Assembly (NCBI GenBank): GCA_014338185.1 | Contig: QUBV01000011.1 | Coordinates: forward strand, 1-60,175 | DNA: 60,175 nt | Direction: 5' to 3' | From: Lysobacterales bacterium | GTDB lineage: Bacteria; Pseudomonadota; Gammaproteobacteria; Xanthomonadales; Rhodanobacteraceae | Shown here: piece by piece, positions 1 through 60,175 of the stretch | How positions within the stretch are numbered: position 1 is the first letter of the stretch | Layout: every line of letters begins with the position of its first letter | Position numbers and translations under genes: made by a program | Notes under the pieces: generated by a model | Seen by the model: only the letters and a program-made list of their open reading frames with translations | What the model was told of the DNA's origin: nothing | Databases searched by the model: none

Positions 1-3000
1 TCAACGCTCGTGGCGGTAGTTGATGCCGGCGCGGCTGCCGGTGGTGGCGTTCTGCGCCTCGATGGTCCAGCGCCGGCCCAGGAAGTACTTGAGGCTGACC
101 ACTTCGCCGGGCGTGAACAGGCCCACGCCGTAGCTCAGGTACAGCTTGGGCGACAGATAGCGGCCGACCGTGAATGCGGCGCCGCCGAGCGCGGCATCGT
201 CGGTGACGCCGGCATCGACGCCCAGGCGCGCGCCGATGCCCTTGGCCAGCAGGTCGCCGGTGGCGCTGCCCAGCGCGCGCGCGGCGGCGCCGAGCATGTC
301 GCCCTCGCCGCTCTTGAGGCCCGACAGCGGTTTGCCCGTGAGCAGGTACGACAGCGCCTCGGATTGCTCCATGGCCGGGCGCGAGAACACCGTGAGCACG
401 GGCGCGCGCGCGGTGCCGCGCACCTGCAGGCCCGCGGTGATGCCGCCGTCGAGGGCGCTGCGCGCGGTGGTGGGAATCGTGCGTACCGCGCGGATGTCGA
501 GCCCGGGATTGTCGAGCGCGGTGCCCGCGAACAGCACGCGGCCGCTCTCGATCTGGAGGTTCTGGCCGTAGGCGCGATAGGTGCCCTGTGCGTTGAGCGT
601 GCCGGTGCCGACCGCCGCGCGCGCGCCGTGCTGGCTGATCGACAGCTGGCCGCTCACGCGGCCGTCGAGGCCGAGGCCGCTGAGCTTGACGTCATCGCCG
701 AGCTTGACCGCGACATCCACGCGCAGCGGCAGCGGCTTGCCGGCCGCGACCGGTTCGGCATCGACGATCACCACGTCGGGCGAGGACTGGCTGGCGCCGC
801 CACCGGGCAGGCGCGCGAGGTTGATCGCCGCGTGCGGGATCGTCACGCTGCCGCCGACCACGAGGGCGCTCTGGTTGCGCTCGACGCGCAGCGCGGGCGA
901 CACCACCACGCGCGCGGCGGGAATGTCGGCGGCGAGGAAGTTCTCGCCCTCGATCGTCAACGCCAGCGCGGCGCCGGGTGCGCTGCCGCCGCTGCCGCGC
1001 AGCGTGAGCGTGCCGTCGCCGGACTTGAGCGAGCCGTCGAGCACGACATGCTCGGCATCGCTCGCGCGCAGGCTGAGCTGGCCCGCGTGCAGCTTGAGTC
1101 CGGCCGCGGGGACTTCGCTGGCGAAGTCGCTGAGCGTGACCGCGCCGCTGAACTCGGGAGCGGCGGTGCTGCCGTCGATGCGGTAGTGCGCGTCCAGCCG
1201 GCCCCGGGTGGCGGCCAGCTGCGGCGTGAGCGCCTCGACGAAGGCGAGGCTGTCCAGCGACAGGTCGATGCTGCCGTCGAGCTGCGGGGTGTCGCCGGGC
1301 GCGCCATCGAGCGTGAGCGTGCCGTCGAGCGAGCCGGCCTGGCCCAGGCCCGCATGCACGCGTGCCTGCGACTGCGCCGGTGCGAGCGTGGCCGAGACCG
1401 CGAGGTCCTGGTAGGCGAGCGCCGGCGCGTCCGGATCCTCGCGCGCGCTGATCGCGCCGCGCGCCGAGCCCAGCTCGAGGGTGCCGTGGAGTGCGCCGTT
1501 GCTGCCGCGCTGGATCGCGCCGCTGCCCGCGAGCACGCCATCGAGCTGGAAGGGCTGCTCGCCGGCGAGCCCGGCCAGCAGCGCGAGTGGCAGCTCGCTG
1601 AGCTGCCAGCTGGCCTGCAGGCTGCCGTCGGCGCTGCCGCTGGCGGCCGCGCACAGGCGCGTGGGGCTCGCGGCCAGGCACAGTTGCGGCAGTGTGAAGC
1701 CGCCGTGGCCGACGCCGAACGCGACCGGCTGCTGCAGCACCAGTTGCGGTGCCTGGCCGATCGCGAGGTCGAGCCGCTGCAGGTTGCCGCGCCAGTCGTT
1801 GGCCGCATCGACGCTGCCGTCGAGGTTGAGGTTGAGACTGAGCGGATGGCCTTGCGCGACGAGTTCGAGCGTGTGCCGGCTGCGCTCGCCGTTGCCGTGC
1901 AGCTCCAGGTGATCCAGTTGCAGCGAACCCGCGGCGAGCTTGCGGGCCTTGAGCGTGAGCGTGCCCTGTGGCGGATCCACGCGCGTGACATCCGCATCGA
2001 GGTCGAGGCGATCCAGTTGCAGCGTGCCGTGCGCGATGCCCGCGGCGTGCGCGCGGCCTTCGACCGCGAGCGCGGGCCACTGGCCGCGGATGCGGAAGTC
2101 GCCGTCGAGCCGCCCGCTCGCATCCGGCCACCAGTCCGCGAGCGAGCCGATCGCCAAGCGCAAGCGGGCGTCGTTGTGCGCACCGCCGCTGCCGGCGAGT
2201 TCGAGGCGGCTGCTGCCCGCGCCGAGATCGAGCGTGCCGTCGATGCGCCACGGGGGTTGCAGCCGCAGGTCGGCGCGGCCGCGCACGGGCTTGCCGCGCA
2301 GCGTGCCGCCCAGCGGGTCGAGCTTGAGCGTGGCCTGCGGCCCGTCGCGGCCGAGCTGTCCGGTGCTGGTGAGCGTGAAGTCGAGCTGGCCGGGCCAGGC
2401 CGCGACCAGCGCGCCCGGATCGAAGCGCCGCGCGCTGGCGTCGAGCGTCCACTGCAGCGGCGGTTCGAGCTGCAGCGTGGCCCGCGCCTCGAGGCCGCCA
2501 CGGGCCTGCTCGAGCGCGAGTCGCTGCAGCGTGATCGTGGTGGGCGTGCCATCGAGGCTGAGGTCGATGTCGGCGAGCCGGCCGGGTGGGCCGAGTGCGA
2601 GCGTGCCCTGGGCGTGGTACGCCTGCGCACTGCCCGCGAACTCGAGCCGGCCATGGCTGGCCAGCCGCTGCCCGGCGAATTCGGCCGGAATCTCCACCTC
2701 GCGCCAATCCAGCGTGAGCGCGGCGCTGGGCGGTTGCGCATCGAGCGCGATGCTGCCACTGGCCTCCACCACGCCGCCGGCGGCGGCGGACTTGAGCCGG
2801 AGCGGGGCCAGGCGCAGTGTGTGGCCGTCGAGCACATAGCGCAGCGGGTCGAGTTGCAGCACGTGCTGGTTGAGCGTGGCACTGCCGCTGAACGTGCCGC
2901 CGTGGCGGTCGCCGCTGCCATCGAGCGCGAGCGCGAACGCATCGAGCGCGCTGTCGGGCTGCAGCAGCGCGGGGTCGAAGCGGGGCAGGTCGAGCTGCAC

Positions 3001-3831
3001 GCGCCACGGCAGCGTGGCGGTCTGTTCGAGCGTGGCCTGGAGCGTCGCGCGCATCGGCGAGGCCAGCGCCAGCGCGAGCGTGGCGCGCTGGCCATCGCCG
3101 CGCAGGTCGAGCGTGCCGGCGTAGCTCGCGTGCGCGTGCTGCCAGTGGAACGCCACCGCCGCAGTGCCGGGATGGCCGGCACGGTTGGTGAGCGCGCCGT
3201 GCGCATCGAGCGTGCCCGCGGGCGCGCGCAGCGCCAGCGAGCGCAGCGTGATGCCCGCGCTGGTCCAGGCCGCGCCCAGGTCGAGTTGGTCGAATGCGAA
3301 CAGCGGCGCGCCGTCGCGTTCGATGCGGGCATCGCGCAGGCTGGCGCGGTCGAGCACGAGATCCAGCGGCGGCGCGAGCGGGAATGGCTGCGTGGGCGCC
3401 GCCGGCGCTGGCGCTGCGCCGGTCGGCACGCTGTGCAGCACCAGCTCGATGCCCGAGGCTTGCAGCGAGGTCACCTGCACGCGCGCGCGCAGCAACGCCA
3501 GTGCACGCAGGTCCACCCGCACCTCGCGCAGCCGCGCCTCGATGCCGGCTTGTGGATCGCGCCAGCTCAGGCCCGCGAGCGTGAGCGGGCCGGCGAGGCG
3601 GCCGTGGCTGCCGGTGATGCCGAGCCGGCCGTCGCTGGCCGCGACCGCGCGCGCGAGCGCGAAGCGCGCCCCGGCTTCGCTGCCGAGCAGCCACCCCAGC
3701 GCCAGCGCGAGCAGCACCAGCAGGCCGGACAGCAGCAGCGCGAGCCATTTGAGCATGCGCCACCACGGTCGCGCGCGGGCGCCCGCACGCGTGGCGCCGG
3801 CAGCGGTGGGCGCGGTGGGCCGTGCGTTCAC
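1..3831 (-). CDS. tamB: TamB, translocation and assembly module inner-membrane protein
   Basis: TamB spans the periplasm and works with the outer-membrane partner TamA in outer-membrane protein insertion and phospholipid transport. The 1276-residue product has a short basic N-terminus, one membrane anchor at about residues 24-50, then a very long repetitive beta-rich stretch as in the AsmA/TamB superfamily. The C-terminal TamB (DUF490) domain covers roughly the last 350 residues and ends in beta strands rich in Tyr and Gly. Length matches the family (about 1200-1300). The start is a GTG that overlaps the tamA stop as GTGA, implying translational coupling in a tamA-tamB operon. The stop codon is at the very edge of the window, so the gene is complete. 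Identification is from domain order, composition and the tamA partner. Confidence 0.93.
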   Translation of the reverse strand: MNARPTAPTAAGATRAGARARPWWRMLKWLALLLSGLLVLLALALGWLLGSEAGARFALARAVAASDGRLGITGSHGRLAGPLTLAGLSWRDPQAGIEARLREVRVDLRALALLRARVQVTSLQASGIELVLHSVPTGAAPAPAAPTQPFPLAPPLDLVLDRASLRDARIERDGAPLFAFDQLDLGAAWTSAGITLRSLALRAPAGTLDAHGALTNRAGHPGTAAVAFHWQHAHASYAGTLDLRGDGQRATLALALASPMRATLQATLEQTATLPWRVQLDLPRFDPALLQPDSALDAFALALDGSGDRHGGTFSGSATLNQHVLQLDPLRYVLDGHTLRLAPLRLKSAAAGGVVEASGSIALDAQPPSAALTLDWREVEIPAEFAGQRLASHGRLEFAGSAQAYHAQGTLALGPPGRLADIDLSLDGTPTTITLQRLALEQARGGLEARATLQLEPPLQWTLDASARRFDPGALVAAWPGQLDFTLTSTGQLGRDGPQATLKLDPLGGTLRGKPVRGRADLRLQPPWRIDGTLDLGAGSSRLELAGSGGAHNDARLRLAIGSLADWWPDASGRLDGDFRIRGQWPALAVEGRAHAAGIAHGTLQLDRLDLDADVTRVDPPQGTLTLKARKLAAGSLQLDHLELHGNGERSRHTLELVAQGHPLSLNLNLDGSVDAANDWRGNLQRLDLAIGQAPQLVLQQPVAFGVGHGGFTLPQLCLAASPTRLCAAASGSADGSLQASWQLSELPLALLAGLAGEQPFQLDGVLAGSGAIQRGSNGALHGTLELGSARGAISAREDPDAPALAYQDLAVSATLAPAQSQARVHAGLGQAGSLDGTLTLDGAPGDTPQLDGSIDLSLDSLAFVEALTPQLAATRGRLDAHYRIDGSTAAPEFSGAVTLSDFASEVPAAGLKLHAGQLSLRASDAEHVVLDGSLKSGDGTLTLRGSGGSAPGAALALTIEGENFLAADIPAARVVVSPALRVERNQSALVVGGSVTIPHAAINLARLPGGGASQSSPDVVIVDAEPVAAGKPLPLRVDVAVKLGDDVKLSGLGLDGRVSGQLSISQHGARAAVGTGTLNAQGTYRAYGQNLQIESGRVLFAGTALDNPGLDIRAVRTIPTTARSALDGGITAGLQVRGTARAPVLTVFSRPAMEQSEALSYLLTGKPLSGLKSGEGDMLGAAARALGSATGDLLAKGIGARLGVDAGVTDDAALGGAAFTVGRYLSPKLYLSYGVGLFTPGEVVSLKYFLGRRWTIEAQNATTGSRAGINYRHER

Positions 3832-5645
3832 AGGTCGGGCCCGATCACGATGTGCAGCTGCACGCCGTGGTGTTCGCGATCACGCACCGGCACGCCCAGG
3901 TCCACGCGCACCATGCCCACCGGCGAGCGCCAGCGCAGGCCCAGTCCCACGCCGGTCTTTTGCCGGTAGGAGCCGGCGTCGGTGAAGGCATCGCCGCTGT
4001 CGACGAAGCCGGCGATGCCCCAGTTCGGCTTGAAGTAGTACTCGTATTCGGCGCTGAGCACCGCGAGGTGCTTGCCGCCGATGACCAGGTCCTGGCAACT
4101 GCGCCCCGGTCGCGCCGCGCACTGCGCCTGCGCCAGCGGTACCAGCGCCGCGGGCAGCGGTGGACCGATGCTCTGGTAGGGATAGCCGCGGATCGAACGG
4201 TCGCCACCGGCGAAGAAGCGCAGCTCGGGCGGCAGGCGGTTGAAGTCCGCGGTCCAGGTGGTGCCGAGCGATCCGCGCGCGATGAAGCGCGAGCGCTCGC
4301 CCAGCGCATGGATCCACTTGGCGTCGGCGCCGAGCTGCACGAAGCGCGTGCTCGACAGCAGTTGCTCGGGGGCCGCGCGCGCCGCGAGTGTGAGCGACCA
4401 GCCGTCGCGCACGAACAGCGGCTCGTCGGCATGCTTGCGCGCGAGTACGACCTCGGGATACAGCAGCGTGGTGTTGCCGGCGAGGTTGGCGACCTTGAAG
4501 TCGCCGGTGAGGAACTTGAGGCCGAGCGTGCGCGTCCAGCCATGCCACAGCCGCGAGTCGGTCGCCGCGAGCGCGAAGGTGCGCGAGGAGGCGGTGTCGG
4601 TGTCCTCGTCGCGGTACTTCACGCCAAACGACCAGGTGTGGTTGTCGGGCCCGGCCAGCGGGATCGTGTACTGGGTCGCCGCGGTCTTGAGCCACAGCGC
4701 CGCGAGCACGTCGGCTGCGAGCTTGTGCCCGCGCGAGTTGACCCAGCGCCGCTGCAGGCCACCGCGCACGCCCGGTCCGGTGTCGGTGCCCACGAACACA
4801 CCGCCCGTGTACAGCGTGCGCTTGGCCGGCGCGAGCTGCACGTGGATCGGCACGCTGCCCGCACTCGCCTCGTCGCCCGCGGGATCGACCTGCACCATCG
4901 CGTAGTAGTCGCTGTCGATGAGGCGCTGCTGGAATGCGAGCAGCTGTCGCTGGGTGTAGAAGTCGCCTTCGCGCCACGGGATGTAGCGATCGAGCAGCGC
5001 CGTGGGAAACTGCGCGCCTTCGAACCGCGTCGGGCCGAAGCGGTAACGCGGGCCCGCCTGCCATTCCAGCTCGATCGCCGCGCTGCGGGTCGCGCGCGTG
5101 ACTTCGATGCGATGGGTGGACAGTTGCGCGTCGAGGTAGCCGCTGGCGGCGAGCGCCGCCTGCAGCGCCGCCTTGCTCCTTTCGTAGGCCGCTTGGTCGA
5201 GGACCTGGCCCTGGGCGGGCGCGAACGCGGTCAGCGCATCGCGCACCTCGCGCTGGTCCCGCGCGTCAGCGTCGATGCGGATGTCCAGCCTCGCCACGCG
5301 CGTGGGCTCGCCCGCGCTGACATGCAGCACCAGCGTGTAGGCCGGGCCCGACTGATCGAGCGTGCCCCGCGCCTGCGCCGAAAAGTAGCCGTAGGGTTCG
5401 AGCGCACGCGCGGCCTGCGCATCGGCGCGTTGCAGCAAGCGGCGCGCCTGCGCCTCGGTGACATCGCGTTTGCCGTACTGGGCCGCTTCCACGGCGGCCA
5501 GGACCGCGGCCTTGAGCGGTTCGTCGACGCCCTCGACGCGCACCACCAGTTGCGCGGCGCCGGCTGCGCCGGCCTGGACCAGCAGCAGGCACGCGCCGGC
5601 CAGCCAGCCGCGCAGCAAGGCAGGGGGAACGGGCAGGAACCGCAT
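3828..5645 (-). CDS. tamA: TamA, Omp85-family outer-membrane assembly protein
   Basis: TamA is an Omp85/BamA-type 16-strand barrel that works with TamB. The product of about 605 residues begins with a signal peptide (hydrophobic LLRGWLAGACLLL followed by Ala residues). Periplasmic POTRA-like repeats follow over about residues 20-250, then a C-terminal bacterial surface antigen barrel with the RSIRGY-type loop motif near the middle (GGDRSIRGYPYQ) and a final strand ending in DL. I chose the ATG at 5645 because it directly precedes the signal peptide; an in-frame TTG lies six codons upstream. The gene is first in a two-gene operon with tamB, overlapping it by 4 bases. Confidence 0.93.
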   Translation of the reverse strand: MRFLPVPPALLRGWLAGACLLLVQAGAAGAAQLVVRVEGVDEPLKAAVLAAVEAAQYGKRDVTEAQARRLLQRADAQAARALEPYGYFSAQARGTLDQSGPAYTLVLHVSAGEPTRVARLDIRIDADARDQREVRDALTAFAPAQGQVLDQAAYERSKAALQAALAASGYLDAQLSTHRIEVTRATRSAAIELEWQAGPRYRFGPTRFEGAQFPTALLDRYIPWREGDFYTQRQLLAFQQRLIDSDYYAMVQVDPAGDEASAGSVPIHVQLAPAKRTLYTGGVFVGTDTGPGVRGGLQRRWVNSRGHKLAADVLAALWLKTAATQYTIPLAGPDNHTWSFGVKYRDEDTDTASSRTFALAATDSRLWHGWTRTLGLKFLTGDFKVANLAGNTTLLYPEVVLARKHADEPLFVRDGWSLTLAARAAPEQLLSSTRFVQLGADAKWIHALGERSRFIARGSLGTTWTADFNRLPPELRFFAGGDRSIRGYPYQSIGPPLPAALVPLAQAQCAARPGRSCQDLVIGGKHLAVLSAEYEYYFKPNWGIAGFVDSGDAFTDAGSYRQKTGVGLGLRWRSPVGMVRVDLGVPVRDREHHGVQLHIVIGPDL

Positions 5646-5709
5646 GGCAGGGTGATGCCGCAAGTACTGGCGTCGGCACGACCCGGGGCCGTGACCGCCG
5701 CCGCGCGGC

Positions 5710-5856
5710 CTACAGGCGCAGGCCCGGAAACAGGCCGAGCACGCCGATCACGATGAGATAGATCGCGACGATCCACGTCAGCAGGCGCGGCCGGACCAGG
5801 ATGAGGATGCCGGCGAGCAGGGCCAGCAAGGGTTGCAGTGCGATGTGCAGGTGCAT
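5710..5856 (-). CDS. DUF3096 small membrane protein
   Basis: A 48-codon reading frame starts MHLHIALQPLLALLAGIL and ends with FPGLRL followed by TAG. The sequence is two hydrophobic helices split by the loop RPRLLTW, then IVAIYLIVIGVLGL. This LQP-ALIAGILIL-P-LL-IVAIYLI-IG-LGL pattern is that of DUF3096, a family of roughly 50-residue inner-membrane proteins of unknown function. It sits upstream of tamA on the same strand, about 65 bases away, and could be in its leader transcript. It is short and easily missed; family recognition is by eye. Confidence 0.75.
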   Translation of the reverse strand: MHLHIALQPLLALLAGILILVRPRLLTWIVAIYLIVIGVLGLFPGLRL

Positions 5857-6012
5857 GGGCGAACCGATCGGGTGGAACCGTGTGCACGGTAGCAGGTTCG
5901 GCGCCAGGTCTGCGCAGACCTGGGCGCTGGCGCGGCGGCACGTGCATCGGGCATCGGGCGTGGCGGCCGCCTATACTGCCGGCCAGCTTGCGTGCTGCGA
6001 CGGGTGGGTCAC

Positions 6013-6516
6013 ATGAAGACGCTGGTCACGCTGCTCGTGGTCGTGGCGTTGGGCATGCTCGTGCTTGGCAGTGGCCCTTGGCGCCGCGTGCGCTTGGCCT
6101 CCAGGCTGCTGGCTCTGCTCGGGCTGGCCGGGTTCGGCCTGGTCGCGCTGGCCAGCCTGTACGGCATGTTCGCACTCGGCGACAAGGGCGCGGGCGTACT
6201 GCTGTTCGTCGCGATACCGGCCGCGATCATCGCCGGTCTGTTTGCATTTGCGCTGTGGTCTTCGATCGGCACCGAGGCCACGCTGGCGGCACCGCCTGCG
6301 GACGGGCCTGCGCGCGCCGACACAGGCATCGACGGCGAGATCGCGCGCCTGCAGCAGCGCGTCGAGGCCACGCGCACGCGCTGCGGCCGCTGGTGGGTCA
6401 CGCGACGGCGGCGGCGAATGCTGGAAGAGTCGATCGCGCGCGACCAGCGCATGCTGGCGGACCTGCGCGCAGTGCGGGCGATGCGGCCACCGGCCGCGCC
6501 GGCGCGCGACGCGTGA
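6013..6516 (+). CDS. hypothetical inner-membrane protein with C-terminal coiled region
   Basis: A 167-residue protein I cannot assign. It has three hydrophobic segments: at the N-terminus, around residues 30-55 (LLALLGLAGFGLVALASLYG) and around residues 62-82. A cytoplasmic tail of about 75 residues follows, rich in Arg and Gln with heptad-like leucines that could form a short coiled coil. The start is placed at the ATG preceding the first hydrophobic helix; an in-frame start 21 bases upstream would add only seven residues. It is divergent from the DUF3096 gene and convergent with the next gene. Coding character is supported by the consistent membrane topology. Confidence 0.6.
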   Translation: MKTLVTLLVVVALGMLVLGSGPWRRVRLASRLLALLGLAGFGLVALASLYGMFALGDKGAGVLLFVAIPAAIIAGLFAFALWSSIGTEATLAAPPADGPARADTGIDGEIARLQQRVEATRTRCGRWWVTRRRRRMLEESIARDQRMLADLRAVRAMRPPAAPARDA

Positions 6517-6549
6517 TCGCCCCATCCTGCGCCGGCACGCCGCGCGTCG

Positions 6550-7569
6550 CTAGCGCGTGAACAGCGTGGTGGCCAGCAGCTTGGCCTTGCGGCTGTGCTG
6601 CTCGGCTTCGGTGCGGGCCGCGCTGGGCTGGCGATGTACCTCGATGAGGCCGAGTGCGTCGTAGGCGTTGACCACGTCGAACACGTCGGCCATGTAGGCC
6701 TTGGCGCTCTTGGCGATCACGTGCAGCTGCGCCTCGCGCATCAGCGTCATCGCGATGCGGTGCTGCTTGCGGTAGTCGTTGTCCAGCGGCAGCCACTGCT
6801 TGAGACGGAAGTAACCGCCCGGATCGAGATGGCGGGCGAGCCAGCCGTTGGAGCGCAAGAACGCGCTGAGCCACAGCAAGCGGATCAGGGGTCGGCCCGC
6901 GTGTTCGCGCTGCAGTGCCGCGAGCTGGGCGCCGCCGACGCGCTGGTACTCGTTGCCCTTGAGCGGATCGAGGAAATACGGCTCCAGTTCCGACATGCGC
7001 GCACTGCTGTGGAACTGCTCGGTGACCGGATCCACCAGCAATGGTGCCAAGCCTGCGCGCTTGATCAGCAGGGCGCCGCGCTTGAGCAGCGGTTCCAGGC
7101 GCGTGCACGGACGCTCGTACTGGATGTCGAGGAAGTTCGCGCGCGCGGGATTGGCCTCGTCGCGCCGCGGCTGCACCACCGGGCGCGCGAGTTTCTCGAT
7201 CTGGCGTTCGTGCACGCTGAAGTCGGTGAGGCGGCGCGGCGCGGGCGGCGTGGTGGCGCCGACATGGTTGAACATGCCGACCACGGCCTTGGCCACCAGC
7301 GGCCGGTACAGCACGAGCTCGCTGTCGAGCACGTCGGCGCCGGGATCGGCGATCACGATCAGATGGCGTCCCTCGTCCAGCGCCCGGATGCGCGCGCAAC
7401 GGCCGCCGAACTCCGACAGGTCCGCGACCACCAGGTGGATGGCGTCGCCATCGCCCGCGACGGTCCATTCGTGGTCGAACTCGGCATGCAGCACGCGCAG
7501 GAAACTCGCGATCGCCGCGCTGTCGGCGGGCGGCGCACCAGCGACGACCAGATGTCTCGTCGTTTTCAT
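6550..7569 (-). CDS. conserved hypothetical protein, receiver-like N-terminus
   Basis: The 339-residue product starts MKTTRHLVVAGAPP. The first 120 residues alternate short hydrophobic strands (HLVVAG, AIHLVVADL, HLIVIADP) and helices like a receiver or Rossmann-like fold, but the phospho-acceptor pattern of a response regulator is not clear. The C-terminal third (WLSAFLRSNGWLARHLDP through VFDVVNAYDALGLIEV) has the look of a winged-helix module found in pilus- or gliding-associated signalling proteins of proteobacteria; this is a weak resemblance. The ATG at 7569 is preferred over upstream in-frame starts because the upstream residues are low-complexity Arg/Ser. It lies downstream of the kinase gene on the same strand after a 246-base gap. 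Confidence 0.65.
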   Translation of the reverse strand: MKTTRHLVVAGAPPADSAAIASFLRVLHAEFDHEWTVAGDGDAIHLVVADLSEFGGRCARIRALDEGRHLIVIADPGADVLDSELVLYRPLVAKAVVGMFNHVGATTPPAPRRLTDFSVHERQIEKLARPVVQPRRDEANPARANFLDIQYERPCTRLEPLLKRGALLIKRAGLAPLLVDPVTEQFHSSARMSELEPYFLDPLKGNEYQRVGGAQLAALQREHAGRPLIRLLWLSAFLRSNGWLARHLDPGGYFRLKQWLPLDNDYRKQHRIAMTLMREAQLHVIAKSAKAYMADVFDVVNAYDALGLIEVHRQPSAARTEAEQHSRKAKLLATTLFTR

Positions 7570-7815
7570 GGGCAGCGAGCGTTGGCGCGCCGAGGGCGCC
7601 GGGTCGGCCCGATTATGCTTGACTTGGCTGTCGCGTGAACATGAAAAATTGCCACTTGCGCGCAATCGCCGATGAACGGCGCGGGCCATCGCCCCGGCCG
7701 TGCGCTCGCATTGGCCCGGAGCGTGGCATGCCCGGCGCTGGGCGCCCCGGGCGGCGCGGAGCGGCTGGATGCGCAGGCATGCGCACTGGCTCTGGCGGGC
7801 CCGCGATCGCGCAGG

Positions 7816-10128
7816 TCAGTCGCCCGCGCGCAGCCGCTGCGCGCGCTCGCACAACTCCGGGTTGCCGCCTTCGCCGCAGGCGGACGCGGTCGCGGCGGCG
7901 ATGCGCGCGGCGGCATCGGCGGCCTTGCGTTGGCGGGCGATTTCCGCGCCCAGCACCTCGACCCGGATCCGCCGGTACGCGGCTGCGCCGTCCGGCGGCA
8001 GCGCGAGGATCGCATCGACGGTGGCCTGGGCCTGGTCCAGGCGGCCCAGTGCGAACTGCGTCTCGGCCAGGCGAAAGCGCCAGTAGCGGGTCATCGCGGC
8101 ATCGGCCCCGAACAGGCGGCTGAATTCGGCGATGGTCTCGCCCAGCAGCGGCGCGGCCTCGGCGTGGCGATCCAGGGTCTGCAGGGCGCGCGCGCGCACC
8201 GCGCGGGCGTGGGCGTGCAAGGCCGGCGGGACGTGGCGGTCGCCCAGCAGCGGATCGGCGAGTACCGCCTCGGCCAGTGCCAGCGCGCTGGCGCCGTCAC
8301 CCAGCGCCGCCTCGAGGTCGGCGAGGCTGACCTTGGCCAGCAGGAACTCGGCCGGGTGCTGCGCGCGCACCTGACCCCACGCGGCCACCGCCGCCTCGCC
8401 CGCCGCGCGCGCCTCGGGCTTGCGCCCGGTGGCGTACAGGATGCTGCCGCGCAACTCCTGCATCTTGGCCAGTTGCGCCCCCAGTTCCGACGGCGCGCCC
8501 GGTGCCTGCTGCAGGCGCGCGACGAGCGCGTCCAGTTCGGCCAGCGCGGGTTCCGGTTCGCCATCGATGAAGCGGAAATGGGCCAGGCGTCCACCCGCCT
8601 CGGCATCGATCGCCAGGCTGGGCGTGCGCGCGCGGCGATTGAACTGCAGCGCCTGCGCCAGCGCCTTGCGCGCGAGCTCGGTGTCGCCCAGCGACACGGC
8701 CGAGTTGCCGACCTGGGTCAGCAGTTCGGCCGCGACTTCCGGCTCGTCGGCGAGTTCGTGACCGGCGCGCTCGACCGCGGTGGCGAGGAAGTCACCGATG
8801 CGGGTGTCGGCGCCGCGCGCGACCGTCGGGTTGGCGTCGAGGAACACCGAATCCATGAAATCGCGCACCGCCTCGGATTGGCGCAGCGCCAGGCGCGCGC
8901 GCTGCGCCTCGGCGCTCTTCTCGGCGGCCTGCCACAGCGCGATGCCGCTGGCGCCGGCCAGCGCGACCAGGCCGAGCACGGCCACGGCGGCGGTGGCGCG
9001 ATGGCGCCGCAACAGCTTGGACATGCGGTAGGCGATGCTGTCGGGCCGGGCCTCGACCGGCTTGCCGTCGAGATGGCGCTGCACGTCGTCGGCCAGTTGC
9101 CGCGCATCGGCGTAGCGCCGCGCGGGCTCGTCGGCGAGCGCGCGCAGCGTGATCGCGTCGAGGTCGCCGCGCAGCTGCGCGCGCGTGATGGCGCCATCGC
9201 CGGGTAGGGTCATGGTCAGCGCCGCACTCGGGCGCAGCGTGGCCTCGCCGGCCGCGGCCAAGCGGCGATAGCGCTGGCCGGTGAGCAGTTCGAACAGGAT
9301 CAGGCCCAGCGCGTAGACATCGGCCGAAGTGCCTGCCGGCGCGCCCCGCAGCTGCTCGGGCGCGGCGAACTCGCGGCTGAGGAAGCGCTGTGCGGTCGCG
9401 GTGTGCTCGATTTCGCCCTGTTCGACCAGCGTGGCGATGCCGAAATCGAGCAGGCGCGGTTCGCCGTCGGCCTGTACCAGCACGTTGGCGGGCTTGAGGT
9501 CGCGATGCACGATCAACTGGCCGTGGGCGTAGGCGACGGCCCGGCACAGCTTGGTGAACAGTGCCAGGCGCGTGCGCAGATCGGGGGAGCTTTCCTGCAG
9601 CCAGGCGGCAAGGCCGATGCCGTCGACGTACTCCAGCGCAAACCAGGGCCGCCCGTGCGCATCCAGGCCGCCGTCGATGAGCTGGGCGATGTTGGGGTGC
9701 TGCAGACGCGCCAGCAGCGCGCGTTCACGGCGGAACTGGCGCTGGATGTGCTCGCCGTCCATGTCCATGCGGATCAGCTTGAGCGCGACCTGCTGCTGGA
9801 ACTGGCCGTCGTCGCGCTGCGCGAGCCACACCGAACCCATGCCGCCATGGCCGAGCTCGCGCACGAGGCGGTAGGGGCCGACGCGGCTGTCGGTGCACAG
9901 GCGTGCGCCCGCCGGCGGATCCGCGTCGATGAGCGCGGCGGCGTGTGCGGCGACCGGTCGGTCCAGTGGCAGCGCGGCGGCCGCATCCAGCGCGAGCAGG
10001 GCACGCAGGCGCGCCAGCAAGGTTTCGTCAGCGCCGCATTCGCGCGCCACGTAGTCGTCACGCTCGCCGGTCGGCAGGTCGAGCGCGGCGCGCAGGATGC
10101 GGGCGTGGCGTGGGTCGGGATCCGTCAT
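7816..10128 (-). CDS. Ser/Thr protein kinase with TPR-like C-terminus
   Basis: A 770-residue Hanks-type kinase. The glycine loop GHGGMGSV is at residues 93-100, catalytic lysine K117 in VALK, the HRDLKPAN loop at 208-215 with D210, DFG at 228-230 and APEQ at 256-259. All key residues are present, so it should be active. A transmembrane helix at about 378-400 places the kinase domain in the cytoplasm. The remaining 370 residues resemble degenerate TPR repeats in the periplasm. It is the second gene of a pair, 161 bases downstream of an ECF-type sigma factor on the same strand. No anti-sigma gene is present, so the kinase is the likely regulator of the sigma factor (inference). Confidence 0.9.
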   Translation of the reverse strand: MTDPDPRHARILRAALDLPTGERDDYVARECGADETLLARLRALLALDAAAALPLDRPVAAHAAALIDADPPAGARLCTDSRVGPYRLVRELGHGGMGSVWLAQRDDGQFQQQVALKLIRMDMDGEHIQRQFRRERALLARLQHPNIAQLIDGGLDAHGRPWFALEYVDGIGLAAWLQESSPDLRTRLALFTKLCRAVAYAHGQLIVHRDLKPANVLVQADGEPRLLDFGIATLVEQGEIEHTATAQRFLSREFAAPEQLRGAPAGTSADVYALGLILFELLTGQRYRRLAAAGEATLRPSAALTMTLPGDGAITRAQLRGDLDAITLRALADEPARRYADARQLADDVQRHLDGKPVEARPDSIAYRMSKLLRRHRATAAVAVLGLVALAGASGIALWQAAEKSAEAQRARLALRQSEAVRDFMDSVFLDANPTVARGADTRIGDFLATAVERAGHELADEPEVAAELLTQVGNSAVSLGDTELARKALAQALQFNRRARTPSLAIDAEAGGRLAHFRFIDGEPEPALAELDALVARLQQAPGAPSELGAQLAKMQELRGSILYATGRKPEARAAGEAAVAAWGQVRAQHPAEFLLAKVSLADLEAALGDGASALALAEAVLADPLLGDRHVPPALHAHARAVRARALQTLDRHAEAAPLLGETIAEFSRLFGADAAMTRYWRFRLAETQFALGRLDQAQATVDAILALPPDGAAAYRRIRVEVLGAEIARQRKAADAAARIAAATASACGEGGNPELCERAQRLRAGD

Positions 10129-10289
10129 CGCGGATGGCTTCCGGCACCGCGCCGCAGCCGCGCCGCACTGTACTCAGCGTCGGATTGCATGCTGCAGACT
10201 GGGCGCCCCGCGCGCGATCATGAGACGGTCAGGGTAGGTACAAAACACCGTCACCGCAAACACGTGTGGCGGCGCGGGCGCTGCGCGTG

Positions 10290-10868
10290 TCAGCCCGGCC
10301 CGGACCCGGGTGCCGTCGGTTCGGACAGGGCCAGTTGCAGCAGCGCGCGCGCCGCGCGCCAGTCGCGTCCGATGGTGCGTTCGGACAGGTCCATGAGCCG
10401 CGCGATCTCGGCGAACTCCGAGCCGGCGTAGAAATGCAGTTCCACCACCTGGGCCAGGCGCGGTTCGCTCGCGGCCAGTCGCTCAAGCGCCTGGTCGAGC
10501 GCGACGAGGTCGAGTTCGCGATCGGGAGCGACGAGGCCGGTGTCGAGCGTCAACGCCTCGCGGCCATCGCCGCGCTTGCGCGCGTTGCGGCGCCGGCTGG
10601 CGTCGATCAGCACGCGCCGCATCGCGCGCGCGGCGATGCGAAAGAAGTGCGCACGGTCGTTGAGTGCGAGTTGCGCGCCGGCCAGGCTCAGGAAGGTTTC
10701 ATGCACCAGTGCCGTGGTCGACAGCGTGTCCGCGCCGTCGCCGCGCCAGCGCCGCGCGCGGCGTCGCAGGTCGGCATAGACCCGTTCGAACAGTGCGCCG
10801 TAGGCGTCCTGGTCGCCGCTGGAACAGCGCTGCAGCAAGGCTGCCGTGTCGTGCACCGGGGAGGGCAT
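10290..10868 (-). CDS. ECF-type RNA polymerase sigma factor (kinase-linked group)
   Basis: A 192-residue sigma factor with region 2 at about residues 10-85 and region 4 at about 120-185, whose helix-turn-helix reads LSERTIGRDWRAARALL. It belongs to the sigma-70 group usually found beside Ser/Thr kinases (TIGR02999-like). Where most ECF factors carry the acidic core-binding motif DAED before the conserved LVQETFL-like helix, this one has STTA at residues 50-53 followed by LVHETFL. The ATG at 10868 was chosen over an in-frame TTG 48 bases upstream. It is first in a pair with the kinase gene. Confidence 0.88.
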   Translation of the reverse strand: MPSPVHDTAALLQRCSSGDQDAYGALFERVYADLRRRARRWRGDGADTLSTTALVHETFLSLAGAQLALNDRAHFFRIAARAMRRVLIDASRRRNARKRGDGREALTLDTGLVAPDRELDLVALDQALERLAASEPRLAQVVELHFYAGSEFAEIARLMDLSERTIGRDWRAARALLQLALSEPTAPGSGPG

Positions 10869-10971
10869 GTCCTGCACGCCAACCCGGCAGCAGGTGCCGC
10901 GTGGCCTTCGTCTCAATCTTTGCGGGTGGCCAGCCTAGGCGTTTGCGCCGCACATCGCAATCGGCGCCCGC

Positions 10972-11991
10972 CTACAGCCACTTGGCACGCTTGAGCACGA
11001 AATACAGCACCGTGCACACGCCCAGCGTGAGCCCGATCATCGCCTGGTAGCCCCACGGCTCGTCCAGTTCGGGCATGTGCTGGAAGTTCATGCCGTACCA
11101 GCTCGCGATGAGCGTGGGCGCGGCCAGCAGCGCGGCCCAGCCGGCGAGGCGCTTGACCACCTCGTTCTGCGCCACACCCACGAGGGCGAGGTTGACGCCG
11201 ATCGCCGAGGACAGCATTTCGCTCATCGTGTCGGTGGACTGGCTGATGCGTGCGGCATGGTCCTGCACGTCGCGGAAATAGGGCCGCACCTCGTCGCGGA
11301 TGAGGTTGGGGTACTGGCGCACGAGCTGGTTGAGGATGTCCTGGATCGGTGCGATCGCCAGGCGCAGCGTGACCAGTTCCTTCTTGAGGTCGTACAGGCG
11401 GCGGATCGTCTCGCGCTTGAAGGTGCCCTCGAACACGTCTTCCTCCAACTCCTGCAGTTCCTCGCGGAACTCGCGCACCAGCGGGAAGAAGTTGTCGACG
11501 ATGAAGTCGAGCACGCCGTACAGTGCATAGCTCGGGCCCAGTGCGAGCTGCTCGGGATCCTGCTCGCAGCCGCGACGCACCGCCGCGTAGGACAGCGACG
11601 CGCCGTGGCGCACGGTGACGATGTAGCGCTTGCCCAGGAACACGTGCGTCTCGCCGAACTCGATCTTGCCGGCGACCGTCTGCGCGGTATGCACCACGAT
11701 GAACAGCGAATCGCCATACACCTCGATCTTGGCGCGCTGATGCGCGTTGTGGGCGTCCTCGATCGCCAGCTCGTGCAGGCCGAACTCGAGCTGCAGCTTT
11801 TCCAGCATGTCCTCGCTGGGTTCGTGCAGGCCCACCCACACCCAAGGGTCGGGGAGGGCGAGGATGTCGCTGATCTCGTCGATCGTGATGTCGCGCAGGC
11901 GCTGGCCGTCGGCCGAATAGGCCACGCAATTGACCAGCATCGGATCGCCGTCGGCACGTTCGCTGGGCAGGCTGTTGGAGGTGGCATCCAT
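10972..11991 (-). CDS. corA: CorA magnesium/cobalt transporter
   Basis: CorA forms a pentameric inner-membrane channel for Mg2+ (and Co2+) uptake. The 339-residue product has the long cytoplasmic N-terminal domain, a long helix rich in acidic and aromatic residues, and two C-terminal membrane helices. The signature YGMNF lies about 40 residues from the end, followed by the acidic loop MPELDEPWGY and the last helix ending in KRAKWL. The start ATG at 11991 gives a normal family length; upstream in-frame residues are Pro/Arg-rich and overlap the neighbouring gene. It sits alone between the sigma factor and the esterase, both on the same strand, with short gaps. Confidence 0.95.
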   Translation of the reverse strand: MDATSNSLPSERADGDPMLVNCVAYSADGQRLRDITIDEISDILALPDPWVWVGLHEPSEDMLEKLQLEFGLHELAIEDAHNAHQRAKIEVYGDSLFIVVHTAQTVAGKIEFGETHVFLGKRYIVTVRHGASLSYAAVRRGCEQDPEQLALGPSYALYGVLDFIVDNFFPLVREFREELQELEEDVFEGTFKRETIRRLYDLKKELVTLRLAIAPIQDILNQLVRQYPNLIRDEVRPYFRDVQDHAARISQSTDTMSEMLSSAIGVNLALVGVAQNEVVKRLAGWAALLAAPTLIASWYGMNFQHMPELDEPWGYQAMIGLTLGVCTVLYFVLKRAKWL

Positions 11992-12058
11992 CGGCCGATG
12001 ATGCGCGCACGGCCGCGCCGCGGCAATCCGGGTGCGCCGCGCGCGGCCGCGGGCACGA

Positions 12059-13972
12059 TCAGAACCGCAGGCGCGCACCGAGGGTGAGGCTGTCGCTGTG
12101 CTGACTGGAGTCGGCAAAGCGCCGTTCGTAGTCGATCCAGCCGGACCAGCCTGCGCCGAGATCGGCGGCGAGGCCGAGCCGGGCGCTGCCCCAGTTGGCG
12201 TCGCGGGCATGCCCGGGCAGCGCGAACGTGCCGGGCATGCTCACGAGGCCCGCGCCGACCTCGATCGGCTGCGCATCGCGGTCGTGGTGCCATGCGATGC
12301 GCGCGAACGGCTGCAGGCGTGCGCTGCCTGCCTGCAGCTCGCCCAACACCTGCCAGCCGAGCGTGCCGAGCAGCGAGCGCACGTGCTGGCGTCCGAATGT
12401 CATCGCGGTGGCATCGCTGCCACCCTCGGCGAATGCATCCACCTGCACGCGCTGCCAGCTCAGGTCGGCGAACGGGCCGTGGCGCCAGCCATCGGCCTCG
12501 AACCACCAGCCGCCGCCAACGCCCAGTGCGAGATGCTTGCCTGAAGTATCGGAAAACTCGCTGCGCACGCTCGGCCCGATCACGATGTTGCGACGGATGT
12601 CATCGTAGGCGAGGCGGCCATGGCTCACGCTCGCCTCGATCCAACCCTGCTGCCAGCGCCACGCGGCGTGCAGTGAGACCATGAGTTCGCGCAGGTCGAA
12701 CGCACCCGCGCCGCCCTGCCAGGCATCGTGCTGGCGACCGCCGCTGAGCACCACGCCGGCACTGAGCGCGGCGCCCGGCTGGAATTGCGCGCCGATGCTC
12801 AGCACATCACCACGATTGCGACTGCCCGGCGATTCGGGCTGCGCCTGCAGGCGCTGCCAGGTGTGGTCGTAGCTCGCCCACACGCGCACATCCTCGTGAC
12901 CGTCCGCGTCCGCCCGGGCGCCGCGCGTGGCCATGGCGCGGCGCACCGCCTCGCCAACGGACAACGGCGCAGCGCCGAGCAGCGACATCTGGCCAGGGGC
13001 GAGCACGATCGACTCGGCGTACTGCGCGAGCATCGCGTGGGTTCCCGAGGTGGGATGGCCGAAGTCGGCGAACAGGTAGCTGGTGTCGGTGCCCGGCGCC
13101 CAGGTGTAGGCAGCGCCCGAGCCCTGCGGCCCGCAGTCGATCGCCAGCGAGCCCACCCCGCACGCGGGCTCGGTCACGTTGACCAGGCCATAGCGCGCCG
13201 GATCGGCGGCGAACTCGTGGAACAGCGCATACAGATTGACCGGGATGATGTTGACGTCGGCCTGCGCGAGCTGCAGTGCGAGCGCATCATTGAACGCGCC
13301 GGTCATGGCGCTGAGTGCAGCGGCGACATCGGGGCCGAGGGCGACGATGTCGGGCGACATGCCCAGGTCGGGCAGGTTGAACACCATCACGTAGCGCGCA
13401 CCCGCATCGCCGAGCCGGTCGATCATGCCTGCTTCGGCCAGGGCGGCTGCCTGCAGGCTTGCCTGTGCCTGCTCGGGCGTGAGCAGGCCCATGCCCACCA
13501 GCGTGAACGCCGTGAACACGTCGTTGGCGCCGCCAGCGATCGTGTACAACGCATCGGCGTCGGCGCGGCCACCCGCGGCATCGAGCCAGGCCTGCAACTG
13601 CAGCGGCAGCGTCGGCACGAACGCGGGGGTGTCGGGTGGGTTGTCGAGCAGGCTCGCGAATGCGAACGCGTGGTTGCCGCCGCCCTGCAGCGAGGGCGTG
13701 AGCGGCAGGCCGAAGAAGCCGGCGATGTCCTCGACCATCACGTGGCCGGGGTTGGTGGTGAAGCGCGACGGCTGCGGGTAGCCCGCCGCTAGCGCGAAGT
13801 TGCCGCTGTCGCTGAAGCTGTCACCGAACACCACCATCTGGCTGAACAGGCCCGGGTGCGTGGCCGGCACCGGCGCCGTCTGCGCGACGGCCGCGGCGCT
13901 GGTGAACGCCAGTGCCGCGAGCGTGGCGATGCGGCCGAGGTGGAGGGCGTGGCTGAGGCGATTGCGTTTCAT
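12059..13972 (-). CDS. GDSL-family esterase/lipase autotransporter
   Basis: A 637-residue type Va autotransporter. The signal peptide is at about residues 1-31. An SGNH/GDSL hydrolase passenger follows, with the catalytic serine in VVFGDSFSDSGN (S52), an SGNH block III-like GGANDVF, and the C-terminal DFGH that supplies Asp and His. From about residue 370 on there is a 12-strand autotransporter barrel ending in the outer-membrane signature ARLRF. It resembles EstA of Pseudomonas in size and order. The start was placed at the ATG preceding the signal peptide. It is divergent from the second sigma factor gene with 175 bases between starts, so the promoters of both lie there. Confidence 0.9.
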   Translation of the reverse strand: MKRNRLSHALHLGRIATLAALAFTSAAAVAQTAPVPATHPGLFSQMVVFGDSFSDSGNFALAAGYPQPSRFTTNPGHVMVEDIAGFFGLPLTPSLQGGGNHAFAFASLLDNPPDTPAFVPTLPLQLQAWLDAAGGRADADALYTIAGGANDVFTAFTLVGMGLLTPEQAQASLQAAALAEAGMIDRLGDAGARYVMVFNLPDLGMSPDIVALGPDVAAALSAMTGAFNDALALQLAQADVNIIPVNLYALFHEFAADPARYGLVNVTEPACGVGSLAIDCGPQGSGAAYTWAPGTDTSYLFADFGHPTSGTHAMLAQYAESIVLAPGQMSLLGAAPLSVGEAVRRAMATRGARADADGHEDVRVWASYDHTWQRLQAQPESPGSRNRGDVLSIGAQFQPGAALSAGVVLSGGRQHDAWQGGAGAFDLRELMVSLHAAWRWQQGWIEASVSHGRLAYDDIRRNIVIGPSVRSEFSDTSGKHLALGVGGGWWFEADGWRHGPFADLSWQRVQVDAFAEGGSDATAMTFGRQHVRSLLGTLGWQVLGELQAGSARLQPFARIAWHHDRDAQPIEVGAGLVSMPGTFALPGHARDANWGSARLGLAADLGAGWSGWIDYERRFADSSQHSDSLTLGARLRF

Positions 13973-14147
13973 GGCGGCTCCTGCTGTGGTTGAAGTCTTG
14001 TCGTCGCGGTGGCGGCAGCCGAGGCCACCGCGCAGGCGCCGCGGGGAACTCCGCGATGCCCGGTTGCCGGCACAGGCGCAAAGTCGCGCGCAAACCGGCC
14101 ACGCTGCCGTACACTTTCCCCGCGCAGGCAAATCGGCAGGGTGGTAC

Positions 14148-14714
14148 GTGGCTTCGGCGAGCGTTGAGGTGACCAGGCTGCTCAATGCCTGGAGCAGTGG
14201 CGACGAAGCCGCGCTCGCGCAGCTCACCGAGCGCGTCTATGACGAATTGCATCGCATGGCGCACCGCCACATGCGCAACGAGCGCTGGGCCGACACCCTG
14301 CAGACCACCGCGCTGCTCAACGAGGCTTACCTGCGCCTCATCGGCACCGCCGCGATCCAGTGGCGCGACCGCGCGCAGTTCTTCGCGCTGGCCGCGCAGG
14401 TGATGCGGCGCATCCTCGTCGATGCGGCGCGTGCGCGTGCGGCCGACAAGCGCCCCGGCCGGACCGTGCACGTGGCGCTGGATGAGGCCGCGGTGGTGTC
14501 GGACACGCCCGACGCGTTCCTGCCCGCGCTCGACGATGCACTCACCGCATTCGCGCGGATTGCGCCACGCCAGGCCAAGGTGGTCGAGCTGCGTTATTTC
14601 GGCGGCCTCACCGAGGAGGAGGTCGCGAGCACGCTGGAGGTCGCACCGCGCACGGTACGGCGCGACTGGGAATTGGCCAGGGCCTGGTTGTTGCGCGAGC
14701 TCGATCCGGCCTAG
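14148..14714 (+). CDS. ECF-type RNA polymerase sigma factor (kinase-linked group), second copy
   Basis: A 188-residue paralogue of the sigma factor at 10.3-10.9 kb. Region 2 contains YDELHRMAHRHMRNERWADT, then QTTA at residues 52-55 where ordinary ECF factors have DAED, followed by LLNEAYLRL. Region 4 ends with the helix-turn-helix VAPRTVRRDWELARAWLL. The GTG start at 14148 is preceded by a GGCAGGGTGG Shine-Dalgarno-like stretch; the reading frame stays open upstream but those residues are antisense to the esterase gene. The kinase gene begins 16 bases after the stop, so the two are surely cotranscribed. Confidence 0.87.
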   Translation: MASASVEVTRLLNAWSSGDEAALAQLTERVYDELHRMAHRHMRNERWADTLQTTALLNEAYLRLIGTAAIQWRDRAQFFALAAQVMRRILVDAARARAADKRPGRTVHVALDEAAVVSDTPDAFLPALDDALTAFARIAPRQAKVVELRYFGGLTEEEVASTLEVAPRTVRRDWELARAWLLRELDPA

Positions 14715-14730
14715 GACGATCGCCTCGCCG

Positions 14731-17640
14731 ATGGATGTCGAGCGCTTCCAGCAGATCGCCGAGCTCTACCACGCCGCGCGCGAGGCCAGCGCCGATGCGC
14801 GTGCGGCGCTGCTGGCGGCGGCCGCGCCGGAATTGCGTGGCGAGGTGGAATCACTGCTGGCCCGCTCCGGCGACGACACCTTCCTGCAGCAGCCGTTGGT
14901 GGCGAGCGCCGCCACGCTGCTGATCGAGGCGCCCGCGTCGAAGCTCGTGGTGGGCACGCTGCTGGGGCCGTATCGCATCGAGGAGCGGATTGGCGAAGGC
15001 GGCATGGGCCAGGTGTATCGCGCGATCGACACCCGGCTCGGGCGCGCGGTCGCGATCAAGGTCGCGCACGCGCGGTTCGACACGCGCTGCCAGCGCGAGG
15101 CGCGCCTGGTTTCGGCACTCAACCATCCGGGCATCTGTGCGCTGTACGACGTCGGTCCCGACTACCTGGTGATGGAACTGATCGAGGGCTGCACGCTCGC
15201 AGCGCACCTGGCGCGTGGCCCGTTGCCGCGCGCCACCGCGTTGGCCTGGGCCGCCCAGATCCTCGCCGCACTCGCCCACGCCCATGATCACGGCATCGTC
15301 CATCGCGACCTCAAGCCGCGCAACATCATGGTGGTCGATGGTCGCATCAAGATCCTCGACTTCGGCCTGGCGCGCTCGGCCGACGGCGACAGCAGTGCCC
15401 TGGGTGGCACCGCGATGGGCACGCCCGGATACGCCGCGCCCGAACAGCACGCCGGGCTCGCCACCGATGCGCGCGCGGACATCTATTCATTCGGCTGCGT
15501 GCTGTACGAGATGATCAGCGGTGAGCGCGTGGGCGCGCAGCGCCAACGCCTGCAGCCGCGCCGGCTCGACACCCTCATCGCCGGTTGCCTGCAGGCCGAT
15601 CCCGCGCGGCGCTGGTCATCGGTGGCGGACGTGCAGCAGCAACTCGACGCGCTGTCGGCGACGCGGCGCGGGTTCGGCACGGCCGTGGTGGTACCGCGCG
15701 GCCCGAAGCGCACGCGCCTCGCACTGGCCGGCGGTGCGGCGGCGGTCATCGCCCTGGCTGCGGGAGGGTGGTTGACACGCCCCGCGCGCACGTTGACCGA
15801 CAAGGACACCATCGTGCTCGCCGACTTCGACAACCGCACCGGCGAGGCGGTATTCGACGGCAGCCTGCGCCAGGCGCTGTCGGTGCACCTGGAGCAGTCG
15901 CCGTTCCTGAGCATCGTGGGCGAGGCGCGCGTGCAGCAGACGCTCGCACTGATGGGCCACGCAGGCGCAGCGGGCGTGACCTCGCCGCTCGCGCTCGAAC
16001 TGTGCCAACGGCTGGGCAGTGCCGCCGTGGTGCAGGGGTCGATCGTGCAGGTTGGCGCGCCCTATCAGCTCACGCTGCGTGCCCTCGACTGCGCGAGCGG
16101 ACAGGCGCTCGCGAGCAGCCAGGCGCACGCCGCCGACAAGAGCCACGTGCTGGAGGCGCTCGGCATCGCGACCTCGCAACTGCGCGCGCGGCTGGGCGAG
16201 TCGCTGGGCACGGTGCAGCGCTTCGACACGCCATTGGAACAGGCCACCACCACCTCGCTCGATGCGCTCAAGTCCTACAGCGAGGGGATGCGGCTCATGG
16301 CCACGGGTGGCGATGCCAACGCGGCCATCGCGCTGTTCACGCGCGCAACCACGCTCGATGCCGATTTCGCGCTGGCCCATGGCGCGCTCACGATCGCCTA
16401 CACCAACCTCGGCGAGTCCCGGCTTGCGGCCGAGTCCGCGCGCCGCGCCTACGCCCTGCGCGAGCACGTGAGCGAGCCCGAGAAGTATTTCATCAGCGCG
16501 CGTTACGCCAAGTCGGCCACGGGTGACATCGACGCGGCCGTGGCGGCGTGCCATGCGTGGATCCAGGCCTATCCGCGCACTCCGATCCCGCATCTGCTGC
16601 TGGCCGGCTCGATCTATCCGGTGATCGGCGAGTTCGACAAGGCCCTAGCCGAGGGCCGGCAGGCGATACGGCTCGCGCCGACCTCGGCGATGGGCTACGT
16701 GGTCGTGCGCAATGCCTATCTCACACTCAATCGCCTGGCCGAGGCGCAGGCGGTGCAGGCGCAGGCCGCTGCGCTGCAGTTGCACTCGGGCTTCGATGCG
16801 CTGGACCTGTATGCGATCGCGTTCCTGCAGCACGACCAGGGCGCGATGGAGCGGCTGGTCGCGGCCGCGCGCGGCCAGGGCGACATCGAGCATCAGCTGC
16901 TGGCCCTGAGCGCCGAGACCGCGGCGTACCAGGGCCACCTGCTGCAGGCGCGCAGCCTGTCCGACCAGGCCGCCGACCTCGCCCAGCGTGCCGGTGAGCG
17001 CGAGCCGCGCGCGACCTACCTGGCCATGTCGGCGCTGCGTGAAGCACTGCTGGGTGATCGCGAGGAAGCCGTGCGCCGCGTCGGCTGGGCGCTGCAGCAA
17101 CCGCCTGCGCGCGATGTGCTGTTCGGGGCCGCCCTGGCGCTGGCCTATGCCGGCGAGGCCGCGCCTGCGCGTGCGCTCGCCGGACAGTTGGCGGAGCAGT
17201 ATCCGCAGGACACTCTGGTGCAGTTCAATTACCTGCCGGCGTTGCGCGCCAAGCTGTTGCTCGCGGATGGCGATGCGGACGCGGCGCTGGAGGTGCTGCG
17301 TGATGCCAGTGCCTACGAGCTGGGCGTCACCCGCGCCGGCGTATGGGGCTGGACCGCGCTGCTGCCGGTGTACGTACGCGGCGAGGCCTGGCTCGCCGCG
17401 CACGAGGGCCACCAGGCGGCCGCGCAGTTCCGCCGGATCCTCGACCACCCGGGCATCGCCCTCAACTTCCCGGTGGCGCTGCTGGCGCGCCTGCAACTCG
17501 CGCGTGCGCTGCGGATGTCCGGTGCCGACGCCGCAGCCGATGGCGCCTACCGCGACTTCCTGCACCTGTGGCGCGATGCCGACGCCGGGACCGCGCTGCT
17601 CGCGCAGGTCAGGACCGAGGCCGCCACGCGTGCGCGCTGA
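14731..17640 (+). CDS. Ser/Thr protein kinase with TPR C-terminus, second copy
   Basis: A 969-residue membrane kinase: glycine loop GEGGMGQV at residues 88-95, K110 in VAIK, HRDLKPRN at 191-198, DFG at 210-212, activation segment with GTAMGTPGYAAPEQ ending at 239. All catalytic residues are intact. A membrane helix lies near 329-347. After it comes a domain starting DTIVLADFDNRTGEAVFD that is typical of kinase-TPR proteins, then about ten TPR-like helical pairs to the C-terminus. It follows the second sigma factor by 16 bases. The 90 residues before the kinase domain match the first kinase in style (helical, ending in a Leu-rich stretch), supporting common descent of the two modules. Confidence 0.9.
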   Translation: MDVERFQQIAELYHAAREASADARAALLAAAAPELRGEVESLLARSGDDTFLQQPLVASAATLLIEAPASKLVVGTLLGPYRIEERIGEGGMGQVYRAIDTRLGRAVAIKVAHARFDTRCQREARLVSALNHPGICALYDVGPDYLVMELIEGCTLAAHLARGPLPRATALAWAAQILAALAHAHDHGIVHRDLKPRNIMVVDGRIKILDFGLARSADGDSSALGGTAMGTPGYAAPEQHAGLATDARADIYSFGCVLYEMISGERVGAQRQRLQPRRLDTLIAGCLQADPARRWSSVADVQQQLDALSATRRGFGTAVVVPRGPKRTRLALAGGAAAVIALAAGGWLTRPARTLTDKDTIVLADFDNRTGEAVFDGSLRQALSVHLEQSPFLSIVGEARVQQTLALMGHAGAAGVTSPLALELCQRLGSAAVVQGSIVQVGAPYQLTLRALDCASGQALASSQAHAADKSHVLEALGIATSQLRARLGESLGTVQRFDTPLEQATTTSLDALKSYSEGMRLMATGGDANAAIALFTRATTLDADFALAHGALTIAYTNLGESRLAAESARRAYALREHVSEPEKYFISARYAKSATGDIDAAVAACHAWIQAYPRTPIPHLLLAGSIYPVIGEFDKALAEGRQAIRLAPTSAMGYVVVRNAYLTLNRLAEAQAVQAQAAALQLHSGFDALDLYAIAFLQHDQGAMERLVAAARGQGDIEHQLLALSAETAAYQGHLLQARSLSDQAADLAQRAGEREPRATYLAMSALREALLGDREEAVRRVGWALQQPPARDVLFGAALALAYAGEAAPARALAGQLAEQYPQDTLVQFNYLPALRAKLLLADGDADAALEVLRDASAYELGVTRAGVWGWTALLPVYVRGEAWLAAHEGHQAAAQFRRILDHPGIALNFPVALLARLQLARALRMSGADAAADGAYRDFLHLWRDADAGTALLAQVRTEAATRAR

Positions 17641-17812
17641 GCGTGGGTGACGCCCAGGCCCGCGCCTGCACCTGCGCGCGCATCCCTCGCGCGCGCCGGA
17701 CTCCACTGCCGCCATGGCCTGTCCGAGCGGTCGCGGTGATCGCGGCGCAGCCGCGCCGGGGGCGAGGCCGCGCTTGCTAGACTGGCGCGCCGCCGCGCCC
17801 CGAGGATTGCCG

Positions 17813-18991
17813 ATGACCGCGCCCGACCTGTTGCTGCTGCGCAATGCGCTGGTGTATGCGCCCGCGCCGATGGGCCATTGCCAGTTGCTGCTCGGTGGCG
17901 GGCGCATCCTGTGGCTGGGCACCGCTGCCCTCGACCTGCCCGCGGCACTGGGCGCGCAGGTGCTCGACCTGCAGGGCCGCCGCCTCATTCCCGGCCTCAT
18001 CGATGGCCATGTGCACGTGACCGGCGGTGGCGGCGAAGCCGGCTTCCGCTCACGGGTGCCGCCGCCGGCGCCCTCGCGCTTCACCCGCGCGGGCGTCACC
18101 AGCGTGGTCGGCCTGCTCGGCACCGACGATGTGGTGCGCACGCCGCGCGAACTGCTGGCGCAGGTGTATGCGCTGCGCGAGGAAGGGCTCAGCGCCTGGG
18201 CCCACGTTGGCGGCTACCACCTGCCGCCGGCCACGCTCACGGGCAGCCTGCGCACCGACCTCACGCTGGTCGAGGCCCTGATCGGCGTGGGTGAAGTCGC
18301 GATCAGCGACCATCGTTCGAGCCAGCCCGGTTTCGCCGAGCTCATGCGCGTGGCGGCCGATGCGCACGTGGCCGGGCTCATGACCGGCAAGGCCGGCATC
18401 GTGCACCTGCATCTGGGCGACGGCGCGCGCGGCCTGGAACTGGTGCGCCGCGCGCTGGCCGAGACCGAACTGCCGCCGCGCACGTTCCAGCCCACCCACG
18501 TCAACCGGCGCAAGGCGCTGTTCGACGAGGCGCTGGAGCTCGCGCGCCGCGGCGTGACCATCGACGTCACCGCGTTTCCGGTCGAGGAGGGCGAGGATGC
18601 GTGGGACGCGGCCGATGCGTTCGTGCGCTTTCACGATGCCGGCGTGCCGGCCGCGCAGCTCACCATCAGTTCCGACGCGGGCGGCTCGCTGCCGTGTTTC
18701 GACGACGAGGGCTGCGTCGTGCACATGGAAGTGGGCGAGTCGGGCGCGCTGCTGGCCACCGTGCGCGCGCTGCTCGCACGCGGCGTGGTGCTGGAACAGG
18801 CACTGGCACCGGTCACGAGCAATCCAGCGCGGCTGTTGCGCCTGCCGGGCAAGGGCCATATCGCGGTCGGCGCCGATGCCGACCTCGTCGTGCTCGGGGA
18901 CGACGGCAGCGTGGATGCGACGATCGCGCGCGGGCAGGTGCATGTGCGCGAAGGGCGGGTGCTGCGCCGCGGCCTGTTCGAGGTGGGGTGA
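17813..18991 (+). CDS. iadA: isoaspartyl (beta-aspartyl) dipeptidase IadA
   Basis: An amidohydrolase that cleaves beta-aspartyl dipeptides; beside cyanophycin genes its natural substrate is likely beta-Asp-Arg. In 392 residues the metal ligands are visible: H66 and H68 in HVHVTGGGGE, E75, H200 in HLHLGDG, H229 in PTHVNR and D288 in SSDAGG. The position of the carboxylated lysine of the E. coli enzyme (GVKCAISDHRS) reads GVGEVAISDHRS here, so a glutamate (about E161) appears to take the bridging role. The ATG at 17813 gives the usual N-terminus. Cyanophycinase follows 73 bases downstream. The call is strong; the ligand swap is by-eye alignment against remembered E. coli sequence. Confidence 0.92.
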   Translation: MTAPDLLLLRNALVYAPAPMGHCQLLLGGGRILWLGTAALDLPAALGAQVLDLQGRRLIPGLIDGHVHVTGGGGEAGFRSRVPPPAPSRFTRAGVTSVVGLLGTDDVVRTPRELLAQVYALREEGLSAWAHVGGYHLPPATLTGSLRTDLTLVEALIGVGEVAISDHRSSQPGFAELMRVAADAHVAGLMTGKAGIVHLHLGDGARGLELVRRALAETELPPRTFQPTHVNRRKALFDEALELARRGVTIDVTAFPVEEGEDAWDAADAFVRFHDAGVPAAQLTISSDAGGSLPCFDDEGCVVHMEVGESGALLATVRALLARGVVLEQALAPVTSNPARLLRLPGKGHIAVGADADLVVLGDDGSVDATIARGQVHVREGRVLRRGLFEVG

Positions 18992-19064
18992 GGCGGCTGT
19001 TGCGGCGCCGCACGGCTGAGTGTACAGATAGGCCGGTTTCGATCAGTTGGGGGACGTGGGCGCG

Positions 19065-19913
19065 ATGTGTCCAAGCAGGGTCAAAGAAGGCAGTGAGCGC
19101 GGCTGGATCATTCCGATCGGCGGCGCCGAGGAGAAAGACCACGATCCGCGCATCCTGCGCCGCTTCGTGGAGCTGTGTGGCGGCGACGCGGCCGACATCG
19201 TGGTGATTCCGACCGCGAGCCAGCTCACCACCACCGGCGAGCGTTACGAGCGGCTGTTCGCCGAACTGGGCGCGGGCCATGTCACCGCGCTGGATTTCGA
19301 TACACGTCGCGATGCGGGCGAGGCCAACCGCTGGCAGCACATCGAGCGCGCGAGTGGCGTGTTCTTCACCGGCGGCAACCAGCTGCGCCTGTCGACGCTG
19401 CTCGGCGGCACCCCGATCGCCAAGCTGATCCGCCTGCGCAATGCCCAGGGCATGCACGTGGGCGGCACCAGCGCGGGTGCCTCGATCCTGTCCGAGCACA
19501 TGATCGCGTTCGGCAAGGAAGGCGGCTCGCCCACCGCATCGAGCGTGCACCTCGCGCCCGGTCTCGGTCTCACCAACCGCTTCGTGATCGACCAGCACTT
19601 CCGCCAGCGCGACCGGCTCGGCCGCCTGCTCGCGGCGCTGGCCTACAACCCGTTCGCGGTCGGCATCGGGCTGGACGAGGACACCGCCGCGTTCATCCGG
19701 CCCGACAACACGCTCGAAGTGGAAGGCTCGGGTGGCGTCACCGTGGTCGATGCGAGCGAGCTGCAGTTCTCGTCGATGGACCAGGCCGATGCCGACGAAC
19801 CGGTGTGCCTGCTCGGGCTCAAGATCCACATCCTCGTCGCCGGCGCCACCTTCAACCTGCACACGCGCCGCGCCTCGGCCGGCAAGCTCGCGCCGGTCAA
19901 GCGCGATCATTGA
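19065..19913 (+). CDS. cphB: cyanophycinase
   Basis: CphB is a serine exopeptidase of the peptidase S51 family that cuts cyanophycin into beta-Asp-Arg dipeptides. The 282-residue protein has the nucleophile in GGTSAGAS (S136), the strand-loop IPIGGAEE near the start, FFTGGNQ before the nucleophile elbow, and RFVIDQHF with H178 as the likely catalytic histidine. Length matches cytoplasmic cyanophycinases (about 270-290). I prefer the ATG at 19065, downstream of GGGGGACG; an in-frame TTG 18 bases upstream is the alternative. It lies between iadA and cphA in a four-gene cluster on one strand. Confidence 0.93.
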   Translation: MCPSRVKEGSERGWIIPIGGAEEKDHDPRILRRFVELCGGDAADIVVIPTASQLTTTGERYERLFAELGAGHVTALDFDTRRDAGEANRWQHIERASGVFFTGGNQLRLSTLLGGTPIAKLIRLRNAQGMHVGGTSAGASILSEHMIAFGKEGGSPTASSVHLAPGLGLTNRFVIDQHFRQRDRLGRLLAALAYNPFAVGIGLDEDTAAFIRPDNTLEVEGSGGVTVVDASELQFSSMDQADADEPVCLLGLKIHILVAGATFNLHTRRASAGKLAPVKRDH

Positions 19914-19996
19914 CGGAGCCCGCTCCATCCTGGCGCCGCGCGCAGCCGCGCCCGGCGCATGCCATCATCGTGTCCCGTGGTCCAGCCGGAGGTTCC

Positions 19997-22792
19997 ATGC
20001 GCATACTCGATCGTTCGGTTTATGTCGGCCCGTCGCTGTACGCGCATTTCCCGGTGATCAAGCTCGAGCTCGACCTGGGTGAACTCGAGCAGTGGCCAAG
20101 CGCGCGGCTGGGCGCTGCGTTCATCGACGGACTGCTGGCGGCGTTGCCGGGACTGGCCGAACACGGCTGTTCCTACCGCGAGCCGGGCGGCTTCGTGCGC
20201 CGCCTGCGCGAGGACGAGGGCACCTGGCTCGGCCATGTGCTCGAACACGTCGCGATCGAGGTGCAGAACATCGCGGGCGAGGCGGTCACCTTCGGCAAGA
20301 CGCGCAGCGCCGCCGACGACCGCCCGGGCGTGTACACCGTGGTGTACGAGTATGCGCAGCGCGAGGAGGGCATCGCCGCGGGCGAGCTTGCGCTCAAGCT
20401 GCTCGAGTCGCTGTTGCCGCCGGCGCTGCGCACCGCGGGCGCGCTGCCCGCGGATTGGGATTGGCCGAGCGCGCGCGACGAGTTCATCCGCTATGCGCAG
20501 CGCCGGGCGCTGGGGCCTTCGACCGCCGCGCTGGTGCGCGCGGCCGAGGAACGCGGCATCCCGTGGCTGCGGCTCAACGACCAGTCGCTGGTGCAGCTCG
20601 GTCATGGCCGTTACCAGCAGCGCATCCAGGCCACGGTCACCGGCAGGACCTCGCACATCGCGGTGGAGCTGGCCAGCGACAAGGAAGAGACCAACAAGAT
20701 CCTCGCCTCGCTCGGCCTGCCGGTGCCGCGCCAGGAACTGGTGCAGAGCGAGGACATGGCCGTGCGCGCGGCGCGGCGCATCGGCTACCCGGTGGTGACC
20801 AAGCCCTACAACGGCAACCATGGCCGCGGCATCTCGATCCGGCTGATGACCGACGAGGAGGTGCGCGCGGGCTTCCACGCCGCGCGCGAGCATTCGCGCT
20901 CGATCATCGTCGAAACCTTCCTCGAAGGCGCCGACCATCGCCTGCTCGTGGTCAACGGCGAGCTCGTCGCCGCCACCCGGCGCACGCCCGGTCATGTGTT
21001 CGGCGACGGCAGCAGCACGATTGCGCAGCTGGTGGAGCAGGTCAACGCCGATCCGCGCCGCGGCATCGGCCACGAGAAGGTGCTCACGCGCATCCAGCTC
21101 GACCGTGAGGCCGAGCAGATGATGCAGCGCGTGGGCTACCACGCCGGCTCGGTGCCCAAGGCGGGCGAGACCGTGTATCTGCGCTCGACCGCGAACCTGT
21201 CCACCGGCGGTACCGCCACCGACGTCACCGACATCATCCACCCCGACAACCGCGACATGGCGGTGCGCGCGATCCGCGCGATCGGCCTCGACGTCGGCGG
21301 CGTGGATTTCCTCTCGCCCAACATCGCCGAAAGCTACCGCACCGTCGGCGGCGGCATCTGCGAGGTCAACGCGGCGCCGGGCTTCCGCATGCACGTGAGC
21401 CCGAGCGAGGGCACGCCGCGTGACGCGGCCGGTCCCGTGATCGACATGCTGTTCCCGCCCGGCGCGCCCGCGCGCGTGCCGATCGCCGCGCTCACCGGCA
21501 CCAACGGCAAGACCACCACCGCACGCATGCTCGCCCACATCACCAAGATGGCCGGCTTCACGCCCGGCCTGACCACCACCGATGGCGTCTACATCGACGG
21601 CCAGCGCACGGTCGAGGGTGACATGACCGGGCCGGTGTCGGCGCGCATGGTGCTGTCGGACCCGTCGATCGACATCGCGGTGCTGGAGACCGCGCGCGGC
21701 GGCCTGCTGCGCGCCGGCATGGGCATGCGCCACGTCAACGTCGGCGCGGTGCTCAACGTGCAGAGCGACCACCTGGGCATGAAGGGCATCGACACGCTGG
21801 AGCAGCTGGCCGAGGTCAAGCGCATCGTGGTCGAGGTGGCGCAGGACTGCGCGGTGCTCAATGCCGACGACCCCAACGTGCTCAAGATGTCCGGCTACAC
21901 CGATGCCAAGGTGATCTGCTACGTGACCATGAACCCCTCGCACGCGCTGGTGCGCGAGCATGTGCGCGCGGGCGGCCGCGCCTGCGCGCTCGAGGCGGGC
22001 GTCAACGGCACCATGATCACGCTGTACGACAAGGGCAGCCACATCCCGCTGCTGTGGACCCACCTGATCCCGGCCACGCTCGAAGGCCGCGCGCTGCACA
22101 ACGTGCAGAACGCGATGTTCGCCGCGGCGATGGCCTTCGCGCTCGGCATCAAGCTCGATGCGATCCGCCAGGGCCTGCGCACGTTCGGCACCACCTTCTT
22201 CCAGGTGCCCGGGCGCATGAACGTGTTCGACGAGCATCCGTTCAAGGTGCTGTTCGACTATGGCCACAACGCCGCCGCGGTGGCGGCCATGGCCGACCTC
22301 GCGCAGCGGCTCGAGGTGGCCGGTCGGCGCATCGTGGTGCTGGCCGGGCCGGGCGACCGTCGCGACGAGGACCTCGCCGCGATCGCGCAGGCGACCGCGG
22401 GCAAGTTCGACCACTACATCTGCCGGCGCGACGACAACCTGCGCGGCCGCGACGGCGACGAGGTGCCGCTCATCATCTCGCGCGCCTTGCAGGCGGCCGG
22501 CGTGGCCAAGGATGCGATTTCGCTCATTCCCGACGAACAGGCCGCGATCGATGCGGCGCTGCGCATGGCGCGCCAGGGCGACCTGCTGCTGGTGTTTGCC
22601 GATGCGCTGGTGCGCTCGTGGAAGCAGATCATCAAGTTCCGGCCCGAAGGCGCGCCCGCGCCGGCCGCGGTGCGCGTGGCGCCGGCACCGGTGGTGGAGG
22701 AGGCGGCGTTCGACGAGGCGAGCTTCGCGAGCCTGGGCGGCGTGAGCCGTGACGCGCGCGGCCTGTTCCTCGCGCGCGAGAGCGACGACTGA
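19997..22792 (+). CDS. cphA: cyanophycin synthetase
   Basis: CphA polymerises aspartate and arginine into multi-L-arginyl-poly-L-aspartate using ATP. The 931-residue enzyme has an N-terminal domain (about 1-210), an ATP-grasp domain (about 210-490) with KPYNGNHGRGI near residue 270 and GGGICEVNAAPG at its end, and a Mur-ligase-like domain (about 490-900) with P-loop GTNGKTTTARML starting near residue 501. The C-terminal 40 residues are extra and Ala/Val-rich. The start ATG has a perfect GGAGG five bases upstream, and in-frame residues before it are clearly non-coding. It is translationally coupled to the next gene, whose start lies 2 bases after the stop. Confidence 0.96.
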   Translation: MRILDRSVYVGPSLYAHFPVIKLELDLGELEQWPSARLGAAFIDGLLAALPGLAEHGCSYREPGGFVRRLREDEGTWLGHVLEHVAIEVQNIAGEAVTFGKTRSAADDRPGVYTVVYEYAQREEGIAAGELALKLLESLLPPALRTAGALPADWDWPSARDEFIRYAQRRALGPSTAALVRAAEERGIPWLRLNDQSLVQLGHGRYQQRIQATVTGRTSHIAVELASDKEETNKILASLGLPVPRQELVQSEDMAVRAARRIGYPVVTKPYNGNHGRGISIRLMTDEEVRAGFHAAREHSRSIIVETFLEGADHRLLVVNGELVAATRRTPGHVFGDGSSTIAQLVEQVNADPRRGIGHEKVLTRIQLDREAEQMMQRVGYHAGSVPKAGETVYLRSTANLSTGGTATDVTDIIHPDNRDMAVRAIRAIGLDVGGVDFLSPNIAESYRTVGGGICEVNAAPGFRMHVSPSEGTPRDAAGPVIDMLFPPGAPARVPIAALTGTNGKTTTARMLAHITKMAGFTPGLTTTDGVYIDGQRTVEGDMTGPVSARMVLSDPSIDIAVLETARGGLLRAGMGMRHVNVGAVLNVQSDHLGMKGIDTLEQLAEVKRIVVEVAQDCAVLNADDPNVLKMSGYTDAKVICYVTMNPSHALVREHVRAGGRACALEAGVNGTMITLYDKGSHIPLLWTHLIPATLEGRALHNVQNAMFAAAMAFALGIKLDAIRQGLRTFGTTFFQVPGRMNVFDEHPFKVLFDYGHNAAAVAAMADLAQRLEVAGRRIVVLAGPGDRRDEDLAAIAQATAGKFDHYICRRDDNLRGRDGDEVPLIISRALQAAGVAKDAISLIPDEQAAIDAALRMARQGDLLLVFADALVRSWKQIIKFRPEGAPAPAAVRVAPAPVVEEAAFDEASFASLGGVSRDARGLFLARESDD

Positions 22793-22794
22793 GC

Positions 22795-24588
22795 GTGTTG
22801 TCGCTGCCATTCGTCGATTCGCGGCGCCTGACCGGTCCGAACCTGCACTTCGCGGCGCCCGGCGCGGTGCTGCAAAGCGCAGGCGTGGCGGTCGATGCCG
22901 CGCTGCGTGAACGCTGGCATGCGCAGGTCGCGCGCGCGCGCGCCGCGCTGGCCTGGCCGCAGGCGCCCGTGAGCGTGCGCGCCACGGCCGGCGGGGCGGT
23001 GTTCGCGCTGGCCGCGCCGGTCGACCAGTTGTTCAGCGCCACCGAGGTCAACGAATGGGCGCTGGCCAGCGCCCTGGACGGGCACGGTGCCTGGGCGCGG
23101 CTGCATGCGCCCGGCCATCCGGCCGCCTGGGACGAGGCCAGCGCGATGGCGACGCTGCGCGCCTTCGCCGCGCACGAGCGCAGGCCCGCGCTGGCCGCGC
23201 TGTATGCGGCCGCGCAGGCGCGCCGGCGCAACGTGCTGCTGGATGAGGACAGCCTCGCCCTGGGTGCGGGCGACCATGCGCGGTGCTGGCCGCTCGACGC
23301 ACTGCCTGACGCCGCCGTTCTCGACTGGGACGCGCTGCGCGAGGTGCCGATCGCACTGGTGACCGGCTCCAACGGCAAGACCACCACCACGCGCCTGCTC
23401 GCGGCGATTGCGCGCGCGCACGGCCTGCACGTGGCCCACACCTGCACCGACGGCGTGTACGTGGACGGCGCGCGCATCGCCGCCGGCGATTACTCCGGGC
23501 CGGTCGGCGCGCGCACCGCGCTGCGCGCGCCGGGCATCGGCCTTGCGGTGCTGGAGACCGCGCGCGGCGGCCTGCTGCGGCGTGGGCTCGCGGTGCAGCA
23601 CGCGCAGGTCGGCGTGGTCACCAACGTGAGTGACGACCATTTCGGCGAGTACGGCATCGACGACCTGGCCGCGCTGGCCGAGGCCAAGCTGGCGATCGCG
23701 GCCGCGCTCGATGCGCAGGCCACGCTCGTGCTCAACGGCGACGACGAGCTGCTGGTGCGGACCGCCGCGCAGCGCGGGGTCGCGGCGCGCCGTGCGTGGT
23801 TTGCGCTCGATGCGGACGCGCCGCTGTTGGTGGCGCGGCGCGCGCAGGGCGAGGCCACCTGCGGCGTGCGCGACGCACGCCTGTGCCTGCACGTGGCGCA
23901 CGCCACGCACGACCTGGGCGCGGTGCAGGCCTTGCCGCTCGGCTTCGGCGGCAGTGCGCGCTACAACCTCGCCAACATCGCCGCGGCCGCGCTCGCGGCG
24001 CAGGCACTGGGCATCGCGCCGGAGACGATCGCGGCGGTGGTGCGGCGTTTCGGTGCGGACCCGCAGGACAACCCCGGCCGCCTGCAGCACGTGGTGCTCG
24101 ATGGCGTGCAGGTGCTGGTCGACTACGCCCACAATCCCGATGGCATGCGCGGCCTGCTCGAGGTGGCCGCGGGCCTGCACCCGGCGCGCCTGGGCATCCT
24201 GCTCGGCCAGGTCGGCAACCGCAGCGACGCCGAGATCCGCGAACTGGCCGCGGTGGTGGCGCAGGCGCGGCCCGCACGCATCGTGCTCAAGGAAATCGCG
24301 AGCCTGCTGCGCGGGCGTGCACCCGGCGAGGTCGCGGACCTGTTGCGGGACGAACTGCGGCAACGTGCGATGGCGGTGGCCGAGGGCGCGCCGCGCGACG
24401 AGTACGCGGGCGTGTGCGAACTGCTGGCGTGGGCACGCGCTGGCGACGTGCTGGTGCTGCCCGTGCATGGCGGCGACGGCCGCTCGCGCGTGGCGGCGCT
24501 GCTCGCCACGCTGGCGGCGCAGCACTGGCGCGTGGGCAGCGCGCTGCACGAACCCGCGCCCGCGGCGCAGGCCACGCCCGGCGCCTGA
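22795..24588 (+). CDS. CphA-like Mur ligase family protein lacking ATP-grasp
   Basis: The 597-residue protein has a Mur-ligase core very like the C-terminal half of CphA. P-loop TGSNGKTTTTRLL is near residue 190, TDGVYVDG and VLETARGGLLRRG match the neighbouring CphA almost word for word, and VLVDYAHNPDGM belongs to the Mur C-terminal domain. It has no ATP-grasp domain; instead it has about 185 residues beginning near LTGPNLHFAAPGAVL that I do not recognise. The start is a GTG 2 bases after cphA. The cluster position implies a role in cyanophycin chemistry, for example primer formation or a modified polymer, but the reaction is unknown. Confidence 0.85.
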   Translation: MLSLPFVDSRRLTGPNLHFAAPGAVLQSAGVAVDAALRERWHAQVARARAALAWPQAPVSVRATAGGAVFALAAPVDQLFSATEVNEWALASALDGHGAWARLHAPGHPAAWDEASAMATLRAFAAHERRPALAALYAAAQARRRNVLLDEDSLALGAGDHARCWPLDALPDAAVLDWDALREVPIALVTGSNGKTTTTRLLAAIARAHGLHVAHTCTDGVYVDGARIAAGDYSGPVGARTALRAPGIGLAVLETARGGLLRRGLAVQHAQVGVVTNVSDDHFGEYGIDDLAALAEAKLAIAAALDAQATLVLNGDDELLVRTAAQRGVAARRAWFALDADAPLLVARRAQGEATCGVRDARLCLHVAHATHDLGAVQALPLGFGGSARYNLANIAAAALAAQALGIAPETIAAVVRRFGADPQDNPGRLQHVVLDGVQVLVDYAHNPDGMRGLLEVAAGLHPARLGILLGQVGNRSDAEIRELAAVVAQARPARIVLKEIASLLRGRAPGEVADLLRDELRQRAMAVAEGAPRDEYAGVCELLAWARAGDVLVLPVHGGDGRSRVAALLATLAAQHWRVGSALHEPAPAAQATPGA

Positions 24589-24663
24589 GTCCGCGGCACG
24601 TGACAGGGTGATGCGCCCGCGCGAGGCGGATGCCATCGATCGCGTGGCCGGCAGGCGCGCGCC

Positions 24664-26022
24664 TCAGGCCCGCGTGGCCGGACGCCGCACCAGCGCGAGG
24701 GCGAGCGCGAGATGGATCGGCAGCAGCAGCACGATCCAGTGCAGGTTGGCCTGCGCGAACCACGGCAGGATCTTGGAGCCGAGCGCGAACAGGGTGCCGG
24801 CCACCACGAGCCATGCCACGGTGCGCGTGATGCGGCCGGCGCGGCGGCCGCGCAGGCAGCCGAACCAGCCCGGCAGCAGCAGCAGGCACAGCGGGCTGAG
24901 CAGCAGCAGGTTCTCGTTGCGCCAGGCCGCGACATGGTCGCTGCCCAGCCACAGGTAGAGCAGGGCCAGGCCGCCCAGGCCACAGGCCAGTTCAAACGGC
25001 AGCGCGAAGGCGACGAGACAGCGGCGCGCTGCGCGGCTGTCGCGCCGGCCGAGCCACGCCAGGCCGATGCCGAGGGCGAGGCCGAGGCCGAGGAATGGCC
25101 AGCGCAGGTCGGGTGGCAGCAGCGGCGGCACCGCGACCGCGTTGGGCGCGAGCGCGAGGGTGCGGGCCACGAGCGGGCGTGCCTCGGCGCCCAGGTGCGC
25201 GCGCGCCACCACCTCGGCCAGGGTCTCGGGCACGAAGCTCTCGTCCCAGAAGTCGATGCGCCGGTCCGCGTACGGCCCGAGGCCGAGATCGATGAGCAGC
25301 ATGAGCGCGGGTTCGGGCGCCATCAGCCGCAGCGCATCGAGGCGGAAGCTGTAGCCGCGCGAGCGGCCTTCGCTTTGCCGGCGCAGCGCGCCGCCGAGCG
25401 CGTCGTCGAGCGCATCGCGCACGCGCGTGGAGCAGTTGCTGGTGAAGTAGTCGTAGCGGTAGCGCGCGTGTTCGGGGCGGGCGTTCCAGCGCAGGAACGC
25501 GGCCAGTTCGCGCGCCTGCGCCGGATCGAGATCGAGCACCTGTTCGACGATGCTGCGGCCCTCGCTGCGGTACAGCTCGAGGTCCGCATCGAGCGGATTG
25601 GCCGCGAGCTGGTAGCGCATGTGGCCGCGCACGAAGTTGGCGAGGAAGTTGGCCTCGCTGAAGTCGAACATGCCGTAGTTGTAGGCAAGCGCGCTGCCAT
25701 TGGTGCCGTCGCGGACCACGAGCGCGTTGTGGCCGAAGCGCTCGAAGTACAGCGAGCCGGGTCCGATCGTGAGCAGGCTGATGGCCGGTGCAGGCGGCTG
25801 CGCAGCGACCGCGGCTGCCACGGGTGCGGCGGGCGCGCTGGTGGCCGGTGTCGCGCCGGTCGCCCGGGCGGCGGCTGCGAGTGCGCAGGCAATCAGGCAC
25901 CCGGCCCACAGCAGTGCGGCACTCGCGCCGCGAGCCAACGTGGCGACATGCGCGCAAGCGGGTCGCCGACCTGCGGGCAGCGTTTGCGACCGATCGCGGC
26001 CGGGTCGGGTGGCGGGAATCAC
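24664..26022 (-). CDS. DUF4105 / Lnb-like membrane protein, candidate lipoprotein acyltransferase
   Basis: A 452-residue protein with an N-terminal signal anchor (about residues 30-55) and an Ala/Pro linker. A DUF4105 (Lnb N-terminal periplasmic) domain follows at about 80-250, then five to six C-terminal membrane helices. The domain shows the putative catalytic histidine in YFERFGHNALVV and cysteine in YFTSNCSTRVRDAL, an NlpC/P60-like pair. In Bacteroides the DUF4105 protein Lnb is a lipoprotein N-acyltransferase. Here the gene follows corC by 6 bases in the phoH-ybeY-corC operon, exactly where lnt lies in E. coli, supporting a lipoprotein-maturation role (inference). The start is GTG. Confidence 0.82.
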   Translation of the reverse strand: MIPATRPGRDRSQTLPAGRRPACAHVATLARGASAALLWAGCLIACALAAAARATGATPATSAPAAPVAAAVAAQPPAPAISLLTIGPGSLYFERFGHNALVVRDGTNGSALAYNYGMFDFSEANFLANFVRGHMRYQLAANPLDADLELYRSEGRSIVEQVLDLDPAQARELAAFLRWNARPEHARYRYDYFTSNCSTRVRDALDDALGGALRRQSEGRSRGYSFRLDALRLMAPEPALMLLIDLGLGPYADRRIDFWDESFVPETLAEVVARAHLGAEARPLVARTLALAPNAVAVPPLLPPDLRWPFLGLGLALGIGLAWLGRRDSRAARRCLVAFALPFELACGLGGLALLYLWLGSDHVAAWRNENLLLLSPLCLLLLPGWFGCLRGRRAGRITRTVAWLVVAGTLFALGSKILPWFAQANLHWIVLLLPIHLALALALVRRPATRA

Positions 26023-26028
26023 GCGCCG

Positions 26029-26871
26029 TCAGGCTTCATGCACGCGCACCGCGAACTGCTGCACGCGCCGCGCGTCGGCCTTGGCCACATGGAACAGGAA
26101 CCCGCCCAGCGCGGTTTCCTCGCCGACCGCGGGCAGGTGGCCGAGCTGCGCGGTGACCATGCCGCCCACGGTGTCGAACCCCTCGGCGTCGAACTCGCTG
26201 TCGAAGCGTTCGTTGAACTCGCTGATCGGGGTGAGCGCGCTGACGAGGAAGTCGCCGTTGGGGCCGGCCTGGATCAGGGTGCCCTCGTCGTCGTCGTCAT
26301 CGTGCTCGTCGCCGATGTCGCCGACGATCTGCTCGAGCACGTCCTCGATCGTGACCAGTCCCGCGACGCCGCCGTACTCGTCGACCACGATCGCCATGTG
26401 GTTGCGCGACAGGCGGAACTCCTTGAGCAGGATGTTGAGGCGCTTGGACTCGGGGATCATCGTGACCGGCCGCAGCAGGCTGCGCACGTCGGCCTGCGCA
26501 CCTTCGACGAAGCAGCGCAGCAGGTCCTTGGCGAGCAGGATGCCGACGATCTCGTCCTTGTCCTCGCCATGCACGGGAAAGCGTGAATGGCCCGACTCGA
26601 TCACGATCGACAGCACCTGCGGCAGCGGCGCGGTCACCGGCACCGACACCATCTGTGCGCGCGGCACCATCACGTCGGCCACGCTGAGGTCGACCACCTC
26701 GATGGCGCCTTCCACCATCGACAGCGTGTCGTTGGTCAGCAGGCCGTTGGCCTGGGCGTGGCGCAGCTCCTCGATGAGCTCCTCGCGGCTTTGTGGCTCG
26801 CCGGACAGCGCCTGGGTGATGCGTTCGAACCACGAGCGTGGTACGGGTCTACTGGGAGGATCCTCGCTCAT
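26029..26871 (-). CDS. corC: CorC/YbeX CBS-domain protein
   Basis: A 280-residue cytosolic member of the CorC/HlyC family, linked to magnesium/cobalt handling and, in E. coli, to ribosome metabolism. Two CBS domains occupy about residues 60-190 (VADVMVPRAQMVSV and VDEYGGVAGLVTIEDVLEQIVGDIGDEHDDDDDE) and a CorC-associated FAD-like domain lies at the C-terminus. The start MSEDPPSRPVPRSWFERI matches family N-termini; two upstream in-frame ATGs (26886, 26892) are possible. Third gene of phoH-ybeY-corC, 76 bases after ybeY. Confidence 0.93.
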   Translation of the reverse strand: MSEDPPSRPVPRSWFERITQALSGEPQSREELIEELRHAQANGLLTNDTLSMVEGAIEVVDLSVADVMVPRAQMVSVPVTAPLPQVLSIVIESGHSRFPVHGEDKDEIVGILLAKDLLRCFVEGAQADVRSLLRPVTMIPESKRLNILLKEFRLSRNHMAIVVDEYGGVAGLVTIEDVLEQIVGDIGDEHDDDDDEGTLIQAGPNGDFLVSALTPISEFNERFDSEFDAEGFDTVGGMVTAQLGHLPAVGEETALGGFLFHVAKADARRVQQFAVRVHEA

Positions 26872-26947
26872 CTGCCGCGTATACATGCCCATCGCGGGCG
26901 GCAGTTGAGTGTAGCAAAGCGTCGCCGACGCTTCAGGGCCAGTACGA

Positions 26948-27442
26948 TCAAGGACTTGGCCGTGCACGACGTGCGGCCGGCCGTGGCAGGTAAGGGTCGG
27001 TGATGCCGAGCGTGGCCAGGATCCGGCGTTCGAGTGCCTCCATGCGCTCGGCCTCGGCGTCCTCCTCGTGGTCGTGGCCGAGCAGGTGCAGCACGCCATG
27101 GATGGTCAGGTGCGCGTAATGCTCGCGCACGGGCTTGCGCTGCTCGCGCGCCTCGCGCGCGACCACGGGCGCGCAGATCACCAAGTCGCCGAGCAGCCCC
27201 GAGCGGTCGCCGGGCAGGCGCTCGTAGGGAAAACTCAGTACGTTGGTCGCGTAGTCGCGGCCACGATAACGCCGGTTGAAGGCGCGGCCCTCGGCGCTGC
27301 CCACGACCACGATCGCGAGGTGCGCGTCGCGGCCCCGGCGCAGCGCGGGGATCGCCTCGACCCAGCGCTGGAACGAGCGCCGCAGCGGCACGCCCTTGCG
27401 CGGGCCGCGGTTGTCGACATCCACGTGCACGCGCGTGCTCAC
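26948..27442 (-). CDS. ybeY: YbeY endoribonuclease (16S rRNA maturation)
   Basis: YbeY is a zinc-dependent single-strand endoribonuclease involved in 3'-end maturation of 16S rRNA and in ribosome quality control. The 164-residue product carries the [18 protein letters not shown] signature with the three zinc-binding histidines at about H115, H119 and H125. The start is a GTG whose last bases overlap the phoH stop as GTGA, so translation is coupled. The C-terminal [11 protein letters not shown] tail is longer than usual. Confidence 0.95.
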
Positions 27443-28422
27443 CGGGGTGGCTCGTCGGCGCGGGCTGCGGCATGGGTCTCGTAGGCGCGCACGATGCGCT
27501 GCACCAGCGGGTGGCGCACCACGTCGTGGGCGGTGAAGAAGGTGAAGCTCACGCCCTCGACTTCGCGCAGTACGTCGATCGCATCGCGCAGGCCCGACTT
27601 GATCTGGCGCGGCAGGTCGGTCTGGGTCAGGTCGCCGGTGACCACCGCGACCGAGCCGAAGCCGATGCGCGTGAGGAACATCTTCATCTGCTCGATCGTG
27701 GTGTTCTGCGCCTCGTCGAGGATCACGAAGGCATCGTTGAGCGTGCGCCCGCGCATGTAGGCGAGCGGCGCGATCTCGATCACGTTGCGCTCGATGAGCT
27801 TGCCGACCTTGTCGATGCCGAGCATTTCGTACAGCGCGTCGTACAGCGGACGCAGGTACGGGTCGACCTTCTGGGTGAGGTCGCCGGGCAGGAAGCCGAG
27901 CTTTTCACCGGCCTCGACCGCGGGGCGCACGAGGATGAGGCGCTGCACGCGGCTGTCGTTGAGCGCCGCGACCGCCATCGCCACCGCGAGCCAGGTCTTG
28001 CCGGTGCCGGCCGGACCGACGCCGAAATTGATGTCGTGGCGCGCGATCGCCTGCAGGTAGCGCTGCTGGTTGGCGCCGCGCCCGCGCACGATGCCGCGCT
28101 TGGTGCGCACCGCGATGTCGTGGCTGTCGCCGGCGCGCTCGTGCAGCGTGTCCGCATCGGCCTCGGCCAGCGCGAGGTTGACCTGCAGCGTGCCCAACGT
28201 GGCGCCCTCGGTCGCCGCATACAGCTCGCGCAGCAGGCGTTCGGCGCGCTTGCCGGCCTCGGCGTCGCCCTCGATGCGGAACACGTTGCCGCGATGGGCG
28301 ATGGCCACACCCAGGCGCAGTTCGATCTGGCGCAGGTGTTCGTCGAGTGGCCCGGCCAGGTTGGCCAGGCGCTCGCCGTCGGCGGGTTCGAGGGTGAAAT
28401 CGCGGGCGTAGGCGACTGGCAT
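27439..28422 (-). CDS. phoH: PhoH family ATPase (YbeZ)
   Basis: A 327-residue PhoH-like ATPase thought to partner YbeY in RNA metabolism. The Walker A motif is [11 protein letters not shown] near residue 136 and the Walker B region reads [12 protein letters not shown]; an SSARD-like N-terminal nucleic-acid-binding region precedes them. The ATG at 28422 gives the family-normal [13 protein letters not shown] start. It overlaps ybeY by 4 bases. In E. coli and many relatives miaB lies directly upstream; here miaB is 7.8 kb away on the same strand, beyond an accessory insert, so phoH probably depends on a new promoter or read-through from the insert. Confidence 0.94.
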
Positions 28423-28552
28423 AGGCGCGCGAGGGTAGCGCCTTGCGCTGCGCGCGACCACCCATCGCGATCTGTACAAGTCACTCCGATCGTGCGCTTC
28501 CACAAGCGCGTGGACTGATTCGCGCCGGTTGGCGGGCGCGTTCGCGCAGGCG

Positions 28553-28577
28553 AAAACGGCGCCGTCGTCGCGGCGCC
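28553..28577 (-). terminator. terminator hairpin after receptor fragment (copy 1)
   Basis: On the minus strand GGCGCCG, a seven-base loop and GGCGCC are followed by GTTTTCG, 50 bases after the receptor-fragment stop codon. The same structure is kept in copy 2. Confidence 0.55.
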
Positions 28578-28627
28578 GCCGGTGGAGTTGTCCATGGGGT
28601 CGGCACGTCCCTGTGCCGTGGCGCGGG

Positions 28628-28996
28628 TCAGAAGTCGTAGCGCAGGGTGAACTGCACGCTGCGCGGGGCGCCGTAGTTGATCTTCTGCCAGTACAGCTGG
28701 CCGCGTTCGGTGCGGCTGCTGGCCGAGTTCGGGTTGAGCATGCCAGGCACCTGCTGGTTGAACAGGTTGAACACGTCGGCCTGTACCGTGAGGTGGTCGA
28801 GCCAGGCGGGCTGCCAGGCCACGTTCACGTTGAGCGTGCAGGTCCAGGGCGTGGTGCCATGCGAGCCGCGGGGCGAGGGCGCGTAGTCGGACGAGGGTGG
28901 TACGTAGTTGGGGCTGGATGGATCATTGCCCGATCCGGCCAGGCCGCAGAAGTAGTAGAACGAGCCGTTGTACAGGCCGCGGTCGGCCGTCGGGTA
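28628..28996 (-). pseudogene. TonB-dependent receptor, 3' fragment only
   Basis: The last 122 codons of an Oar-like TonB-dependent receptor, nearly identical to the C-terminus of the complete receptor at 32.4-35.6 kb (from PTADRGLYNGSFYYF to FTLRYDF stop). A few residues differ, for example TCTLNV for TYTFNV and YWQK for YRQK. Upstream of 28996 the homology stops inside the barrel and the frame continues into unrelated Arg-rich sequence without start or signal peptide. It is therefore a truncated duplicate, created with the 510-bp repeat. The few substitutions suggest the duplication is fairly recent. Confidence 0.9.
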
Positions 28997-29129
28997 CCCG
29001 CGAGCGCCTGCTGGAACAAGGCGGCGAGCATTCGGCGCAGCCTGGGGCTGATTCAACGTCCGGCAAAACCGCGACAGGCCTCTCGCTTGAAGTGTAGGAT
29101 TCCCGCCACATCGCCTTTGGGGAGGCGCC

Positions 29130-29717
<588 letters not shown>

Positions 29718-30145
29718 CCGCCGACTGACCCTCGGCCCGCCCCGCCCAAGCCGAGAACTTCGGGCTGGTAGATTGGCGCGGCAGCGTTCCAAACCGGGTC
29801 ACCAAGACAGGCAAGCAGCGGGTCAAGACCGTGCTACGGCAAAACCATGCTGGGCGCCGTGCGCAGAGTCGCGAACAGGGTTCGCAACCTGGTTTCCAGG
29901 GGGTGTCTTCCTCCGCGGCCAGGCGGTGGACACCAGGTTCGGTTCTTGGGCGGCGGCGTACTGCCCGAGGCGGCGCACCTGGAGCCGCGGGGTCTACACG
30001 TCCGCGCTCCCGCAGGAGCGCAGGGACCAGTGGTCCGAGCACTGTCCCACTGGCTTCCCGGAAGAACCCCCGAAAGAACCAAGTGGTCTTGCATGAATAC
30101 AGATGATGCGCGTCGGACGATCGTCCACACGGGAGGAGGTGTTCC
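29718..30145 (+). other. 428-base gap without a recognisable gene
   Basis: Short frames here are Arg/Ser/Gly-rich and have no start with ribosome-binding site or recognisable domain. Around 29760-29890 a stretch of mid-GC sequence could be the remnant of a lost gene, but I could not match it. The last 15 bases hold the strong GGGAGGAGG ribosome-binding site of the next gene. Confidence 0.5.
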
Positions 30146-31567
30146 ATGTTGAAGATTGCGCGGAGCCTGTTGGTCCTGTGCGCGCTGCTTGCCCATGCCG
30201 CGCAAGCCAAGGGAGAGACTCCGGCCCAGGCTAATGCGGATCTGCAAGTGAAAGGCAAGCTGGTCACGATCCATGTGAGGGATCAGGATCCTTTCGAACT
30301 GGCCCGGCGGCTGCAGGAACAGTCATCGCTCCGGTTGGAGAACATGGAGGTCTTGAAAGGCACGCCAGCGATCGGCTTCCAGTTCGAGGAGATACCACTC
30401 CTGACGGTGCTGGATCTGCTTGCCATGAATGCCGAAGTCTGGTTGCACTGCGAAGCAGGGCGTCTGTGCCGATTCGGCACGCACGAAGAGAGGCGCCGGG
30501 GCAAGGCCGTTTACGAGGCGTGGAAGCAAGCGCTCATGCAGAACGCGCCGGACCTGCGCAGCCGGGAGGAGGCATGGGTCGCCTTCCTGCGGCCACCCGA
30601 ACACGGGCCGGCGCAGTTGTATCTGGACGACTGGAACGAGTTGGTGATCGCGGCGAGGGCGCAGGGTGACAGCGAACGCGCAAGCCGGTACCTCGGCCTC
30701 AAGGTCGAGCACGCCAAGCGCTTGCATGGAGAAAACAGCGGGCCATACGGTCTCGCGATCGCCGCGCAGGCGCAGGCTGGATACGAAGCGAGCAAGGATC
30801 CTTCGCTGCTGAAGGCGATGGAACGCGGACTGGCACTGGGCGAAGCCGAATTTGGCAAGGTGAGCGGTGCGTTGGCCGAAACGCAACTGGCACTCGCTGA
30901 TGCCTACACGGATTTGAGTCGCTGGGCGGAGGCCGAGGAGATGTATCGACGTGCGATCGAGGGCCTGGGCACGCCCGAGCCGGATTCGCGGGAACCGCAC
31001 ATCCTCGCGCCTGCCGTCTCCAAACTGGCCTTTCTTCTCGACCGACAGGATCGCTGGGCCGAGGCAATCCCCCTTTATGAACGCAGCATCAGCCTGCATC
31101 ACGCCAATTCTTCCGACAGGTCCTTGGCCGCCCTGGACGGAGAGCGTCTGGGAGGTGACTTGTACCGACTGGGCCGTTTTCCGGAAGCCACGCGGGCGTT
31201 CAAGGATGTCGCCAAGATCCGCCCGCTGAGGGATCAGCCGAAGCTGCAGCTGCAGGTCATGGAACTGCTTGGCGATGTGCTGTCCGAGACAGCGCCCGGC
31301 GATGCCCTGGAGCGGATGCGGGGCCGCGCTGCAGCCAACAAGGACAAGGCGCTCGAGATGGAAGGGCTTTTTTTTCTGCAGGAGTATTCACGCACGCAGT
31401 TCAAGGAGGCGCCGCGATCCGAAGCGTGGCAGCGGACCTGTGCCGCATTCGGCGTACTCCTCGCCAGCTCGGCCGAAGGGTCGGGCGCGTACCCTGAGAA
31501 ACGCAGGACCGGCGACGCCCAGTGCCGGAGGAAGGCCCGGATGGCTGGACCCGCCCAGTCATCGTGA
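30146..31567 (+). CDS. exported protein with STN-like domain and TPR repeats
   Basis: A 473-residue protein with signal peptide (MLKIARSLLVLCALLAHAAQA). A region at about residues 38-112 looks like a secretin/TonB short N-terminal (STN) domain (VTIHVRDQDPFELARRLQEQ, then FQFEEIPLLTVLDLLA). TPR-like helical repeats occupy about 150-420. There is no secretin pore or TonB barrel, so the STN domain stands alone. The ribosome-binding site GGGAGGAGG is excellent. The C-terminal 30 residues are Arg/Lys-rich and may be aberrant sequence after a rearrangement. A run of eight T at 31368-31375 lies within the frame. Function unknown; a periplasmic sensor or assembly factor is a guess. Confidence 0.75.
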   Translation: MLKIARSLLVLCALLAHAAQAKGETPAQANADLQVKGKLVTIHVRDQDPFELARRLQEQSSLRLENMEVLKGTPAIGFQFEEIPLLTVLDLLAMNAEVWLHCEAGRLCRFGTHEERRRGKAVYEAWKQALMQNAPDLRSREEAWVAFLRPPEHGPAQLYLDDWNELVIAARAQGDSERASRYLGLKVEHAKRLHGENSGPYGLAIAAQAQAGYEASKDPSLLKAMERGLALGEAEFGKVSGALAETQLALADAYTDLSRWAEAEEMYRRAIEGLGTPEPDSREPHILAPAVSKLAFLLDRQDRWAEAIPLYERSISLHHANSSDRSLAALDGERLGGDLYRLGRFPEATRAFKDVAKIRPLRDQPKLQLQVMELLGDVLSETAPGDALERMRGRAAANKDKALEMEGLFFLQEYSRTQFKEAPRSEAWQRTCAAFGVLLASSAEGSGAYPEKRRTGDAQCRRKARMAGPAQSS

Positions 31568-31707
31568 GCCTTGATCGTGCCGCGGGTGACGCGCAATTCG
31601 CCGCTGAGGCCGGTCAACTGGCGGCTCGCCTTCAGGTTCTGGTCGAGCAGGGCCATGCGTTCGGCATCGATCAGGCGCACCGTGCGAATGGAATGCCGAG
31701 TTTTCAT
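31563..31707 (-). pseudogene. 5' fragment of an unidentified small gene
   Basis: The minus-strand frame from ATG at 31707 reads MKTRHSIRTVRLIDAERMAL and continues with a plausible amphipathic helix as far as TRGTIKAHD. It has a GGAAG ribosome-binding site seven bases upstream. After about 31563 the frame runs antisense into the STN/TPR gene, so the natural 3' part appears to be lost. I do not recognise the family. Confidence 0.35.
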
Positions 31708-31997
31708 GGTGAACTTCCGGGTCCGTTGATGGAGATGGGTGGATTCGATGGAAGTGACCGTCCGAGCTACGGGGCCGAGGGGTGACTGACCAGGTTGTCG
31801 CCGGCCTCGCTCCAGTCCTCGCCCTCATTCGCCAACACGATTGGTCCGCGCACGGTCCAGCCGATGCCGTCCTTCGCTTCGACCAGGAGCACGGCGGTTT
31901 TCACCCAGCTGGCAGCCGTCGCTCACTCATGCATCACGCAACTCGCGCGGGCGTGGCGCACGCAGTTTTCGCTTGCTCACGGCCATGGCGATCGGCT
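31568..31997. other. degraded sequence between STN/TPR gene and decarboxylase remnant
   Basis: No intact gene is visible. Besides the small minus-strand start at 31707, a minus-strand frame over about 31900-31767 reads WVKTAVLLVEAKDGIGWTVR and on to LVSHPSAP before TAG, with no good start. It looks like the C-terminus of a lost gene. The region reads as decayed coding sequence. Confidence 0.45.
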
Positions 31998-32180
31998 TGC
32001 CTCGCCCATATCCCGGGCAGTGGCGTGTATCCGGCGGCGCTCGCTGATTTCATCGCCGACACCAGCAACCGCTGCACCGGCGTGTGGCAGGCCGCACCGG
32101 CGCTGGTGCAACTGGAAGCCGATGCCCTCGATTGGCTGCGCGACCGAATGCGGTTTCCGGACATGACCCGCGACCGGTTC
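31998..32180 (+). pseudogene. PLP-dependent decarboxylase fragment
   Basis: About 60 codons read CLAHIPGSGVYPAALADFIA, then NRCTGVWQAAPALVQLEADALDWLRDRM. This is the N-terminal part of group II pyridoxal-dependent decarboxylases, which typically have PGSG-YPAALADFIAD-NR-TGVW-AAPALVQLE. The lysine-bearing active-site region is absent. Upstream the frame loses similarity and downstream it runs directly into a permease tail in another frame. It is a remnant of a once larger gene. Confidence 0.7.
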
Positions 32181-32185
32181 ACCAT

Positions 32186-32335
32186 CCGCTGACGCAATTT
32201 CTGCGCCTGGTGGACGGCATCATGCTGCGTGGCGCGTTCGTGGCCGCGTTGTGGCCTGACGCGCTGGCTCTGGCCGCGTTCAGCGTGATCGTGATGGGCG
32301 CGGCGATCGCGCGCTTCCACAAGCGCCTGGATTGA
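32186..32335 (+). pseudogene. ABC-2 type permease, C-terminal fragment
   Basis: The frame reads PLTQFLRLVDGIMLRGAF, then LWPDALALAAFSVIVMGAAI and ARFHKRLD before a TGA. This is the standard C-terminus of ABC-2 (YhhJ/YbhR-type) export permeases, where PLTHFLRIVRGIMLKG precedes the last membrane helix. The rest of the gene is missing and the preceding bases belong to the decarboxylase remnant. The final codons are also present at the start of repeat copy 1 (28487-28518). Confidence 0.7.
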
Positions 32336-32813
32336 TTCGCGCCGGTTGGCGGGCGCGTTCGCGCAGGCGAAAACGGCGCCGTCGTCGCGGCGCCGCCAGT
32401 GGGGTTGTCCGAGGGGGCGGCACGTCCCTGTGCCGTGGCGCGGGTCAGAAGTCGTAGCGCAGGGTGAACTGCACGCTGCGCGGGGCGCCGTAGTTGATCT
32501 TCTGCCGGTACAGCTGGCCGCGTTCGGTGCGGCTGCTGGCCGAGTTCGGGTTGAGCATGCCCGGCACCTGCTGGTTGAACAGGTTGAACACGTCGGCCTG
32601 TACCGTGAGGTGGTCGAGCCAGGCGGGCTGCCAGGCCACGTTCACGTTGAACGTGTAGGTCCAGGGCGTGGTGCCATGCGAGCCGCGGGGCGAGGGCGCG
32701 TAGTCGGACGAGGGCGGTACGTAGTTGGGGCTGGATGGATCATTGCCCGATCCGGCCAGGCCGCAGAAGTAGTAGAACGAGCCGTTGTACAGGCCGCGGT
32801 CGGCGGTCGGGTA
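32304..32813. repeat. 510-bp direct repeat, copy 2 (parental)
   Basis: Matches 28487-28996 in the same orientation. This copy is probably the parent because both features it cuts continue beyond it: the permease fragment on the left and the full TonB receptor on the right. Recombination between the copies would remove 3817 bases including the MopE-like and STN/TPR genes. Confidence 0.92.
32370..32394 (-). terminator. receptor terminator hairpin (copy 2)
   Basis: Same GGCGCC-loop-GGCGCC structure followed by TTTTC on the minus strand, 50 bases past the stop of the complete receptor. Confidence 0.6.
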
Positions 32814-35567
32814 GTAGCTCGTGCAGTTGACCGGGCGGCCCGATGCGATGATCGCCGAGCCACCGAAGCGCCATTCGGGGTTGAGCTGGTAGTAGCCGAA
32901 CACCTTGAACTGGTGCTTGCGGTGGTTGGGCAGTACGCCGCTGGCGTTGACCATGAGCTGGGGCAGGTCCCAGTCCTGGGTCACGGACACGTCGGTCTGG
33001 CCACCGCCGCCGGTGTCGAGGTCGGAGGCGAGCTGGCCTTCGGTGTTGCCCCAGTTGCGCGAGAACGTGTACTCGATCTTGCCGTACCAGTCATCGGTGA
33101 ACTCATGTTCGAGCATGAGGTCGATCGCGTAGTAGCGGCGCTTGAGCTTGGGCAGGCCCAGTTCGGCCGCCGTGTAGTGCACCGGCTTGAGCGTGCCGTC
33201 GTCCTGCTCCTCGTAGAAGGTGTTGTCCACACCCGGGTTGAAGATGAAGCAGCCGCCATGCAGCACCGGCGCACAGGTGTCGTCGATCGCGCTGCGCAGC
33301 GTGCGGTAGGTGGCCTTGGCGCCCCAGTTCCACGAGGTCCACAGCTGCTGCTGCATGCCGACGATGAACTCGTCCTGGAAATGCGAGCGGATGTCCTTGG
33401 CCGCGACCGTGAGCGGGTTGGGCGAATCGCCGCACTCGAGGTTTGCCGACACCACGTAGTCGCTGCCCGGGCAGTTGTAGCCGAGGTTGGTGACCGGGAT
33501 GTGGTTGAGGCCGGTGGGCGCGCCGGTGACCGGATCGGTGCCGGTGTAGGTGAAGTACTCCTGCGTGTAGTACGAGCCCGACGCGGCGCGCAAGGCGACG
33601 TTGTTGGGCAGGGCCAGGTGGTATCGCCCGGCGTTGGCGAACAGCTTGAGCGTGGAGTCGCCGTGGAGGTCCCACGACGCACCCAGGCGTGGCGCCAACT
33701 GGTGGCGCTGACTGATGTAGGGCTGGCCGGCGCCGGTGTAGTTGGTGAACTGCTCATTGCGCAGGCCGAGCTGGAACAGCAGGTTGTCGTTGAACTGCCA
33801 GCGGTCCTCGACGTACTGCGCGCGCTGTTCGGTGGTGACCGTGCCGTACTGGCTGTAGCGCTGGCTGCGCACGTAGTAGCCCTGGTCGCCGAAGCCGCCG
33901 GCACCGGCGGGAGCGCCCACGCCGAGTGAGGCGTTGATCGGCTGGGTGGGATTCTCGGTGAAGGAGTACACCCAGATGTAGCCGTCATTGCCGGCGTAGC
34001 CGTCGTGGTGGCGCGACGAGGTGGCATCGGACAGTTCGTAGCCGATGCGCAGGTCGTGGTTGCCGAGGCGGTATCCGACGTCGAAGCGCCCACCCTTGAC
34101 TTCGTCGCGGCCGGGACCATCGAAGGCGGTTTGCGTCTGGCAGCTGGTGTAGTTGAATCCGGCGATGCGCGCCGTGGCGCCGGCCGAGATGCGCGGGCAG
34201 TCGGGGTCGTAGTTCCACGGTTGGTTGGTGTGGTTGATGCGCATGTTGCCCCACAGCGCCGACAACGTGAGGTCATCGGTGAGGTAGCCGGTGTACTTGC
34301 CGATGTACAGGCGGGCGTCATCGCGCGCTTCGTAGCCACTCAGCTTGGTGGTGCCAGGCGACAGGTCGGCATAGTCGAAGGTGTAACCATCACGCTTGAA
34401 CTTGGTCACATCGGAAATGGCCGAGAACTCGACCAGGTGGTTGTCGGTGATGTGCCAGTCGACCTTGCCGGTCCAGCGCGGGTAGTCGTAGCCGTATTCG
34501 GACCAGCCGTTGTTGCTGATCGCACCAAGGCGCGTCTGGTTGACGCTGCGGCCGTCGCGCTGGGTCATCTCCGCATTGGCGTAGACGAACAGCTTGTCCT
34601 GGATGATCGCGCCGCCCGCGTACAGGCCGGTCAGGAACTGCCACGAGTTGTTGTCCTTGCGCCAGCTGTAGAGCGTGCCGTCGGTGCGCAGGTTGGGATT
34701 GGTGCGGTCGGGGCCGTAGTATCCGGTGTCGGGATAGTAGAGGTTGTGGGGGCTTGCGCGACCCCAGACGGGCGACCACGAGGTGTAGACGCCGGCCTTC
34801 CAGGTGTTGGTGCCGCGCTTGGTCACGATGTTGATGACACCACCGGTGGCGCGGCCGTACTCGGCGCCGTAGCCTCCGGTGAGGACCTGCATCTGGCTGA
34901 TCGAGTCGAACGCGAGCGTGGTCGAACCCAGGCTCGTGAGCGGGTTGGTGATCGGAAAACCGTTGATGTAGTACGCGTTCTCGGACGAAGCCGAGCCGCC
35001 GAAGCTCGGGATGGTATTGCCCGAATCGTCGATGTAGCTCGCATTGCGCACCACGCTGGGCGCGAGCAAGGCCACCGAGGCGATGTTGCGCGTCACCGAG
35101 ATGCGCTGCAGGTCCGAGGCGGTGAACACCGAACGGGTGTCGACCTGTGACACGTCGATGGCCTGCTGCGCGCCGCCGGTGACCGTGATGGTGCTCAGTT
35201 CCTCGGTGGCGGCGGCGCCCACGAACGAGACTTCGGAACCACCGGCGATGGTCACGTTGACGTTTTCGCGCTTGGCGACGGCGCTGCCCGCCTTCTCCAC
35301 CGTCACGGTGTAGTGCCCCGGCGGCAGGTCCAGTGCGCGGTAGCGCCCGGAGGCGTCGGTACTCACGCGGCGCACCAGGCCCGTGTCCTGGTTCTGGATG
35401 ACCACGGTCTGGCCGCCCTCGCCGGTCTGGCCGAAGATCGAGCCGGTGGTCGATTGCGCGAATACCGGTGTGGCCGACATCAGGGCGGCGCCGATCATGC
35501 TTGCGATCAGCGTGCGCACAAGGCCGCCACGCTGCGCACGGCGCCGCAGGAACTCATTGTTGTTCAT
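32445..35567 (-). CDS. Oar-like TonB-dependent receptor
   Basis: A 1040-residue outer-membrane receptor. It has a signal peptide ending near FAQ38 and a carboxypeptidase-regulatory-like (CarboxypepD_reg) domain at about 40-120 (GRYRALDLPPGHYTVTVEKAG). A plug follows at about 150-260 (YGAEYGRATGGVINIVTKRGTN), then a large beta barrel ending with the aromatic signature FTLRYDF. This architecture is that of Oar-like receptors, abundant in Xanthomonadales; the substrate is not predictable, but oligopeptides or glycans are typical guesses. I chose the second of two adjacent ATGs (35570 and 35567), spaced better from GGGG. Its 3' end is duplicated at 28.6-29.0 kb. It stands alone, with no ExbB or TonB genes near. 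Confidence 0.92.
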   Translation of the reverse strand: MNNNEFLRRRAQRGGLVRTLIASMIGAALMSATPVFAQSTTGSIFGQTGEGGQTVVIQNQDTGLVRRVSTDASGRYRALDLPPGHYTVTVEKAGSAVAKRENVNVTIAGGSEVSFVGAAATEELSTITVTGGAQQAIDVSQVDTRSVFTASDLQRISVTRNIASVALLAPSVVRNASYIDDSGNTIPSFGGSASSENAYYINGFPITNPLTSLGSTTLAFDSISQMQVLTGGYGAEYGRATGGVINIVTKRGTNTWKAGVYTSWSPVWGRASPHNLYYPDTGYYGPDRTNPNLRTDGTLYSWRKDNNSWQFLTGLYAGGAIIQDKLFVYANAEMTQRDGRSVNQTRLGAISNNGWSEYGYDYPRWTGKVDWHITDNHLVEFSAISDVTKFKRDGYTFDYADLSPGTTKLSGYEARDDARLYIGKYTGYLTDDLTLSALWGNMRINHTNQPWNYDPDCPRISAGATARIAGFNYTSCQTQTAFDGPGRDEVKGGRFDVGYRLGNHDLRIGYELSDATSSRHHDGYAGNDGYIWVYSFTENPTQPINASLGVGAPAGAGGFGDQGYYVRSQRYSQYGTVTTEQRAQYVEDRWQFNDNLLFQLGLRNEQFTNYTGAGQPYISQRHQLAPRLGASWDLHGDSTLKLFANAGRYHLALPNNVALRAASGSYYTQEYFTYTGTDPVTGAPTGLNHIPVTNLGYNCPGSDYVVSANLECGDSPNPLTVAAKDIRSHFQDEFIVGMQQQLWTSWNWGAKATYRTLRSAIDDTCAPVLHGGCFIFNPGVDNTFYEEQDDGTLKPVHYTAAELGLPKLKRRYYAIDLMLEHEFTDDWYGKIEYTFSRNWGNTEGQLASDLDTGGGGQTDVSVTQDWDLPQLMVNASGVLPNHRKHQFKVFGYYQLNPEWRFGGSAIIASGRPVNCTSYYPTADRGLYNGSFYYFCGLAGSGNDPSSPNYVPPSSDYAPSPRGSHGTTPWTYTFNVNVAWQPAWLDHLTVQADVFNLFNQQVPGMLNPNSASSRTERGQLYRQKINYGAPRSVQFTLRYDF

Positions 35568-36255
35568 CATTGACCCCATGGGATGTGAGTGGTGGAGCAG
35601 CCCAACAACCAGGTCATGCCAAGGGCACGGCTGGTCAACAACCAGACTTCTGTGTCGATTGCAGGTGCACACACGCTCGCATGCGATGAAGCGGCCACCG
35701 GCCAAGCCGGTTCCCCCCGCTTCCAGCCCTCAGTCGAGGCGAGCTGGCACGCCGACTCCCCAAGGCCCGCAGTCGGACGGCCGAACGGGACGCTAAACGA
35801 AAAATGAACGTCTCACAAATAACCATTGGTTGGGTACGCGCGCACGTTCAGCGCCGTGCGCGCACACCGGGTGCCCAGCGGTCGGTTCCGGCTTCCCGGC
35901 TCAGGGAGTGCTCGCACCGGCCATGCACGAAAATCCGTGGCGCCCGGATATGCCGGGCTGCATCGTGCGGGAGTGGGGAAGCCCTGGCCGTGGGCAGTAC
36001 GCGCGTCATGGCCAGGCCCGGTGCGAAGGTGACGGGGCGGAGATCGCGCGCTTCCAACAGCTCCTGGATGGAACGGGGCAAGTCCCGGACGCATCACCCA
36101 CCGTGGCGTGACAGTGGTGGGCCCACCGTCGTGGAGGAAGCACATCATGGGTTCAGGTGATTGGGTGTGGGTGGCGCCGCGCGTGGTCGCGCCGACGGCA
36201 CCGCGGCGCCGGACGCCACACAGCCGCCGCGCCGCAGTGATTCCGGGACTGTGGC
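35568..36255. other. 688-base gap between receptor start and miaB end
   Basis: No convincing gene is visible. The first 250 bases are less GC-rich around 35795-35830 (AAACGAAAAATGAACG and nearby), a likely promoter region for the receptor, though no clear -35/-10 pair stands out. At 36116-36127 there is a perfect palindrome GGTGGGCCCACC. Reading frames elsewhere are Arg/Pro-rich and lack starts with ribosome-binding sites. Confidence 0.5.
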
Positions 36256-37608
36256 TTACGCGGCCGACGTGGTCGCGTTCTGGCCGGACTTGACGCGGCC
36301 GCGCAAGGAGTTGGTCAGCGCCTCGGTGATCACGACATCGACGAAGCGACCGATCCATTGCGTCGGTGCCGCGAAGTTGACCGAGCGCATGTTCTCGGTC
36401 TTGCCGGTGAGCTCGTTGGGATTCTTGCGGCTCGGGCCTTCGACGAGGATGCGCTGGGTTGTGCCGACCATGGCCGCGGAATAGCGCGCGGCGTTGGCGT
36501 TGAGCGCGGCTTGCAGGCGTTCCAGTCGCTCGTGCTTGACGGCCATGGGCGTGTCGTCGGCGAGGCTGGCTGCGGGCGTGCCCGGGCGTGGCGAGAAGAT
36601 GAAGCTGAAGCTCTGGTCGAAGCCGACGTCGTCGATGAGCTTCATGGTCTTGTCGAAATCGGCGTCGGTCTCGCCCGGAAAGCCGACGATGAAATCGGAT
36701 GAGATCGCGATGTCGGGCCGCACCGCGCGCAGCTTGCGGATCTTCTGCTTGTACTCGAGCGCGGTGTAGCCACGCTTCATCGCGCCAAGGATGCGGTCCG
36801 AACCCGACTGCACCGGCAGGTGCAGGAAGTTGGCGAGCTTGGGCACGCTGGCATAGGCCGCCACCAGCGAATCGGAGAATTCCAGCGGATGGGAGGTGGT
36901 GAAGCGGATGCGGCCGATGCCGTCGAGCTGGGCGATCGCATGGATGAGCAGGCCAAGATCGGCGATCGAGCCGTCGTGCATCGGTCCGCGCCAGGCGTTG
37001 ACGTTCTGGCCAAGCAGGTTGACCTCGCGCACGCCCTGGTCGGCGAGCGTGGCCACCTCGGCCAGCACGTCGTCGAACGGGCGGCTGATTTCCTCGCCGC
37101 GGGTGTAGGGCACCACGCAGTAGGAACAGTACTTGGAGCAGCCCTCCATGATCGACACGAACGCGGTCGGCCCTTCGGCGCGCGGCTCGGGCAGGCGGTC
37201 GAACTTCTCGATCTCGGGGAAGGAGATGTCCACCTGCGGCGTGCCGCTGGCGCGGCGCGCCTGGATGAGTTCGGGCAGGCGATGCAGGGTCTGCGGTCCG
37301 AATACGAGGTCCACGTGCGGCGCGCGCGTGACGATCGCGGCACCTTCCTGCGAGGCCACGCAGCCGCCCACGCCGATCAGCACCGGCTTGTCGCCCTGCT
37401 TGTACTGCTTCCAGCGGCCGAGCTGGCTGAACACCTTCTCCTGCGCCTTCTCGCGGATCGAGCAGGTGTTGACGAGAATCACGTCGGCCTCGGACTCGTC
37501 ATGGGTCAGCTCCAGGCCATGCGATTCGCGCAGCACGTCGGCCATGCGGGCCGAGTCGTACTCGTTCATCTGGCAACCATAGGTCTTGATGTAGAGCTTG
37601 CCGGCCAT
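36256..37608 (-). CDS. miaB: MiaB tRNA-2-methylthio-N6-dimethylallyladenosine synthase
   Basis: A radical-SAM methylthiotransferase acting at A37 of tRNAs that read UNN codons. The 450-residue product has the N-terminal MTTase domain with cysteines C12, C49 and C83, the radical SAM cluster CSKYCSYC (C157, C161, C164), and a C-terminal TRAM domain containing [20 protein letters not shown]. The C-terminus ends with a short [10 protein letters not shown] tail. In many gammaproteobacteria miaB is directly followed by phoH-ybeY-corC; here 7.8 kb of accessory DNA intervenes. Confidence 0.97.
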
Positions 37609-37878
37609 GGACGTGTGGTGCTTTGGGGGTCGACGAGTCTAGCATTGCCGGGCCAGGCACCGGTTTGGACGCACTGTTTGCGCGCGTGTCGGAAGCTGCC
37701 CCCGGCATCGGCGACGGGTTGTCGCGCGGCAGGGACGCGCGCGCAGGGCGGCCGCGGGCGCATTGCGCCGGTGCCCGCATGGGCACGCTTGCCGAGGCGT
37801 CGTGCTGCGTTGCCGCATGGATGTTGCTTGGCAAGGTGAGCAATGCCGCGGAAACTATTGCCTCCACTGGAATTGGAC

Positions 37879-39009
37879 ATGTCCTTGATCAAGCTGCGCC
37901 GGTTTTCGACCGTGACCGCCTTGCCGCTGCTCGCGGCAAGTGCGCTGGTGCACGCGGGCGCACTGTACAAGTGCGATGCCGATGACGGTTCGATCGCCTA
38001 CACCAGCACCACCAAGGGCTACCGCAACTGCAAGCTGGTCGAGGTGTTTCCCGATCCGCCCAAGGCCAAGCCGGTCGCGGCGCCGCCCCCGCGCACGGTC
38101 GCGGCACCGGCCAGGGGCTGGCGCTACGAGGAGAACCGCGCCGATTTCTCCGCGGTACGCGCGTCCGTGGCCACCGCGCCGGCCGCGTACGTGCGCGCCG
38201 ACTTCCGTGCGGTGTATGCCAATGTGGCATCGACCGCACCCATCGTGGTGCCGCAGGATTTCTCCACGGTGCTGGCCGATGTGCACAGCAGCGCGCCCAC
38301 GGTCGGCAATCCGCTGTTCATCGCCGCGCCGTATCGCATGCGCGTGCCGCAGCGCGCGCATGCGTTGACCCACCTCGCACTGCCCGCGGCGCAGAGCACG
38401 CCGCTGCCACGCGTGCTGCGCGGCGCGGTCTACAAGCGCACGCGCGCCGACGGCAGCGTCGAGTACACCAACATCCGGCCCAAGGGCGGCGGCTTCGCGG
38501 TGCTGTTCACCTATATCGCCACCTGCGTCGCCTGCGACTTGCACTCGAAGATCGACTTCGCCCGCACCGCGCTGAACCTGGAGGCCTACAAGGACGAGAT
38601 CGCCGCCGCGGCGGCCGAGTTCGGCGTCGACAGCGCCTTGCTGCATGCGGTGATCCATGCCGAGTCGGCGTTCAACCCGATGGCGCTGTCGAACAAGGGG
38701 GCGCAGGGGCTCATGCAACTCATGCCCGGCACCGCGAGCGACATGGGCGTGGTCGACGCGTTCGATGCACGGGACAACATCCGTGGCGGCACGCGTTACC
38801 TGGCGATGTTGTTGCAGGCCTTCAACGGCGATACCACGCTTGCGACCGCGGCCTACAACGCGGGGCCAGCGGCGGTACAGAAGTATGGCGGCGTGCCGCC
38901 CTACGACGAGACGCGGGTGTACGTGCAGCGCGTGGCCACGCTGCGCGAGCGCTACAGCGCAGCGGCCCAGCCGGCATTGGCACGGGCGACGCCGACGCCG
39001 CGTTCGTAG
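37879..39009 (+). CDS. lytic transglycosylase with DUF4124-like N-terminus
   Basis: A 376-residue exported protein. The signal peptide (LIKLRRFSTVTALPLLAASALVHA) is followed by a DUF4124-like segment (ALYKCDADDGSIAYTSTTKG) and a Pro/Ala-rich middle with repeated R-DF-AV-A motifs. A second similar segment (VYKRTRADGSVEYTNIRPKG) precedes the SLT domain at about 230-350. The SLT domain shows the catalytic glutamate in IHAESAFNPMALSNKGAQGL and the GLMQLMPGTA and AYNAGP motifs. It likely cleaves peptidoglycan in the periplasm. The ATG at 37879 fits the signal peptide best. It is divergent from miaB. Confidence 0.9.
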   Translation: MSLIKLRRFSTVTALPLLAASALVHAGALYKCDADDGSIAYTSTTKGYRNCKLVEVFPDPPKAKPVAAPPPRTVAAPARGWRYEENRADFSAVRASVATAPAAYVRADFRAVYANVASTAPIVVPQDFSTVLADVHSSAPTVGNPLFIAAPYRMRVPQRAHALTHLALPAAQSTPLPRVLRGAVYKRTRADGSVEYTNIRPKGGGFAVLFTYIATCVACDLHSKIDFARTALNLEAYKDEIAAAAAEFGVDSALLHAVIHAESAFNPMALSNKGAQGLMQLMPGTASDMGVVDAFDARDNIRGGTRYLAMLLQAFNGDTTLATAAYNAGPAAVQKYGGVPPYDETRVYVQRVATLRERYSAAAQPALARATPTPRS

Positions 39010-39027
39010 GCGACCCGGCCGCTCGCG

Positions 39028-40197
39028 TCAGGTGCCCGTGGTGCTGGGCGCGGGCCGTTGCGCCATCACCAGGTCGAGGGCGAAGGGCTGGCTGCCACGC
39101 AGACCCGACAGCCGCGCAGTGCTGCCCGGCGCGATCGCCGATTCGCGGTTGAGCAGGTCCATCTGGTCACCGATTTCCTTGCCGTCGAGCGTGAGCAGCA
39201 CATCACCAGCCTGGAGCCCGGCCTGTGCGGCCGGACTGCCCGGCACGATACGCACGAGCAGTACGCCGCGCTGGCGTGCCTCGCCGTTGGCCTGCGGCAC
39301 ATCGGTGTAGTCCGCGCCGATCCAGCCGCGGATCACATGCCCGTGCTGGATGATCTGGTCGAGCACGGCCTTGGCGGTCGCGACCGGGATCGCAAAGCCG
39401 ATGCCTTCGGGGATCTGGGGCGTGCGGTTGGATTCGGCGCTCATCGGCCGCGCGTACACCGCGGTGTTGATGCCCACGAGTTCGCCGTTCGCATCGACCA
39501 GGGCGCCGCCCGAATTGCCGGCATTGATCGCGGCATCGGTCTGGATGAAGTCCTCGAACGCCGACATCTTGAGCTGCCGGCCGGTTGCGCTCACGATGCC
39601 CATCGTGACGGTCTTGCCCACGCCCGCGGGGTTGCCGATCGCGAGCACCACGTCACCCACTTCGGCGGCATCGGCGCGCACCGCGATCGTGGGCAGGTTG
39701 CGAGCGTCGATGCGAAGCACCGCGAGGTCGGTCTCGACATCCGTACCCACCACCTGCGCGCGCCGTACCCGGCCGTCGTCGAGCATGACCTGGATGTCAT
39801 CGGCGCCACTGATGACATGGTTGTTGGTGAGCACATGGCCGTCGGCGCCGAAGATCACGCCCGAGCCCAGGCTCTGGTCGCGGCGCGGGATCACCGGGCC
39901 GGCCACGTAGCCGAGCAGGCGCTGGCTGAGCGGATCGAACACGCGGTAGGCCGAGCGCGCGGCGGTGATGCGGTTGGCGTAGATGTTGACGACCGCGGGC
40001 GAGGCGCGCGTCACCGCGGACGCATAGGACTGCGGTGCGCGTGCGGTCGCGGGACCCGCTCCGGGGCGGGCGGCATTGCCACGCAAACGCTCGACCCATT
40101 GCGGCGCGAATACGCTGAGCACGAAGGCGGCGGCGAGTCCGACCACCACGCTGCGCAGGATGAAGGCGGCGAGTTTGTACAGGGGCTGATTGTGCAT
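39028..40197 (-). CDS. DegS/DegQ-type periplasmic serine protease with one PDZ domain
   Basis: A 389-residue HtrA-family protease. A single N-terminal membrane helix (about 10-32) anchors it to the inner membrane. The trypsin-like domain shows the triad H127 (TNNHVIS), D157 (ETDLAVL) and S229 (AGNSGGAL), and one PDZ domain lies at about 285-375 (GVLLVRIVPGSPAAQAGLQAGD). One PDZ and the anchor favour a DegS/AlgW role in regulated anti-sigma cleavage; DegQ-like quality control is the alternative. It is divergent from the petABC operon across a 222-base promoter region, a common neighbourhood in beta/gammaproteobacteria. Confidence 0.9.
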   Translation of the reverse strand: MHNQPLYKLAAFILRSVVVGLAAAFVLSVFAPQWVERLRGNAARPGAGPATARAPQSYASAVTRASPAVVNIYANRITAARSAYRVFDPLSQRLLGYVAGPVIPRRDQSLGSGVIFGADGHVLTNNHVISGADDIQVMLDDGRVRRAQVVGTDVETDLAVLRIDARNLPTIAVRADAAEVGDVVLAIGNPAGVGKTVTMGIVSATGRQLKMSAFEDFIQTDAAINAGNSGGALVDANGELVGINTAVYARPMSAESNRTPQIPEGIGFAIPVATAKAVLDQIIQHGHVIRGWIGADYTDVPQANGEARQRGVLLVRIVPGSPAAQAGLQAGDVLLTLDGKEIGDQMDLLNRESAIAPGSTARLSGLRGSQPFALDLVMAQRPAPSTTGT

Positions 40198-40242
40198 GGC
40201 GGTGGCGTCGCGCGCAGGGGTGGCGCGTATTGCCGCATTCGA

Positions 40243-40271
40243 TTGTGCGGGTTGGGTGCGTTGGTTAAACT
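40243..40271 (+). promoter_or_regulatory. candidate sigma-70 promoter for petABC
   Basis: TTGTGC at 40243-40248 and TAAACT at 40266-40271 are separated by 17 bases. They lie in the least GC-rich part of the gap between degS-like and petA starts. Found by eye. Confidence 0.4.
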
Positions 40272-40419
40272 AACACGATTTTGCGGCCCACCCGTGCGTG
40301 CGCGGGTGCATCGGCGGCGCGGCAACGCGGCGCCGGTGGGCGGGCGCGACGTGGGGTGGCGTGCGGGCTGGCCCGTGCGGTCCAGCGATCTGAATCTTGA
40401 GAGTTGCAGCGGAGTGCTG

Positions 40420-41025
40420 ATGGCAAACGATGCTGTGGTGGACAAGGGCCGGCGCCGGTTCTTGACCGCGACGACCGCGGTCGTCGGGGGAGCGGGGGCC
40501 GCTGTGGCCGTGATCCCGTTCATCAAATCCTGGGAACCCAGCGCGCGGGCCAAGTCGGCCGGCGCCCCGGTGCTCGCCGACATCAGCAAGATCGAGGCCG
40601 GGCAGAAGGTCACCTTCGCCTGGCGCGGCCTGCCGGTGTTCGTGGTCAACCGCACCAAGGCCCAGCTCGACGCCTTGACCGGCGTGGACGCGCGCTTGCG
40701 CGATCCCAAGTCGGACAACACGGCGCAGCAGCCCGAGTACGCCAAGAACGAATATCGCTCGATCAAGCCCGAGTGGCTCGTGCTCGTCGGCATCTGCACC
40801 CACCTGGGCTGCGTGCCCGACTTCTTCCCCGACCTCAAACCCGAACCGTTCGACCCGAACTGGAAAGGGGGCTTCTACTGCCCCTGCCACAAGTCGCGCT
40901 TCGACATGTCCGGGCGTGTGTTCGATGGCGTGCCGGCGCCGGCCAATCTGGCCGTGCCCAAGTACCACTTCGTCGACGACACCCACATCCTCATCGGCGT
41001 TGATCCGGGCAAGGGGGCTGCGTAA
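40420..41025 (+). CDS. petA: ubiquinol-cytochrome c reductase, Rieske iron-sulfur subunit
   Basis: The 201-residue Rieske protein of the cytochrome bc1 complex. A Tat-type signal anchor lies at the N-terminus (GRRRFLTATTA followed by a hydrophobic stretch). The 2Fe-2S ligands are C126 and H128 in CTHLGC, and C154 and H157 in CPCH; the disulfide cysteines are C131 and C156. The start ATG has GGAG six bases upstream. It overlaps petB by one base (TAATG), the first junction of the petABC operon. Confidence 0.97.
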   Translation: MANDAVVDKGRRRFLTATTAVVGGAGAAVAVIPFIKSWEPSARAKSAGAPVLADISKIEAGQKVTFAWRGLPVFVVNRTKAQLDALTGVDARLRDPKSDNTAQQPEYAKNEYRSIKPEWLVLVGICTHLGCVPDFFPDLKPEPFDPNWKGGFYCPCHKSRFDMSGRVFDGVPAPANLAVPKYHFVDDTHILIGVDPGKGAA

Positions 41026-42350
41026 TGGGTACCACGATGGTTCGCCTGCATCCCAAGAACCGCGTGCTGGCGTGGGTGGAGGATCGCCTGCCGATCCTGT
41101 CGTTCCTGTCCTCGCACACGAGCGGCTACTACGCGCCGAAGAACTTCAACCTGTGGTACTACTTCGGCTCGCTGGCGATGCTGGTGCTGGTCAACCAGAT
41201 CCTCACCGGCATCTTCCTCACGATGTTCTACAAGCCCAGCGCGCTCGAAGTCGCGCCCGGCATCTCGGCCGCGTTCGCGTCGGTCGAGTACATCATGCGT
41301 GACGTGGAGTGGGGTTGGCTGATCCGCTACATGCACTCGACCGGTGCGTCGCTGTTCTTCGTGGTGGTCTACCTGCACATGTTCCGCGGGCTCATGTACG
41401 GCTCGTTCAAGAAGCCGCGCGAGCTGGTGTGGATCCTCGGCATGCTGATCTTCCTCGCGCTCATGGCCGAGGCGTTCATGGGCTACGTGCTGCCGTGGGG
41501 CAACATGTCGTTCTGGGGTGCCAAGGTCATCATCTCGCTGTTCGGCACCGTGCCCTGGATCGGCGAGTCGCTGGTGGAGTGGATCATGGGCGACTACCTG
41601 CCCGCCGATGCCACCCTCAACCGCTTCTTCGCGCTGCATGTCATCGCGCTGCCGCTGGTGCTGCTGCTGCTCGTGGTGCTGCACCTGGGTGCGCTGCACG
41701 AGGTGGGGTCCAACAACCCCGATGGCGTCGAGATCAAGCAGAAGAAGAAGGAAGACGGCACCCCGCTCGACGGCATCGCGTTCCACCCGTACTACACGGT
41801 CAAGGACATCTTCGGCGTCGGCGTGTTCCTGTTCATCGCCGCGTTCATCATCTTCTACGCGCCGACCTTCGGTGGCTGGTTCCTCGAGCACGACAACTTC
41901 ATCCCGGCCAACAACCTGGCCACGCCCACCCACATCAAGCCGGTGTGGTACTTCACACCGTTCTACGCGATCCTGCGCATGATCCCGTCGTTCTTCGGTT
42001 CGGCGATCTGGGGCGTGATCGCGATGTTCGGTTCGATCGTGCTGCTGTTCCTCATGCCGTGGATCGATGCCGGACCGGTCAAGTCGATCCGCTATCGCGG
42101 CCTGGGTTACAAGGTCGCGCTCGGCCTGTTCGCGGTGTCGTTCGTCATGCTCGGCGCGGTCGGTGCCGGTGTCAGCGCCGAGATGATCCCGAAGTGGTTC
42201 GGCGCCGAGGCCGATGCAACCTTCATCGAGAACCTGTTCGGCCGGTTCTGGACCGCGGTCTATTTCGGCTTCTTCGTGTTCCTGTGGTTCTACAGTCGCG
42301 GCAGGGAACGCACCAAGCCGGTGCCGGAACGGGTGACCATGCATGACTAA
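41025..42350 (+). CDS. petB: cytochrome b of the bc1 complex
   Basis: A 441-residue membrane protein holding two b hemes and the quinol/quinone sites. Visible landmarks are WGWLIRYMHSTGAS with its heme histidine, the FLALMAEAFMGYVLPWG segment, and the FALHVIALPLVLLLLVVLH helix with the second heme histidine. The quinol-oxidation-site PEW-type motif of mitochondrial enzymes appears as a KPVWYF variant in TPTHIKPVWYFTPFY. At 441 residues it is longer than mitochondrial cytochrome b, as in other proteobacteria. Confidence 0.97.
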   Translation: MGTTMVRLHPKNRVLAWVEDRLPILSFLSSHTSGYYAPKNFNLWYYFGSLAMLVLVNQILTGIFLTMFYKPSALEVAPGISAAFASVEYIMRDVEWGWLIRYMHSTGASLFFVVVYLHMFRGLMYGSFKKPRELVWILGMLIFLALMAEAFMGYVLPWGNMSFWGAKVIISLFGTVPWIGESLVEWIMGDYLPADATLNRFFALHVIALPLVLLLLVVLHLGALHEVGSNNPDGVEIKQKKKEDGTPLDGIAFHPYYTVKDIFGVGVFLFIAAFIIFYAPTFGGWFLEHDNFIPANNLATPTHIKPVWYFTPFYAILRMIPSFFGSAIWGVIAMFGSIVLLFLMPWIDAGPVKSIRYRGLGYKVALGLFAVSFVMLGAVGAGVSAEMIPKWFGAEADATFIENLFGRFWTAVYFGFFVFLWFYSRGRERTKPVPERVTMHD

Positions 42351-43110
42351 GCCAACGACATTGATCACGGGCACAGCGATGTTCACCAAGTTTGCTGCCG
42401 CACTCACGCTCGGCTTGGCCCTGTGCGCACCGCTGCATGCCTCCGAAGGCGGCGCCGCGCTGCAGTCGGCCAATGTGTCGCTCAATGACACCGCTGCGTT
42501 GCAGCGTGGCGCCAAGTTGTATTTCAACTACTGCGCGGGTTGCCATTCGCTGCGTTACGTGCGTTATTCGCGCATCGCCGAGGACCTGCAGATCGATCCC
42601 AAGGACGTCGAGGCGAACCTCATCTTCACCGGCGCCAAGATCGGCGACCTCGCGATCAACAACCTGTCGGCCGAGGACGGCACCAAGTGGTTCGGCAAGG
42701 CGCCACCCGACCTGTCGCTGGAAGGCCGCTCCAAGGGCGCCGACTGGATCTACAGCTACCTCAAGTCGTTCTACCTCGACCCGACCCGACCGCTGGGCTG
42801 GAACAACACGGTGTTCGAGAACGCGTCGATGCCCAATGTGTTGTGGGAACTGCAGGGCGTGCAGAGCGCGGTGCGCAAGGGTGGGGCCGCTGACGGTCCG
42901 ATCGAGCGCCTGGACCTCACTACGCCCGGGCGCCAGAGTGCCGAGGAATTCGACCGCAGCGTGCGTGACATCACCGCCTTCCTCCAGTACGTGGGCGAGC
43001 CGGCTGCGCTCAAGCGCGAGTCGATGGGCGTGTGGGTGCTGCTGTACCTGGCCGTGTTCACCCTGCTGGCCTATCTGCTCAAGCGCGAGTTCTGGAAGGA
43101 CGTGCACTGA
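42343..43110 (+). CDS. petC: cytochrome c1
   Basis: The third bc1 subunit, 255 residues from the ATG at 42343, which overlaps the petB end by 8 bases. A second ATG at 42379 starts exactly at the signal peptide (MFTKFAAALTLGLALCAPLHA) and is equally likely. The heme-binding motif is CAGCH within YFNYCAGCHSLRY, and the axial methionine is in NASMPNVLWEL. A C-terminal membrane anchor (LLYLAVFTLLAYLLKREFW) holds it in the inner membrane facing the periplasm. A strong terminator follows. Confidence 0.96.
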   Translation: MTKPTTLITGTAMFTKFAAALTLGLALCAPLHASEGGAALQSANVSLNDTAALQRGAKLYFNYCAGCHSLRYVRYSRIAEDLQIDPKDVEANLIFTGAKIGDLAINNLSAEDGTKWFGKAPPDLSLEGRSKGADWIYSYLKSFYLDPTRPLGWNNTVFENASMPNVLWELQGVQSAVRKGGAADGPIERLDLTTPGRQSAEEFDRSVRDITAFLQYVGEPAALKRESMGVWVLLYLAVFTLLAYLLKREFWKDVH

Positions 43111-43138
43111 CGCGGCCAGTGCACTGCGACATTCCCCG

Positions 43139-43167
43139 GGGGCGGCCAGTGGCCGCCCCTTTTATTT
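43139..43167 (+). terminator. intrinsic terminator of petABC
   Basis: Perfect 9-bp stem GGGGCGGCC / GGCCGCCCC with an AGT loop, followed by TTTTATTT, 28 bases after the petC stop. Confidence 0.88.
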
Positions 43168-43308
43168 GGCGCAACAAGCACTTGGCGAGGCATGCGCGGT
43201 TGCCGGCGCGCTGTGGGCGCGGCGCTGTGGCCAGTGCCCGTGCGCCTAGGCGAGCGCGCCTGCCGCGTAGTACATTCCGGGCGCAAACATGGGAGAGGGG
43301 ACAACGGC

Positions 43309-43932
43309 ATGGCCTTGAACCAACGCTCGCGGACGGTTCTGACGCTGTATTCGGCACAGGACTGCATCCACGGACACCGCGTCCGCATGACCCTGGCCGC
43401 CAAGGGCGTGACCTATGACCACGTGCTGGTCGACCTCAACAATGCCCCCGAGGACCTGATCGAGCTCAATCCGTACCGCTCGGTACCGACGCTGGTCGAC
43501 CGGGACCTCGTGCTGTACGACACCTCGGTGATCTGCGAGTACCTTGACGAGCGCTATCCACACCCGCCGCTGATGCCGGTGGACCCGCTGTCGCGCGCGC
43601 GGCTGCGCCTGGCCATCGTGCGCATCGAAAACGACTGGGTGACCTTGGTCGAACAGATCGAGGCGGGTGGCAAGGGGGCGGACGCGGCGCGCAAGACCCT
43701 GCGTGAGGACCTGCTGCGCAACGCCTCGGCGTTCAAGGCCTCGCGCTTCTTCCTCAGTCCCGAGATCAGCCTGGCCGATTGCGCACTCGCGCCGTTGGTG
43801 TGGCGGCTGGACCACCTGGGCGTGCAATTGCCGCGTGAGGCGCAGCCGATCATCGATTACGGCGAGCGCATCTTCCACAGCCAGGGCTTCGCGCGCAGCC
43901 TGTCGCCACTGGAAAGGATCATGCGCTCGTGA
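43309..43932 (+). CDS. sspA: SspA, stringent starvation protein A
   Basis: A 207-residue GST-fold protein that binds RNA polymerase and supports acid and stationary-phase survival. The N-terminal thioredoxin-like part reads LYSAQDCIHGHRVRMTLAAKG with NPYRSVPTLVDRDLVLYDTSVI; the C-terminal helical domain contains FFLSPEISLADCALAPLVWRL. A GGGAGAGGGG ribosome-binding site precedes the ATG. It forms the usual sspA-sspB pair downstream of petABC. Confidence 0.94.
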   Translation: MALNQRSRTVLTLYSAQDCIHGHRVRMTLAAKGVTYDHVLVDLNNAPEDLIELNPYRSVPTLVDRDLVLYDTSVICEYLDERYPHPPLMPVDPLSRARLRLAIVRIENDWVTLVEQIEAGGKGADAARKTLREDLLRNASAFKASRFFLSPEISLADCALAPLVWRLDHLGVQLPREAQPIIDYGERIFHSQGFARSLSPLERIMRS

Positions 43933-43963
43933 CCGTCCCGGTCCGCGCAGGCGGTTGTGGCCC

Positions 43964-44371
43964 ATGAACACCGACGCACCCGTGATGAGCTCGAACCGGC
44001 CGTATCTGGTTCGCGCGCTGTACCAGTGGATCAGCGACAACGGCCTCACACCGCATCTGCTGGTCGATGCCACGGTGGCGGGCGTGCAGGTCCCGGCCAG
44101 TGCGGTGCAGGATGGACGCATCGTGCTCAACATTGCCGCGCGCGCGGTCAGCCAGTTCGACGTGGACAACGATAGCATCCACTTCCTCGCGCGCTTCGGC
44201 GGGGTCAGCCAGTCGGTGCATGTGCCGATGCCCGCGGTGCTGGCGATCTACGCGCGCGAGAACAACCAAGGGATGATGTTCCCACCCGAGAACGCGCCGC
44301 AGGCGCCACCGCCGGATGCGCCCGCGCCCGAGGAGCCGCCGCGACGCTCGCATCTGCGCATCGTCAAGTGA
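43964..44371 (+). CDS. sspB: SspB, ClpXP protease specificity-enhancing factor
   Basis: A 135-residue adaptor that tethers ssrA-tagged proteins to ClpXP. The folded domain shows RPYLVRALYQWISDNGLTPH, then IVLNIAARAVSQFDVDND and FLARFGGVSQSVHVPMPAVL. A Pro/Ala-rich linker ends in RSHLRIVK, the ClpX-docking XB motif. It begins 31 bases after sspA. Confidence 0.95.
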   Translation: MNTDAPVMSSNRPYLVRALYQWISDNGLTPHLLVDATVAGVQVPASAVQDGRIVLNIAARAVSQFDVDNDSIHFLARFGGVSQSVHVPMPAVLAIYARENNQGMMFPPENAPQAPPPDAPAPEEPPRRSHLRIVK

Positions 44372-44389
44372 GCACTGCGGCAGCGCCGT

Positions 44390-44725
44390 TCAGTTGACCA
44401 GATGCAAGCGGGGCGGTTCGGCCGTTGCAGGTTCGGGCAGGCTCCAGCCCGCCAGCCGATGGCCTTCCAGGTCGAGATGGCCGGGCCGGCGGTCGCTGCC
44501 ATCGGTGCTCACCTCGAACACGTAGCGGCGCAGCAGCGATGGCAGGCCATCGCGCCAGACCAGCCGGATCCGGCTCACGGCCACGCTCTGGTCGAGCAAC
44601 TGCAGGCCCGCTTCCATGCACAGGCGATGGCCATGCGCGATCGCGCTCTCGCGCGCATGCAGCACGTCCATCCAGGCCCAGATCGCCAGCGCGATCAGCA
44701 GCAGGGCAAGCAGGGTTCCGCTCAT
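44390..44725 (-). CDS. DUF3301 family membrane-anchored protein
   Basis: A 111-residue protein with one N-terminal membrane helix (LLALLLIALAIWAWMDVL). A soluble part follows with HGHRLCMEAGLQLLDQSVAV, LVWRDGLPSLLRRYVFEVS and GHLDLEGHRLAGW. This order and the H-x-x-GWSLP ending match DUF3301, an uncharacterised proteobacterial family. It is convergent with sspB, only 18 bases apart. The ATG at 44725 sits directly before the helix. Confidence 0.8.
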   Translation of the reverse strand: MSGTLLALLLIALAIWAWMDVLHARESAIAHGHRLCMEAGLQLLDQSVAVSRIRLVWRDGLPSLLRRYVFEVSTDGSDRRPGHLDLEGHRLAGWSLPEPATAEPPRLHLVN

Positions 44726-44876
44726 GTGCGGGAGTGTGGCCGGGCCCGCGTGTACCCGCAAGCACGGCGGCGCGTGCGCGGCGGGCGCAGGTCGGTACAA
44801 TCAGCCCATTCGGGTGGCCGGGTGGCCACGGCGGTCTTGGTGGTCGCAGCCTGCGGCCGGACAGTGGAGGGGAGCG

Positions 44877-45668
44877 ATGAAACTGGTCTTTCCTGGTGGA
44901 GATCACGCGCCGATCGTACTTGGCAATGCGACGGTGACGATCGGGCGTGATCCGGGCTGCACGATCGTGCTCGACAAGGACGGCATCGCGCCACGGCATT
45001 GCGAGATCGTGGGTGCCGAGGACGGTGCCAGCCTGCGCGCACTCGATGCAACGTTGCCAACCGTGCTCAACGGACGCCAGGTGACTGCATCGACGCCGAT
45101 CAAGGACGGCGATCTCATCGTGATCGGGCGCGTGGGCTGCTCGGTGGTGGGCGAAAGCAAGGTCGCGGCGCAGCCGGCCGCACCGGTGCGCGACGAAGCC
45201 ACGCGCGTGCGCACCGCGCTGCCCAAGTTCGTGCTGCGCGGCGTCTCCGGTCCCACCCTGGGCAAGACCTTTGCAGTCACCAATGGCGCGGTCATCGGCC
45301 GCCAGTCCGATTGCGAGATTTCGATCCCGGCCAACGAGATTTCACGGCAGCACGTGCGCATCAAGGTGACTGCCGATGGTGTGATGGTCGAAGACCTGGG
45401 GTCGGCCAATGGCACCTTCATCGGCAACCAGCGCATCAACCAGCCCACGCTGCTCAAGCCGGGCGAGGAATTGCGGCTGGACACGATCCGTTTCCAGCTC
45501 ATCGCGCCGGGCATGGACGCGCGCCAGCAGTCGGCGGCCGCGCGACCGGAAGTGGCCGTGCCGCCAGCTGCGGCCAAGGGTGGCAATGGCGCACTGTGGG
45601 CGCTGGTGGCCGTGGTCGTCGTCGCGGTGGTGGCCGCGCTCGCACTGCGCCACTTCGGCGTGATCTGA
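44877..45668 (+). CDS. double-FHA-domain protein with C-terminal membrane helix
   Basis: A 263-residue protein. The first FHA domain (about 1-90) shows VTIGRDPGCTIVLDKDGIAP and RHCEIVG. The second (about 115-205) has the complete phosphothreonine-binding set GRQSDCEISIPANEISRQHV and LGSANGTFIGNQRI. An Ala/Pro linker and a tail-anchor helix (about 238-258) follow. FHA domains read phosphothreonine, so it is a plausible reader of the Ser/Thr kinases in this genome. A GGAGGGGAG ribosome-binding site precedes the ATG. It stands alone between the DUF3301 and nadC genes. Confidence 0.88.
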   Translation: MKLVFPGGDHAPIVLGNATVTIGRDPGCTIVLDKDGIAPRHCEIVGAEDGASLRALDATLPTVLNGRQVTASTPIKDGDLIVIGRVGCSVVGESKVAAQPAAPVRDEATRVRTALPKFVLRGVSGPTLGKTFAVTNGAVIGRQSDCEISIPANEISRQHVRIKVTADGVMVEDLGSANGTFIGNQRINQPTLLKPGEELRLDTIRFQLIAPGMDARQQSAAARPEVAVPPAAAKGGNGALWALVAVVVVAVVAALALRHFGVI

Positions 45669-45756
45669 CCTGCAGGACCGGCCTGCGCCGCCTGCTGCCG
45701 CAAGGCGGCGGTGGCGCGGGCGTGCCGGTGGCGCCACCCGCGCCGGGCCAGGCAAC

Positions 45757-46617
45757 TCAGTCGTGGGGATCGACCACGTCGATGCGCATCGACAGGTCGA
45801 TCGCGTGCACGTTCTTGGTGAGCGCGCCAATCGAAATGAAATCCACCCCGGTGGCGGCAATCGCACGCACGCGCTCGAGCGATACCGACCCCGACACTTC
45901 CAGCGGCACGCGGCCCGCCGCTTCGGCCACCGCCTGGCCGAGTTCGTGCAGTTCGAATTCGTCGAGCATGATGCGGTCGGCTGCCGCCGCCAGTGCCTCG
46001 CGCAGTTCGGCAAAGGTCTCGACCTCGGTTTCGACCAGCAGGCCCGGGTGCAAGGCGCGCGCGCGCGCGATTGCCGCCGTGATCGAACCCGCCGCCGCGA
46101 TGTGGTTCTCCTTGATCAGCACCGCATCGAACAGCCCGATGCGATGGTTGTGGCCACCACCGGCGCGCACCGCGTATTTCTGCGCCAGGCGCAGTCCGGG
46201 CAGGGTCTTGCGCGTGTCGAGGATGCGCGCGCGCGTGCCGCGCACCGCGTCGACATGGGCGGCGGTGGTGGTGGCGGTGGCCGACAGCGTCTGCAGGAAG
46301 TTGAGCGCGGTGCGTTCGGCGCTGACCAGTGCACGCGCAAGTCCCTCGATGCGGCACAGCAGCGTGCCGGCAGTCACCGCGTCGCCATCGTCGGCCTGCC
46401 AATGGATGCGCGCCTGCGGGTCCAGTTGGACGAAACACGCATCGACCCAGTCGCGCCCGCACAGAACCATGTCCTGGCGCGTGAGCACATGCGCTTGCGC
46501 GCGCGCCGTGGGCGGCAGCAACTGCGCAGTGACGTCACCACTGCCCAGATCCTCGTCGAGTGCACGACGCACGTCGCGCAGGATGTCGTCGCGGGAAGGG
46601 GGCACCAAGCCGGGCAT
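45757..46617 (-). CDS. nadC: NadC, nicotinate-nucleotide diphosphorylase (carboxylating)
   Basis: The 286-residue quinolinate phosphoribosyltransferase makes nicotinate mononucleotide in de novo NAD synthesis. Typical motifs are LDEDLGSGDVTA near the start, ERTALNFLQTLSATAT, RILDTRKTLPGLR, GGGHNHRIGLFDAVLIKENH and LEVSGSVSLERVRAIAATGV. The start ATG at 46617 fits family length. nadA and nadB are not in this window. Confidence 0.97.
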   Translation of the reverse strand: MPGLVPPSRDDILRDVRRALDEDLGSGDVTAQLLPPTARAQAHVLTRQDMVLCGRDWVDACFVQLDPQARIHWQADDGDAVTAGTLLCRIEGLARALVSAERTALNFLQTLSATATTTAAHVDAVRGTRARILDTRKTLPGLRLAQKYAVRAGGGHNHRIGLFDAVLIKENHIAAAGSITAAIARARALHPGLLVETEVETFAELREALAAAADRIMLDEFELHELGQAVAEAAGRVPLEVSGSVSLERVRAIAATGVDFISIGALTKNVHAIDLSMRIDVVDPHD

Positions 46618-46678
46618 GGGCGGGCAGCGGGCGGGACGGGCGCGCAGGATAGCAAGCCGCGGCGGCTGCCGCGGCCAT

Positions 46679-49078
46679 TCACGGGGCGGCAGGCGCCGCC
46701 GGCGCTGACGTCGCCGGCGCCTGGCCGGCACTGCCGGCCGCATCGGCACTGCCGGCATCGCGCAGCTTGGCCACGATCGCATCGAGCGCACGGTCGAACA
46801 GCGGCACCTCTTCGAGGATCGTGGTGGTGCCCGAGCGCAACTCCTCGGCCAGCGACGCCGCGGTCTTGTCGCAGACCTTGAGGCCACGCCGGTTCACGAA
46901 CAGGTACTTGGCGCTGATCGGGCTGATCCACGACAGCTTGGCGCGTTCGCGCTGGCCGTTTTCGTCGACGAACTCGATCCAGGTGCCCGCCTTGATCCCC
47001 TTGACCGTGCGCAGGAACTCGTCATCGTCGTCCTGCTCGGCCGCGACCGGCTCCGGTTCGAGCAAGGTGCCGTCGAGCACGGCTTCCTCCACCGGACTCT
47101 GGGTGGCGGCAGGCGCCGGCACCGCCGCCGCGGCCACGCCGGCACCCGTGCTGTCGGCGGCATCGTCGTTGGCCGGGACCACCGTTTCACGGATGACCTC
47201 GTCGACTTTCTTGGTCTCGAGCTTCTGGCCGGCCAGCACCCGCTCATAGAAGCGCGCCAGGTCGCCCAGCAGGCGCTGCATGTCGGCTTCGTGGTAGGCA
47301 ACCGTCACCAGCCCATGGCGCAGCGCCTTCTGCAACGGCGGCAGCAGCGCACGCAGGCGATTGAGTTCGTTGTCGCTGACCTTGGGCTGCGCACTCCAGA
47401 TGAACTCATCGGTGAAGCGCAAGGCATTGCGCCATTCGTCCGATTCCTCACCCTGGCGCAACAGCGTGAGCACGAGATAGTTGGCCCACGGCCGCGACAG
47501 CACGCCATGCACGATCGGCGGCAGGTCGCGGTCGCTGATGCGCGACAGGATCTCGCGCGCGGCGCGTTGCCGCGCCGCTTGCAGCTTCTCGCGGCCACGC
47601 GCGGCCTCGGCCGCGCGCTGCTCGGCAAGATCCGCACGCTTGCGGTTCTGGCTGATGAAGTCACTGAACGCGGCGAACTCGCGGTCGAACACGCCCACGT
47701 CGTCGTCGAAGTCGCGCAGTACCGTCTCGACGGTGGCCTTGACGCGGTCGAACAGCCGGTGGTCGCGGTCGGATTCCTCGCTCCAGCCCTTGCCGGCCTC
47801 GGCGAGCAGGTCGAGCAGGCGCCGTGCCGGATGCGTCTTCTGCGCGAACAGGTGGCGGTCGAGGATGCCGACCTTGAGATAGGGGATCTGCAACCGGCCC
47901 AGCAAGGCCTGCATCTGGGCCGGCAGGTTGCGGTCGCGCAGGATGTACTCGAACAGCATGCCGACGAGGTCGATGGTGTCCTCGTCGGCCGAGGACACGC
48001 GCTTGTCCTTGGCATCCACCGACAGCCGGCCCACCTGTTCCAGCAGCTCCTGCTTGATCTGCTGCACGATCTGTGCGGCATCCAGGGGCTCGGCCTCGCT
48101 GCGCACGGGCGCGGCATTGCTGGATTGCAGCAGCGTGAGCGCGTTGAGCAGGTCGCTGGCCGAGAAGCCGCCGCCGGCGGGTTCGCTGCTGTAGTGCATC
48201 GGTCCGCGCCGGCCCGCGAGCAGGTTGCGCAGTGTGTGGTAGACCTCGGCCTGGACCGGGTCGTAGCCAGCCTGCGCACCATAGGCGGCCACCGGATTTT
48301 CGGCGTCACTGGTCGTGCCATGCGCGAGCATGCCCGCGGGCGCGGGGGCGCCGGCCCCCGGTTGCTGGTTGCGCGCGACGGTGTGGCGAACCTGCGGCAG
48401 CACGCCGGCGCGGATCAGCTCGATGTTGACTTCGTCGTAGACGGCTTCGAGCCCCGCGATCACGTAGCGCTCGAACAGCTTGAAGACGATGAGCTTGACC
48501 TGCACGTTGACTTCGAACTCGCGCACGGCGAGCCGGAACGCGTTGGCCAGCGCAGCCGGTCCGATCGGGTTGTTGGCATCGTCGACCTTGCCGCCGCCGA
48601 TAATCACCGACAGGCGCTGGTTGACCTGATAGAGCGTGCGCTGCAGGCGGTTCTCGGCCTTGGCCGTCATGCTGCTCACCGCCAGCGACTCTTCGAGCTC
48701 GACGTCGTCGACCAGGGCAAGGCCACCGCCGGGTGTCGCAGGCGCGGTGGTGTCGGTGGTGGCGGGGGCCTTGCCTTCCGCGAAATCGTTGAAGGCGCGG
48801 CTGGCCTGCTCGTGGAACAGGCGCTCGACCAGATGGCGCTTGCGGCGGATCTCGCGCATGCCGTCGAAGTACTCGGTCTGCACCGAATTGCTGCCCGCGC
48901 GCTCGGCCAGGTCGAACAATGCGTCGTCGACGTTCTCGAACAAGGTGCCGACCAGCGCGTTGATGCGCTTGAGCGACACTCCGCGCACGAGCTTGAGCAG
49001 GTCGCCGAGGCGATCCGCGGGTGCCTGCTGCCGTTGCGACAGGTCCACCACGTTCGGGTTGTTGTTGGTAGCGGTCAT
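46679..49078 (-). CDS. DUF1631 family protein
   Basis: A 799-residue, mostly helical protein of the DUF1631 family (sometimes mislabelled thymidine phosphorylase). The N-terminus (LGDLLKLVRGVSLKRINALV) and the central FDFVFDRELPAR-like region, here MLFEYILRDRNLPAQMQALL, are diagnostic. The C-terminal 110 residues contain GTWIEFVDENGQRERAKLSW and KYLFVNRRGLKVCDK, a PilZ-like beta barrel in which the RxxxR half of the c-di-GMP motif is not evident. It ends in an Ala/Pro-rich tail. Function is not established. It stands alone between nadC and UPF0434. Confidence 0.88.
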   Translation of the reverse strand: MTATNNNPNVVDLSQRQQAPADRLGDLLKLVRGVSLKRINALVGTLFENVDDALFDLAERAGSNSVQTEYFDGMREIRRKRHLVERLFHEQASRAFNDFAEGKAPATTDTTAPATPGGGLALVDDVELEESLAVSSMTAKAENRLQRTLYQVNQRLSVIIGGGKVDDANNPIGPAALANAFRLAVREFEVNVQVKLIVFKLFERYVIAGLEAVYDEVNIELIRAGVLPQVRHTVARNQQPGAGAPAPAGMLAHGTTSDAENPVAAYGAQAGYDPVQAEVYHTLRNLLAGRRGPMHYSSEPAGGGFSASDLLNALTLLQSSNAAPVRSEAEPLDAAQIVQQIKQELLEQVGRLSVDAKDKRVSSADEDTIDLVGMLFEYILRDRNLPAQMQALLGRLQIPYLKVGILDRHLFAQKTHPARRLLDLLAEAGKGWSEESDRDHRLFDRVKATVETVLRDFDDDVGVFDREFAAFSDFISQNRKRADLAEQRAAEAARGREKLQAARQRAAREILSRISDRDLPPIVHGVLSRPWANYLVLTLLRQGEESDEWRNALRFTDEFIWSAQPKVSDNELNRLRALLPPLQKALRHGLVTVAYHEADMQRLLGDLARFYERVLAGQKLETKKVDEVIRETVVPANDDAADSTGAGVAAAAVPAPAATQSPVEEAVLDGTLLEPEPVAAEQDDDDEFLRTVKGIKAGTWIEFVDENGQRERAKLSWISPISAKYLFVNRRGLKVCDKTAASLAEELRSGTTTILEEVPLFDRALDAIVAKLRDAGSADAAGSAGQAPATSAPAAPAAP

Positions 49079-49188
49079 GGTGCGATGCTGTCCGTCGATA
49101 CCGCGTGCCCCCGATTATGCCACCGAGCGGGCAGGGCGCCGCAGGCTGGAACTGTCGATCGGGTCACAGAAAGTTGTGTGCAACCGGG

Positions 49189-49449
49189 TCAGGCCTCGGG
49201 GAATCGCGCGATGTCGGCGACCGCGAGCGCGGCATCGACCAACAACACCGGGATCCCGGCGTCGATGCGGTACAGCGTGCGCCGGTCGCGCGTCACCAGT
49301 CCGGCCTCCCATGCCGGCGGCGTGCTGCCGTCACCGGCTTGTTGCGCCAGGGCATGATTGACCGCCGCGAGTTCGTCGGCACGCAGCAGGCGCAGCGGCA
49401 CCTTGCTGGTCGGGCAGCACAGGATGTCGAGCAACTGGGGATTGAGCAC
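49189..49449 (-). CDS. Trm112-like / UPF0434 (YcaR) family protein
   Basis: A small protein of about 86 residues from a GTG start, beginning [20 protein letters not shown] and ending [18 protein letters not shown]. The LLDIL-CP-cluster and GIPVLL signature are those of UPF0434/Trm112 proteins. Only one Cys pair is present, so the zinc site is probably incomplete, as in many bacterial members. The GTG is preferred because family members begin right at this L-P-LLDIL motif. It is divergent from purE with 74 bases between starts. Confidence 0.85.
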
Positions 49450-49479
49450 GGCAGCGTCCGCGTCCGGGAAGGATCCACG

Positions 49480-49485
49480 TACAAT
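49480..49485 (+). promoter_or_regulatory. candidate -10 box for purEK
   Basis: TACAAT lies 39 bases before the purE ATG in an otherwise GC-rich stretch. No good -35 hexamer is visible at the expected distance. Confidence 0.4.
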
Positions 49486-49523
49486 ATCGTTTTGGGGGCG
49501 TGGCGGCCATGACCGGAAGCAAT

Positions 49524-50021
49524 ATGTCAACGCGCTGCATCGGTGTCGTCATGGGCTCGCGCTCGGACTGGGACACGATGCGTCATGCGGTGGAGACGCT
49601 CGAACGCCTTGGCGTGGCGCACGAGGTGCGCGTGGTTTCCGCCCATCGCACGCCCGACCTGCTGTTCGACTACGCGGCGACCGCGCTGCAGCGCGGCCTG
49701 GCCGCGATCATCGCCGGCGCCGGCGGGGCCGCCCACCTGCCGGGCATGCTCGCCGCCAAGACACGCGTGCCCGTGCTCGGGGTGCCGGTGCAGTCGCAGG
49801 CGCTGAGCGGACTGGATTCGCTGCTGTCGATCGTGCAGATGCCGGCCGGCATTCCGGTGGCGACGTTTGCGATCGGCCGCGCTGGCGCGGTGAATGCCGC
49901 GCTGCATGCCGCAGCCATGCTCGCCGCCACCGATCCGGCGATCGCCACGCGGCTGGATGCGTTCCGCGGCGAGCAGACGGCGGCGGTGCTGGCGCATCCC
50001 GATCCGCGCGAGTCGGCATGA
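49524..50021 (+). CDS. purE: PurE, N5-carboxyaminoimidazole ribonucleotide mutase
   Basis: The 165-residue class I PurE moves the carboxyl group of N5-CAIR to C4 in purine synthesis. Motifs include [44 protein letters not shown] and [20 protein letters not shown]. The ATG at 49524 has GGAAG seven bases upstream and fits the family N-terminus; in-frame GTG 49500 and ATG 49509 are alternatives. purK follows 93 bases later. Confidence 0.96.
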
Positions 50022-50114
50022 AGCGCGTCGGCATGCGATCCGCGCGCGAGCGTCGCGCCCGGCCTGCGTCGGTTCGCGCGGGTGCCGGTGGTCGTGTGGC
50101 CGGAGCGCGCTGAC

Positions 50115-51257
50115 ATGCACACGATCGGCATCCTCGGTGGCGGTCAGCTTGCGCGCATGCTCGCGCTCGCGGGCGCGCCGCTGGGCCTGCGCTTCGTGGT
50201 GGTCGACAGCGTTGCCGATGCCTGCGCCGGTCAGGTCGCGCCACTGGTCCAGGCCGATTGGCGCGACTTCAATGCGCTGGCCGATTTCGCCCGGCGCATC
50301 GACGTGGCGACCTTCGATTTCGAGAACGTGCCGGCCGACACCGCGCGCTGGTTGAGCGAGCGCACGCGCGTGTTCCCCAATCCGCGTGCGCTGGCCACCT
50401 CGCAGGATCGCCTCGCCGAGAAGACGCTGTTCCAGCGCATCGGACTGGACACGCCTGCGTTCGCCGTGGTGGACAGCTGTGAGGACCTGCACCGCGCGCT
50501 GGAGCAGGTCGGCCTGCCCGCGATCCTCAAGACGCGCCGGCTCGGCTACGACGGCAAGGGCCAGTACCGGCTGCGATCACCGGCCGATGTCGGGCCGGCG
50601 TGGCAGGCCCTGGGCGGCGCGCCTGCGATCCTCGAGGCATTCGTGCCGTTCGAACGCGAGTTGTCGGTGGTGGCCGTGCGCGGCCAGGACGGTGAGCTGC
50701 GCAGCTATCCGCTCACGCGCAACTGGCACGCCGACGGCATCCTGTCGGCGAGTCTTGCGCCCGCACCGGACAGCGACGCGCTCATGCCGCTCGCGCTCGC
50801 GCATGCGCAACGCCTGGCCGAGGAACTGGATTACGTCGGCACCTTCGCGCTGGAGCTGTTTGTGCGCGAGGGGCGCCTGCTTGGCAACGAGATGGCGCCA
50901 CGCGTGCACAACTCCGGGCACTGGACCATCGAAGGCGCCGCCGCCAGCCAGTTCGAGAACCACGTGCGCGCGGTGTGCGGGTTGCCGCTGGGCGACACCC
51001 GCGCGCTGGGCGTGTCGGTCATGCTCAACTGGATCGGCGACCTGCCGCCCGCGCATGCGGTGCTGGCCGAGCCGCGCGCGCATTGGCACGACTACGGCAA
51101 GAGTCCACGAGCGGGCCGCAAGGTCGGCCATGCCACGCTGCGCGCCGACACCGCGCCCGAGATGGTCGAGCGGCTCACGCGCATCGGATGTGCACTCGGT
51201 CGCGAGGCCCAGGTGGCGCCGGTGATCGCGGCGCTGCAGGCGGCGGGCGCGGCCTGA
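50115..51257 (+). CDS. purK: PurK, N5-carboxyaminoimidazole ribonucleotide synthase
   Basis: The 380-residue ATP-grasp enzyme carboxylates AIR with bicarbonate and ATP. It starts MHTIGILGGGQLARMLALAG and shows FDFENVP, ILKTRRLGYDGKGQ, FVPFERELSV, and the metal-binding NEMAPRVHNSGHWT. It supplies N5-CAIR to PurE, the usual bacterial two-step route. Confidence 0.97.
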   Translation: MHTIGILGGGQLARMLALAGAPLGLRFVVVDSVADACAGQVAPLVQADWRDFNALADFARRIDVATFDFENVPADTARWLSERTRVFPNPRALATSQDRLAEKTLFQRIGLDTPAFAVVDSCEDLHRALEQVGLPAILKTRRLGYDGKGQYRLRSPADVGPAWQALGGAPAILEAFVPFERELSVVAVRGQDGELRSYPLTRNWHADGILSASLAPAPDSDALMPLALAHAQRLAEELDYVGTFALELFVREGRLLGNEMAPRVHNSGHWTIEGAAASQFENHVRAVCGLPLGDTRALGVSVMLNWIGDLPPAHAVLAEPRAHWHDYGKSPRAGRKVGHATLRADTAPEMVERLTRIGCALGREAQVAPVIAALQAAGAA

Positions 51258-51263
51258 ACCGGA

Positions 51264-51292
51264 CCCGGCCGCCGCCGGTGGCGGCGGCCGGG
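51264..51292. terminator. GC hairpin between convergent purK and sodB
   Basis: Perfect 13-bp inverted repeat CCCGGCCGCCGCC / GGCGGCGGCCGGG with a GGT loop, 7 bases after purK and 9 before the sodB stop. No T-run follows on either strand, so termination efficiency is uncertain. Confidence 0.5.
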
Positions 51293-51300
51293 CCAAGTCC

Positions 51301-51879
51301 TCACGCAAGCTGGCTGGCGGCGAAGTCCCAGTTGACGAGTTGCCAGAATGCCTCGACGTACTTGGGCCGCGCGTTGCGGTAGTCGATGTAGTAGGCGTGT
51401 TCCCACACGTCGCAGGTGAGCAGCGCACGGTCGGTGCCGGTGAGCGGCGTACCTGCATTGGAGGTGCTGGCCAAGGCAAGGCCGCCGTCGGCGCGCTGTA
51501 CGAGCCAGCCCCAGCCCGAGCCGAACGTGCCGATGCAGGTCTTGCTGAACTCTTCCTTGAACTGCGCAAAGCTGCCGAAGGCCTTGTTGATCGCATCGGC
51601 CAGGCGCCCCGAGGGTTCGCCGCCGCCGCCGGGTTTGAGGCAGTTCCAGTAGAAGCTGTGGTTCCACACCTGGGCCGCGTTGTTGAACATGCCGCCGCTG
51701 GCCTTGCGGATGATGTCTTCGAGCGGCAGCGATTCGAACTCGGTGCCCTTGATCTGGTTGTTGAGGTTGGTGACGTAGGCCTGGTGGTGCTTGCCGTAGT
51801 GGTAATCGATGGTTTCGGCGGAGATGTGCGGTGCGAGCGCGTCGCGCGCCCATGGCAGCGCGGGAAGTTCGATGGCCAT
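51301..51879 (-). CDS. sodB: superoxide dismutase [Fe]
   Basis: A 192-residue Fe-type SOD that removes superoxide in the cytoplasm. Metal ligands are H27, H74, D157 and H161 in [28 protein letters not shown] with Q70 in the first-half position is the Fe-type signature, as opposed to the Mn-type glutamine later in the chain. The ATG has a ribosome-binding site of the AAGGAGT type. It is convergent with purK and divergent from grxD. Confidence 0.95.
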
Positions 51880-51910
51880 GCGGGACTCCTTGCGGGGGCT
51901 GGGGCCGGCC

Positions 51911-51940
51911 AGTCTAGGCAGTCGCGGCAGGTCGGATCAA
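51911..51940 (-). promoter_or_regulatory. candidate sodB promoter
   Basis: On the minus strand TTGATC (51935-51940) and TAGACT (51911-51916) are separated by 18 bases, placing a start about 25-30 bases upstream of the sodB ATG. Confidence 0.45.
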
Positions 51941-51956
51941 GCAACAGCGCGGGTGC

Positions 51957-51962
51957 TACAAT
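51957..51962 (+). promoter_or_regulatory. candidate -10 box for grxD operon
   Basis: TACAAT 45 bases upstream of the grxD ATG, the same hexamer as before purE. The -35 is not obvious. Confidence 0.35.
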
Positions 51963-52007
51963 CACGCTTTTGCGCGCATGCGCACACACGCCGGCAACAG
52001 GTCAGCA

Positions 52008-52325
52008 ATGGACGTCATCGAACGCATCACCGACACGCTCGCGCGCCATCCGATCGTGCTGTTCATGAAGGGCACGCCCGAGTTTCCGATGTGCGGCTTC
52101 TCCAGCCGCACGGTGCAGGCACTGGATGCGGTGGGAGCGAAATACCACGCGGTCAACGTGCTGGAGGATCCCGAGGTTCGCGCGAGCCTGCCGCGTCATT
52201 CCAACTGGCCGACGTTCCCCCAGCTGTTCGTGAACGGCGAGTTGATCGGCGGTTGCGACATCACGCTCGATCTGTACCAGTCGGGCGAACTGGCCCGTCT
52301 GGTGCAGGACTCGCTCAAGGACTGA
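52008..52325 (+). CDS. grxD: Grx4-type monothiol glutaredoxin
   Basis: A 105-residue monothiol glutaredoxin that carries and transfers 2Fe-2S clusters. The CGFS active site is at residues 29-32 after KGTPEFPM; WPTFPQLFVNGELIGGCDI is the glutathione-binding part. It is followed one base after its stop by the SDR gene, so the two are cotranscribed, and it is divergent from sodB, a sensible iron/redox neighbourhood. Confidence 0.96.
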   Translation: MDVIERITDTLARHPIVLFMKGTPEFPMCGFSSRTVQALDAVGAKYHAVNVLEDPEVRASLPRHSNWPTFPQLFVNGELIGGCDITLDLYQSGELARLVQDSLKD

Positions 52326-52326
52326 C

Positions 52327-53088
52327 ATGCCGGCGCCGCTACGCCTCGCGCGCGCAGCCCGCACGCCTGCGCCCGGCTGCCTGCGCGACCGTGTGGTTCT
52401 GGTCACCGGCGCGGGTGGCGGCCTCGGCCGCGCCACCGCGCTGGCCGCGGCGCAGGCCGGCGCGAACGTGGTCTTGCTCGGGCGCAAGGTGCGCGTGCTG
52501 GAGCGGCTGTACGACGAACTGGAAGCACACGGCGGGCCTACGCCCGCGATCTACCCGCTCGACCTGGAGGGAGCCACGCCGCGCGACTACGAGGCGCTGG
52601 CCGATACGCTCGCACGTGAGTTCGGCCGCCTCGACGGCATCGCCCATTGCGCGGCGCATTTCAACACGCTGCAGCCGTTTGGCCAGATCGAGCCGCTGGA
52701 GTGGGCGCGCACGCAGCATGTCAACGTCACCGCGCCGCTGTGGCTGACCCAGGCCTGCCTGCCGCTGCTCGAAAAGGCCGCCGACGCGGCAGTGGTGTTC
52801 GTGCTGGATGATCCGCAGCGCATGGGGCGCGCCTATTGGGGCGCCTACGGTGTGGCCAAGCAGGCGCTGGCAACCCTGGTGTCGATCCTGCACGAGGAGA
52901 CCGAGAACTCCTCGCTGCGCGTGCACGCGTTGCTGCCGATGCCGATGCGCACCGCGCTGCGGCGCGCGGCCTGGTACGGCGAAGACACCGCGGCGCTGCC
53001 CGATCCGGGCGAGGCCGCGGCGGCGCTCGCCTGGCTGCTCGGCGCCGAGGGCGCGAGCGCGCGTGGCCAGCTGCTGGACCTGCGCTGA
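52327..53088 (+). CDS. YciK-like short-chain dehydrogenase/reductase
   Basis: A 253-residue SDR. The nucleotide-binding motif TGAGGGLG is at about residues 27-34, the NAG-type motif is replaced by CAAHFN, and the catalytic pair is Y174 and K178 in YGVAK. The usual catalytic serine position reads FVLDD, so the Ser appears absent; this is also a feature of YciK-group proteins, for which no clear substrate is known. It starts 1 base after grxD. Confidence 0.85.
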   Translation: MPAPLRLARAARTPAPGCLRDRVVLVTGAGGGLGRATALAAAQAGANVVLLGRKVRVLERLYDELEAHGGPTPAIYPLDLEGATPRDYEALADTLAREFGRLDGIAHCAAHFNTLQPFGQIEPLEWARTQHVNVTAPLWLTQACLPLLEKAADAAVVFVLDDPQRMGRAYWGAYGVAKQALATLVSILHEETENSSLRVHALLPMPMRTALRRAAWYGEDTAALPDPGEAAAALAWLLGAEGASARGQLLDLR

Positions 53089-53175
53089 CGCGCGAGGCTG
53101 GCGGCACGGCCAGCCGGGATGATGCCGTGCGCATGCGGGTGCAGCCGGCCGCGTCCGGCAGCATGATGTGGGGAT

Positions 53176-53220
53176 CGGGTCGGTGGTGAGTGGGTCGGTG
53201 GCGAGCGGGTCGGTACACGG
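53176..53220 (+). repeat. three tandem 15-bp units upstream of marC
   Basis: CGGGTCGGTGGTGAG, TGGGTCGGTGGCGAG and CGGGTCGGTACACGG follow each other without spacer, ending 9 bases before the marC ATG; the last unit is degenerate and includes part of the ribosome-binding site. Confidence 0.75.
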
Positions 53221-53229
53221 GAGCCGGGC

Positions 53230-53841
53230 ATGGAAAGTTCGATGAGTACGGTGTCGGCCGGGATCCTGCTGTTCCTCATCATGGATCCGCTGGGCAACAT
53301 CCCGCTGTTCCTGTCGCTGCTGGGCAACGTGGCACCGGAGCGGCGTCGCCTCGTGCTCGCGCGTGAGCTGCTCATCGCGCTGGGCGTGCTGTTTGCGTTC
53401 CTGTTCGGCGGTGAATACCTGCTGCGTCTGCTGCAGCTCAAGCAGGAGTCGGTGGGCATAGCCGGCGGCATCGTGCTGTTCCTGATCGGGGTGCGCATGA
53501 TCTTCCCACCCAGCCGCGGCGGCATCTTCGGTGATGTGCAGGGCGAGCCGTTCATCGTGCCGATGGCGATTCCCGGGGTGGCCGGGCCGTCGGCGATGGC
53601 CGCGGTGATGTTGCTGGCCAACAGCCAGCCGGGTCGTACCGCGGCCTGGAGCGCGGCGCTGTTCCTGGCCTGGCTCGCCACCGCGGTGATCCTGATGTCG
53701 GCCACCTATCTGTTCCGCTGGCTCGGCCACAGCGTGCTCACCGCACTGGAGCGGCTCATGGGCATGCTGCTGGTGGCGCTGTCCGTGCAGATGTTCCTCG
53801 ATGGCGTGGTCGCCTATGTGCGCATGGCTGCCCCGGCATGA
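53230..53841 (+). CDS. MarC family (UPF0056) membrane protein
   Basis: A 203-residue protein with six predicted membrane helices. MDPLGNIPLFLSLLGN near the start and VPMAIPGVAGPSAMAAVMLL in the middle are the two conserved MarC/NAAT-family motifs, arranged as inverted halves. Despite the name, MarC is not shown to give antibiotic resistance; some relatives move neutral amino acids. A second in-frame ATG four codons on is possible. Confidence 0.92.
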   Translation: MESSMSTVSAGILLFLIMDPLGNIPLFLSLLGNVAPERRRLVLARELLIALGVLFAFLFGGEYLLRLLQLKQESVGIAGGIVLFLIGVRMIFPPSRGGIFGDVQGEPFIVPMAIPGVAGPSAMAAVMLLANSQPGRTAAWSAALFLAWLATAVILMSATYLFRWLGHSVLTALERLMGMLLVALSVQMFLDGVVAYVRMAAPA

Positions 53842-54173
53842 AGCGACATTGCGGTTCCGCCCGGTGGCGGCATCGCCGCGATCGTGCGCCATCGTTGGCA
53901 AGTGCTTGTTTTGGTTCCGATGTGGCGCCGGGCGCCCGGATTTTGCTCGTCGCGCCAGGGTGGGGTGGGATGCGCGCACTGGCGCAGGATGGGCAAGGCC
54001 GTTATAACTCGACGTTGGAACGCTGTTAAACTGTCGTTAGCACTGCCGACGACGGGTCCGGTTTCAGGGTCGCGGCAGGCAATGAATTGCCGAGGTCTTC
54101 CATGCATGGCGGCGCACCACGAGGGCGCGGCCGCAGTGCGGGTTTTTTCGTTTGTCACTTTGGGGGTAACACC
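53842..54173 (+). promoter_or_regulatory. 332-base leader of the second TonB receptor
   Basis: No gene is visible. A CCGGGCGCCCGG palindrome followed by ATTTT at 53928-53944 may end marC transcription. A less GC-rich segment with TTATAA (54002-54007) and TTAAAC near 54026 is the likely promoter. Downstream are the small inverted repeat GGCAATGAATTGCC and the terminator-like hairpin listed separately. Confidence 0.45.
54131..54148 (+). terminator. terminator-like hairpin in receptor leader
   Basis: CCGC-AGT-GCGG followed by GTTTTTT, ending 25 bases before the receptor ATG. The 3' arm GTGCGG could instead pair with GCGCAC at 54112-54117, so two exclusive foldings exist. Confidence 0.4.
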
Positions 54174-57100
54174 ATGAAATCGCAATTCCGCGTGCGGCTG
54201 CTGCCGCTGCTGATCGGTTCGCTGCTGGCCGTGTCCACCGCCTATGCGCAGCAGACCTCATCTGCGTTGAGCGGCCGCGTGGTCGATTCCGCCGGCAACC
54301 CGGTGGCCGGTGCGACCGTCGAGATCATCCATGTGCCCTCGGGGACCTCGCGCACCGTCATGACCGATGCCAATGGCCGCTACACCGCGCAGGGCCTGCG
54401 CGTGGGCGGCCCGTTCGAGGTCAAGGCCTCGGGCGGACAGGGTGAGGCGGCGGACCAGAAGGACATCTACCTCAGACTGGCCGAGGAATCGACCCTCAAC
54501 CTCATTGTCGGCGCGGGTGCGACGCAGGAACTGGAGAGCATCGTGGTGCGCGGCATCGCGCCGGGCTCGACTTTCCAGTCCGACAACAAGGGCGTGAGCA
54601 CCAACCTGTCGCAGCGTGCGCTGCAGGCCCTGCCGCAGCCCGACCGCTCGATCCAGAACGTTGTGCGCGCCGACCCGCGCATCGTGGTCACCGATCGTGA
54701 TCGCGGCGCGTTCTCGGCGATGGGCCAGAACTTCCGCTACAACGCGATCACGGTCGACACCGTCAATGCGGGCGACCCGTTCGGCCTCAACGACAACGGC
54801 CTGCCGACCAAGGGCTCGCCGATCTCGCCCGACGCGATCGAGGAATACAACATCTCGACCGCGAACTACGACGTGAGCACGCGCCGCGGCGCCGGCGCGG
54901 TGGTCAATGCCGTCACCAAGAGCGGCACCAACGAGTTCCACGGCTCGGCCTACTACTCCTACACCAATGCCGATGACCTCACCGGTGAGAACGAGGCCGG
55001 CAACAAGTGGACCGGCTGGACCAGTAAGTACACCGCGGGTGCGACGCTGGGTGGTCCGATCATCAAGGACACGCTGTTCTTCTTCCTGTCCTACGAGGAG
55101 AGCAAGAACAAGGCGCCCGGATCGGTATGGGGTCCGGAAGGCTCGGGCGCAACCAATACCGTGCGTGGTCTGACCCAGCAGCAGGTCGACGAGATCACGA
55201 GCATCGCCGCCGGTTACGGCATCGACGCGGGCGGCACCCAGGCTTCCAACGTTGACCTCGAGAGCAAGCGGGCGCTGGCCAAGATCGACTGGAACATCAA
55301 CGACGCACATCGCCTGAGCTTCCGCGCCAGCCGCACCCAGGAAGACGAACCGATCATCGTGCAGGGTTCGTCGACACGCCTCAACCTGTCGAGCAACTGG
55401 TACCTGTTCGACAAGACCAACACCTCGTTCGCGCTCAGCCTGTATGACGACTGGTCGAGCACGTTCTCGACCGAGGCCTCGATCGGCTACAACAAGTTCG
55501 ACCAGGTGCGCGGCCCGCTCAATGGCCAGGCCGCGCCGGAAATCATCGTGCGCACGACCGGTACCGATTCCGGCACCAGCGTGGTGCTCGGCAGCGAGTA
55601 CTCGAGCCAGGCCAACGTGCTCGGGGTGAAGACCTGGAACGCCTATTTCGCCGGCAACTGGTTCCTTGGCGACCACACGGTCAAGGCCGGCCTCGACTAC
55701 CAGCGCGACAGCTATTACAACCTGTTCCTGCAGCGCTATTTCGGCCAGTACGAGTTCAACTCGATCGAGGACTTTGCCAGCGGCACCTATCGTCGCTACC
55801 GCCTCGCCGATCCGGCTCCGGGCTACACGCTCAACAACGTCGCGGCCGTGTACGACATGAAGCAGTACGGCCTGTTCCTGCAGGACACCTGGCAGGCCAC
55901 CGATCGCCTGTCACTCATGTTCGGCCTGCGCTACGACATCCCGCACCTGACGCCGGCGCCGACGTTCAATCCCTGCGTCGCCGCGGAGCCCGGCACCACC
56001 GGCAACTTCGGCGTGTGCGGCCTGCAGGCATCGACCAGCAATCCCAATGCGGCGGTGGGTGGCTACGGCCTCAAGAACACCGATCGCATCAACGGTGGCG
56101 TGCTGCAGCCGCGCGTGTCGTTCAACTACGAGTTCGACACCGAGCGCTTGACCCAGCTGCGTGGTGGCATCGGCGTGTTCATTTCCAACACGCCGGGCGT
56201 GTGGATGGCCAATCCCTACTCCAACAATGGCGTGGCGGTCGCGCAATACGACGTCAACCGCCTGCGCACACCGACGGATCCCGCGTTCAGCGCCGACCCC
56301 AACAACCAGAACATCCCGGGCGGCGCCCTGACCACACCGGGCCTGGGGCGTTCGCAGATGGGTGTCGATCTCGTCGACAAGCACTTCCAGTTGCCGACCG
56401 TCACCAAGATCACGCTGGGCTTTGATCGTGAGCTGCCGTGGTGGGGCCTGATCGGTACCGCCGAGTACCAGCGTCTCAACGTGATCAAGGCCGTGCAGTA
56501 CCAGAATCTCAACCTGGGCGCGCCCACGGGCCTGCTCCCCGATGGACGCTACAGCTACGCCATGGATCCGTATGCGGCACCGGGCAGCAGCAACCGGTCG
56601 CGTTACAACGCCAACCCCTCGTTCGGCAACCTCATCTACCTGACCAACACCAACAAGGGTGAGTCTGAGGCCCTCACGCTGTCGATCAAGAAGCCGTTCT
56701 CGGACAACTGGTTCGGCATGCTCGGCTTCACCGCGAGCCGCGCCACCGAAGTCAACCCCGGCACCTCGAGCGTGGCGTTTTCGAGCTACCAGAACCGTAC
56801 GTTCGTGAACCCCAACGACGCCGAAGTGTCGACTTCGAACTATTCGGTGCCGCGTCGCGTGATCGCGTCGCTGAGCTGGCAGCACAAGTTCTTCGGTGAC
56901 TACACCACCCAGATCAGCACGTTCTTCGATGGCCACTCGGGCACGCCCTACAGCTGGGTGTTCGGCAATGACATGAACGGCGACAGCTTGGGCGGCCGCG
57001 ACCTCGCCTACATCCCGCGCGGGCTCGATGACGTGATGTTCACCGGCAACTCCACCGCCGAGCAGCGCCAGGAGTTCATCGACTACATCAACAACGACAA

Positions 57101-57479
57101 CTACCTGAGTCAGTACAAGGGCCGCGTGTTCAAACGCAACGGTGCGCGTGCGCCGTGGATCAACCAGATCGACCTGACCTTCCGCCAGGAGATCCCGGGC
57201 CTGTTCCCGGCAGGTGCCAAGGGTGAGCTGCGCTTTGACATCTTCAATCTTGGCAACCTCATCAACGACAAGTGGGGCGTGGAGCGGCGCGCGTCGTTCC
57301 CGCTCACGCGCAACCTTGCCAACTTCGCGGGTGTCGATCCGGCCACCGGTCGCTACATCTACAACATCGACCAGCAGCTCAGCGGCGGGCACTATGCGCC
57401 CAACGCACTGCCCGTCAATGAGTCGCTCAATCCGTCGCAGCGCTGGTCGATCCTGGTGACCGTGCGTTACACCTTCTGA
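54174..57479 (+). CDS. Oar-like TonB-dependent receptor, second locus
   Basis: A 1101-residue outer-membrane receptor. It has a signal peptide (KSQFRVRLLPLLIGSLLAV ending at TAYAQ), a CarboxypepD_reg domain at about 30-115 (LSGRVVDSAGNPVAGATVEI), a plug at about 130-270 and a large barrel ending ILVTVRYTF. The plug ends with DVSTRRGAGAVVNAVTKSGT. It differs clearly from the receptor at 32-35 kb in sequence but has the same architecture. The ATG follows GGGGGT at 8 bases. Substrate unknown. A strong terminator follows and a long leader precedes, suggesting a separately regulated single gene. Confidence 0.94.
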   Translation: MKSQFRVRLLPLLIGSLLAVSTAYAQQTSSALSGRVVDSAGNPVAGATVEIIHVPSGTSRTVMTDANGRYTAQGLRVGGPFEVKASGGQGEAADQKDIYLRLAEESTLNLIVGAGATQELESIVVRGIAPGSTFQSDNKGVSTNLSQRALQALPQPDRSIQNVVRADPRIVVTDRDRGAFSAMGQNFRYNAITVDTVNAGDPFGLNDNGLPTKGSPISPDAIEEYNISTANYDVSTRRGAGAVVNAVTKSGTNEFHGSAYYSYTNADDLTGENEAGNKWTGWTSKYTAGATLGGPIIKDTLFFFLSYEESKNKAPGSVWGPEGSGATNTVRGLTQQQVDEITSIAAGYGIDAGGTQASNVDLESKRALAKIDWNINDAHRLSFRASRTQEDEPIIVQGSSTRLNLSSNWYLFDKTNTSFALSLYDDWSSTFSTEASIGYNKFDQVRGPLNGQAAPEIIVRTTGTDSGTSVVLGSEYSSQANVLGVKTWNAYFAGNWFLGDHTVKAGLDYQRDSYYNLFLQRYFGQYEFNSIEDFASGTYRRYRLADPAPGYTLNNVAAVYDMKQYGLFLQDTWQATDRLSLMFGLRYDIPHLTPAPTFNPCVAAEPGTTGNFGVCGLQASTSNPNAAVGGYGLKNTDRINGGVLQPRVSFNYEFDTERLTQLRGGIGVFISNTPGVWMANPYSNNGVAVAQYDVNRLRTPTDPAFSADPNNQNIPGGALTTPGLGRSQMGVDLVDKHFQLPTVTKITLGFDRELPWWGLIGTAEYQRLNVIKAVQYQNLNLGAPTGLLPDGRYSYAMDPYAAPGSSNRSRYNANPSFGNLIYLTNTNKGESEALTLSIKKPFSDNWFGMLGFTASRATEVNPGTSSVAFSSYQNRTFVNPNDAEVSTSNYSVPRRVIASLSWQHKFFGDYTTQISTFFDGHSGTPYSWVFGNDMNGDSLGGRDLAYIPRGLDDVMFTGNSTAEQRQEFIDYINNDNYLSQYKGRVFKRNGARAPWINQIDLTFRQEIPGLFPAGAKGELRFDIFNLGNLINDKWGVERRASFPLTRNLANFAGVDPATGRYIYNIDQQLSGGHYAPNALPVNESLNPSQRWSILVTVRYTF

Positions 57480-57498
57480 AAGCGACGCCATGGACCAG

Positions 57499-57534
57499 GC
57501 AAACGGCCGGCCCGGTGCCGGCCGTTTGCTTTTT
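57499..57534 (+). terminator. intrinsic terminator of second TonB receptor
   Basis: Perfect 13-bp stem GCAAACGGCCGGC / GCCGGCCGTTTGC with a five-base loop, followed by TTTTT, 20 bases after the stop codon. Confidence 0.93.
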
Positions 57535-57620
57535 CGCGACAATGTGCAGTCGACCGCGACAACCCGGTCGGGCGCCGCCACGGTCCACGTGGCGGCGCGC
57601 AGCTTCATCGAGGTACATCC

Positions 57621-59006
57621 ATGCAAGATTCAACTCGCGCACCCACGGTCAGCGCACGCATCACGCCCGCAGCCGGACTCGACATCCTGTCGCGGCAAGA
57701 GGTCGCGCGCCTGCGTGACGCCGGCGCCGGCGGCCTGCATGTGCTGCTGCGCCGCTGCGCACTGGCGGTGCTCACCCAGGGCAGTGCGAGCGACGATGCG
57801 CGCGCGATGCTGGAGCGGTTTCCGGACTTCGACATCCAGCTGCTGCAGCAGGACCGTGGCGTCAAGCTGGAGCTGACCCACGCGCCCGCCGAAGCGTTCG
57901 TCGACGGGCGCATCATCACCGGCGTCAACGAGCTGTTGTTCGCGGTGGTGCGTGACATCTTGTATGTGGCCACGCAGATCGACGCCGGTGCGTTCGATCT
58001 CGCCGATCCGCCCGGCATCACCCATGCGGTGTTCGACATCCTGCGCAACGCACGCGTGCTGCGCGCCAACGTCGACCCCAACCTCGTGGTGTGCTGGGGC
58101 GGCCATTCGATCAGCCGCGAGGAATACGACTACACCAAGAAGGTCGGCTACGAGCTGGGCCTGCGCTCATTGGACATCTGCACCGGGTGCGGCCCGGGCG
58201 CGATGAAGGGGCCGATGAAGGGCGCCACCATCGCCCATGCCAAGCAGCGCCGCCGCCACAATCGCTACATCGGCATCACCGAGCCGGGCATCATCGCGGC
58301 CGAGTCGCCCAACCCGATCGTCAACAACCTCATCATCATGCCCGACATCGAGAAGCGGCTGGAGGCGTTCGTGCGCCTCGGGCACGCGATCATCGTGTTT
58401 CCGGGTGGCGTGGGCACCGCCGAGGAAATCCTCTACCTGCTCGGCATCCTCATGCACCCGGCCAATGCGGATCTGCCGTTCCCGCTGGTGTTCACCGGTC
58501 CGCGCGAGTCGGCAGCCTACTTCGAGCAGATCGATCGCTTCCTGCGGCTGGCGCTGGGCGAGGCGGCCGCGCGCCACTATTCGATCGTGGTCGATGACCC
58601 GCGCGAGGTTGCCCACCTCGTGCGCAAGGGCATCGAGCGCGTGCGCAGCTTCCGGCTCGACAACCAGGATGCATTCTTCTTCAACTGGGCGCTGCACGTG
58701 GAAGGCGAGTTCCAGACCCCATTCCGCCCCACCCACGCCGCCATGGCCGCGCTCAACCTGCACCGCGAACAGGAGCCGCACCGGCTCGCCGCCGACCTGC
58801 GGCGCGCGTTCTCGGGCATCGTCGCCGGCAACGTCAAGGAAGAAGGCGTGCGCGCGATCGAGCAGCATGGCCCGTTCGCGATCCACGGCGATCGCGACAT
58901 CATGCAGGCGCTCGACGCGATGCTCGCAAGCTTCGTCGAGCAGGATCGCATGAAACTGCCCGGTGGCAGCCGCTACGTGCCCTGCTATCGCGTCGAGGCC
59001 GGCTGA
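57621..59006 (+). CDS. ppnN: PpnN (YgdH), pyrimidine/purine nucleotide 5'-monophosphate nucleosidase
   Basis: A 461-residue LOG-family enzyme that hydrolyses nucleoside monophosphates to base and ribose 5-phosphate; in E. coli it is a (p)ppGpp target. The LOG signature PGGVGTAEE is at about residues 261-269, with CTGCGPGAMKGPMKGA upstream as the second half. The N-terminal (DUF4478) and C-terminal (DUF3412) extensions give the full PpnN length. The ATG is the first in a short AT-richer stretch after the receptor terminator. Confidence 0.95.
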   Translation: MQDSTRAPTVSARITPAAGLDILSRQEVARLRDAGAGGLHVLLRRCALAVLTQGSASDDARAMLERFPDFDIQLLQQDRGVKLELTHAPAEAFVDGRIITGVNELLFAVVRDILYVATQIDAGAFDLADPPGITHAVFDILRNARVLRANVDPNLVVCWGGHSISREEYDYTKKVGYELGLRSLDICTGCGPGAMKGPMKGATIAHAKQRRRHNRYIGITEPGIIAAESPNPIVNNLIIMPDIEKRLEAFVRLGHAIIVFPGGVGTAEEILYLLGILMHPANADLPFPLVFTGPRESAAYFEQIDRFLRLALGEAAARHYSIVVDDPREVAHLVRKGIERVRSFRLDNQDAFFFNWALHVEGEFQTPFRPTHAAMAALNLHREQEPHRLAADLRRAFSGIVAGNVKEEGVRAIEQHGPFAIHGDRDIMQALDAMLASFVEQDRMKLPGGSRYVPCYRVEAG

Positions 59007-59080
59007 ACGGATGCACGTCGCGGCAGGGAAGCGGCATCGGCGCTCCGCCCCGCGCGCGGCGTGGCTTGCGCGCGCGCCAG

Positions 59081-59115
59081 AAAAAGCAAAGGCCAGCACT
59101 GCTGTGCTGGCCTTT
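59081..59115 (-). terminator. terminator of the tRNA-Asn gene
   Basis: A 12-bp perfect stem AAAGGCCAGCAC / GTGCTGGCCTTT with a TGCT loop. On the minus strand it is followed by GCTTTTT and lies 7 bases beyond the tRNA 3' CCA. It may also stop ppnN transcripts from the other side. Confidence 0.85.
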
Positions 59116-59121
59116 CCCAGG

Positions 59122-59168
59122 TGGCGCCCGAAGTTGGACTCGAACCAACGACCCCCTGATTAACAGTC
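59122..59168 (-). tRNA. 3' part of tRNA-Asn (GUU), attachment-site core
   Basis: Minus strand: anticodon loop CTGTTAA with anticodon GUU (59164-59162), stem TCAGG, variable loop, T-arm GTTGG-TTCGAGT-CCAAC, acceptor strand TTCGGGC, discriminator G and encoded CCA. The 5' half (acceptor 5' strand, D-arm, 5' anticodon stem) is missing: beyond 59168 the pairing partner CCTGA is not found and AT-rich sequence begins. It is not a functional tRNA; it is the 3' segment left at the chromosome/element junction by site-specific integration. Confidence 0.85.
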
Positions 59169-59177
59169 TGCAAGGAA

Positions 59178-59194
59178 ATCAATAAGTTATTGAT
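59178..59194. repeat. perfect palindrome next to the attachment site
   Basis: ATCAATAA-G-TTATTGAT, 8-bp arms around one base, starting 10 bases from the tRNA fragment. It is a possible recombinase or excisionase binding site. Confidence 0.7.
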
Positions 59195-59200
59195 ATTCTA

Positions 59201-59230
59201 GCGAAGTCGAGCGAAGGCGTGCGAAGTGGA
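59201..59230 (+). repeat. three GCGAAG repeats at 10-bp spacing
   Basis: GCGAAGTCGA, GCGAAGGCGT and GCGAAGTGGA lie head to tail, one helical turn apart. A partial fourth unit (AAGAAG) follows at 59231 and another GCGAAG occurs at 59255. The layout is like arm-type integrase sites. Confidence 0.7.
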
Positions 59231-59407
59231 AAGAAGTTCTGGATCAGCAGGTTAGCGAAGGTTGGCGGAGGCGCTGCGAACTGAGTGTTGTACCTGTACT
59301 GTACCGATGATCAGGATGGCACGAGCGTTCAATTTCCGTCTCCGTCTTGTGTCACGGCTTCTTCGAAGCCGGATCAAATCCCGCCCTTCTGGAGTAGCCT
59401 GACGCCC

Positions 59408-59689
59408 ATGCGCTCTACTCAACAATTCAGCATCACGCTTCCGAGCGAGTTGGCCGACGCAGTGAAGACCAAGGTCGCCAGCGGCGAATACGCCAATGAA
59501 AGTGAAGTGATCTGCAATGGCCTGCGAGCTCTGTTTGCGCGGGATCGCGCCGTCGAGCAGTGGCTACGGACCGAAGTTAAGTCTGCTTACGACAAACTCC
59601 AAGCCGACCCATCGCGGGTCTTGACGCCCGACCAAGTACGCGCCTCGCTTGCCGGGGGCCGCAAACAACGTGCAATCGCGCGGAGATAA
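59408..59689 (+). CDS. ParD-family ribbon-helix-helix antitoxin
   Basis: A 93-residue protein starting MRSTQQFSITLPSELADAVK; residues 4-42 form the ribbon-helix-helix DNA-binding fold with SGEYANESEVICNGLRAL, typical of CopG/ParD antitoxins. The C-terminal half (LQADPSRVLTPDQVRASLAG) is the toxin-binding tail region. ParD genes are normally followed at once by parE, but after this stop only a 12-codon frame and a rightward non-coding stretch are seen, so the antitoxin appears orphan. The ATG at 59408 fits the family N-terminus; upstream in-frame residues do not. Confidence 0.85.
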   Translation: MRSTQQFSITLPSELADAVKTKVASGEYANESEVICNGLRALFARDRAVEQWLRTEVKSAYDKLQADPSRVLTPDQVRASLAGGRKQRAIARR

Positions 59690-59747
59690 CCTCATGTGGC
59701 CGTGCTGTCCGCTTTCGCGAATGCTTCTTTAGTACATCGAAAGCTGT

Positions 59748-60056
59748 CTAACTCGTCTGCCCTTTCAAGATGGCCACGATCCGCTCGAAGGCCTCGACCA
59801 ACGCTGCGTGCTCGCTCTCGCCGTGGTCGGCGTAGCGTCGCAGCGCGCTCTCGACCGTAGCCACAACAGTATCCAGGTTGCGAGCGTTGTCACTGAAAAT
59901 TCGGAAGAACGTCAGCCATGCGAGAACGGGGATACCGGAAACTTCTTGCTTCTTGACCGACGCTACGAACTCATCGAGCAAGCCATAACGTGCAATGCGA
60001 CCGAAGTTGCCGCCACCATCGTCTTCGGCACGGTCGGAACACTGGTCTGTCTTCAC
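59748..60056 (-). CDS. hypothetical protein of the integrated element
   Basis: A 102-residue protein from a GTG start (no clear ribosome-binding site), reading GLLDEFVASVKKQEVSGIPV, then FFRIFSDNARNLDTVVATVE and ending RIVAILKGQTS. It looks helical and soluble; I do not recognise it. The frame is open about 20 further codons upstream (LLHHGLGHDHQTPYPAV), so the true start may lie further right. It is convergent with the antitoxin gene. Confidence 0.5.
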   Translation of the reverse strand: MKTDQCSDRAEDDGGGNFGRIARYGLLDEFVASVKKQEVSGIPVLAWLTFFRIFSDNARNLDTVVATVESALRRYADHGESEHAALVEAFERIVAILKGQTS

Positions 60057-60175
60057 TGCCGGGTAAGGGGTCTGGTGATCGTGTCCCAGTCCGTGGTGTA
60101 ACAGTCGGTCATCGCGACGCTGGGCGTCGGTGTTTGGTCAGTGCGCCACGGCGGGTACGCTGACGAGGTCAGTGT

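Follow-up and report, generated by a model that had tools for sequence, protein, structure and literature searches.

According to PMC8999054, members of the ECF43 group of sigma factors depend on a kinase for their activation and not on release from an anti-sigma factor, and a Hanks-type kinase gene beside the sigma factor gene is called a hallmark of the group in PMC13147305. Two described systems are closest to the case considered here. In EcfP of Vibrio parahaemolyticus, an ECF43 member, STTA replaces DAED and the second threonine of this motif is phosphorylated by the kinase PknT (PMC8999054), an account repeated in PMC8103513, and this is the one phosphosite reported for the protein. An earlier note on the DNA considered here had named the EcfP kinase PpkA2, while both of these papers use PknT. 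In the second system, from Xanthomonas citri, PknS phosphorylates EcfK at T51 and at T104, T106, S108 and S110 of the linker; a T51A variant still works, a T51A/T106A variant does not, and either T51 or T106 suffices (PMC13147305). Besides its kinase domain, PknS is described as having a membrane segment and TPRs located in the periplasm (PMC13147305), and EcfK controls a T6SS (PMC6653060). The phosphorylated threonine is reportedly kept in 88% of ECF43 members, with QTTA as the consensus motif (PMC13147305), implying that some members lack it.

The sigma factor gene and its adjacent kinase gene

The window, a stretch of 60,175 nucleotides of Lysobacterales DNA, harbors at 10290..10868 on the reverse strand a gene for an ECF sigma factor of the TIGR02999/PF07638 (ECF43-type) family. 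The translated protein product of 192 amino acids consists of a sigma2 domain (approximately residues 10-100), a linker (approximately 101-120) and a sigma4 domain (approximately 121-182), and scores above the curated cut-offs of both family models (TIGR02999: 168.8 bits, cut-off 126.15; PF07638: 138 bits, cut-off 21.1). We take TIGR02999 to correspond to ECF43, a link supported by the alignment to an EcfK homologue presented below. The gene starts with ATG, with a TTG extension of the frame open to 10916, and the best orthologues (L022 and L051) align with the predicted protein starting at residue 1. The motif region reads DTLS50-T51-T52-A53-LVHETFL, with the codons for S50 to A53 at 10710..10721 of the reverse strand and that for T52, the predicted phospho-acceptor, at 10713-10715. 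Translation and alignment therefore bear out the earlier observation that region 2.2 carries STTA-LVHETFL instead of an acidic motif. Uncharged residues replacing DxxD, in a QTTA-like motif with the conserved threonine, are a feature of ECF43, and the protein departs from the canonical ECF factors paired with an anti-sigma factor, as STTA is not acidic and no known anti-sigma family was recognised among the 15 window proteins scanned. STTALVHE is identical in all nine orthologues, comprising the window protein and eight same-genus proteins with 81 to 58% amino acid identity to it, and its persistence down to 58% identity indicates that the motif is not due to chance. The closest named relatives, from metagenome assemblies of Dokdonella sp., a Rhodanobacteraceae bacterium and a Lysobacterales bacterium, are at most 82% identical, in a search from which the protein's own record was possibly absent. 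Within the known ECF43-type group, the sigma factor is unremarkable.

An AlphaFold2 model of the sigma factor (78 aligned sequences; mean pLDDT: 82.5) contains a helix at residues 51-63, and both this model and the alignment place the threonine pair inside region 2.2, as previously proposed, where it would open the region 2.2 helix. Residues 104-116 have a pLDDT below 50, suggesting that T107 lies in a flexible linker. The top Foldseek matches of the model are ECF sigma factors (best e-value: 4.8e-3), with none reaching an e-value of 0.001, so that the structure search contributes little past the fold. Sequence matches in the PDB are likewise weak (best: 6dxo_A; e-value: 0.0059).

A complete Hanks-type Ser/Thr kinase gene follows the sigma factor gene, as the earlier note had stated. 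This intact open reading frame, located at 7816..10128 on the reverse strand, encodes a 770 amino acid protein comprising an N-terminal segment, a kinase domain at approximately residues 86-360 (Pkinase; e-value: 9.2e-40), a hydrophobic, putatively membrane-spanning segment at approximately 380-399, judged by eye from the sequence, and C-terminal TPR matches, one of which is above the cut-off. All of the catalytic motifs are present (LGHGGMGSV, VALKL, HRDLKPAN, DFG and APE), giving the G-loop, VAxK, HRDxKxxN, DFG and APE elements of a Hanks-type receptor kinase. The closest solved structure is 9EED (residues 11-354; e-value: 7.6e-47), which is given as PknS of Xanthomonas citri in PMC13147305. 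The kinase gene is located 161 nt downstream of the sigma factor gene, and the two genes are also adjacent in 8/8 orthologous loci, in line with the hallmark of ECF43. The gap itself (10129-10289) is missing in all eight, where the two genes overlap or abut, with the starts judged by eye.

A gene for a CorA-like transporter (PF01544; 10972..12126, reverse strand) lies upstream of the sigma factor gene on the same strand and is found beside it in five of the eight orthologous loci. Downstream, an uncharacterised open reading frame (6550-7689), for which no Pfam match was obtained, occurs near the sigma factor gene in three of the eight. Alignment of the upstream regions, judged by eye, revealed no promoter motif shared among the orthologues, and no T6SS genes were observed among the 15 window proteins scanned. 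A Pfam scan of the same 15 proteins likewise recognised no known anti-sigma family. This fits the claim that no anti-sigma factor is needed, while falling short of proof. The opposing explanation, that an unlinked or unrecognised anti-sigma factor holds the sigma factor and is itself modulated by the kinase, could draw on the uncharacterised open reading frame and its recurrence near orthologous sigma factor genes. Given the outcome of the Pfam scan, and that ECF43 members are reported in PMC8999054 as kinase-activated and not anti-sigma-released, we consider it very improbable.

Conservation of the region 2.2 and linker threonines

A comparison set of 159 distinct TIGR02999-like sigma factors was compiled from the window, 20 named loci, 17 stretches of the same genome and 120 stretches of related genomes, leaving out seven duplicate sequences and one 32-bit match. 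The column of T52 holds threonine in 157 of these proteins, serine in one and alanine in one, whereas that of T51 is varied (Thr: 85; Pro: 41; Ala: 29; Ser: 3; Asn: 1). As the set is not random and was picked largely by similarity to the window protein, 157/159 should not be read as an unbiased rate. T52 is nevertheless the conserved residue of the pair, and threonine at this position is a signature of the family and no local oddity.

An EcfK homologue was fetched from a genome of the same order, and 11/11 checked residues agree with the numbering in PMC13147305. It shares 36% identity with the window protein over 163 aligned residues, and its T51 aligns with T52 in three MAFFT modes. The analogy with EcfP drawn in the earlier note thus proves to be close, in that EcfP is described as reading STTA and T52 aligns with T51 of the EcfK homologue, the residue phosphorylated in EcfK. 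The earlier designation of T51 or T52 as the switch can accordingly be narrowed: T52 is favoured and T51 disfavoured, and on the alignments the phospho-acceptor is most likely T52. T51 does adjoin T52 and is itself threonine in 9/9 orthologues, as might be expected if it, or either one of the two, were the acceptor. With proline or alanine in 70 of the 159 proteins, and with the reported acceptors of both EcfP (the second threonine) and EcfK (T51) corresponding to T52, we give this reading little credence.

For contrast, 22 sigma-like proteins of other types (below 70 bits) were taken from the same and related genomes, eight of which were gapped in the motif and dropped. All 14 gap-free proteins contain an acid within positions 50-53, at position 53 in ten cases, and position 52 is occupied by Asp (6), Thr (3), Glu (2), Ala (1), Arg (1) or Gln (1). 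Among the 159 ECF43-type sigma factors, any acid at positions 50-53 is found in 36, and acids at both 50 and 53 in two.

The earlier note overlooked T107 (codon at 10548..10550, reverse strand), a residue of the linker between sigma2 and sigma4 that is probably a further switch. T107 aligns with T106 of the EcfK homologue, the second EcfK switch, in the three MAFFT modes, and BLASTP is also ungapped there, while EcfK S108 corresponds to D109. The alignments would therefore have the window protein carry both EcfK switch sites, T52 corresponding to T51 and T107 to T106, and on this basis a two-site switch is likely. By analogy with the functional T51A form of EcfK, T52 may not be essential alone. 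The linker position is serine or threonine in 85/159 sigma factors, and Ser, Thr, Asp or Glu in 115 or 116/159, depending on the alignment mode (approximately 73%), which is close to the 76.9% given for position 106 in PMC13147305.

It could instead be argued that T52 alone matters, as in the switch described for EcfP with its one reported phosphosite, and that T107 is incidental. Serine or threonine at the linker position in just 85 of the 159 proteins would accord with this, as would one of the orthologues (L144), in which the linker residue is alanine and STTA is intact. Against it, T107 aligns with EcfK T106 and is threonine in eight of the nine orthologues (seven of the eight besides the window protein). 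We regard a switch at T52 alone as a possibility of some substance, if a doubtful one, and return to it below with relatives that lack the T52 equivalent.

Sigma-kinase pairing and relatives without the acceptor threonine

Sigma factors were scored as paired when a kinase domain was encoded on the same strand, no more than 2 kb downstream of the sigma domain. By this rule 117/159 are kinase-paired, and the distance matrices of sigma factors and kinases correlate over these 117 pairs (r = 0.60). When partners were swapped within genomes (1000 trials; 87/117 pairs swappable, in 22 genomes), the mean r was 0.30 and the maximum 0.41, indicating that sigma factor and kinase tend to travel as pairs. 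Threonine occupies the T52 column in 115/117 paired and 42/42 unpaired sigma factors. Among the 42 unpaired, some lie on truncated contigs, others have a kinase that is more distant, precedes the sigma factor gene or is encoded on the opposite strand, and one (L119) lies beside T6SS genes. Four cases (L127, L147, L175 and L201) are probably due to contig ends, while for several others (e.g. L185, L194 and L122) a kinase was not found within approximately 6 kb on either side. Retention of the threonine in all 42 shows its conservation to be independent of kinase adjacency, and it could partly be structural. A comparison of kinase adjacency with threonine loss within the 159 proteins was set aside, as useful variation is absent and the set thus cannot show that the threonine needs the kinase.

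Four sigma factors from genomes of the same family (L119, L121, L122 and L125) read RTLSATALVNE. L119 adjoins TssB/TssC/Hcp-like genes of a T6SS, recognised by eye. Kinases are encoded approximately 27-30 kb off on the same contig for L119 (genome G020) and L125 (G018), and the only kinase match in the genome of L122 (G034) is on another contig.

The sole alanine in the T52 column of the comparison set belongs to L123. A search of the genus of this sigma factor (g34), which belongs to the same order, yielded matches in 61 of 91 genomes, and 30 loci among the matches listed were read. In these 30 loci, the motif is QPAA in 15 genomes (L299-L313, L299 and L123 being one gene) and QTAA in one (L314), neither motif containing an acidic residue. 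A kinase open reading frame follows the sigma factor gene in 16/16 of these genomes, and the linker, which reads LTLS, keeps its threonine in 16/16. Their kinases contain HCDLKP, with the catalytic Asp kept, and DFG. Of the remaining loci read, 11 (L317-L327) keep both threonines and the kinase, and L328 is a more distant member. In two further genomes (L315 and L316), the acceptor position is valine, and the kinase model found no match in 16 kb around the sigma factor gene (stretches L329 and L330), even at an e-value of 10, while kinases are present elsewhere in both genomes. The adjacent kinase and the threonine were apparently lost together in these two relatives. The alanine replacement in the 16 genomes probably represents one or two evolutionary events, and not 16.

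Threonine 52 might be conserved because it serves a structural role, for instance in opening the region 2.2 helix, with the kinase acting elsewhere, for instance on the linker or another partner. Its presence in all 42 unpaired sigma factors, its modelled position at the start of helix 51-63, and the clade that lacks the threonine and still keeps kinase and linker threonine are compatible with such a role. However, the varied residues at this position in the 14 gap-free proteins of other types indicate that the fold does not need threonine, the equivalent positions of EcfP and EcfK are reported as phosphorylated, and L315 and L316 are without both the adjacent kinase and the threonine. We therefore consider a purely structural threonine improbable, and retain T52 as the most likely acceptor.

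The alanine clade fits the finding that the linker site of EcfK can suffice, by analogy, and cautions against assuming that the switch must be T52 by itself. In the 30 loci read, the linker threonine is the site retained in all 16 genomes without a T52 equivalent, which also weighs against a switch at T52 alone. We tentatively suggest that T52 and T107 form a two-site switch whose sites are evolutionarily exchangeable. The alanine clade would then be an ECF43 switch that in nature works through the linker only, and the two-site state would be represented by the window protein; this fuller scheme is plausible, though we would not yet call it probable. What is new beyond the published 88% is the retention of kinase and linker threonine in an ECF43 clade without the region 2.2 threonine. 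No description of such a clade was found in the portions of the literature on this sigma factor group that were searched. Relatives with a natural alanine at the acceptor position make the question of one site versus two testable.

Parallel pairs, proposed mechanism and comparison with known systems

The 3.2-Mb genome to which the window belongs contains 20 matches to PF07638, of which 16 score above 100 bits, and 26 Pkinase matches, 25 of which are over the cut-off. All 16 ECF43-type sigma factors have threonine in the T52 column, and in 15/16 a kinase is encoded downstream within 2 kb, the exception (L075) having its kinase upstream on the same strand. A second of these pairs also lies in the window, 3.3 kb from the first pair and on the opposite strand (14148-17640). 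Its sigma factor (14148..14714, forward strand; 188 amino acids; TIGR02999: 217.6 bits) is 44% identical to that at 10290-10868 and has a QTTA motif, with alanine at the linker position. A Hanks-type kinase gene (14731..17640, forward strand; 969 amino acids; Pkinase: 154 bits) follows directly, with intact HRDLKPRN, DFG and APE motifs. The presence of 16 such sigma factor genes, 15 of them kinase-paired, in one genome makes insulation between parallel kinase-sigma channels testable.

Two further loci of the same genome differ from these pairs. L017 (G000:C5, approximately 17611-17892) is a shortened, degenerate sigma-like open reading frame with a 174 amino acid open frame, in which region 4 is mostly unmatched and region 2.2 reads EATAAAPE; a kinase gene comes next, at C5:18318. 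L019 (G000:C1:13742-14230) encodes a sigma factor that does not belong to ECF43 and whose motif, DTDD, is acidic; it is directly followed by a kinase gene (C1:14482), and is a kinase-linked ECF factor of another type.

On the basis of these comparisons, we consider it highly probable that the product of 10290-10868 is a kinase-switched sigma factor, turned on when the kinase encoded at 7816-10128 phosphorylates T52 and, probably, T107. With a region 2.2 devoid of acids (STTA, and not a DAED-like motif), the sigma factor would by itself bind core RNA polymerase poorly. The membrane kinase is envisaged to sense an envelope signal, its TPR-containing C-terminal part being extracytoplasmic if its architecture is that of PknS, and would phosphorylate T52, and probably also T107 in the sigma2-sigma4 linker. 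The phosphate would supply negative charge contacting the beta' subunit, and the regulon would thereby be switched on.

The window contributes one well-formed pair, and a second pair, to the known group of phosphorylation-activated sigma factors. With respect to the TIGR02999 (Sig-70_X6) and PF07638 (Sigma70_ECF) families, the sigma factor exceeds both curated cut-offs and no difference was found. It resembles EcfP, which was compared by its published description, in the STTA motif, the partner Hanks-type kinase and the absence of an acidic motif, and differs in that EcfP has one reported phosphosite, whereas an EcfK-like linker threonine is added here. EcfK, in contrast, retains one acid in its QATE motif where STTA has none, and runs a T6SS, whereas the 15 window proteins scanned are without a T6SS gene. 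The likeness to EcfK/PknS lies in the alignment of T51 and T106 of the EcfK homologue with T52 and T107, and in PknS being the nearest solved structure to the kinase.
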